From contig OX439035.1 in NCBI GenBank assembly GCA_949317995.1, positions 76,716,394-76,780,393 of the forward strand: a stretch of DNA of 64,000 nt. Reading direction: 5' to 3'. Positions within the stretch are counted from its first letter, which is position 1. Each line of letters opens with the position of its first letter. The notes beneath the pieces were generated by a model. The model had not been told where the DNA came from, searched no databases, and saw only the letters and a program-made list of their open reading frames with translations. Positions 1 to 64,000 of the stretch are shown one piece after another. Position numbers and translations under genes: made by a program. This stretch comes from Acholoe squamosa. Taxonomy: Eukaryota > Annelida > Polychaeta > Phyllodocida > Polynoidae.

Positions 1-2072
1 GTCTCACATAAAGCGTTCACTGCAGGAGGTATCGCTCCGAGTTCTACAGCCAGATATCTCATATGTCCTCCTAAAGGCATGTATATAAGACACATGGAAT
101 AAAAGCATTGCTTCTAGCGCTTCTCCCTGTGACGCCACGTCGACAAGATCTTACGTAGCTCAATGCCATGGGCACCTTGATTCAAACAGAAAAAAAGGCA
201 CGAATTCACAAAACTTAAAGAGTAAGAAAAAAAGAATTATGTTCCATAGAATTCAATGTTCTTGGCTAGTCTCCATACATGCAAATGGACATAGTCTAAC
301 ACCCTAATGTGTAATTAATATGTGTATTTCAGCTTTGGGCCTAGGAGTAAATTTGCTGCCTATACTGTCCCCGATCTTCCTCACTAACAGGGCGAATTGT
401 GAACGTACATATTTTCCTGTATATTTGCCCTTCATACCTGGCACAGCTTGCCAAAACAAGTTGACTGAAACTATTAAGGAAAAACATTACCTTTTATCCT
501 CGTATGTCATATACGAAGAACTATTCAATAAATAGAGCGATTTATGTGCACCTCTCCGCCATGATTATAGCGATGCATGTACCAATATGGTCTATATATA
601 CACCGTACAATGTGCATGCTAGCAGTGTACAGTCAGTGGTCAGTCGTTTTTTTTAAACCTCCCCAGCCGGGAGAGTGATGCGGGCAGGAACAGTGGGGCT
701 CTTAACATCTGGGACATAGATAATGAGGGAGAAATTTCTCAAAATTACAACATCACTGAAAGGTTAGAAGAAAAATGAACAGAATAATCGAAAAAAAACA
801 AACAGGAATTTTTAAACATGAGGATGTGTAGAAAAATACAGCCAATTTAGTAAAAGAAATAACTCGTTTAGGAAAAATTGAGAGATTTGTAAACCAGGGG
901 CCAGGAGTAGGAGGCTTCAATTAGACCCTAATCTGATCTCTTATCTCCGATTTTGTCAAAACTACTCCCGACTGACCACTAACTGTGTAGGATAAATGGC
1001 AACCAAATGATATTTGTCGCAGTGTGAGAGATACCAAGACATATGTAGTCATATCATTTTCTATTGTGTAGTTGTAATGGCAAGAAATGCCCCACTTGGT
1101 ATACTACGTTTTGTTAACCTTAAATAACGTTGTCCTTACGTTTTTAAGTTCTATAAAAGTTACTCTCAAACGTCGAAAAGCTTTTCCTGTGCACTAGAAT
1201 TAACCTTCTATGAAAACGCTTTGGCTTCCCGGAGAAACAACTTTCTGTAAATATTACACATGTATATCAGAATAGGCCTGTCCTATGTTGCCTGTCCGTA
1301 ACGAGGAAATGTTACGTTACATATATCCTCACCTACTGCATTGGGCGATACTTCAGAGTCTCAAAGACCTGGCCGCATCTACTTATTTGTATTGAGAACC
1401 CCGACACTTATAGTGTTAATTAGGACCGTGTTTAGAAGTACATGTACTCGGAGTGGCATGCTTGTAAACTTAAACATGCCTAATTGCCCTGAGAACTTAC
1501 AATTTATCATGAAATAACATGTAACCACACCAATTAGAAATGCAATGAATTATATTATATTCTGGACCGTGAGGACCAGCGGTGTGTATGCAGGAGTTGA
1601 TAATGATACTATCAAATAATTATACCTCATATAATTATGAATAAATCTTGATGACGTTTTTTTCCACATAATAAGTGAACTTCTACCAATATTGACCACT
1701 TAGGCCTCTATGCAGCCCCCAGGAAGTTGTCTGACACAGCCATTCCAGGATCTCTTATCACTATTATTAATAGCCTGTATTATGTTTTAGGAGTAAATTT
1801 TGCCAGTCATATGATAAACTCATGTGTACTACAGGAAACTAACTTTTAGGCCCGCCGTTCTTAACGTGTTGTCATAATTACATTACCTACATGGTGTACG
1901 ACCAAGGTTGTGAAATATCCAGTGGGTGCAGTCATTGCTCGGGCTTATCACTAGCGAGTTATTGTCCAGCTAGCTCGCACCCAGCAGGATGCATTAACAA
2001 CCATCAGCATTCATTTCATTCACTGCAGAATTTTTAAGGGGTAGGCCTATTACATAACACCCGGTCCCCATC

Positions 2073-2145
2073 ATGCTGGTTGTTATCAGTGCTTATCTCG
2101 CGAGGTACCAGATCAAGCAATGGCGTCCCCGCTGGATAACCTGGA
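2073..2145 (+). repeat. Dispersed repeat family, copy 1
   Basis: A core of about 70 bp containing TTATCAGTGCTTATCTCGC and then GATCAAGCAATGG. It recurs at 58062-58132 on the plus strand and at 40388-40460 on the minus strand. The short ORF here is a by-product of the repeat. No tRNA, 5S or 7SL similarity is evident, so the class is unknown. Confidence 0.6.
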
Positions 2146-2511
2146 ACCTCGGTATACCTGCTGGCCATTTCTCAAACACTACGATCCTACCCCTCTCCCT
2201 CCGATTCCAACCACCCCTAATATCCAGTCCAATCGTAGTGATTGACCCTTGGCGATCATGTATTACCTACGATTGCCTATACAGGTGCATGCCTTTTCCC
2301 TCTGTATCTGCTGTAATCATAGTGATTGACCCTGTACAATAAAGAATTCCCTTCCGATCCTGGCCAGGTCAGTACGATTTCAGGGTGCCCAAAACTTAGT
2401 GTTTGAGAAATGACTTCCTGAAGGCCTATATCTATGATAATACAGATGATGCTCAGCATCAGACAGACATGAAATAAGTTCCGGTTAGTCCCAGAAGAGG
2501 TCGTTGTGGTG

Positions 2512-2600
2512 TGATCCTGCGGAATGCAGGACCCACTTTCGCATCCTGGTCTATGCCCTCAGGGCAGCGCCGCCTGACGCGCGCGTATGACGCCCTGCCT
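2512..2600 (-). repeat. GC-rich dispersed repeat with AP-2-like palindrome
   Basis: On the minus strand it carries TGCCCTGAGGGCA followed by ACCAGGATGCGAAAGTG. The same arrangement occurs on the plus strand at about 33262-33400. Both are CpG-rich islands in AT-rich surroundings and belong to one interspersed family. Confidence 0.5.
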
Positions 2601-3129
2601 GCGTATGGATTACAAAGTAGGCCGGCACTCCTGCCATCTCCTAGCAGATTCTTCCTCACCTTTCGGTCCCATGTGCATCATAGGAGATTGTTCAGTGGAA
2701 CTCTTGCATATGGGAGGGACTAAAGAATAGCCAAACAAACAATGTGGCACTTAGCAGAGAACCTTCAGTCATTTCTCCCAGGTAAATTTCGTTTTCTTCC
2801 CTTCTATACTCAAAATAAAGTTATTCTATTACTCAGCACCATTTCTAAAATCTTGAAGATGATAATTCTTTTTTCCAATCAAATACTTTAAGTTTAAAAT
2901 TCACAGAAAACATAAATTCAATAGCACAGTGGGCGAAAATTGGGAGATTTCCCATTGGACTTTTTGATATTACCGACAATGCCCCCAGGGCATCGCGTCT
3001 CAGTTTTCCCTATAACATTGGCAGCTGCTATAGGCAGGGCCCTCTTATCGGCATATTTGACATCCCTTAACCCCTAATTAATGGGTAAAGGGGCCTTTCA
3101 TCAGAAAATGTACACAACTCTTTGTAGAA

Positions 3130-3500
3130 ACAGTATTCTAGGAGACGGTAATGGCCGCTGGGCGTAGATGGCGCTGCAGTCAGGCCCCCAGTGCGCATGT
3201 GCCAACACCTGACAACAAAAGGCACCCAATACAGTAGCTGCAAACAACTCCATAACAACCCCTGCTGTAATGTGGCAGTATTGCTGTCAAAATATAAATC
3301 TCAAGTATTTTGGGCCTAAATTAGCCTAAATAAAAAAATCAATAGAGTATCTTGTAGGAAATTGTCTGAAAAAGCTGAAAAATGTAGTCTCAATGTCATA
3401 GAATCAAGGGAAGATGGCGTAAATTGCATTCAAATACATCGCGGGAGGGCGTTTTTGTTTGCTCTGGCCGTAGCTGTGGCAGAATTGATGTCTATACGTA
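3130..3500 (-). repeat. Inverted copy of the 4937-5520 repeat
   Basis: Read on the minus strand, this stretch has the same order of motifs as the three tandem copies at 4937-5520: AAAACGCCCTCCCGCGAT, then a CATCTTC...TTTTTCAGC segment, then a tract ending in TTTGACAGCA. Sequence identity is visibly lower than among the tandem copies, so it is an older copy. The plus-strand ORF 3362-3574 and the opposite ORF here are read-through of the repeat. Confidence 0.6.
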
Positions 3501-3795
3501 TTATATTTCCCTACCTTTACAATTTTTCTTTTCTGGCCAAAACCAAAGCAAATTGTGATTTCTTCATGACATGATGTCATGCAGCCCATGACCCCCTCCC
3601 CCCTTGTCATGGCTCATGCTTGGTCATGGGAAGTGGGACCCCCCTCCCCCCTCCCCCCTCCTGCATGACGTCATTTGTACACAGCCCCAAACACCTGACT
3701 GATAGTGATCAGGGAGGTATTCCCAAAGTTGCTACATGAAACGTCAATATGAGACTAATGTTGTCAGTGTTGGCTGCAATCAAATAGGGAATTTC

Positions 3796-4182
3796 CGCGA
3801 CTGATACGTAATCCCTCTGAACACTCTGCGACTGATGTGTAATCCCTCCCGACACTCCGCGACTGATACATAATCCCTCCGAACACTCTGCGACTGATAC
3901 GTAATCCCTCCGAACACTCTGCGACTGATACGTAATCCCTCCCGACACTCCGCGACTGATACGTAATCCCTCCGAACACTCCGTGACTGATACGTAATCC
4001 CTCCGAACACTCCGTGACTGATGTGTAATCCCTCCCGACACTCCGCGACTGATACGTAATCCCTCCGAACACTCTGCGACTGATACGTAATCCCTCCGAA
4101 CACTCTGCAACTGATGTGTAATCCCTCCCGACACTCCGTGACTGATACGTAATCCCTCCGAACACTCTGCGACTGATATGTA
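3796..4182. repeat. 31-bp minisatellite, about 12 copies
   Basis: Units of the form GACTGATACGTAATCCCTC followed by CGAACACTCTGC or CCGACACTCCGC are repeated head to tail. The unit is 31 bp, which is not a multiple of three, so minus-strand reading gives three overlapping repetitive ORFs (3709-4134, 3764-4165, 3780-4103). None of these is a plausible gene. Confidence 0.9.
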
Positions 4183-4185
4183 GGG

Positions 4186-4835
4186 TAGGGTGGGATAAGA
4201 AGCCCTTAATTTACAACTGTGTCATTTCTAAGGAATTTATTGCTACTTATGGAACATCTTATACATTAATCAAAGGATGGAATAACATGTTCTTCATGTG
4301 GAAAAGCTTGTCAGCCCTGCCTTATAGAATGTTACGATAAAGCATGTGTGAAAAAAAGTGGGCCTTTTACCCCATAATCTAGGGGTTGGGGTAAAAGGCC
4401 CACAGCCTTTGGGGTAAATGGCCCATATGCACATAAAAGAGTATCATAATTGGAATAAATACTCAATTCAAATTGTTATCATAAGAAAAGATACTTAAGA
4501 TAATCTTCATAAGCTACAACTAAGATTTGAACATCGTAAATAACCTAAAGTAACGCTTTAGATATTTCATATTGAAGTTCAAGGAATGACAGGGTAGGAT
4601 GAGGTGAAATACCCTAATAACATGTAAATGAGCTAGTTCTAAGAAAATAATTCCCAAATCATGCATATTTTCCACAATAATCAAGGGATGGAACAAGGTA
4701 TAATAATTGTGGAATAGGTTGTCAGCCTAGCCTTATGGAATATTCCATTTCAACGTTTGACAAAAAGCGGGGCATTTTACCCCGGACGTTGAAAGGCTGG
4801 GGTAAAAGGCCCACACCGATGGGCAAAAAGGCCCA
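4186..4835 (+). repeat. Two direct copies of a GGGGTAAAAGGCCCA element
   Basis: Copy one (about 4186-4430) and copy two (about 4588-4835) share a leading AGGGTAGG, a middle TTGTCAGCC...CCTTAT and an ending with GGGGTAAAAGGCCCACA. They are separated by about 150 bp of AT-rich DNA. No coding potential is seen. This looks like a non-autonomous element family of unknown class. Confidence 0.6.
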
Positions 4836-4936
4836 TGAATCCGATGTTAAGATAATGTTTACGGTACGTAAAAAGGCCATGTAGCTGTTGGAATAAAAGG
4901 GAAGGTGAATAAAATGTATTTTATGGCCTACTCTTA

Positions 4937-5560
4937 GCGATATATTTGACGGCAATTCAATTTAATCCATCTTCTCATGGTTCTATGATTTTGAAACTAT
5001 ATTTTTCAGCTTTTTCAGACAATTTCCTACAAGTTACACTATTGACTTTTATTTCTTGGCAAATTTAGCCCCAAAATACATGAGATTTACATTTTGACAG
5101 CAGTTCTGCCACAGCTATGGCCAGTGCAAACAAAAACGCCCTCCCGCGATATATTTGACGGCAATTTAAGCCATCTTCTCATGGTTCTATGATTTTGAAA
5201 CTATATTTTTCAGCTTTTTCAGACAATTTCCTACAAGTTACACTATTGACTTTTATTTCTTGGCCAATTTAGCCCCAAAATACATGAGATTTACATTTTG
5301 ACAGCAGTTCTGCCACAGCTACGGCCAGGGCAAACAAAAACGCCCTCCCGCGATATATTTGACGGCAATTTAAGCCATCTTCTCATGGTTCTATGATTTT
5401 GAAACTATATTTTTCAGCTTTTTCAGACAATTTCCTACAAGTTACACTATTGACTTTTATTTCATGGCCAATTTAGCCCCAAAATACATGAGATTTTGCA
5501 TTTTGACAGCAATTCTGCCAATGTGCAGTATGGGTTGTCGGGCAGTTGTTTGCAGCAACT
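4937..5560 (+). repeat. Three tandem copies of a ~205-bp repeat
   Basis: Each copy begins GCGATATATTTGACGGCAAT; the copies start at 4937, 5146 and 5350. They are nearly identical, and the third runs into a diverged GC-rich tail with a short minus-strand ORF. An inverted, older relative lies at 3130-3500. No coding evidence. Confidence 0.8.
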
Positions 5561-5776
5561 CTGCCGTTGCTAGTACTCCCGCTGGTGTGCGGCGGGTGGT
5601 CACGTGACCAGCGTAACCCTTCCCGACGGGGAGAATATATGTTATTTGAGCACTCTGTTTTTGTGGAAAACACTTGGTGATTTCCATTTTCTTTACGGTA
5701 ATGCAGGTGCGGGTGTGGATGGGGCCCTCCATGTCACATGTTGTTTTAAAAAACTGGCCATGTCCCCATGTCAATT

Positions 5777-5966
5777 TTAACCCATTGAGGGCTGGCATCG
5801 ACTATAGTCGACACCATGGTAGGCCTAGCATCGACTATAGTCGACGCCCATTATATAGGATTTGTATAGGAATTGAAAATCGGATCGTCCTCTGGGAACT
5901 ATACTATTTTCTGAGGCCGTCCTCATGGCCAGTGCAACCATTTTTCCTCTGCCCTTAAAGTGTTAA
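5777..5966. mobile_element. piggyBac-type MITE flanked by TTAA
   Basis: A 190-bp element starting TTAACCCATTGAGGGC and ending GCCCTTAAAGTGTTAA. The ends are an imperfect inverted repeat with TTAA at both borders, the target-site signature of piggyBac elements. It contains two copies of the perfect 14-bp palindrome TCGACTATAGTCGA about 30 bp apart. There is no ORF, so it is non-autonomous. Class assignment rests only on TTAA and the terminal repeats. Confidence 0.55.
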
Positions 5967-6180
5967 GAAATGGTTATGTCACCATGTCGATTTCAAGAAA
6001 TTGTTCATGTCACCATGTCAATTTTAAGAAATCTTTTCATGTCCCATGTCACTAAGTCTAAAATAGCCCATGTCACCATATCAATTTTAGTGGTCCACAC
6101 CCATGCAGGTCCTTATCATGTTTTTATTTTATTTCTATACTTTTAAGGCTGTCCTCCATTCCGTCTGTGAATTTTCCAAA

Positions 6181-9100
6181 ATGGCACTGTTAGGTAAGTA
6201 CAATCATATATTCTCTGTTACTCTGGATTATTTGAGAATCAGTTTATAAAGGGTTTAAAAGTTAAATCATGTTTGGGTAGCATGCATAGTAAACATTGTA
6301 TATGAAGGAAATAAATCTACATCTTTTGTCTCATGACTCTTTTGGGTACGTCAATGCCCTCGGGGCCTTCAAAACCTAGACAATGCCCTTAGGGCCTACA
6401 TCTTTAGCCTCATATTTCTATTTTTATGATGCCCTCAGGGCTACAATCTTTTGTCTCATGACCCCCCCCCCTCTAAAGAAATCGGATACACATGTGAAAT
6501 GATGCTTATTAGAATGAATACAGTATAGGATAGGCCAATGCCCTGGGGGCATCCTAGACAATGCCCTAAGGGCCTACAGCTTTTTTCTTATCATTATAAA
6601 CTTAGTTCCGCCAACCTCTATGTACCCTACTTTTTAATCTACAGATGACTTCTCAACAATCGAGCTAATAGAAGCTACGGCTGATGAAAAAGATCAGACA
6701 TTAGACTCCATCTTGGAGATTTGTGAGAAGGCTAGAAGTTTGTATAAAAGTACCAAGAATGAAGGTCAAGGTGAGCTTATCAAATGGCATCTGTTGCACT
6801 TGTATATATAATCTTTTTTTTAAACCATCAACTAACACTTTCTTATTTTCATCCCATGCCCGTGCCCACATCTATTTATCTTACATATACCACCACAAGT
6901 CTACAAGCATCCTTCTTTAACATCATCCTACATGATTGAAATTTCACATGTCTGCAGTTAGAAATTCTTTATTGTTATTTGCATTGTCAAATCAAGACTG
7001 TACTCTACATAAATTAATCATATTTTAATAACATTTCCTTTTTCAGATCTCCCAACTGACCAACTTTTATGCAATGAGGAAATAAAGCTGTGCTTTGAAA
7101 GGATGCAGGAAATAAGGAACACTTATCTTCTCTCATCCGGTGAGTAACTTCTTAAAGGTGATGAAAATGAAAATTTTTATTCATTCTTAAAATCACTTTT
7201 ACATGATTTCCCTTCATCCTGTGTGTTTTTGTAGTATTATATTATGCAATTTATAAGAAAAGAAAAGGTTTTTACCACTATGCAATAGATCTGCTTCTTT
7301 CAATTAAGGTGTGCGCTGCCCTACCCCGTCCACCTTGAAACAACAGTTGTCTGGCAGCTCTGAGAGCAGTGACAGATTACGCACTAATATTGCTGTGACA
7401 GGCTTACAGATATATGAACCCATATCTGGAGATGGGAACTGTTTCTTCCGTGCCATTTCAAGTCAGCTCCGCCGGATTGGTGAAGCTCAGATAGGACATC
7501 AACAACTACGAGCAGAAGTTGTTACAAGTCTGAGAGCAAATACTTTGATTCTAGTAAGTGTATAAAGTGTCATCTATACAGCATAAACTGTATGGGGAGG
7601 CATTCACCTCATAAACTCTTGAATGGTGCATCCATACCACTTATGTAGTACTTGCATATAACACACATCCTGAAATGGTGCTAGACTCTTTTATCTGCAC
7701 CTTGACTTATTTTTTGGACAATTTTCTACTCTTGTCTACATGATTATTAAATACCTGTTGTATATGGTACAAATACCCTGACCTTAAGGGTAACCTTAAA
7801 GTGAAAGCATCGTTTGTCTTGTATTTTTATTGGGCAAGTCAATGCCCTAGGGGTATTCACTGCCTACACGATGCCCTTAGGGCCTTCATTATTTGTCCTA
7901 TATCTCTATTACCGTAAATCCTCATGTATAGGATGCGCCCAGACTTTGTTGACTTTTCACCCATATACTCTACACACCATGTCCTCAGGGCCTTTATCTT
8001 AATTCTCATCACTTTAAACTGTAGGCCAATGCCCTGGGGGCCGCTACTGCCCACTTGATGCCCTCAGGGCCTTCACTATTTGTTTTATATCTGTATTAGG
8101 TAGGCCTGTGCTCTTAGGGTGTCTGCTTTACACAAAATGCCCTCATGGCCTTCATCTTTGGTCCCATATTTTACAATTCTGCTCAAATGCCCCGAAAATA
8201 TGTTGTAAGTTTCAGGTAGCATGGTCTAAAATGTTGAGGTAGGTAGGTAGGAAGATTTCTTTGGTGAACTATGTTTGCAAATCCTCTAGATATTAGATAT
8301 CAGAAATAAATGTGATACAATTATGAAAAATATTAAAAAGAATATTAAAATATTCTTCAAATCTTCAAAAATATCTCAGGTCGCCCCCTTTTCCTGAGGT
8401 AGGTCGGGTGGCTGGAAACCAAATATTTTTCTTTGGCCTGGAATTTACATTGGAATAGACTAAAGTAGTACAAAATGTACTTTGTTATTTTTTTCTGTTA
8501 TTGCAGGTAGAAGATGTCCAAGTCGATCTTGCACACTTTATGACTGCATCCACAGCTGAGTACTGCAACAGGATGTCTCAAGATGGTGAGTGGGCTGACC
8601 ATATAGCCGTGATGGCCACAGCACACTATCTTCACAGAGACATTCTCATAGTGACTAGCTCCCCAGATGCTGGACCCGAAAATGTCGTATCTTGGGTAGC
8701 TGGGAAACCAGGGTTTACCGGGGATCCTCTTCTGCTTGGCCATGTGTGGGAGAATCACTATGAGTCCCTAACACCAAAAGGTATGAAACAAAGGTATACT
8801 TTGTAATCAAACATGGCATGGCATGTAGCACTAACAGTATTAAATATCTCGTCTAACCAAAACTGTAAAATGGCAAATCTAGTGATTTTGACAGGCAGTT
8901 ATTAGGAATTTAACTAACAGCTTGCTCCAAACTTATTCACCAGACTGACTTTCTCTTTAATGTTTATCCCTTTTTCTAGCGACCGAAAGCAGAGCTGGTG
9001 ATATGAGCAATACAAGCAGAATTAACCCCTTTGGTGTTAACAATGGAACTGACAGTGTGACTGATCAAGATGTACCTGCAGTAAATACGCATCATAGAAA

Positions 9101-12100
9101 AGGTATGTATCGTAATCTCCTGCGTATAAAACGTGTATAAGCCGGGGGTCATTATTTTTGTTCAATAAGATTCATATGTCAGATTGTATCTCCATTTCTA
9201 TATGGAATATTAATAGAATTCCTTCAGTTCTACTGTTCCCAAAGAGAAATCAAGAGTAAAGGGATAAGAATACTATTAGAAATATTCCAATAAATGTATT
9301 ATAACCACGAAAAGGTTAGAAGGTACCAGAGTCAATTTGGAAGTATATAAATACAGGCCTGGCCGGTGAAAAGGTGCAGGATACAACTTGTTACATCGGT
9401 CTATGCCCTGGGGGCATTCAGCGCAGCTCCCTGTGGTGACACATATATCATATATTTTCGGGACTGCCGGGCGGATTTACGCAGGCCCTGAGGGCATATT
9501 GCTGGGCCTCTAGAAATCAGCAATTTACGAATGCTAATCTATGCCCTCAGGGAATGCCGTATTCATATTTAGCCTAGATGAGTGGAGTGGAGGCCCCGGG
9601 GGCATTGACGGCATCAGTAATGCCCCCGGGGCATGCTGTCATCATTTCTGGACTATTAGATCCTTGGGAAATTAATAGCACTAGTGATGCCCCCAGGGCA
9701 TCACATGGTGGTTTTTTTCTGCACTGGCCCTTGTAATGGCATGATGCGCGAAGCGTCATCTATCATATTGAATTGTAACTACTGGAAGTTGAGTGATAAT
9801 ACATGAAGTAAAAGTCAGTCTAGCATGAGGCACCAAAATGTAAAGTCTTGGTTCTTCCTTCTACTCTTTACAGTCATGGGGGGCAAGGATAGAACCAGCG
9901 ATGCCCCCAGGGCAATAGTCTTACATATGCAAGAAATGCCCCTGGGGGCATACGCTGACAGTCCTACAAGTTTGGGGTTGATTGACCTAAAAGCCAAATG
10001 GTAAATGACGGGGGACCACCCCCGAAAGTAGGTCATGAGGGGTGCGTTAGGTTGCTAACATTTATCTCTTACTACGTCTGCCCATATGCCAGATTCTTTG
10101 AAGATTCAGCGAAAAGGTGACCAAATGTTACAATTTTAGGGGGCATATATAAAGGTTTATTTTGGGGGCATTTTAGATTCAAAAATTTGAGTGGGGGTTA
10201 GTTCTTAACTCTATATCTGTTTTTCAGCGGTACTGAACGCATCGCTCATGACCTGCTTTTGGGACTGGTCCCCTCTCATTTACCTTAAAAGCGCGGCCTT
10301 GATTGATGCCCCAGGGGCATCGGTGCGAGGTGCCCCTAGGGCATGCCATACTCATATATAGTACCATATTTATATAAACATGTAGGAAAGGCCCTGGGGG
10401 CATAGACAGCGAGAGTAATGTCCCCTGGGCCTGCTGTACTTCTCCATAGCCTAGATGAGTAGGGAAGATGCCCCGGGGGAATTGAGGGCATCAGGAATGC
10501 CCCCGGGGCATGCTCAAGTGATATCTAAATTGGAGGAGTAGGGAAGATGCCCCAGGGGCATTGACGGAAGGCCCCTGGGGCATGCCGTTCCGGTAGTTGT
10601 GTCATAGAGTTATGGTTACTCAGTGTAAGTGCCAAACATCTTCTAAGAAATGAGCATCTAGCTCTATACTGTGTTGGGAGAGTGATGCGTAATTTCCGTA
10701 GGTAATACAAATACTGTAGTATTTTGGGTAAAATAACCCTACCCTTGCCTCATATAATGCCTTATAGGTGAGATATTGATTGTCTGAAATAGTACTAAAG
10801 CAAAAATAACTCATCACATAATCTATAGGATTTATGTTGCACCGTGATTGTGCCTACCATACTTTCTCTCCCCACAGATCAGCCAATGTATGATCCTGAT
10901 GCTGCCTTCAAAGCTGTCATCCGAAAGAAGTTTTGCCGTAACCATGGCAATGAAGGAATTGAGATAGAGAGACTCGAGTAAGTGCATATACGCAGCATAT
11001 ACATTGTCCACTTAGTTTAGTGTGTCTTATCAAGTAATCACCACAGTTTACAATACTTTTAACTTCTTTCCATACTGGAGATCAGGTTGCACCTTTAAAC
11101 ATAATGCATATTCTTTCTTCAATTAGCTGTATTGTGTTTTCACCCATATAGCATCCCAATCTACATGTCCATGCTTATTGTCAATCTTTCATTGATCTAG
11201 GGGTAATCTAGAGGACTTCATCTGTAACTACCTAGAAAAACTTTATGTCCTTGGTAAAGGCAAATTCTCCTCTCGACTACATAGATGCAATGAAACAACA
11301 CAATACTACTGTGAAAGGTATACTGTTAATATTTTTTACTAGTGACATATCATGACTTATCTACCGTGAAAAAATGATACAAAGCCTTTATTCTAATTCA
11401 TTCTATGTGTTTATCATTTTTCTATTCAGTACATGACTGCACACTTATACACTACTGTCTTTATAATATACCTATACATGGGACATCGGATGCACATGGG
11501 TCCCACTAGGCAATTACGTGAAATGTCCGTTCTGTTCCTATGCAGGCATAGAAACCCCACAGGGAAGAAACGTGGCCCCACACAAACCCGATGTAACAGC
11601 TGCCCTGCTTATGTCTCTTTCAAGTAAGCCCTGACTAGCCAACATTTTAAAGCTTTCTTTACATGTCATTGATAAATAGTCTAATACTTTTGAAACAATA
11701 CACACACCCACAGCAGTTTAGTCACTACGCAAGTATCTGAAGTGTGTAGTTGAGTCACAACACCGATCATGCTCAAAAGGTAGTCTTTACCATCACACTA
11801 GTCTCTGGGAGATCATTCAAAAATTAGAATCTAACTGCTGTCTTCTTTTGTTTGAACAAGGAGTGTGGAACTTAATGGGAAGAAGGCGGTGATTTTACGT
11901 TCAAAGTTGCAGCATGAAGGTCATAATCTTCATAATCCAGAGGAGAGGCATGTGGCTCCACTTCATCCAGAACTAGTTACTCTCATTCAATCATTAGCTG
12001 AGGTATGTAAATTGTAAATGTGGTCATAAGCCTTCTGTGCCTGCTACGCATTTTATCCCCAGGACCTTTCTCTTTAGGCAAAGGCCCTCCGAACATGCAG

Positions 12101-14249
12101 ACTATATACAATGCCCCCAAGGCATTTCTCTTTATGCAAAAGCTTTTGGGGCATCTAGAGTATACACAATGCCCCCGGGCTTTGAGCTTTTGTCTAATGC
12201 TTCCATTGTGTAGGCTAATGCCCCTACGGCATCCAAACAATACATAGGCCTTTCACTTTAGACAAAGGCCCTAGGGGCACCAATGATGGCACTAGTGCTA
12301 ATACCTTTTTGTCTCACTTCTCAATAATTGTGTAGGCTAATTCCCTCAGGGCATCCACTTTAGACACAATGCCTCCAGGGCTTTTCTCCTCAGGCAAAGG
12401 CCCTGGGGGCATTCACACTATGCACAATGACTCCAGGCCATTTCTCTTTAGGCAAATGCCCTTGGGGCATCCAGACTATACACAATGTCCCCAGGGCATT
12501 CATTTTTTGTTTGATCCTTCGCATTAGTAAGGCCAATGCCCTGAAGGCTTCCACCTTGGACACAATGTCCCCAGGGCTTTTCTCCTCAGGCAAAGGCCCT
12601 TGGGGCATTCACACTTTACATGTACACAATGCCCCCTAGGCATTCATCTTTTGTCCCATTTAGCAGATACTCACACTCTGTTTTAAAACTGATTATTTTT
12701 GTAGGGGAAGACATGCACACAAATAATGGCTGATTGTCTGGTTTGGGCTAAGGACAGTGGCAAGGAAGATATTCATGACCGCAGGTATTACCCTTTACCA
12801 AAAGATGTTCAAAAAGTAGTAGCTGCGTACAAAGCATCCAAACGGTAAGCAATTAGTATCAAATAAACATACTAAGCACACATTCAATATAATATTTCTT
12901 AAATGGTGAGTAAAGCATGCAATAGGCAGGCACTTAATGCTTATCTCTTAATATCTCATTAATAGGGAGGCTACTAAACCACATACTCGAACATGGGATG
13001 GCCGAACTAGTTACCTAATATAAGTAAAGCATGATGAACATTTTTCATGAAATTATAGTATGGAAATATAAGATCAGATACAGGTTTACTTTGGCACCTA
13101 TTAGAAGACACTGGACTCTTTGAATGAAATCCTTGTAACAAATGAAGATATGTATACATAGCACGTAATGTGTATAACTTTTTTCAGGTATCATGCAGAT
13201 GATTCCGTAGCAGTAGGGATTCTGTGCACACATATCCTGAAGGATAAAATTATCTTGTACCAGCCACTTGACAGGTAAGTCAGTAAAGTGCTTGAAATAA
13301 GTCGTTCGGCCATTTTCTAGACCAATGAGTGGACTCTAATGTGTTGCCTTTATGTCATGGTTTTTGTGCATCAAAAAGATGCAGTGTAAATCCGCTGCTG
13401 AACTTTGGGATCAGAATTTATCAGCTGCCACTCTATATGTATCTATAAACCTCTTATCATTATGTTTTTGTAACACTTAGTTAATCTACACTTACAGGTC
13501 AATAGGACAACAGTTGTTAATTGTGTATCAAGACGAAAAGCAGCTTGAACGTATGAGAAAATATGGAGAACAGGTTGTCTTCCTTGATGCCACTTACAAA
13601 GGTCAGCATCTATCCGATCTGTTAACAAAATAGTAACAGTTTTGCTATGACGAATAGTTTCTGAGTATTAATGCATCATTCATTACAAGTGAGGTATCAT
13701 TTGGATTATGGCTGCCTTGATTTTCAGTCTGTAAATAACCAATAAATTGGGTGAAAGTGTACCAACTAAAATATGAGATTAGCAATACATCATGTCTGTA
13801 GTTGGAAGGATGACATGGTGTATAAACATGTAACTGTTATGTCTCAGCAGGTGTTCCTAATCATCTCTTTTCATTACAATCTCCTAGGCATAACATCTTA
13901 CGGCTATGCCTTCTACGCGTTAATCGCAAAGACAGAGACAGGGCATGGAACACCACTATTTTATGTCATTGCATCTGAGGACTCTGCCCCTCTTCTGGAG
14001 AAGGCACTGCGGAGTGTCAAGGACAGTGCTGATAAACAAGGAATCGTCTTCTCTCCAATGTATGTAAAAGAGGTTATGTGTTTATGCTGCTTAACAGCAG
14101 AATGGTGTTGCTGTTTGTAGTAATTTTATTTATATAAGACTGCACAGCCGTACCTTCAGCAGGCTAGCGTTTTATCAAGGACTGTGCAGTTTCTTTTATG
14201 GCATACAAAGTACCATCTTAAAAGAGGAAACTTATTTTATATGTATTCA

Positions 14250-14302
<53 letters not shown>

Positions 14303-17300
14303 CCAGTCTCCAAAATGATGGTCTGTTCTGGAATTGCATGTTTCTTCACAGGTCATTCATGGTAGACAAGGACATAAAGGAGCATCTGGCCATAAAGGCT
14401 GTATTTCGCGAGGCCAACATCCTCCTATGTTGGTTTCATGTTCTACAGGTGGGTGTTTGTTTAACCTTGTATCAGAATCAAAAGAATTACTTGCTAGTCT
14501 CACCTTGTTTTGTGTAAAATCCCCCAGTGTCTGTTCAATACTTGGCACACATATATAAGGTATGATCTGCATAGAGGTTGCCAAAACCTCAGATGATGCA
14601 TTGAATGCAGGGTACTGCAGGACTTAAAGCAGAATTTTCTTTTTTCAGTATTTAATATCATTAATATGTTTTTATGTATCAGGCCATATACCGTTGGCTC
14701 AACAAACATGATTCTGGCATCTCTGGAGCAGATAATGCAGAAACACGAAAAGGTGTCATCACCTACATACGGAAGATGAAGAACTGCACCGATGTAAGTT
14801 GTTTTCAAATACTTTATTAGTAACTGTCATCATTCCTTCTTCCTTAGCATACCGTAAATCCCCGGTCATAAGCCGGATTTTTTTTTCTATTTTGGGCCAA
14901 AACCGGTTTCTAAATTTTTCCCAAAGTCCCCCCCGGCTTATGACCGGGGTTTTACAAAAGTTTAAAAGTTTTTGAACCATATGTTAATAGAAATCAATGT
15001 AAATAAATAATTAAGACTGATAATTTATTCTGATAGTTCATTTTTAGGTCTGTTATATAATAAATCAATCAAACCACATAGCTAACAGAGAGAAATGCCT
15101 GTGTAAAATGCTCACACTTTCCACAAAACTGCCCCAAAGGAGGTGAGATTTTTTGGTCTTAGGGGGGGTAAGGGGGGTCAGGGCCCCAAACTAGCCCCCC
15201 GGCTTATGACCAGGGTTTTGCAAAACCTTAAAATGGACCAAAACCGGCTTCTATATTTCTGCTGAACTCACCGGGGTTTTACAAAAGTTTAAAAGTTTTT
15301 GAACCATATATTAATAGAAATCAATGTAAACAAATAATTAAGACTGATAATTTATTCTGATAGTTCATTTTTAGGTCTGTTATATAATAAATCAATCAAA
15401 CCACATAGCTAACAGAGAGAAATGCCTGTGTAAAATGCTCACACTTTCCACAAAACTGCCCCAAAGGAGGTGAGATTTTTTGGTCTTAGGGGGGGTAAGG
15501 GGGGTCAGGGCCCCAAACTAGCCCCCCGGCTTATGACCAGGGTTTTGCAAAACCTTAAAATGGACCAAAACCGGCTTCTATATTTCTGCTGAACTCACCC
15601 GGCTTGTGACCGGGGATTTACGGTACTTGGTATACTTATTCAAAATGCACCAGTACAGTGTCATTTTACTCATTTAATAATCTAAGTTGGTTCTATCCCA
15701 TGAACTTAAATGGTTAGTTAATTTCAGTATGATTTTCTATGTTGTATAAATCGAATTTGTTAAAGTCAATGTGTGACACAGCACACAGGTTCCCCACATC
15801 TCACGGAAGGTCATGGAGTTAAGAGAAATAAAATGTAAATGTAAAAAGGAAATTTGCTAATGAGTCATGGAAACTTGAAAAGCTGAAATTTTGTAGCAAA
15901 ATATGATAACTAATAATTTAAATATTTATCCACTACAGGTCTCTGACTTTCTTGAACTCAGTCAGCAACTGCCCAATGAAATGCCAACTCGTGCAGTGGC
16001 CACATACCTTGAGAACAACTGGGTTACATGTGGGAAGATGTGGGCTAATTATGGACGGAGAGTGTACCACGGAGACCACGAGACCAACAACTTGGCAGAA
16101 AGGTTAGCACTTCTCTCATAAAAGAGCTCTGAATCTGGACATGGTCTATTCCCATTCTACTTACCGGTACCATATCTCTTCAGTGAGACATTCCAATGTC
16201 AGTCATGTTTAACCAAGTAAATATAACAGATTATTGTTTCATACATGCCATTTATTATCCAAAATCTTAATACAGGTTTTTTCTGGGCCTCAAGTACCAT
16301 CACCTGGCACGACAGGCCAATAAACGAGTGGATGATCTCCTCATCAAACTCTCTGTTCAAGTCAACCCAACTTATGAGTAAGTACCATAAATTATTCCCA
16401 TTTAGAAACTGTACCAGCATATTAGCCACACCCTGAGCATTTTGGGAATTTTAACTTGGGTATCCATTTGTGACACACATATTGTACAATTGCAGCTACA
16501 TTGAGGCACTGGGTGCCATTGGAAGGCTGGGTAAGAAGAAGGCAAGTAGGAAGAGGAAACAAACAGATGACCTTGTGCAATCCATGCTCCAGCAGGGATG
16601 GGAAGAAAAGACATGGTGGCTACCCGACTTGCGTTGCCTGGTCCCATCACAACATGAGGCAGAAAAAGCTTATGAAGTGGACCTTCTACATGGTACTTGT
16701 GAGTGCATTGCTGCATCACAAGAGGGTAAGCTCTTTCAATATGCATGTATCAAATCAGGCATTGGGGGAGGTGGGGGCCAACAGCAGCATTGTATGGTAC
16801 AGAAACCACATGCACTGGCAGGATCCTGTAGGTGCCTGCCCACTCCCAGAACACAGTTTTGCAGCCTGGCCTATGCCCCTGGGGCCTCTTCCCCACTCCT
16901 GCAGGTTAGAAAGAACTACAGCATGCCTCAGGAGCATTGCTCATGCAGTCAATGCCCCTGAGGTCTCTTCTTTACCCGTCTAGGCTATAAAGAAGTACAG
17001 CATGCCCCAGGGGCAGTACTGATCCCGCCTATGCCCCTGGGGCCTCCTTACTTGTCTAGGCTTAATAGAAATGATGACATGCCCTAGGAGCATCAGTGAA
17101 GCCACCAATGCACACAGGGCATCCTCTACTTACATGGGTTAGACATGACAACAGCATCATACCCCAAGGGCATCAGTGGAGCCAGCCCCCAGGGCATCCT
17201 GTGGTTCTATGGTTAAAAATGACAACTTGCCCAGGGGCATTAGATGAGCCATTGATGCCCCATTGATATGCTGAATTTATAGATAGTTTGTTGTAAACCA

Positions 17301-17973
17301 ACTCAAAATAATTAGTTAATATTGTATATATTGAACTAAATATTATTCTTATTGCATCCTTACAGGTCACTGCAAACACTATCGTTTGGCACTCATCCTT
17401 GCTAGCCTTCGTGAAATTGATGTGATGGGGGCTCGTGAAACCAGGGCAAGTGAATTATATCACAAGTGTAGCTTCTTAGAGGCTGAGGGATCAATTGAGG
17501 TCTATGATGACAATTTTATTGGCTATGTGCAGATTGAGTCAAGGCGATGTGTCTGTGTTGCATTCAGCCATGGGATTGAATGCATATGTGTGAAAGTGGC
17601 AGCGATGGTGTATCCACCAAGTGACACATGGACATCACAACCTTCAGCCCATCATGAAGCAGAAACCACCTCTGCACATGAGGACAACCATGATGAAACA
17701 ACAGTGCAGCAGTTACGAAAGATGCTGGAAGCTTTTGAAGGCCAAGGATGCATTGTTAACAAAAGGAAAGCTGCTGATTACATAGACTCAGCATACAAAG
17801 CTATGTATAGTACCCACACCAAAAATACGAATGCAAACAAGATCCATCCTCTTGTAACTGGTCGAAAAATTTCAAAAAGGAAGAGAGAGAACAATTCATT
17901 TTCACCTCGGGTGAGCAAAGTGAAGAAATCTAAGCGTTTGGCAGATGGGGGTGCCCGCATGACAAATAGATAA
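6181..17973 (+). CDS. OTU-MULE-SWIM fusion protein, 20 exons
   Basis: Rebuilt exons: 6181-6193, 6645-6770, 7047-7139, 7309-7553, 8507-8780, 8980-9102, 10878-10977, 11201-11317, 11546-11623, 11861-12002, 12705-12844, 13188-13274, 13498-13601, 13888-14059, 14352-14448, 14683-14793, 15939-16102, 16276-16377, 16496-16725, 17366-17973. They sum to 3126 bp (1041 aa plus stop). Every junction is GT/AG and in phase. Order: acidic leader (1-77), OTU protease (about 110-250), zinc cluster (354-414), MULE DDE core (513-760), SWIM (831-844), second SWIM-like motif (901-914), basic tail. Nuclear-localisation-like basic runs lie at 776-784 and in the last 60 residues. The start ATG (6181) follows AAA and sits in a 13-bp exon with a strong donor; a start in exon 2 is not excluded. 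The likely origin is a Mutator-like transposase joined to a deubiquitinase-like protease. The domain calls are firm; the cellular role is unknown. Confidence 0.9.
6346..6595. repeat. AP-2-like palindrome cluster, gene 1 intron 1
   Basis: Several imperfect copies of TGCCC-N3-GGGCA lie between exons 1 and 2, spaced 30-60 bp apart, in non-coding sequence. They belong to the same family as the clusters at 7840, 9400, 12047, 16870, 19788 and 22790-27620. Confidence 0.7.
7309..8780 (+). other. OTU cysteine protease domain (exons 4-5 of gene 1)
   Basis: Exon 4 encodes the hallmark SGDGNCFFRAIS with the nucleophile Cys122, preceded by Asp119. Exon 5 ends with WENHYESL, placing the catalytic His at 243. 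Spacing and motifs match OTU-family deubiquitinases (known family). The intron between the exons is phase 0 and about 950 bp, carrying several TGCCC-N3-GGGCA palindromes. Both catalytic residues are present, so the protease is probably active (inference). Confidence 0.9.
7840..8165. repeat. AP-2-like palindrome cluster, gene 1 intron 4
   Basis: About eight imperfect TGCCC-N3-GGGC copies within the intron that splits the OTU domain. At 7910-7935 there is also a half-copy of the TACCGTAAATCC terminal motif seen in the TIR element at 14850. Confidence 0.7.
9400..10580. repeat. AP-2-like palindrome cluster, gene 1 intron 6
   Basis: The longest intron of gene 1 (9103-10877) carries more than a dozen ATGCCC...GGGCAT palindromes in irregular spacing, with three semi-repeated blocks around 9590, 10440 and 10530 that share a GAGTAGGGAAGATGCCCC-like lead. 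No ORF or exon evidence is seen in between. Confidence 0.75.
11201..12002 (+). other. FAR1/FLYWCH-like zinc cluster (exons 8-10 of gene 1)
   Basis: The segment has Cys354 and Cys362, then Cys380-x2-Cys383, then His408, His411 and His414 in the context HEGHNLHN. This order of cysteines followed by clustered histidines, just N-terminal to a MULE core, is that of the DNA-binding zinc modules (FAR1, FLYWCH, WRKY-GCM1 type) of Mutator-like transposases. Which residues bind zinc is inferred. It probably recognised transposon ends originally. Confidence 0.65.
12047..12650. repeat. AP-2-like palindrome cluster, gene 1 intron 10
   Basis: About 20 palindrome copies at 25-45 bp spacing. They alternate with TCTCTTTAGGCAAA and ACACTATACACAATG linkers, making a degraded tandem array. 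The short ORFs on both strands here come from the repeat. Confidence 0.75.
14250..14298. repeat. (AT)n microsatellite
   Basis: An almost pure TA dinucleotide run in the intron between exons 14 and 15 of gene 1. Confidence 0.95.
14850..15625. mobile_element. TIR element with internal 327-bp duplication
   Basis: Starts TACCGTAAATCCCCGGTCAT and ends with the inverted counterpart GACCGGGGATTTACGGTA; TA at each end fits a TA target site. No ORF. Two nearly identical 327-bp direct repeats start at 14944 and 15271, each ending before a CCGG(C/G) border. It lies wholly inside gene 1 intron 16, so it should be removed by splicing. Its superfamily is uncertain. Confidence 0.75.
16496..17973 (+). other. 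SWIM zinc finger plus second SWIM-like motif (exons 19-20 of gene 1)
   Basis: A SWIM finger is split across the last intron: Cys831-x-Cys833-x8-Cys842-x-His844, in the context CECIAASQEGHCKHYRL. Sixty residues on, Cys901-x-Cys903-x8-Cys912-x-Cys914 repeats exactly the same spacing with Cys in place of the final His. The last ~130 residues are polar and basic, with lysine/arginine runs suited to nuclear import or DNA contact. The intron at 16726-17365 is full of AP-2-like palindromes. Confidence 0.85.
16870..17260. repeat. AP-2-like palindrome cluster, gene 1 last intron
   Basis: Imperfect ATGCCCC-N-GGGGC copies spaced about 30-50 bp apart with linkers such as TCTAGGCT, in the intron that splits the SWIM finger. 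Confidence 0.7.
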
Positions 17974-18190
17974 GTGTGAGTATGCTCCCAGAGCTTTCTG
18001 TATTGTAGAAGGATTGGATCACATTGAGCTATGTCCTTTGGGCATTACTGATAAGAATTGTGTGTCCAGGGCCTCAGTTGAGAGGAGAGCTACTTTGTTT
18101 ACTGGCCCGACGGGTCATCGGTCAATACTACATATCAGATGGCCAAATGTCAAACATGAGACACAGCAATTCAGGTTTACCAAATAGACT

Positions 18191-18196
18191 TTTATT
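18191..18196 (-). terminator. Candidate polyadenylation signal, gene 2
   Basis: AATAAA on the minus strand about 520 nt past the gene 2 stop codon (18714). A weaker ATTAAA lies closer, at 18614-18609. If the distal site is used, the gene 2 3' UTR overlaps that of gene 1. Confidence 0.35.
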
Positions 18197-18626
18197 GTCA
18201 ACAAAGATGTGTCCAGGGTATTGGGTCCTTGCCTTGATCCAGATAAAAGTTAAAACAGAGTTAAACTAAGTCCTCAGAGTATTTTGTATTAACCTATGTT
18301 GACAATGTGACACAATATCTACACTTTGTCATTGTACTATGTTTCTATGTTGTGATATTAACTCAAAATATGAATTTTAGGCATGTCCCATTGCACCAGA
18401 CTTCAGAATATGCAGGCCAGATTGTGCAGCATTCAGTTCTTATCACGTTATAGTAGCCAGGAAATTAATGATGATAGTTCGGCCCTAAGGGCATTCTTTT
18501 GTAGCTGCTTTAACTATACTTGCACTATATCAAGAACAAATGGCGCAACTGTAACATACTTAGTTGATGTACATAGTAGATACACAGTTATTTCCATGTA
18601 ACTGCCACTTTAATATATTTTCTTCA

Positions 18627-18632
18627 ATAAAA
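18627..18632 (+). terminator. Candidate polyadenylation signal, gene 1
   Basis: AATAAA on the plus strand about 650 nt after the gene 1 stop codon, the first strong signal after it. It ends before the gene 2 stop codon at 18714. Confidence 0.5.
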
Positions 18633-18713
18633 TAATTGTATATCAAGATATGATGCCCCAAGGGCACTCTCTTTTGCAACTATGCCACTAGCAGTGCACA
18701 AAATTTGAAGTGT

Positions 18714-21190
18714 TCATACTGTCTGTGGTTCAACAGCAACCTTGGGCTTGGGTCGAAACCCAAGGCACCTTTTAAAGACCTGGATGACATTTTCCATTAT
18801 TGTTATTCCGCCATGGGTTGTTATGTTGAAATTCGCGCCTTCATTTCTAAGCCCCATCAGAAGAGCGTCAAGGACATCACTGTTGAAAGAGAGAGAAACA
18901 GAAGTAAACAATAAAGGTTTTACATATCATGTTTAGTATACTGAATTTCAACTACTGTGATGTCATTTGTATGACACTGGGTAACATTGCCAAAACCTCA
19001 GATGAATTATTGTGCACACATAAGACATTTATCCTTTGTGCTGTGCACTCAAATGATTAAAAACACCATCCTTGTAGGATTGCTGAAAGATTTACGACTA
19101 CTGTTATACCTTGACGAATGATTTTTTGTAGAGTCTAAGTTCTTAGGGGAACAAAGATCATTAGAACACATATTGCAATACCTTTTTTGGTGACTGAATA
19201 ATAGGTGTGAAAACTTGAAATGGTACTTACACACTTTGTCTAATGGCAGTATTTGCCTCCTGTCCAAATTTCTCGGTCAGGGACTGTTTAACGAGTGAAA
19301 GCACAGTTTCCTCCTTCAGATGCTCCTCGGCGAGGAGGTTCAGCCCAACACCAAGGGTATTTACATCCTCTTTAAAGTTAAATACAATCAACAAATTATG
19401 TTTTAGTCATAACATAAAGAAATTGGCAAAAAATAACAGACATAAAGATCCCAGATATTCAAATTGTGATGAAATTTTCCAGATCGCCAAGAAATCTATG
19501 CAGTTACTACAGATGCACAAAACTTTTATGCACAATAAAAATGTGTCTATAACCATGTATGGTTGACTTTTGAAAGTTAGAAATGGATGTCAAGACAAAC
19601 CTTCACTGAGCAGGGAGTAGCATGTTGGTGGTGATGGAAACTTGCCTTTCGGGACAAGCTCCACCAGGCGGTGGAGCTGCTCCTGGTCATGGTTCTTGTC
19701 TAGAAAGATAGATGACTTTAATATCATTGAATATATATGATAAAATTTGAGAGGCCAATGTCTGTTTTAGAAAATTCACAGAAAGGATGATGTCCCCAGG
19801 GCATGCATAGTTTCATTACATATATAGGAGGTAGGACACAATGCCCTCGGGGCCTTCCTGGAAAGGATGATGCCCCCAAGGTCATGCATAGATATCTTTA
19901 TATGTTTAGGAGGTAGGACAATGCCCCCAGGGCATTCACGGAAAGGACGATGCCCCCAGGGCATGCATAGATATCTTTACATGTATAGGAGGTAGGACAA
20001 TGCCCCCAGGGCATTCACGGAAAGGACGATGCCCCCAGGGCATGCATAGATATCTTTACATGTATAGGAGGTAGGACAATGCCCCCAGGGCATTCACGGA
20101 AAGGACGATGCCCCCAGGGCATGCATAGATATCTTTACATGTATAGGAGGTAGGACAATGCCCCCAGGGCATTCACGGAAAGGACAATGCCCCCAAGGCA
20201 TGCATAGATATCTTTACATGTATAGGAGGTAGGACAATGCCCCCAGGGCATTCACGGAAAGGACGATGCCCCCAAGACATGCATAGATATCTTTACATGT
20301 ATAGGAGGTAGGACAAATAGCCTATTAAAATGCAGAAGATCTGTAAGTTAGAAGCAGGTTTAAACAGGATAATTGATGGGAGAAAACCATTCTGGAAAGA
20401 AAAATCCAGAAGTCTCCCGGCAAATGCTTGGATGTGTTAACATACAGTGAGAAGGCAGTGCTAAGTAACATTGACCAAGATAGATGGAAATATTAGAACA
20501 TATACCCTGTCAGAACAAACTGGCAGACATACATCTAAAATGAAAAAACACAGACTGAGAAAATTACAGTTTATGCACATTTGTATCTCAAGGATATTAG
20601 TGGCAGATTAAATCTTACATCCAACCCTGAACTTGACACCATGGTAAACTGAGGTGATATAAGATGTACAATTGGAAATGCTGCAATGTCATGACAATTA
20701 AAATGCCTACCATTCGTTGAAGTTTTCCCAATACAGAGTAGGTGCCGGAGGACTGTTTTGGCATGGAGGGACTCTGGCGGGCCCACACGACGGATCAGCT
20801 CTGCACCAGTGAAGGTGACCAATGGTGGGGAGGTGTTAACTGTAGTTGTTCTGACCTTACTTGGTATGAGTCTCAATTCTGTTAATGTATTGAAGAAAGA
20901 AGCACATTAGACTCATTCTGGCTGCTTGAGTCAAAGTGAAACTAAAAGTATTGAGAATAGGGTACCAGAGTATATATAGTAAACAGCTCTTGGTTAAAGT
21001 TTTATAAGGTGTGGGTTATATGCAGATTTACAGTTATGTGAAAGTTTTTCCCTTTCATACAAGCAGAAAGGATAATATTAAGATGAAAAGCTTTTGCATT
21101 AGTTATAACTATATTTCATATGACTGGACTCACTTGCTGTGCGCAGCTCCTCCAATGTTTTGATGGCTGCCCAATCACTCATTCCTTCTT
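18714..21190 (-). other. C-terminal exons 9-13 of gene 2
   Basis: Five exons give residues 409-617. Open phases are forced: exon 9 (21190-21134) is free of stops only when it receives one base from the exon before. The product is rich in leucine, glutamate and lysine, compatible with helical bundles, and ends KPKVAVEPQTV. No catalytic or metal-binding motif is seen. A loose resemblance to helical DNA-binding domains such as BEN was considered but not established. Confidence 0.75.
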
Positions 21191-24100
21191 CTGGAATTGG
21201 CAATGGAAATACTTGTGAAACCCTTCACACTAAAATGTTTATTTTGTGCTAAATACAGTAGAATATGGGAACATGGAATACCTGGTAGCTGTGTTCCTCA
21301 CACCTATCATGTAATAACCCCTCATCAATATTACACAATATAGTTTTTTTTTAAAGATTTCTAACTGTAATAACTATCAAACAGAAATCTTGATAAGAAG
21401 TAGTCATTTCTCATGCACATGTCTATTTATCCTAATTTCATATAACATCAGGAAATATTTGACCAATAACTTTATGGTGAATAAAGTAATCAATTATTTA
21501 TGTCCTTTTTATGTGCTCATTAGTTATTGTGGCATGTGCAACTTTTGTCCTTGACAGTGCCATGATAACAGAGAAAAGGAGGAAAATTTAGAGGAAAAAT
21601 ATGATAACTGACACAAGGGTGAATTTGATGGATAAGGGAAATATTTTGATTTAAGTAGTTGAGGTGAAATATTTTGTATTGGATAATGATATTTGTTCAT
21701 GTATGTAAATACGAGCAAGCAACAGTAGACATAGATTTAGACAGCACTTTTAATGGTGAAGAATGTGGCCCTTGGCTAAAGCATGGGCTGGATACAGCAG
21801 AAGCACCATTATATTATTGGGTACAGAACATGTTGCGTACAGCATCCACACCAAAAACATGATAGACCTGGATCAAACTTGAAAAAAGCTATCTGATATT
21901 CAGAATGGAAAGAAAAGCAAAATGAAGAGGAAATCCATAGCCTTGCTGCATTAGGTTTATCCAAGTAACTGACAGATTCATTATTTATCATTTTACTTGA
22001 CAAGGAGAATGGGTTAGAAGCCTGTTTGAATATGGTAAAGGGTGCATCCTACACTCTGTAGTAGATATGTTTAATACTTATTAAGAGTGCAAAAAGGAAA
22101 ACGCTTGACAATGTGTATATGTTGCAAAGATAATATCCTAGTTAAATTGTTAAGTACTATCCCTACCACCACAAATCCATTATGAGAAAGTGTTGGCTTT
22201 TTTATACTTACAAGATAGCCTGTCAGTCTGCAGTAAACATGAACATTTCATGACATATTCACAATTTGAGTCTATTTGTAGTACTTTAATACCCCACATA
22301 TAAGGTGCACCCCACATATAAGGCAACTTTATGGACATGATAGAAAAAATTAAAGATCACATAACTTTTGTTCTAATCAATGGATCTTCAAAATTTAAAG
22401 ACCTATGGCCATTTTAGAGTTTCCCCAACCCCCCTCCCCCTTTCCCTTTCCCATTGTAAGGGGATGGGGTATACACGAGGTATTGCAGTATTTGTACAAT
22501 GTCTTCCACATTCAATGCAATATTGAGAGGAAATGTCAAACAAATTTCATAAAAAACTGGGTACTTACGCCCTTTGAGGGTACTTTTCGGAACAACAGCT
22601 TTGACAGTTTCCTGAACTTCATCTGCTTCCTCGATTTGATCATCTTTCTGGTTTTGGGACTTGGCTGTTTCAGGCGCCTGCTGAAGTGTTGCCACCTTAC
22701 GTTGCTTCTTTACTGCGCAATAGAAATTAGAGTGTTAGAAACAAAGTGCTTGAAAATCTGTGCATGTACAGGAGGTAGGACAATGGCATTCAAGGACAGG
22801 ACGATGCCTCCAGGGCATGTACAGATATCTTTACATGTACAGCACGTAGGATAATGCCCCTAGGGCATTCACAGAAAAGATGATGCCCCTGGGGCATACA
22901 TAGATAGCTTTACATGTACAAGAAGCAGAACAATGCCCCCAGGGCATTCACAGAAAAGACAATGCCCCCAGGGAATGTACAGATATCTTTACATGTACAG
23001 GAGGTAGGACAGTGCCCCCAGGGCATTCTCGGTAAGGACAATATCGATGGGGCAGTCACAGATTGCATCAAAGGGTTTTAAATCCAGTATAGACATGATA
23101 CAAAAAAATACAAATGACATAATTTTTGTTCTAATCAATGGATGTTCAAAATTCAAAGACCTATGGCCATTTCAGAGTTTCCCCAACCCCTCCCCCCCCG
23201 TCCCCCTTTCCCATTGTAAGGGGATGGGGTATACACGAGTTATTGCAGTATTTGTAAAATGTCTTGCACATTCAATCCAATAGTGAGAGGAAATGGTAAT
23301 CAAGTGTCATAAAAAAATTGGGTACTTACACCCTTTGAGGGTACTTTTCGGAACAACAGCTTTGACAGTTTCCTGAACTTCATCTGCTTCCTCGATTTGA
23401 TCATCTTTCTGGTTTTGGGACTTGGCTGTTTCAGGCGCCTGCTGAAGTGTTGCCACCTTACGTTTCTTCTTTACTGCGCAATAGAAATTAGAGTGTTAGA
23501 AACAAAGTGCTTGAAAATCTGTGCATGTACAGGTAGGACAATGGCATTCAAGGACAGGATGATGCCTCCAGGGCATGTACAGATATCTTTACATGTACAG
23601 CACGTAGGATAATGCCCCTAGGGCATTCACAGAAAAGATGATTCCCCTGGGGCATACATAGATAGCTTTACATGTACAAGAAGCAGAACAATGCCCCCAG
23701 GGCATTCACAGAAAAGACAATGCCCCCAGGGAATGTACAGATATCTTTACATGTACAGGAGGTAGGACAGTGCCCCCAGGGCATTCTCGGTAAGGACAAT
23801 ATCGATGGGGCAGTCACAGATTGCATCAAAGGGTTTTAAATCCAGTATAGACATGATACAAAAAAATACAAATGACATAATTTTTGTTCTAATCAATGGA
23901 TGTTCAAAATTCAAAGACCTATGGCCATTTCAGAGTTTCCCCAACCCCTCCCCCCCCCCCGTCCCCCTTTCCCATTGTAAGGGGATGGGGTATACACGAG
24001 TTATTGCAGTATTTGTAAAATGTCTTGCACATTCAATCCAATAGTGAGAGGAAATGGTAATCAAGTGTCATAAAAAAATTGGGTACTTACACCCTTTGAG

Positions 24101-27100
24101 GGTACTTTTCGGAACAACAGCTTTGACAGTTTCCTGAACTTCATCTGCTTCCTCGATTTGATCATCTTTCTGGTTTTGGGACTTGGCTGTTTCAGGCGCC
24201 TGCTGAAGTGTTGCCACCTTACGTTTCTTCTTTACTGCGCAATAGAAATTAGAGTGTTAGAAACAAAGTGCTTGAAAATCTGTGCATGTACAGGTAGGAC
24301 AATGGCATTCAAGGACAGGATGATGCCTCCAGGGCATGTACAGATATCTTTACATGTACAGCACGTAGGATAATGCCCCTAGGGCATTCACAGAAAAGAT
24401 GATTCCCCTGGGGCATACATAGATAGCTTTACATGTACAAGAAGCAGAACAATGCCCCCAGGGCATTCACAGAAAAGACAATGCCCCCAGGGAATGTACA
24501 GATATCTTTACATGTACAGGAGGTAGGACAGTGCCCCCAGGGCATTCTCGGTAAGGACAATATCGATGGGGCAGTCAAAGATTGCATCAAAAGGGTTTTA
24601 AATCCAGTATAGACATGATACAAAAAAATACAAATGACATAATTTTTGTTCTAATCAATGGATGTTCAAAATTCAAAGACCTATGGCCATTTCAGAGTTT
24701 CCCCAACCCCTCCCCCCCCGTCCCCCTTTCCCATTGTAAGGGGATGGGGTATACACGAGTTATTGCAGTATTTGTAAAATGTCTTGCGCATTCAATCCAA
24801 TAGTGAGAGGAAATGGTAATCAAGTGTCATAAAAAAATTGGGTACTTACACCCTTTGAGGGTACTTTTCGGAACAACAGCTTTGACAGTTTCCTGAACTT
24901 CATCTGCTTCCTCGATTTGATCATCTTTCTGGTTTTGGGACTTGGCTGTTTCAGGCGCCTGCTGAAGTGTTGCCACCTTACGTTTCTTCTTTACTGCGCA
25001 ATAGAAATTAGAGTGTTAGAAACAAAGTGCTTGAAAATCTGTGCATGTACAGGTAGGACAATGGCATTCAAGGACAGGACGATGCCTCCAGGGCATGTAC
25101 AGATATCTTTACATGTACAGCACGTAGGATAATGCCCCTAGGGCATTCACAGAAAAGATGATGCCCCTGGGGCATACATAGATAGCTTTACATGTACAAG
25201 AAGCAGAACAATGCCCCCAGGGCATTCACAGAAAAGACAATGCCCCCAGGGAATGTACAGATATCTTTACATGTACAGGAGGTAGGACAGTGCCCCCAGG
25301 GCATTCTCGGTAAGGACAATATCGATGGGGCAGTCACAGATTGCATCAAAGGGTTTTAAATCCAGTATAGACATGATACAAAAAAATACAAATGACATAA
25401 TTTTTGTTCTAATCAATGGATGTTCAAAATTCAAAGACCTATGGCCATTTCAGAGTTTCCCCAACCCCTCCCCCCCCGTCCCCCTTTCCCATTGCAAGGG
25501 GATGGGGTATACACGAGTTATTGCAGTATTTGTAAAATGTCTTGCACATTCAATCCAATAGTGAGAGGAAATGGTAATCAAGTGTCATAAAAAAATTGGG
25601 TACTTACACCCTTTGAGGGTACTTTTCGGAACAACAGCTTTGACAGTTTCCTGAACTTCATCTGCTTCCTCGATTTGATCATCTTTCTGGTTTTGGGACT
25701 TGGCTGTTTCAGGCGCCTGCTGAAGTGTTGCCACCTTACGTTTCTTCTTTACTGCGCAATAGAAATTAGAGTGTTAGAAACAAAGTGCTTGAAAATCTGT
25801 GCATGTACAGGAGGTAGGACAATGGCATTCAAGTGTAGGGGCTCATAGATCGTGATATAGTGTGAGCGTCTTCCTCGAGAGGGTGTTTCGAGCAGTGCGC
25901 CCATCACCGGTAGTCACTAGAGGTCCTTACGACCCCTGGTCGCTGCGGTGTGGTGGCAGCACTGTTCGCCTCGCTCCAGCTCCTACCTGGGGCCGGGGAA
26001 GGCGTTAGTCTGGCTCTGCCTGTCGATGGTGATGGACCACTTTTCATCGAGCTTAACATTTGATTAGGCAACCTATATCGAGGTAGATGTGAACCATACA
26101 CCGAAATAAACATGTGCCAGTTGCACTAACCCGAGATCCCTTGTCTGGTTTTCACTTCGAACCATTCGAGTTATTCATTTGAACCACTACACAAGGACAG
26201 GACAATGCCCCCAGGGCATGTACAGATATTTTTACATGAACAGAACTTAGGATAATACCCCTAGGGCATTCACAAAAAAGATGATGCCCCTGGGGCATAC
26301 ATAGATAGCTTTACATGTACAAGAAGCAGAACAATGCCCCCAGGGCATTCACAGAAAAGATGATGCCCCCAGGGCAGGTACAGATATCTTTAAATGTACA
26401 GGAGGTAGGACAGTGCCCCCAGGGCATTCTCGTAAGGACAATATCGATGGGGCAGTGACAGATTGCATTAAAGGGTTTTAAATTAAGTATTAGAAAGTTT
26501 TGGCTTTTATATACTTGCAAGATATGTCAGTGTTCAGTAAGCATTCTATGAACATTTTCAACAATTTGAGAATTGGGTAAAATCTTCTATTTGTAATACT
26601 TTAATACCTGACATATAAAGTGCACCCCACATATAGGGCAGACCTAGACTTGATACAAAAAATACAAATGACATAATTTCTGTTCTAATCAATGGATGTT
26701 CGAAATTTAAGGACCTATGGCCATTTCAGAGTTTCCCCAACACCCCCCCATCCCCCTTTCCCATTGTAAGGGGATAGGGTATACACGAGGTATTGCAGTA
26801 TTTGTACAATGTCTTGCACATTCAATCCAATATTGAGAGGAAATGGTAATCAAGTGTGATAAAAAATTGCGTACTTACACCCTTTGAGTGTCCTTTTCTT
26901 AAAAGCTTGGACACCTTCCTGATCATCATCTGCTTCCTCATTTTGATCTTCTTTCTGTTGTTGGGAGTTGGCTGTTTTAGGCAACTGGTGAAGTGTTGCC
27001 ACCTTAGGTTGCTTCTTTGCTGTGTCAGAATGATGCACTCCGGATTTAGCAACTACATTGAACAGAAATTAGAGTGTAAGAAACAAAGTGCTTGAAAATG

Positions 27101-28809
27101 TGTGCATGTACAGGTAGGACAGTGCTCCCCAGACATTCAAGAAAAGGATGATGCCCCCCGGGAATAGATGTCTATATGTACAGGAGGTAGGACCACTGAA
27201 AGGATGATGCCCCCAGGGCATGTTACAAGAGGTAGGACAATGCCCCCAGGGCATTCACAGAAAAGACGATGCCCTGGGGCCTGTATAGATAACTTTACAT
27301 GTACAGGAGGTAAGACAATGCCTCCAGGGCATTCTCGCTAAGGACTATGCCCCCAGGGCTTGCATATTTATCTTTACATGTACAGGAGGTAGGAGAATGC
27401 CCCCAGGGCATTCTTGCTAAGGACTTTGCCCCAAGGGCATGCATAGATATATTTTCATGTACTGGAGGTAGGACAATGCCCCTAGGGCATTCGTGGTAGG
27501 GACGATGCCCCCAGGGCATGCATACATATCTACATATAATAGGAGATAGGACAATGCCCCCAGGGCATGAATAGATATCTTTACATGTAGAGGGAGTAGG
27601 ACGATGCCCCCAGATTGCTTTAAAGGGCTTTAAATCAATTAAATTTAGAATTGGATAAAATTTGTAGTATTGTAGTAATCTTGAACATTCATTGTGCCAG
27701 CAAATGGTAATAAAGTGTAAAAATGTTGGTACTTACAACCGTTGGCTTTTTCTTTAAGCCTCTGACCTCTGTCGTTTTGTTTGCTTTTCTCTGTTTGAGT
27801 CTTCTTGGACTCTGCATCATCATCATTATTGGCCTCCACAATTTTGTCAGCTTCAGCTACTGTGTCAGCTCTTTTATTGCCTCTGATCTTCTTTTTCGTA
27901 ACCCAAACAGTGGGTACTGGTGTATCATTAGGCATTGGGTGGATGACTGCTTTGGTTGTATATACAGTAGCATCGGTCTTTATAAAAAGAAAAAAAAAGT
28001 ACTTGATAATTATTTTGTTTAACAGGATATACATATAGTGATGTATTTAACCCTTTAAGAGCCGCTAATGCACAGTCCCAGAGATTAACTTAGGCCTAAA
28101 AAAAAATTCTTATGTTCAGGTAACATAGCCCAAAAAAATTAGGGTATGTAGGTCGGAATTTTTTTTTAAGTTGCTGGATGCCGAAAACCGCCAAAATGAT
28201 ATTAAACATGGTTCAAAGGTTTAACCAACTTAAAAAAATATAAAAATGTTGGTTATTTCCAGCTTGTGGGCTTTAATTTGATACCAAACATGCCTAAATA
28301 TTGACTTTTTTTACATTTTTCTTGAATTTTGGGTCATATGATGGCATGCATTGCAGTGACTGCATGCAATGACTTTATTAGGGCCTCATTCCAACCTTTG
28401 TAGGGTCAGCATTATACCCTGGAGAGCAACTCACCTGGGCTACATTCATATATTATGATGACTAATGGGCATGCTGCACTAGCAGGCTTTAAAATGTCAA
28501 AAGACAACTATGACTGGACTTTGTGATTTAGGGGGACACCTTATATGTGAGGTACCGGTACTACAGTCAAGTCTCAATGTATAAGAAGTGGAGCCTTCGT
28601 GAATTTGCTGGTATTATCAATAGAAGATTGAACAAAACTCTATTCAAATTCAGCAGGAACATTTGAAGACAAAATTATGGAGACCTGAGGTTAATATAAT
28701 TGATGGAGATTGAATTTACCATGCGCTTCCTCAACTTCAATGGTGGGGAGTCGTCATTGTATGATTTTGGTGTAATACGGCGCCCGCGAGAGGACATCCG
28801 GAACTCCAT
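18714..28809 (-). CDS. Unknown nuclear-type protein with tandem-exon repeats, 13 exons
   Basis: Minus-strand exons, in transcript order: 28809-28720, 27977-27737, 27052-26879, 25751-25608, 24993-24850, 24234-24091, 23473-23330, 22712-22569, 21190-21134, 20878-20711, 19699-19601, 19369-19231, 18879-18714. They total 1854 bp (617 aa plus stop), all GT/AG and in phase. Residues 1-110 are basic and polar. 111-168 is a diverged repeat exon. 169-408 is five 48-residue repeats, each with a basic start (KKKRKV or KKQRKV) and an acidic middle (QIEEADEVQE). 409-617 is a mixed, probably helical C-terminal part with ELIRRVGPPESLHAK and hydrophobic helices. I do not recognise the family. Nuclear location is inferred from the basic motifs. 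It is convergent with gene 1. The repeated region looks recently expanded and may vary in copy number. Confidence 0.85.
19788..20318. repeat. 79-bp tandem array with two AP-2-like palindromes per unit
   Basis: Units of 79 bp begin at 19920, 19999, 20078 and so on, about 6.5 copies. Each has ATGCCCCCAGGGCAT twice, separated by TCACGGAAAGGACG, then GCATAGATATCTTTACATG. Copies are almost identical. The array sits in the intron between gene 2 exons 10 and 11. Confidence 0.9.
22569..25751 (-). repeat. Five tandem copies of a ~760-bp unit, each with one exon
   Basis: The 144-bp exon recurs at 25751, 24993, 24234, 23473 and 22712 (start positions on the minus strand), a period of 758-761 bp. Introns and exons are near identical between units, so the duplication is recent. 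The exon is symmetrical (phase 1 to phase 1), so each copy adds 48 residues without shifting the frame. Each unit also holds AP-2-like palindromes and a C-rich tract. A sixth, diverged relative is the exon at 27052-26879. Confidence 0.92.
22790..27620. repeat. Intronic AP-2-like palindrome arrays of gene 2
   Basis: Between every pair of gene 2 exons from 27.7 to 22.7 kb lie 4-8 copies of the ATGCCCCCAGGGCAT palindrome, with ATCTTTACATGTACAGGAGG linkers. Blocks are at 22790-23040, 23555-23800, 24315-24560, 25075-25325, 26200-26455 and 27115-27620. The last is an older, less regular block outside the 760-bp units. Confidence 0.85.
25834..26191 (+). mobile_element. Solo LTR, 358 bp, with CAAG target duplication
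   Basis: Starts TGTAG and ends CTACA (5-bp inverted ends, TG...CA), flanked by CAAG at 25830-25833 and 26192-26195. The sister 760-bp units have the uninterrupted sequence GGCATTCAAGGACAGG at the matching place, which is the empty site. An AATAAA at 26105-26110 fits an LTR polyadenylation signal on the plus strand. No internal retrotransposon region is present, so it is a solo LTR from intra-element recombination. TSD and ends suit Gypsy- or BEL-type elements. Confidence 0.85.
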
Positions 28810-31050
28810 CTCATGAAAAATGAGAAGAAAAACATGAAAGTTTTGTATGTCAGCATCAAATTAGAGGTAACACAAACACAGACAACACTAAAACACCATA
28901 AAACTGTGACCTGTCACATGAATTTTATGTGCACCATAACTCTCCGGGTAAATGATACCCCTATAACTAAGGAGTAGAGTAGAGTGCATTTTTTAGATTA
29001 ACTAGTGCCTTCGGCACTAGGGGGGGGCAAACTATTTTCTTTCACAGCAAACTGTCCCCATGGCCTATCTTCACGGCAAACTGTGGCCTATCATCATGGC
29101 AAACTGGGACCTATCATCACGGCAAACTGGGGCCCATTCTGACAGGAAACTGTGGCTTGTTTCTCAAGACTACTGACGTTGCTAAGTGACGTGACGTTGC
29201 TAAGTGATGTGACGTTGCTTAGTGACGTGATATTGCACCAAAAGCGTCTGCACTCTCCCAACTGATACTCTCGGAGGTTTGAGTTTATATATATCTCTGG
29301 AACTATACATCTGATGTCGATGTATGACACATCAAATTAAAGCTATTGATGTATAAAATGCAGATGAACCAGAATTGAGATGTTTCCTTTATCGATCTGG
29401 CGGGAAAAAGTGCTGAATTCTTTTGATCGAGATCCAAGATGGCGGCCATTTCAACTTGTCAGACGATTTTTGAGGCTATGAAACAGTTTAACAAAATCTA
29501 AACTAAATAGAACTTGAAAAGCAGGACATTAGGGCCAATTGAGTTGGTAAATTATAATCGATTTATGAAAATATATTAGTTAGAATGTACAAAGAACAGG
29601 TCGAGTTAGCTGGCAATTTCCTAACTGGTTCATAGCATGAGAATTTTGCTTCATCTGGTACCCCACGAGTACCCTAGGCTAAAACAGTCACAGATTGTGA
29701 ATATCTAACCAGCGATCTAGTAACCCATTTTTATATATAGTGTAATTATATCATCAAAAGTGAGAATTAATCGAGTAATATATATATCCCATTGCATTGC
29801 CCTTGTTGTAAGCTTTAATTTGGTACCGAAAAAAACCATCCCACTCAACAAAGAAAACGTTATTTATAGTAAAAAAAAAAGACATTTTTAACGTTTTAAA
29901 TGGTTTTGCCCTGATAAGCAGTCATAGGGAAACGCTCTTAAACATTTTGCAACGATTTTTGTGGACTGGGATATGTATCTGTTATGTCCAAGGATTTGAC
30001 TAGGGAAATATAAGGCAGGGACTGTTCGATAGATGTACGGGTTAGGCGGGGAGTGTCAGGTGGATGTACGGGTTAGGCCCATAATATTTGCGAAGATAAG
30101 AATTGGCATTGAGACTGTCAGTGTCACAGCTATGGCCAGCGGAAATAATAAATCGTCGTCCCACAACATGTTTGACAGCAATACTCCAAAAATATCCAAA
30201 AAATTCCTTCACCACTGGGAAGCTCAGGTTGCCAGGAATGCGTGAGAATGCATAAGACATGTATGAGCGCATGAGAAAGGGGCCAAATGTGTAAGTATCA
30301 CGGCAATTGCGTGAGAGTTTCATTCTAAACTTCAAAATTTTGTTGGGGGCCATGCCACCAGAGTGCCAGACCCCCCTACAAGAATATTACAGCTGTGCTT
30401 CGCTTGCAAACTGCAGCAAAGGTATTTGGCACAACTGAAAATGCCCCCCCCCCCGCTTATTTTTGCTTCACTTTACGACCTTGGTCCCTGAAGCCCAAGA
30501 TCAAATGCATCTCTGTGACTTCTGGCCACTGGTTCCGACAGGGAGCACATCGGGGAGCACTGCTGGAATTATGGCAACCATGTGCGTACAAAAACTAGAG
30601 GGAAAGGGGGTGCTTTTTTGCACTATGAACGGATCCTGCAGGATCCTCTATAAGGGGCCTATTTTTGGACATTTTGGGCTAAAAGGGGTATCAGTTTCAA
30701 GGAGGAATTCTCTTGGAAGATTCTTAAAAGTTGCAGCAAAAGGGGTTGGTTTTGTGGAAAATTTTCCCTTCGAAAGGGTCCCAATTTTTCACAATTTTAG
30801 AGTGAGGTGTAAGTTGGGGGTATACTTTTTTGCCATTTTTTTTAAAGGGGTTCCCATCAAAGGGGTGCAATTTTAAAAACTAGAGAAAATAAGGGAGATT
30901 TCACTGGTGTATCCCGCCAAAAGGGGTATATATTTCTCGAAAATTGCCCCACTATAAGGGGTACCAAGTCAACAGTGATGTACACACATGGTTACTATAG
31001 AATATATATATGGAGTGGCCCCCCGGGGGGAGCACAAACTGTCTGGCTCC
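28810..31050. other. Intergenic, no gene recognised
   Basis: Upstream of the gene 2 ATG. It includes the short tandem repeats at 29040-29240 and a long stretch at about 30590-30960 dotted with AAGGGGT-like runs that keeps a 137-codon plus-strand frame open without any family similarity. No exon chain could be built. Confidence 0.5.
29040..29240. repeat. Short degenerate tandem repeats
   Basis: Four imperfect copies of GGCAAACTG(T/G)GGCC at 29045-29160, then three 20-bp copies of GACGTTGCTAAGTGACGT at 29172-29235. The minus-strand ORF over the second block is a repeat artefact. It lies upstream of the gene 2 start codon but shows no promoter hallmark. Confidence 0.6.
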
Positions 31051-31059
31051 CTGAGCGGC

Positions 31060-32540
31060 AGACGGTGTGGAAACTACGGAGCCCTGGAAAGGACATCTGT
31101 TTTCTACACATTTATTTCTAGAGTTTGTTTCCGCAAGAAGTATTTTCGTTTCCGCAAGAAGTATTTTCGTTTCCGCAAGAAGTATTTTCGTTTCCGCAAG
31201 AAGTATTTTCGTTTCCACAAGAAGTATTTTCGTTTCCGCAAGTAGTATTTTCGTTTCCGCAAGTAGTATTATTGTTTCCGCAAGTAGTACAGTAAAATTC
31301 CTTTATATCGAATCCTGTTACAACGAATTTTCGCTTATAACAAACAAATTCACTTTTCCCAATTCAGTCCCATACATTTCTTTATTAAAAGAGTACCTTT
31401 ATAACGAATTCCAGTTGATATAAATTCGTTTACAACGAATTTTTCTTGCTGTACAATGACTTTTTACGGAGAAAAAGGTAATGAAATTTTACAATGAAAT
31501 ATGGCAAACAACAAAGGCATGCCACGGCCTCTGTCAGGACTTCACATCCGGGCCCTGGTCCTCTCCTTGTGAGTGTAGGGGGGAAAAACAGAGGCATGTC
31601 AGAACCTATGTCAGGACTTCACACCCGGCCCCTGGCTCCCTCTATGTAAGTGTAGACGGGGGGGGGCTGTTAACATCACAGGCATGGCGGGACCTGTGTC
31701 AGGACTTCACAACCGGCCCTGGGTGCCCCCCCCCCCTGAGTAGTAATAGGGTGGGTATGGGGGACCGATGGAGTGGGGGGGGGGGGTTTAGAGATCTAAG
31801 GAAACATAGGATGGGTGGGGGGATGGATAGCAGTTCCCCATGTCCCATGTTATTTCAAGAAATTTCTCTGTCCAATGCAACTAAAGTCGACTACATTTAT
31901 GTATAATTTGTACAATTTACACTTTTACAGAACTTTTTATTCTGTTTGGTTTTACATTGCACTAAATGTTGGAAATCATGGACAAATTCTTTTGATAATT
32001 CCTGTATTGTCTACTCATTTTGAAATAGGACGTCAGGAGTTAATTGGTAGGCATTCTGTTACCCCATTAATGTTGTCTAAATTGCCTTGTTTGGATACAA
32101 CGAAATTCGTTTATAACGAATTTTTTTTGGCTTTCCCAATGAGTTTGTTATAACGGAATTTTACTGTATTTCCGTTTCCGCAAATTTTATTTTTGTTTTC
32201 GCAACTTTAATTTTCGTTTTCGCAACTTATACTTTTGTCTCCACAACTTAATAGTTTTTCTTTGTGCATACTAGTGCATAGTCAATCAATTGTGAATGTT
32301 AAGTTGTGGAAACAAAACATAAAGTTGCGTCAACAAAATGTTTACTTGCGGAAACATAATATAACTTGCAGAAACGAAAATAAAACTTGCGGAAACGAAA
32401 ATAAAACTTGCAGAAACAAAAATAAAAAGTTGCGGAAACGAAAATAAAACTTGTGGAAACGAAAATAAAAGTTGCGGAAACAAACTAGAGAAAAAAAAGT
32501 GTAGAAAACGGATGTCCTTTTAGGGGCTCCGTAGGAAACC
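31060..32540. mobile_element. Foldback element with minisatellite arms
   Basis: The left arm (31060-31290) reads CTACGGAGCCC...AAAGGACATC...TTTTCTACAC, followed by about eight 21-bp units GTTTCCGCAAGAAGTATTTTC. The right arm (about 32285-32540) is the inverse, with GTTGCGGAAACGAAAATAAA units and then GTGTAGAAAACGGATGTCC and GGGGCTCCGTAG. Both arms fold back on each other. The left array is interrupted by a pogo-like element (31290-32166) and resumes after it. Confidence 0.75.
31290..32166. mobile_element. pogo-like MITE nested in the foldback element
   Basis: An 877-bp insert beginning CAGTAAAATTCC and ending GGAATTTTACTG, with TA on both sides (31288-31289 and 32167-32168), the target site of the Tc1-mariner/pogo group. 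Subterminal ATAACGAATTT motifs are inverted at the two ends. It holds three ~82-bp direct repeats (about 31515, 31590, 31680) sharing TGTCAGGACTTCACA. There is no transposase ORF. Confidence 0.7.
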
Positions 32541-33261
32541 CCCACACTGCAAAATACTAGACTCCCCAACCTTCCCGCACATTTCAGGTCGTACATCACA
32601 CAGTAATCAACCCTCATACTTCTCACTAACAGGGTAGATAGAGGACATTCTAACGAATCCATAGATGTAATTTGAGCCCTGAAATCAAAAGATAAGACCC
32701 TGTTTTGAGCAAAAAACCGGCGAAAATCGGCACTCGGCGATCGTGACCCGTTTTGTCACTGACGCACGACTGTGAGTTGAAAATGCTAGCTACTGGCAGT
32801 GACAGCCTAATGCGAAAATATGCTTATTTAGAGGACTGTCAGCTATACTAAAGGCTTGTACATAGAAGAACAACTGTCGATGCACATAACTGAAATGTGA
32901 CAGAACTTACCTTCTTCATAGATCCTTGTTTGTAGAGGCTTGAGACTACTGGATTACTCAGAAGCAAAGTTTAAAATACAAGTGGCCTTGACCTTTCTGT
33001 GGCTTTACTTGTTGAGAGAAAGAAGTGCAGTGTGATATGCTCCAAAAATAGAGCTCAGCAGTGTGCAGAAATAAACGTGAGAGACAGGAGTGAATCGAAG
33101 AAGAAAAGGCTATATTTTGAAGACTACGAAAGATAGAGAACGAAAAAAAAAACAACTATAGAAGGTAGATATGTTTGTTATATGAGGTGGATATAAAAAC
33201 GTGGCTTAGATACAGCGTCCAAGTTTGTGGACTCTTTGGGGTGCAGCGCAGGGGTCAAGAT

Positions 33262-33400
33262 AGGTGCACTGCGGCACGCCAAGCTACAGTGACGCGTATG
33301 TTGGCGCGGGTGGCGCGCGTGAGATGCCCTTGGGGCATAAACCAGGATGCGAAAGTGCGTCCTGCGTGCGGCAGGCTGCGCGTGGACCTGATGCATGCAG
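33262..33400 (+). repeat. GC-rich dispersed repeat with AP-2-like palindrome, copy 2
   Basis: Same family as 2512-2600 (minus). It contains ATGCCCTTGGGGCAT followed by AACCAGGATGCGAAAGTGCG. Three-frame ORFs on both strands here reflect high GC content, not coding. Confidence 0.5.
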
Positions 33401-33639
33401 GATGCCAACGGTATTGTGGCACCACCTGGTGGCAAACCTCCTTTGCACATGACAAAATCCGTTTTTAAAGGAAAAGACCACTCTATTCTTATGGTGACTA
33501 CATTTGATAGTCTTTGCATTGAACGAGAACAATCAAACATACTAATGGACACATCTAACTAATGTAAGAGCATGAAGCAGGCTTCTCTGCTCCATTGCAC
33601 ACAGGGAAAAAGGAACTAACTATCTTAGTCAGATGTTAG

Positions 33640-33679
33640 TCAAACAGGTTAACTTGAGCAGCCAAGTTAACCTGTTTGA
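33640..33679. repeat. Perfect 17-bp inverted repeat (hairpin)
   Basis: CAAACAGGTTAACTTG, a 6-base loop (AGCAGC), then the exact complement CAAGTTAACCTGTTTG, plus one extra outer pair. It has no poly-T tail or coding gene beside it. It is most likely a miniature palindrome or an element centre. Confidence 0.8.
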
Positions 33680-34700
33680 AAACCTCTGAAGGTTTTTACG
33701 ACTAACCATTAGGACAATGTCCCAAATTGCCTGATTTTGACCAGGCTCCTTAGGACATTTCGGAGGTCTTCTGACTGCCATTCATGAATTATTTTTTAAT
33801 TCTGGTGCACGCTAAAGAATTGAAGATGGAGTTTAAACACAAAACACTACTAAACTAGCCATTTTTAAGCAAAATATACATTAAAGCTCAGGGTGTAGCT
33901 CATAAGTAAGGTTTCATGGTATTCCTTTGAATCGATTTAAGTGATTAATTTAACCTCTGCAGTGGGTTAAAAGACCCACAACAGAGCCCTGCCATTTAAG
34001 AAACAAGTTCAATGCCTCATATTGAAATGATTCAAACCCCATGAGCAAAGTTTCTCTGGGTTAATTACAACATCACAGATCCGACAATATGGGTATATGA
34101 GTATATTGAATATCCATGGAAAAGGTGTTTGTGTTTCTCTTGTTTGTTCCTTCAAATACATTGCTGAATACATTAAAATTTTCATCTAGACTTGTCACAT
34201 TCTATAAAGTGAACACCAACATAGTGTCACCGTTTAAAGGCACTTCAGTTGGTTAGAATGAGCCACATGATGTATTTTACAAAGGAAGTAGAAATGGATG
34301 GTGACCTGGGAAACTAAAGACCCCTACCTACCCAACTTCCAACATTCTCCTCAAGTCATAATGATTGGGTGCCAGCAATACCAACAATTTCACAGATCCG
34401 ATGGTATTACTGGAACCCCCTTTCAAGTCTGCCATTTTTAAAGTCAAATTCAAAATAACTGTCCTGGTAGACAAATGACATCCTTAGGTAAAGGAAATAT
34501 CAATGAAGTTTACAAAACGCTAGAAATGAATAAGGTAGAAATCGGTCTGACGTTGACCACCCACTTAGTAAAAGCCACAACAACACTATTTTTTAGGTTG
34601 GATGGTGAATTGTGAATGGAACTTTAAAAGGGAAGTATCATATAACTTATAAACAAAATGTTCCTTTGCATGCATATGGGGTAACAGATGAAGGTCCCAA

Positions 34701-36546
34701 CCCAGTAAACACAGTTACGTTATACATACGTAGATTGCACATAGAAATTTCAGTACATTTACGTATTTTCTCAACGTAGAATAACGTATAAACGTGTATG
34801 CTGATGTACGTATTTCTGATGTAGATGTAGAATTTACGTACATATACCTCATTATTACCCGAATTAACGAAGAAAAATGATGTTCGTTAAACGTAAATGT
34901 TCCTATATATTTAGATATCCAACGTATATTTTCAATACTTTTATACTAATAACTACGATGTATGTAGTCTTGCAGGTTCTGGTTATGCTCCAATATACTT
35001 AAAATTACCTCAAAGAGACGTTCATATACCTACCCCTATACCCTCAGTTAACTTTATTCATTTAAGAATGTTATTTCCTTGTCTCATTCTATAATACTGG
35101 TATATTCAGGGCCAGTATTTAGCAAGAGAAACCAATGATTTAGCCATCAGTTTCATCATTTGAATTAAGAGTCAAGCATAACTCCTGATTGTATGTTGAA
35201 GGTTCTGTGATGCTAGGTGTATAAGTCTATTTCTTAATGCTACAGCATGGGTGTTTACCATACCTGGATCCCAAAATATACATGGTAGCATCATCAATCA
35301 TTGAATATTTTGCACAAACCTATTCCCAAATGAAAGCTTGATACAATGAGTTCTCAATAATGTGTTTTTAATTAGTATAGTTGATTAATATAGATGACAA
35401 TCATCATGGAGGTCTAAATTAAATACAATGCTCAGCAATAGTGACACCTGTTGAAATAAACTGAAAGTACAGAAATACGTAGATAAACGTAATTTTACGT
35501 ATTTCAGACCTCTTTTCGTGTAGAAACATTTAGAACAGATTAGGTGAGCACTAAATGGAAATGAATCTGCCTTGTGATTTTTATTTTCTACATTTAGATA
35601 GACCCAGACTATGTTTGATAGCTGTAACCATACAGCTTTCATATTTGTACTGGTATTGGATATGCTGCCATCTAGTGAGATAGGAGTGAAGCACAAAATA
35701 ACGTATGTGGGACGTAATCTAACGTATTTCCAACCTCTATGACCATGTGCTTTCTATATTCCCTATTATCACCCTCTGCACACCTACATTTCCACTGTTT
35801 GTTTGGAATCTAGAATTCATTACTGAATGAGATTTTGCCACATGATGCTCTAACCCATATGGTACATATATTTTATATGACCAACAAATACTCTTACTTA
35901 AATAATGCATATTTAAGATGTAATCTCAATACAGTGTTAATCCCCATAGGGATATGAAAATAGGAATTATTATCCATTATTACCTTAAAATGCACATAAT
36001 TACAACTACTGCATGTAGGTCAGCTGCCTGTCCACCAATAGGTTTGATTATGATAGAAAACATGGTTTATTCCAGGGTCAATCTGTTATTTATCCTATCT
36101 ATCTGTACTGGACTCTAAACACCATGATATGTACAGGATTCTTGTAGACCTAGGCCCAGCTGAGTTATCTTTTTTCATGTCAAGTGATTGATTTTCATCA
36201 TTATTCATCCCTGATCTTTATAAGGCAGTTGTTAATGAAATGAAAGTTTGGTTAGATAAATGAAACAATACTTTTTATCATTAGAAGTTTTTATCCAAAA
36301 TCTACATACATGAACCAACCAATATCTACGTCTTACAATCGTTCTACCTACGAACAAAGCCATTCAAAAATATGGATCAAGATTTACGTGGATAAACCTC
36401 TTAAAATTGCGAAGCATAAACCTTATTTATCAACATATATCCACCAACTGATATCTACGTTGCTGGAACCTCATATAGAGGTTCAGTAGAAAACCAACCT
36501 AGATCTACCAGAAATCTACGTTGAAACATGTAGTGTGTTTACTGGG
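34701..36546. mobile_element. 1.85-kb TIR element rich in ACGTA motifs
   Basis: Bounded by CCCAGTAAACACA at the left and its inverse TGTGTTTACTGGG at the right. Inside, especially near both ends, lie many copies of (T)ACGTA, such as TTTACGTATTT and AATACGTAGATAAACG, in both orientations. No long ORF, so it is non-autonomous or decayed. No clear target duplication was seen. The superfamily cannot be named. Confidence 0.6.
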
Positions 36547-36599
36547 AACAATGGGCTAAAAATGGAAAAATACCTGCAATATCATTTGCATATTGCTAA

Positions 36600-37450
36600 A
36601 TCCGCTTCACTATGATAGAGTACCAGACCCGGGGTGGCAAAAATACTATTGTACTATTAGTAATACCCACCCGGGGGGGGGCACTTCCCCATGAAATGAA
36701 TACCGACTGCAGCCCAACTCTCCAGAGCGGTGGCGGTGGATTCACCCACGATCCCGAAAAAGGGGGGCGGTGGATTCCCATCAGATCTCTAATAGCAGGG
36801 CGGTGGAATCCCATTAGGTCCCAAAAGGATTGTATTGTTATACAAAGACGCAGTGCTGGACAATGAAAAATTCTGATCCGTACAAAATACATGAGTACAA
36901 TACAGGGGCGTAGGTAAAGGGGGGGCCAGGGGGGCCTGGGCCCCCCAATCATGAAGGAGGTGGGGCCTGAGTATGTCTGGGCCCCCCCAATATTTTCCAA
37001 GAACTCATAAACACAATGGAAAAGAAGCTAAAACTTTACATCTCAAATTAGATTATTATGGTGATGTCATAGGGAGAATGGGGGTCTGAGCCTAAAGTCA
37101 GATCCAAAATTTACCAAAAATCACTTTTCTATATGAATTCTAAATGTGCATCACGCATCAGCCGAAAATTAAAGGTGGTCGCGATGGAGCCTTCGCCGGG
37201 CCCCCCCAATGAAGATTTGCTTCCTATGCCTCTGCAATAGGGTGTGGGCTTGAGGGAGGGGGGGCGGTGCAGTCAATATTTGGGATTGTGGAAAAAGGGG
37301 GGCGGTCAATGTCTAGCTTATCAGTCAAGTAGGGTGGTCAGTTCTCAAGATGACTGGGAGATAGGGCGGTAGGGCGGCAGTTGAGAGTGACCTACATAGA
37401 GTCAGTGCCCCCCCCCCCCCCGGGAATACCCACCATGTCAGTAATACCCA
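36600..37450. repeat. G/C-homopolymer-rich repetitive tract
   Basis: Runs of G or C longer than seven bases (36667, 36930, 37200, 37408), with recurring GGGCGGTGGATTCCC and AATACCCAC motifs at both ends. The opposing ORFs 36596-37000 and 36612-36866 are low-complexity by-products. No coding evidence. Confidence 0.5.
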
Positions 37451-38039
37451 CATCTACATCTACTTTAAGCCCCGCATGTGACCAAGTAGGTGGCGGGAGT
37501 GAGCAGCTTCTATACATACTCCGTAACTAGATGCGCCACCTAGGTTAAACGTCTGTTATTCTCTCCCAGACTGCCCCTCAACTCGGATTGATCTAAAGAA
37601 TTTCAGTCAATCCGAGCTGAGGCCAGTTTGATTCCCCCCTGACATCAACATGGGGATGATTCCGAACTTCTGATGTAATGGAACAGTGTAAAAATCACTC
37701 AATTTCATGTTTGTGAAAATAGAAAACACCGAAGGCTCCTGTTTTTGTATTAGAGTTCATAAGATTAATAGAACACTCAACTGTTACTCTTTTCCATGGG
37801 TGTATTAAGTAGTTAGTATTCACCATTGATCCCTAGTTCAGTTGGATATAACCGAGATATGAAATAATATCATTCAGTCAAATGGGCAACATTAATCGAA
37901 ACATTGATAATGCTGAATGGTGATAAAGGTCGCCACAACCAGGTTATCAGTAATCTTACAGGAATCCCAATATAATTGTTGAAGTGGAGCCAAAGTGCAA
38001 AACAAAGTCCATTCAACAACTTCAAAAAAGCTCTATACG

Positions 38040-38950
38040 TAGTCTTTGTCTAAACCGAGAGCTGATTTGTGTCTTATTTAGGACCTCTTGGAGATTGTCC
38101 TAAGTTGAAATGGACTGTAGACTGAGTGTAGGACCCCATATAACTAAAGTTAAAAAATCACTAGGTAACAAGTTATATAAACTATCAAAGTTATGGAATT
38201 CCATGACACAGGAAGTGAGTCTAACTATCCACAAAACTATGATATGTCCTGCCAGAGACTACTGTAGCTTCTATACTGGTAGCGGTCAAATTAATGAGCT
38301 TAACAAATTACAGTGCATGCAAAACTCTGCTTTGAGAACCTGTCTAAAGTGAAGAATCAGACAAGTAAGTGTAGATGCTCTGCATACTGAGTGTATAACA
38401 GATAAGTTGGACCGCCGCAGAAAACTACAGTTGATAAAAATAATGTGGAAAAAAGCCCATAATGGAGAGGCTACAATTATACAAAATATTAGGACCAGGG
38501 GGATAGAAAGATGAAATTTGTCAAAAGCCGTGCGAGAACAACTTTCTACCAGAAATCACCCTATTATAGGGGGGTTGAATTATGGGATACATTATCAGCT
38601 GAAATACAAGCTCTACCTACAATGTGGCGGTTCAACACTGCTGTACATAAATTGATCATATAATTTATATTATGTTCTCAGCATATCATTGTAATTGGAT
38701 GATACAGTTTCTTAATTACCTCTGAGTATATATCATGCCAACTACCTGAACCTTATATGAATAATACTACATCAGCTTGCTTACTAAACCCGTAGCAGTT
38801 ACAAAACTAATTTGTACAAAAAAAAAACAAAAAAAAAAAAACTATTTTCTACCAACTGACTCAGCCTTTAGATGTAACCGTGACTGGCTGCGGAAAACCG
38901 TTCCATCGGAACGAGTTTGCAGAATAAATAATCAATCAATCAATCAAGTC
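38040..38950 (+). pseudogene. Decayed LINE reverse-transcriptase 3' end
   Basis: Conceptual reading, with stops and frame changes, follows the C-terminal region of CR1/Jockey-type LINE proteins: HITKVKKSLGNKLYKLSK, then KTMICPARDYCSFYTGSG, then INELNKLQCMQNSALR, the usual thumb and end of the polymerase. The only long open piece is 38110-38352. The tract ends in AATAAATAATCAATCAATCA, a short-unit tail typical of LINE 3' ends, at about 38920-38948. It is a truncated, inactive copy. Confidence 0.7.
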
Positions 38951-40385
38951 TGAAACAGAGGACCAGTCCTGTATTCTTTATCAATATATCAACAAGTTTG
39001 GGACTGTTATGACATCGAACATGGAAATAATGTCTGTCAAGCTGTATAACTGAGAATATCTATAGCGAAACAGGAAACAGAAGGGGAGGGCGGCTTTCTT
39101 TTCTTGTCCATTCTTTTGGAGAAACAGAAAACACACATAAAACCAAGTGTTTTTTTTTCATGAAAGGCAAGGTTAAATTGCTCTCTGGTCATGTTGCATG
39201 CCTGCAGATAGCGAGGGTCCTTTGGTATATAGCACACCAATGCCTACGGTCCCAATGTCTTAATTTAGGAGTAGGCAGTATGTATAGTGCCCATATGGTT
39301 TATGTTTGCCTAATAGTAATGCAAGTACAATATGTACTCTGTTGTAGTGTATCCCTGCTACTGGCCCTGTTGGATAGCAGTACAGTGCCAGTCCCTCTAA
39401 TCGCATTTGTTGCGGCTCTAAGGCATAGTTCTAATTTACTCATGCCCTGGAGGAGGCCGGCAGCTTTGACCAGTGAGGTGTCGACAATGGGTTTAGTCCT
39501 GGAGTGGCATTGTTTCCAGGCGGCAGGAGGTGGTGCTGACCAACACTGACCACTTCACACAGTCTGACCACTGGTCAGGCTGTCCACTGGAACTATCCAT
39601 TGATACACAGCCACTGTCCACTCAAGGCAGAACCCAAGGTATACTCCACGGAGGATTCATCTGTTGCTGGAATTAGAAACAGGAATTAATGGGCTTTCTT
39701 CATACCAATGAGGATAACCAGAAATGCGTCAATGGATCATGCCATTGAACAAGGAATAATCGACCGAAATTGCTCAATTCTAAGGATTGTGAATAGTACC
39801 ATGCTGTAAATGCTTGAAATCTAAAATATGAAACCAAATCAGTAACAAGTGTGAACCGACCTAACCGCTGGGATAGAAACGCTTCAATTTGTGTGGGGTT
39901 AAAGAGTCGTGGTGAGTGGAATTTCAATCTCCATCATTCCTCTATAGGTCCTCTAGGTATGCATACGTATATTGTTGCATGGCATTTTGCTCCAGTTTTT
40001 CATTCAGTAGATTTGCATATTTTCTTTTGTAAAGATGACACTGCATAAACGGTCTGTGGCATTTTGGTCAATAAGGCAGATTTACATGGTCGCATATAGT
40101 CGTTACCCGTACGATGTACCCGGAGAGGGGGGGGGGGTGTCTGGAATTCACTCACACAGTTTCAATTTTGAAAAAGCTAACATTTTTGTACCGGCTCATG
40201 TTCAAGCGCTACTTCTCCATTGAGGATACTACTGTTATTAGCCTATGAATTAATCTACTAATGAATCACATAAGCATCTCCTAACGTTGGATATTTGGGT
40301 AATGGCTGGGGTTATAGGGATCAAGTGCTGTGCTCATTGATTACCTTAGGTAATCAACACATTAATCGCAGCACCTATATTGACG
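38950..40385. other. Intergenic, no gene recognised
   Basis: Contains the 129-codon ORF 39160-39549, which lacks splice context or family similarity. No repeat structure stands out apart from a short G run at 40128. Confidence 0.45.
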
Positions 40386-40387
40386 GG

Positions 40388-40590
40388 TAGCGGGACCCCC
40401 AGACGGGGATGACATTGCTTAATTTGGTATCTCGTGAGATGAGAACTGATAACAGCCAGCAGGATAGGGTTAAATATTGGGGAATGCTTCCCAAGTAAGA
40501 CATAATTCCAGTCGAGTTCCTTCCCCCAATTCCCTGGTGTGGGTTCTGAGCAAGCAGAATAGCCAGGAACTGGAAGGTGAGTTACGACAT
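40388..40590 (-). repeat. Dispersed repeat family, copy 2 (longer)
   Basis: The minus strand carries the same core as 2073-2145 and 58062-58132. Its left half (40470-40590), with GGGAATGCTTCCCA and TTCTGAGCA...CAGGAA, is repeated at 41955-42070. The minus-strand ORF 40346-40666 is translation of the repeat. Confidence 0.6.
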
Positions 40591-42345
40591 GTCCGATTCC
40601 CAATCTTTTCACCTCCTGATAAGAGTTATCACGAAGTGCACCATGCGGTTGACCACAGAGGATCATTCAGCAGTAAATATAAAGGGATTTATTTCAATAA
40701 TTTGAAATACAAATGTGTGATTTATTAGCTTAAATGGGATACACATATACACGACCAGGTGAAGCTTTCTGCTTCTATTTCGAAACTCACAATTCATGGC
40801 ATGAATAAGGAATTCCTTCTTATTTATACTTTAAGTATGTCATATTCACTGGATAAATGAGGTGATTGTATACATGTAAGAAATAATTCAGATGATCAAA
40901 ATCTGACGTTTCTCATGAAAAGGTAATCGTAATCAATGCACATACCAATGTTTCCTTGTTCATTTGTGGCTGAAAGTATTTCAAACATGCCTTACTTTCA
41001 AATAGAGGATACTTTGATACTTTGAAAGCATGCAACCATTACACCAGTGTAAAAATGTAGCTTATCGGCATTCTAGATCACTGCAGCACCCACTCGGCAG
41101 GTATTATAAACTGAGATGCCAAATATGAGTCACAGGTTCGCTTTTCTTCCTAAATGAGTCCGCAAAAACGTGATTTTTATAGTGCAGGCGATGATGAGAA
41201 TCCCCTTTCTGAATGGTCAATATCAACTTCAGGGCCTGCCATCTGCATGTGCAATCGTTCCCTATATTTCAACAGATTATTTTGGTCAAACTGCAAATGT
41301 CCAGGCCTGAGTGAGCGGATTTGATAATATCCGATTGTCTGATGTACATACAACAAAGACTGTTGTATATTGGGGGTGGGGGGAAGGATAGTGCACAGTT
41401 AACATCTATTAAGCTGGTTCTCATTCTAGATGTGCTGACCAGAGGGACCAGTTAGTTCTTTATAATCCACTTATATACGGAGGACTACTTCATCCTACAG
41501 TGCCTTAAATCCTACACAGTTCCTCATGAGTAATAATAGACTTAGAACTCGAGTAGCACCTCACATACATGTGAATACAAAATCACATTGTTGCAGCCAC
41601 AAGAAGGTTGTGGAATTAGGGGAACGCTATTGCAACCTAGCTTTTTCTTAATATTGAAAATCCAATGATTAGAACAAAGGTTATGCCATTTTGAAGTATT
41701 ATGGGGGAAACATTCTTGATGTTTCAAAAATGAAATGAATTCGATTCTGATGCTGAATCAACTGGTTGATTCATTTAGATGTTTAGTGTATACAGTGCTA
41801 AACTGATTTTTATCCAGGAGGGTGTTGTGAAAGGACAGGAATTCAATTCTGTCAGAGGTGCTATTCCCAAATGGGAACTGACTACCCTCAGGCAATGACT
41901 TCTCCCCTGTTTTGCAGCAAGGTAATAGTTTGTAGAATTGATTCTTAAGTTTTCATAAATTTGGGAATGCTTCCCAGTATGACTCACACTAAGAGGATTG
42001 ATTATGAGTGTAAGGTGAGAAGTTGGTTCTGAGCAGCAGAACAGCCAGGAACAGGAAGGTGAGTTATGACAGTGAGAATCTGCATCCGATTCTTTTGGCA
42101 ATAGCCTCCAGGATACTTGTGGTGGACATCTCTCGGCATGCGAACGGTTCAAGGTTAATCTACCCTCATATATGTGAGCCTATTGATATAGGATTGATGA
42201 GTTACATGCATCGTAATACCTCTTGTTTAAGACTCACCTCGCGTATAAGCAGTTTTGAAGCGGTTTTGAATTTCAGATATCCAAATATATGATTGAACGA
42301 AAACTTGATTGATCACCTTTCCATTCTTGTTCATCTTAATCAATT

Positions 42346-43039
42346 ATGTTTCTTTTTGTCGCTCAGAATGGGAGCGGTGGAAAGGATCCACCTATACCTC
42401 AGACTCGGCCCCAAAAGAGGATTCCTCATAAGACAGTTTACAACGTTACAAATATCCGTCCTTGGACGTCAACTACGCCAGGAGGACGTGAGGAGACGTC
42501 ACAACAAACGCATCATATCGAAAGGAAAAACAATCATAAGAACAATCTTAAAGACCGGAAACCCCGTCCCAGCACCACTGCCAGCGTCCTGCGCCGCCAC
42601 GACCGGAGGTCACCTACGCCTTCGTCAACCACTTCCGGTTCCACTTCCGCCACTAATCTAAAATCGCCGTCGGCACCTGCCTTCCGGTTACAAGATGACT
42701 TTGCAGTGCCCTCATCTAGGGGCGACGTGGCTTTCAGGATGAGCGCCCGAGAGGAAGTACCACAGGGGGAGGATCGGCGTGCCGCTTCCAGTCGCGGCAG
42801 CGGGGCGCGGCGCGCGGGGACCTACAGCAAGGCCCAGTACTTTGACCTGTCGTCAGCGGCCTCTCCCGCGCGACATGCCGACCGACCGGCCAGCTTCAGC
42901 GCAGACAAGGTCCACCCCCGCATGCAGCATTCACCCATGTTGGCACCGACGGCGAGTTCCGCTTCCGGTCCGCGCACGGCGCGTGTCGCAGTGCAGCCGT
43001 GGTCCGTTACTGAGGTACCCGACGAGGAGGAAACCAACG
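42346..43039 (+). CDS. Upstream coding exon of the LRRC74-like locus, Ser/Pro/Arg-rich
   Basis: A GC-rich open frame ending at a strong donor (ACG|GTAAGT, phase 1). It can start at the ATG at 42346 or, more likely, at an acceptor with a polypyrimidine tract whose AG is at 42365-42366, making the exon 42367-43039 with its true first exon further upstream and unseen. The product is disordered: basic and Ser/Thr/Pro-rich, with GGREETSQQ, RPSTTASVLRRHDRRSP and an acidic end VPDEEETN. GC content and codon use contrast strongly with the flanks, supporting real coding. It splices in phase to 43596. Confidence 0.65.
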
Positions 43040-43595
43040 GTAAGTGATTATAATCTTTTGCCTACATTTTATACTGAGATTCATTGTACTGATTTAGCCG
43101 ATGAATTGACTTTCATATGACATTGTACTGTATGTAATTCAAATGATATTGTGTACGATGCCATCAATTGCCCATTACACTGCAGATTATCCGCATTATC
43201 TATTTTATGTAGATCTATCATTTTGAATGGCAGCTTCCATATCAGACATGAAAAACAACGTGTGTTTTATGTTACATGCATAGCTGAAAATAACCCAGAA
43301 ATTTACTCCCAAATGGTGACGACGACTTTTGCGTCAAGGTGGCAAGTAGCAAAATCTAGATTTAGTTAAAACCACCTAAGTGGCAAAGAGTAGTTCTTTT
43401 TCAATATTAAAGAGAAAAAAAAAGCTGCGATGGTAGTTTCGGTCTCTTTTTTTTCTATGTGGGGTCGGGAACCTGAAACAGACATTTATTTTGTTTGTTT
43501 TTTTCCACATAATGCCGAAGTATAAATATTCTTAATATATTATATTTAGAAAATTTATACTTCATTATAAATCAACAATCAATCCATCCAAACAG

Positions 43596-43841
43596 AGACA
43601 CCTATGAGCCATGTCCTATACCCTGGGCGCAATCGACCTAAAACAGGCTTCATGCGTCAAAACACAGAGCCACGGTTGAACCTGCCACCAAAAAAGCCTC
43701 TCGAAAAGCAAAAGTCTCTCCCCCCACCAACGACTAAATCCACCCCTGGTAGACCAAAAACTGCAAGGAAGAAGGAGGAAGAGGGCAGTGGGGACTTGTT
43801 GCACATGCTCACCGATAGGAGGCGTACCTTTATGCTCACAG
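43596..43841 (+). CDS. Second upstream coding exon, basic and proline-rich
   Basis: A 246-bp symmetrical exon (phase 1 to 1) with acceptor AACAG and donor CACAG|GTATAA. The product runs from ETPMSHVLYPGRNRPKTG through PPKKPLEKQKSLPPPTTK to DLLHMLTDRRRTFMLTG. It joins in frame either to 44518 or directly to 52055. A long form from ATG 42346 would be 768 aa without the 44518 exon or 807 aa with it. The joining is inferred from phase only. Confidence 0.6.
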
Positions 43842-44517
43842 GTATAAACCTGGCTTGGTGTGGTCATTTTATGAGAGGCTTGACTTATTACTAGGTGCCG
43901 TAGTGGTACATATTGATGACTGGAATAGAAGCTTTCTTGACACTGGGCACAGGAGGACTGGGACACATTATTTTGGTCTATACATATACTAATGTGCTAT
44001 GTGAATAGGCTAGCTTTGCTTTGCACACATGTCATGCATTAAGTGCTTGCTGGTTACAATATTGGACATTTCCCCCCTAACAATGTTTGTCAGTTTGAAG
44101 GAATAGGAGATGTGCTTTCAATTGAGTTGCTCCCCAGTTGAATTTCTTCTCAATGCGTGAGCTTTAAGTATAATTATTTTGATGCCTTAGATATGGTCGA
44201 CAAAATGTGGTCGAAAGGGGGGAGCTGGCTGTGAGAACCCTGCATGGTTATGGCACTACATCAAAATAAGTCGTGCGAATATTGAAAAAACAATATCACA
44301 AAAAAATGCTTTCTCACCTCATAACCCACTAAACTATCAGTCTATGACGTGTCGCCTTGTTGCCGCACATGCAAAACACCGCGCGAAAGCCACGCCGCGT
44401 ATTGGGTGGATAAACGGTTATTACTAAAGGCGGCCCTAGCTTCCTAGAACAATAGGCTTAATTCCAGGCAGTTATGCTCAATTAGTTTTCTTATGACTAG
44501 CGCCACTAACAACACAG

Positions 44518-44634
44518 AAGTCATGGAGTGTACATGTGAGAGTCCTCTGGATGTAGTAATCTCAACAAATATGGAATCAAACATTTCAAAATCTTTTGAG
44601 AGTTTACTCCGGCGCCCTGTATTTAAGCTTACGG
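44518..44634 (+). CDS. Optional coding exon or alternative first exon
   Basis: Bounded by AACACAG and a strong donor ACGG|GTAAGT. It is open in phase 1 to 1 (39 codons) and contains its own ATG at 44523, so it could also begin a 492-aa form: MECTCESPLDVV through LLRRPVFKLTG. It ends with KLTG, much like the MLTG end of the previous exon. Whether it is a first or an internal exon cannot be told from sequence. Confidence 0.5.
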
Positions 44635-47600
44635 GTAAGTCTTATTTCGTTCTAACCAATATTCTATAAAACTTATACATGTATGTAGTACAGAAGTCCG
44701 CTGTCAAAATAACTTATCCTCAGTAAATAATAATTACTAAAATATATGGTCAAACTTTGTCTCTTTCCTGACCTAAACCTTCTTCAGTTTATATATGGGA
44801 CTAGGAGAATTTTCATCTCTTGGATGAAAAGAAATTCTGTGTGCGAAAAGTTGTCTGTCATTTTGTCAAAACGATTCTATCGATTACCTTTTATAACACA
44901 ATTATCTACAAAGGAAATGACTCATTTACAGTTTTGACATTATTTGCATGGACACAATATCTCTTGCCATCCTCAGAATCCCTTCTCCCTTTTAGTAAAG
45001 ACAACTTATTGAGTACTTCTAGGAGAACAGGAGGAATAGATGGACCGTTAAGATGAATCAGAGCTAATCTGTATTCCATCTTCTTACTGAATGAGAAGTC
45101 ACAAATGACTAGAGTTAATTTGCAATACCACAAAAAAAAATCACTATGATGATTATAAATAATATTGAACATCTTTATTGATTAAGTAATAAATCTACAC
45201 ACGTACACATTGGATCGACAAAAACATGCACACTATTTCTATATTGCTGGTACATGTATTTAAAAATATCAACAAGATTCAAACAGGATGCAATGTAGTA
45301 AACGCGTTATTAGTACATTGTATGGCGCTTCCAATAACTTTAAATCAAATGCAATGTAAATCACGCAAACTTATAATGTAGTATCACAAATTTCGGTTAA
45401 TGCTCATGCAGGGAGTAACAGGAATATTTTTAAAATTCTACATGCAGATACCAGTACTAATACCCACAGGAAACAAAGTTCGCCAATGCTCTATCAATAT
45501 AATAAGCATGAACAATAATATCGACAACAACATTCCATCAGGGATAGATATGAAATATGTGCGCCTGTAGATTCTACTTCGAACGATTAAGACATACCTG
45601 TGGGCTGGTCGCAGAAGCACTTGGCAACTTCCGGGAGACAATGCACTTTACAATACATGTAAAACAAACCACATCTCAAAACAATCTCATTAAACACCTC
45701 CCACAGGGGTCAGTTTCAGAATCACATAAACGTGCACTGTTCTGTAACAAACTCCACAGTGCTGTTTATCAACACTGTTGTGAAATGCACATCTGGAACG
45801 CAGTCTGAGGGCATGGGTCGGATGGTTTTTTGATTAAGAAAGTCTAGTTCTAGGGACTGCAGATCACAAAAAAAAATGAGCTGATGAAACACCTTTAGAC
45901 CTAGTGTAACTTGGACTTACCAGTGGTTGGTAAGTGAGTCATTATAAATTTGTACTTCCCTTCTGTCTTGTTTAGAAATAACCCAGCCAATAAAGTGTGC
46001 CTTTTCTATCTGACTCAATACTGACCTGTTGCAGGCCTAATCGTTGGTCTACTATAGATATGATATGCTCTTCAAGCCGAGAGGTTGTTTTACTCCATAC
46101 TGATTTACTTGGCACAAGTAAGAAGACCCCTGTTGATCGAGCTATTAATGGGTATAAATCAATGTGGCCTCCCACCGCTTTAAGATTGATAACTTCTCAA
46201 ATGACAATTCATAGAGTCACAGTAAGCTAACAATGACTGGGGATTTTGGGATAACAGCATGAGGTCACTCTGACGAGAGTAACTTTTGCAATTTTAACGT
46301 ACACTAGTATAATACAAACGCAAAATCTTTAGATTTATGATTACATAGGAAGGGAATCTCCCCACTCTCGTCACCCATAACTCTGATCTGTTTGGAGCTA
46401 TAATGGGTTTAAAAACCTTGATATGCTTAGGCATAGGTTCCTTTTTAAAAAGCGTTTGTTTCAATTTAAGACGGAACAAAACAATATAAAATTGCTGATC
46501 AAATAACTGGACTAGACCACACCTTGCTGGTCAATATGACTTATATATATATACATGACTCACAGCATGTCCTGCAGGCAATATCACCCATGAGTGTTTC
46601 TTAAAAAAATCAAAGCCTCTCTTTATGCTGCATTGATCCAAGAATAAATTGAGGACATTGACACACATTGTTTATCTAGAGAATTTAAGGTGGCAGTAAG
46701 CCTATAACCCACAGTGCCCTAACCCCTGGAGGAGGACATGTTGACACCCCTCCGGTCAACAGGTAACCAAACAGAATCAATTTAAACTGGGTACCCTACT
46801 CTGTTTGGCCCTAGTATACACAACCTATACTTCAGGTAGGAAAGATCCCAAGTGGCCTACGGCCATTTTAACAAGCTTCATTGAATTTCCCACAATGTTT
46901 TACTTGAAGTCGTTATGCACATTGAAGTCCATGTAGATTAGGCATTGCATTTAGTAATTGCCTTTTTGGAATAAATGCATTGGACTGATGTATATCTCTG
47001 AGCTATTTCATGCGTGTTTTGCTATGGGGATTGTGACTACAAAGCTAGCCCAGCATAAGGCCAAGTGCCAGACTATTTCAACTATTACCGTCATTACGGC
47101 CACAGAAACCAGTTAATGGCCCTGCAATTGCAATATGCAAACACAATACTCCCTCAGAAATAAAAACAAAACCCAAATGTCAATAGCCCAACCAGAAACG
47201 TAGTAAATCAGGTAATACTCGTGACTAAGTCCTAAATACCCTTTCTTCAACACAAGAAAGGTTCTTAAACAAAAAATCAGGAGGCCCCCTGAACCATTGG
47301 CACCTGTGTAATAGCAGGTGTTGGGTCTTCTGCTTTGGGTAGCTCTTGTGGTTGTTCTGTATGCAAACATGACAGAGGTGCCCACCAAATGGCCATATTA
47401 CTCCGGACCATATTCCCTCACTCCCAGTGCCTCCAGCACCACCATGCTAAACCGATCTCCACTTACATTAAGGCAGGCAGAGACCATGCTGCCTCCTCAG
47501 GTGTAGATTTAAGACTATTTACTTAGTCTCTGTTCCCAATCAAGGGGCGTGTATGGACAGTAAACTTTCCTAGAGGCATGTTCCTCCAGCCAATGGTTGA

Positions 47601-48687
47601 CCTGGGCTGTAAGGAGTATAGCAGAGGCCTTCTTGTAGCTTGGTGTTTCCTTCAATATGGAACATATATAGTAGTTGCTGACAAGACACACCTGCCACTG
47701 ATCATGTAGATACCTATCACATATCAAGATATTGGATTATCGATCTTGATGATGTGAGGGCCACGACACCAGGGTAATTGCTAACAGTCATAAAAAGGCG
47801 GAAATCGAAGGCAAACTTATTACATGTGTGTAAGGTGATTGGGTGGTATGATTCACATTACCAAGTGCCAGGAAAGGCCCATGTGTTATAGTCTTGTTTA
47901 CAGTCACTTAAATGGAGTTAAAAAACATACAAGTGACACCACCTTAGTGTGAACCTCCAGGGGAGAGCTGCCTGAGGGCATAGCCTAGCAGGATAATACA
48001 GGGCTGTGGAATTTGAGGCAGAGACTCGAGGAGTTGAGTCTTGAAGAGCAGAGTCAACCCCGACAACATTTAGCTGAGTGATCCAATATGTGTTCAGGAA
48101 AACAAAAATTGTGGCCGGCCTCAAGAGCAATTCCCTGAAGGAACCTAGCGGACTGGAGTTTAAAACTGAGGCTTGGAATCACACACTATTGCCTAGAGTC
48201 ATCCGGCTTCCAGCGTGTATTCCTATAACTGTATTTCGGAGCATATAGCTATATAAGCCATTTGTAGTGCTGGGCACTACAATACATACACATCTGTAAT
48301 CACTACACAAAGGCACCCTCATCTATCAATCCACCACTGAGCTCCTTATAACTATTTGACAGTCAACTATTTACTATGTGAAGACATTTCAGCTAGCTCT
48401 TGGGACTACTGCTACAACAGGACAACAGTTTAGCTTATGTGGCAGACGCTAGACTTTGTTCTTATTGTATGCCTCCAGTCATAATGGTACATAATGCTCA
48501 TTGAGAGGCTATACATATTTCCAATGGCATTTTCAGGCAGTGTATAGACATGTGTATCAAAAGAAAGACTATTGTCTACAGTGCCATTAGTTGTGTAGGC
48601 ACAAACTAGAGACACCCTTCCCCTTCCCTCCCTACCTCAGCTAGTGTTCAATAAGACACACGGATATTGATCAACCTATAGATAAAC

Positions 48688-62615
<13,928 letters not shown>

Positions 62616-64000
62616 GAGAAGCTGTACCTTGGGGGTTTCCCTGTAAAATGTCATGCACTGGCTTTGTAAATATTGTCAAGACAGCCCGGAACTGCCCAAG
62701 AACCATTCACACTCTCTGAGCTGTTATGGTATTTATATAATGATACAAACCAGGAAGCTGACACTACAAAGGTTAAGATTTCCTAACTAATAACGCGAAT
62801 GGAGACCGGGAGGGCATTTCTCAACGGTACTAATCAACATAATTGACAAATGTCCTCCTGTAGTCTGGATCCTAATTTATGAAGCCAAGTAACGTTACTC
62901 TTAACATCTATTTTTGGGTAATGTTGAGGGTGCAAGGCTTAGAATCATTATATGGAAATCAGTGTTGAAAATGTGCCTTTCTAGAGCAGTGGAATTAGTA
63001 TCGCACATTCTGGGTCTTCCAATCCCTCAAGACTGTTACCAGATTACATAGGATTATACTTCTTTTTTTTACATGACCTAGAACGATATCAGATTTTGTT
63101 TAGCTGGTGAGTATCGCTTCTCTGTGATTACTATTGTTGAGCATATAACACGATGTACATACTCATATATCTTCAAAATGTAGGCATACATGGTAGCAAG
63201 TGGAAAGGTATGAATTGGGATTTCCAACTGCTTATTTGAAATAGGATAAGCTTTCCTGAATCTGTATAGGATATAATGTAGTCGACTATGTTATGTCCAT
63301 TTACCATAGATATGAAGGATATAGTTATTAGTCAGTGATCATATTCATATAATTCTTACATCATCGAAGTATTTAAACCTAGAAGGAAAGAAGTCTTTCA
63401 TAACACAAATAATTGGTGCAAAATGCAAAACCTTCCCCGGTTCCACGTCTTTTATGTTTGTTTTTTTCCCCTGAGTGCTCCATCATAATAATTCCCAGTT
63501 GCATGTTTATTTAGTTTTATGTTCACATAATTATTTCACCACTGTAATGTGTTTGCGTTGTTGTTTATTTAAAGCGACCATTATTCAGTTGAATGACCCT
63601 AAGGGGACCTTGCAGGAATTTACATAACCACGATCTATTTATTTGTGTCCAATACCTGGGTGTTTCAGGGATGCGATAGTCGAGACACCATGGGATTTTT
63701 TTTTTTTTTTTTTTTTTGGGGGGGGGGTGCTTAGATCATCTAGAGGCCGACAGCTGAAGGCCATGGCATAATCAGTCGAAGTCTCGAGGTTCTGATGCAA
63801 TGGCGGAATTTGATGATAGGAATAGTTTTCGTTTTTCTAATGTTACATTTATCACAAACGTCATGCACAGCGAAAACGAATCTCCTAAAGCTCTTTTTCT
63901 TTCTTATCATCACTCTCGAAGAAAAAGGAATATACATATTATGTGCATCATGTCTGTAAAACTGCAAAGTTATGTCCTACCTTGCAAAACATAGTATTAT
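62616..64000. other. Downstream of the LRRC74-like stop
   Basis: The first part should be 3' UTR, but no AATAAA was seen. A T run then a G run at 63691-63728 is a homopolymer tract. The ORFs near 63740-63994 have no splice or family support. Confidence 0.45.

Follow-up and report, generated by a model that had tools for sequence, protein, structure and literature searches.

Proteases acting on ubiquitin or SUMO recur on unrelated transposons, where their role is unsettled. The closest described system is MuDR-6_HM of Hydra (host Cnidaria; MULE group 14), for which an "Ovarian Tumour Gene" (OTU) is tabulated and which stands among several MULE groups recorded there without terminal inverted repeats (Dupeyron et al. 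2019, Table 1, PMC6446971). Bao et al. 2010 (PMC2836005) describe Ginger1 transposases carrying OTU or Ulp1 at the C-terminus, and in addition OTU in some Helitrons and Ulp1 in some MULEs. The VTD deubiquitinases of Helitrons are thought to have been spread by transposons and include domesticated genes; catalysis of transposon OTU domains has, according to the same source, never been tested (PMC9741609). On the host side, transcription factors of the FHY3/FAR1 type, derived from MULEs, are known in several animals (PMC10027918), with zero mentions of OTU in the main text of that source. Within the titles and abstract openings of the papers listed, no host OTU-MULE gene was found; one candidate used "OTU" for operational taxonomic unit, and a soybean BAC was set aside as a precedent, its annotations as retrieved being otubain-like only.

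The locus presented here lies in a 64,000-nt stretch of the annelid Acholoe squamosa (assembly GCA_949317995.1, contig OX439035.1), referred to as the window, whose numbering is used throughout. Rebuilding the gene from sequence yielded 20 exons at 6181-17973 (+) with a spliced length of 3126 nt, encoding 1041 amino acids plus stop without any internal stop, and GT-AG borders at all 19 introns, thereby reproducing the single in-phase 1041-codon frame of the preliminary description. The gene opens with the ATG at 6181, which is likely the true start; the reading frame stays open 5' of it. A stop codon closing at 17973 ends the gene. Its features are as follows, with the evidence in brackets (paralogs being further versions in the same genome, A, B, and C without OTU, E and F with it):

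6181..6193, + strand: exon 1, aa 1-4, ATG (donor GTAAGT; a comparable exon of 13 nt in paralog F)
6645..6770, + strand: exon 2 (splice model, paralog comparison)
7047..7139, + strand: exon 3 (splice model, paralog comparison)
7309..7553, + strand: exon 4, first half of OTU with D119 and C122, SGDGNCFFRAIS (Pfam, paralogs)
8507..8780, + strand: exon 5, second half of OTU with H243, WENHYESL (Pfam, paralogs)
8980..9102, + strand: exon 6, poorly conserved linker from OTU to the MULE part (counterpart proposed in E and F)
10878..10977, + strand: exon 7, first exon in common with the OTU-less paralogs, containing M295 (paralogs)
11201..11317, + strand: exon 8, zinc cluster C362 (paralog alignment)
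11546..11623, + strand: exon 9, zinc cluster C383, also C380 (paralog alignment)
11861..12002, + strand: exon 10, zinc cluster H408/H411 (paralog alignment)
12705..12844, + strand: exon 11 (splice model, paralogs)
13188..13274, + strand: exon 12 (splice model, paralogs)
13498..13601, + strand: exon 13, RNase H-like core, D543 (Pfam, paralogs)
13888..14059, + strand: exon 14, RNase H-like core (Pfam, paralogs)
14352..14448, + strand: exon 15, RNase H-like core, D610 and C631-x2-H634 (Pfam, paralogs)
14683..14793, + strand: exon 16, within the D610-E728 interval (paralog alignment)
15939..16102, + strand: exon 17, through NNLAE including E728 (paralog alignment)
16276..16377, + strand: exon 18 (paralog alignment)
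16496..16725, + strand: exon 19, first half of SWIM-like motif 1, C831 and C833 (motif, paralog alignment)
17366..17973, + strand: exon 20, C842/H844 completing SWIM-like motif 1, then degenerate motif 2, basic tail, and stop (motifs, paralogs)
18626..18631, + strand: AATAAA, possible polyadenylation signal (by motif)

Profile searches of the window protein detected OTU at 1.7e-15 (58.1 bits versus a cut-off of 23.3) and MULE at 2.7e-10 (41 bits versus 27.6), so that the outcome named beforehand as speaking against the fusion, a failure to detect either domain, did not occur. The Pfam OTU match (aa 118-213) spans the predicted splice junction at aa 159/160, and the MULE match (aa 539-637) those at aa 548 and 605. 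Besides, the ZSWIM1-3 RNase H-like family (PF21056) was found at 9.2e-10 (39 bits versus 27.2), and the PF21600 helical domain stayed below its cut-off (13.3 bits versus 27.3). In the paralogs E and F, OTU (55.9 and 48.8 bits), MULE, and the ZSWIM1-3 RNase H-like family likewise exceed the Pfam cut-offs. The remaining domains of the preliminary description were recovered less directly: FAR1 and FLYWCH are without a match in the window protein for E values as high as 10, no Pfam family was found for the zinc cluster, and SWIM is represented by a motif aligned to a Pfam-positive paralog. The putative zinc cluster comprises four C/H residues (C362, C383, H408, H411) aligned in all six paralogs. 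SWIM-like motif 1 (CxCx8CxH; C831/C833/C842/H844) is kept in all three copies (window, E, F), and the region aligned with it in paralog A matches Pfam SWIM (PF04434) at 2.6e-6, with no such match in the window protein, E, or F. Motif 2 is degenerate (CxCx8CxC, aa 901-914 in the window), also in E and F.

Both active sites had been described as complete, and Cys122, His243, Asp543, Asp610, and Glu728 were indeed all found at these positions of the 1041-aa frame. The OTU residues D119, C122 (DGNC), and H243 (NHY), presumably with catalytic roles, are kept in the window, E, and F. The same applies to D543, D610, and E728, aligned also in A, B, and C, which we take, following the first assignment, to be the catalytic D, D, E residues of the MULE domain. 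The same intact triad would be expected of a functional transposase. Among solved structures, OTU gave weak matches only, the best (0.0052) being 5jze, named RNA-dependent RNA polymerase and presumably a viral OTU, and OTUD3 reaching 0.01. Proline-tRNA ligases were the sole structure matches outside the OTU part and, at 0.062 or worse, were taken as chance. A search of IMG/VR viral contigs with six peptide patterns returned no relatives, and an Rfam search of the window returned nothing.

ZSWIM1 and ZSWIM3 resemble the window protein in PF21056 exceeding its cut-off and in a SWIM-like motif downstream, but differ in the PF21600 helical domain, which remains below threshold here; OTU is not known to be part of either. 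As far as the descriptions in the sources go, FHY3/FAR1-type factors share the MULE-derived core and, probably, DNA binding with the window protein, which in contrast has OTU added and lacks a FAR1 or FLYWCH match. Ginger1, Helitrons, and Ulp1-bearing MULEs likewise join a DNA transposon enzyme to a ubiquitin or SUMO protease, but with another transposase superfamily or another protease family, and OTU sits at the C-terminus in Ginger1 and at the N-terminus in the window gene. VTD genes share the tie of a deubiquitinase to transposons and domestication, although from another protease family and another transposon class. MuDR-6_HM, compared by its table description, combines MULE and OTU in one ORF as the window gene model does, and is listed without terminal inverted repeats; it is, however, listed as a transposable element and without a zinc finger, whereas in the window gene 20 exons and SWIM-like motifs go together with a low copy number. 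In view of this tabulated OTU-MULE pairing (PMC6446971) and of the protease-bearing Ginger1, Helitron, and MULE elements (PMC2836005), the protein is less unusual than had been claimed; the less ordinary part is a gene family with 20 exons that is low in copy number, diverged, and conserved.

This family includes the paralogs E (C10) and F (C3), which are diverged (73-74% identical) and repeat the OTU-linker-zinc-MULE-SWIM order of the window gene. Its exon-by-exon chain was recovered in both by unconstrained tblastn, with identical exon lengths for 16 of 19 exons in each. The exon models built for E and F had the window phases imposed on them, and scoring leaned on window exon peptides; equal phase and length differences in multiples of 3 are thus built in, whereas equal lengths and stop-free exons are independent of this constraint. 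The 13-nt first exon present in F was not found in E by the exon search. Within the exon 6 linker, identity is 20-23% between the window and E/F and 48% between E and F, the boundaries in E/F being uncertain, and selection on it was not clearly detectable among the three copies. Overall dN/dS amounts to 0.154-0.158 in the pairs of window, E, and F, with 0.17-0.26 for OTU and 0.07-0.08 for the RNase H region, all approximate values given the high dS (0.77-1.18, whole frame). Purifying selection is of similar strength in every pair and, for OTU, significant in all three (Fisher p at most 1.9e-8); the comparison supports its acting on both the OTU and the MULE halves. Since diverged versions in the same genome have been kept intact by selection, the gene is probably real and working.

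Alternatively, two adjoining genes could share the locus, one with the OTU domain that stops after exon 5 or 6 and another, with MULE and SWIM, that starts at M295, a division that we regard as improbable. M295 sits 8 nt past the exon 7 acceptor, and the OTU-less paralogs A, B, and C, which strengthened this reading, open with an ATG that follows an AG by 8, 8, and 3 nt, near the exon 7 start; moreover, exon 5 could extend in the window to a stop at 8804-8806, with ATTAAA at 8839. E and F then lowered it, as M295 is missing in E (ELETHDPD), though present in F, the exon 5 donor and exon 7 acceptor are equidistant from conserved residues in all three copies, exons 5 and 7 are only about 0.8 kb apart in F, and read-through past the exon 5 donor ends variably after 2 (E), 8 (window), or 36 (F) codons. 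Duplication of a two-gene block as a unit would also have kept the order, and the linker is poorly conserved; its phase agreement in E and F, being imposed by the search, slightly raises the two-gene reading again and lowers the single-gene one.

Extension to the whole genome gave 36 MULE matches, the surroundings (9.9 kb) of 20 of which were examined. Of these 20, 16 matched the window protein with E values of 1 or better; in three (A, B, and C) the match extended outside the RNase H region and its vicinity. Four introns of A and C lie at the column and phase of the window gene, those of B with a one-column shift; these common positions in OTU-less paralogs indicate that the MULE part represents an old intron-bearing family. 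Such a family could also be an intron-rich, MuDR-6_HM-like MULE transposon with an OTU accessory enzyme, its copies being old, still coding insertions, which we consider unlikely. The one-ORF combination of OTU and MULE listed for MuDR-6_HM (PMC6446971), the DDE triad intact in the window, E, F, A, B, and C, and the spread of copies over C1, C3, C5, and C10 are in line with a transposon. Against it stand 19 introns and an exon chain kept across copies at such high dS, the similar purifying selection in each pair, and the copy number, a nucleotide-level search using the final exon of F and its flank having found at least five places (C3, C5, C10, and twice C1) in a genome of 1.48 Gb. Duplicates also reach past the gene: a near-identical duplicate of the window gene covers 25000-25299, and the F duplicate covers 2.0-2.3 kb 5' of exon 1 and about 0.56 kb 3' of the stop. 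Probes placed 20 kb upstream and 35 kb downstream of F gave no match at a fixed offset, which is uninformative given an offset shift of 841 bp. Finally, no convincing terminal inverted repeats bound the gene among the 25 of 36 inverted pairs listed, the one listed pair enclosing it being 25 nt long and 84% identical with its left arm ending at the ATG. No 14-mer is common to both 5-kb flanks of the window gene, and comparison of short flanks yielded a single shared 11-mer for E, with nothing for F. This absence is weak evidence, since MuDR-6_HM is itself tabulated without such repeats, 25 of 36 pairs were listed, and the E and F flanks were short.

Our preferred reading, with a probability of roughly 0.6, is a host-resident MULE-derived gene with an N-terminally added OTU-type deubiquitinase, probably acting as a DNA-targeted deubiquitinase. 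From the sequence we infer a single transcript joining both halves, nuclear location, DNA binding, and deubiquitinase activity, so that one protein might, as first proposed, remove ubiquitin and bind or cut DNA. The zinc cluster, RNase H-like core, and SWIM-like motif would recognize DNA or chromatin, the OTU domain would strip ubiquitin from proteins bound there, and the DNA-targeted deubiquitinase may serve transcription, repair, or transposon control. Loss of catalytic activity is common among domesticated transposases, and a catalytically inert scaffold using both enzyme folds for binding alone would suit the degenerate SWIM-like motif 2 of the window, E, and F; with the catalytic residues given above for OTU and MULE kept in three of three copies despite dS near 1, it appears improbable. 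Conversely, the MULE core could itself be catalytic and steer an active deubiquitinase to specific genomic sites in a small family of two-enzyme host factors. This possibility, which we judge improbable, could mean that removal of ubiquitin from chromatin at those sites licenses DNA breakage, programmed rearrangement, or the silencing of related transposons. What a transposase gains from a deubiquitinase, and whether the host retains both together for purposes of its own, are questions raised by this family; being conserved, low in copy number, probably host-resident, and intact in both active sites, it makes the protease-on-transposase question testable. The five small stretches, among 70 matches, that represent other OTU copies in the genome are 22-27% identical to the window OTU.

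Rebuilding the gene within the searched genome (1.48 Gb in 63 contigs, the window being C1:76716394-76780393) joined the 20 exons of the preliminary description into a single frame of 3126 nt, encoding 1041 amino acids plus a stop, with GT-AG borders in 19/19 introns. Splice sites were scored with approximate weight matrices against every GT or AG in the window; all 19 donors ranked at or above the 86th percentile and the 19 acceptors between the 57th and the 99.9th. Every residue named for the OTU and DDE active sites was found at its position in the rebuilt protein, and hmmscan recovered OTU (1.7e-15), MULE (2.7e-10) and ZSWIM1-3_RNaseH-like (9.2e-10) above cut-off, with Peptidase_C65 and ZSWIM1-3_helical matching below theirs. 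The observation of OTU and MULE parts in one 20-exon frame is confirmed. For FAR1, FLYWCH and SWIM the window protein gave no match at E up to 10, neither as a whole nor segment by segment.

A profile search of the whole genome returned at least 70 OTU matches, including the two OTU exons of the window, and pairs split at approximately the same profile position on contigs C1 (83,088 bp downstream), C10, C3 and C5. Two further pairs split near that position lie in tandem, 3.45 kb apart, at C15:59670451 and C15:59673902. By tblastn, the diverged paralogs E (C10) and F (C3) retain the order of the window gene, OTU exons followed by MULE/SWIM exons. Exon models of both, in which the window's phases were imposed and length differences are multiples of three by construction, reproduced the window's lengths in 16/19 exons each, the exceptions being exons 6, 8 and 14 in E and exons 6, 14 and 20 in F. 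The 13-nt exon 1 is also present in F (ATGGCACTTACAG, followed directly by GTGAGT); it was looked for and not found in E. Over 1032 aligned codons, protein identity amounts to 73.7% (window-E), 72.7% (window-F) and 79.2% (E-F), and the introns of the window gene are unalignable with those of E and F, the sole blastn pieces longer than 60 bp being located at exons 19 and 18.

Overall Nei-Gojobori dN/dS ratios were 0.158, 0.154 and 0.154 (here and below in the order window-E, window-F, E-F). They came to 0.192, 0.167 and 0.259 for OTU and to 0.070, 0.084 and 0.080 over aa 520-760, the RNase H region, with Fisher tests contrasting synonymous and nonsynonymous change giving p values of 1.3e-12, 5.1e-15 and 1.9e-8 for the former and of 1.8e-41, 2e-37 and 4.4e-31 for the latter. 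The RNase H region ranks among the most conserved parts (0.07-0.08), which would fit catalysis or a tight structural use. The linker (0.541, saturated and 0.688) is without clear constraint, judging by p values of 0.21, 0.034 and 0.37. The OTU residues D119, C122 and H243, the triad D543, D610 and E728, and C831/C833/C842/H844 of the first SWIM-like motif are invariant in all three proteins; where the window protein has H414, both E and F have Leu. At the second SWIM-like motif these three read CxCx8CxC, the OTU-less paralogs CxCx8CxH.

These OTU-less paralogs, A (C10), B and C (both C6), code for the zinc cluster, the MULE core and two SWIM-like motifs. Aligned over 636-708 columns, they share ~28% identity with the window protein; among themselves the figure is 54-59%. 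Four window introns, at aa 605 (phase 2), 638 (phase 0), 675 (phase 0) and 729 (phase 2), have counterparts of identical column and phase in both A and C; in B all four are displaced by one column, a shift which we attribute to the aligner dropping the one in-frame stop contained in the model of B; two other introns of A-C have no exact counterpart. The MULE part therefore carried introns before the branches with and without OTU split. Upstream of B, a 1343-aa open frame resembles a retrotransposon polyprotein.

The OTU-less paralogs also raise a two-gene model, in which an OTU gene precedes a MULE-SWIM gene starting near exon 7. Their first ATG comes 8, 8 and 3 nt past an AG (A, B and C), near the place of exon 7, just as M295 of the window sits 8 nt past the exon 7 acceptor, and the order would also persist if a two-gene block had been duplicated as a unit. 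Upstream of these ATGs, tblastn found no OTU in A and C (12.7 and 8.7 kb) and only two opposite-strand pieces in B (13.7 kb; E 1.3 and 3.0); DGNC-type motifs were absent from all three regions. Against two genes, M295 is missing from E, the exon 5 donor and exon 7 acceptor are equally distant from conserved residues in window, E and F, only ~0.8 kb separates exons 5 and 7 in F, and read-through past the exon 5 donor ends without conservation after 2 (E), 8 (window) and 36 (F) codons. Furthermore, E and F both admit a linker exon, its counterpart being chosen by eye and by exon-model search, with aa 251-291 unmatched in either by unconstrained tblastn. Judged from sequence, we put the probability that the OTU and MULE parts form one fused gene at just under 0.9.

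Used as a DNA query, the terminal part of F's last exon together with its flank hit at least five places (C3, C5, C10 and C1 twice). The second C1 copy (C1:76805600-76815599) is identical to window 6119-16118 over 10,000/10,000 bp and likewise for a 300-bp probe (window 25000-25299); probes corresponding to window 1000, 50000 and ~63000 had no match in the window. This second copy reflects either a recent segmental duplication or a duplication in the assembly. The copy on C5 agrees with F at 300/301 positions in one stretch, at 299/299 where F begins, some 2 kb ahead of exon 1, and at 100% as displayed (bits 1795 vs 1804) over 1000 bp reaching ~0.56 kb past the stop. Between the latter two stretches the offset changes by 841 bp, so that the unmatched outer probes at fixed offset are uninformative. 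Window 1-24000 has 36 inverted pairs, and of the 25 that were listed a single one spans the gene:

6157-6181 with 19765-19789, inverted pair of 25 nt (84%), left arm ending at the ATG

This pair is probably due to chance. No inverted 14-mer is common to both 5-kb flanks of the window gene, and inverted 11-mers between short flanks number one in E and none in F. Because of the shared introns, the few copies (a lower bound), the duplicates extending past the gene and the probably fortuitous enclosing repeat, a host gene family appears likelier than a mobile element, a relict or intron-rich transposon being the less likely origin.

OTU seems to be widespread among the genome's mobile elements. 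Many of the 70 matches lie in single, unannotated open frames of ~1000-2100 aa resembling transposon polyproteins. The OTU-MULE kind is already known from the Hydra transposon listing, where MuDR-6_HM (MULE group 14, host Cnidaria) has an entry giving 'Ovarian Tumour Gene', a single ORF and no TIRs (Dupeyron et al. 2019, PMC6446971); a multi-exon, conserved OTU-MULE gene family seems to be a novel form of it. Ginger1 transposases ending in OTU or Ulp1, Helitrons with OTU and MULEs with Ulp1 are described by Bao et al. (2010, PMC2836005), who suggest that such proteases act in transposition or repair. Helitron-borne deubiquitinases, domesticated later, are described in PMC9741609, according to which no activity tests had yet been made on OTU domains from viruses or transposons, and FHY3-like genes of MULE origin in several animals in PMC10027918. 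No host OTU-MULE gene was seen in the open-access literature searched, mostly titles and abstract starts; an earlier report in print is possible.

The zinc cluster, SWIM-like motif and RNase H core may confer DNA binding, the basic tail (KISKRKRE..) contains a possible nuclear signal, and OTU would remove ubiquitin from proteins at DNA sites bound by the MULE part. The putative two-enzyme chromatin or genome factor of the preliminary description is plausible and partly supported, though unproven: its anatomy holds, together with conservation and selection, and DNA binding and ubiquitin removal are predicted functions, to which DNA cutting by the DDE core may be added.

Further features in and around the gene are the following:

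12349-12500, 16869-17046, 19774-20316, 22785-23042 and 23571-23821, minisatellite arrays, periods 58 and 79
14943-15599, 327-bp unit in two copies (99%), intron 16
~18714-21224, minus strand, exon-like open frames, possible neighbour gene
56061-56390, plus strand, leucine-rich repeat LRR_6 (4.3e-5)

Within the minus-strand frames, the one piece searched (20574-20906) gave no Pfam match. The minisatellite arrays, composed of palindromic GCCCCCAGGGCAT-like units, are sited in introns 10 and 19 and downstream of the gene. The LRR_6 stretch is perhaps an exon of another gene.
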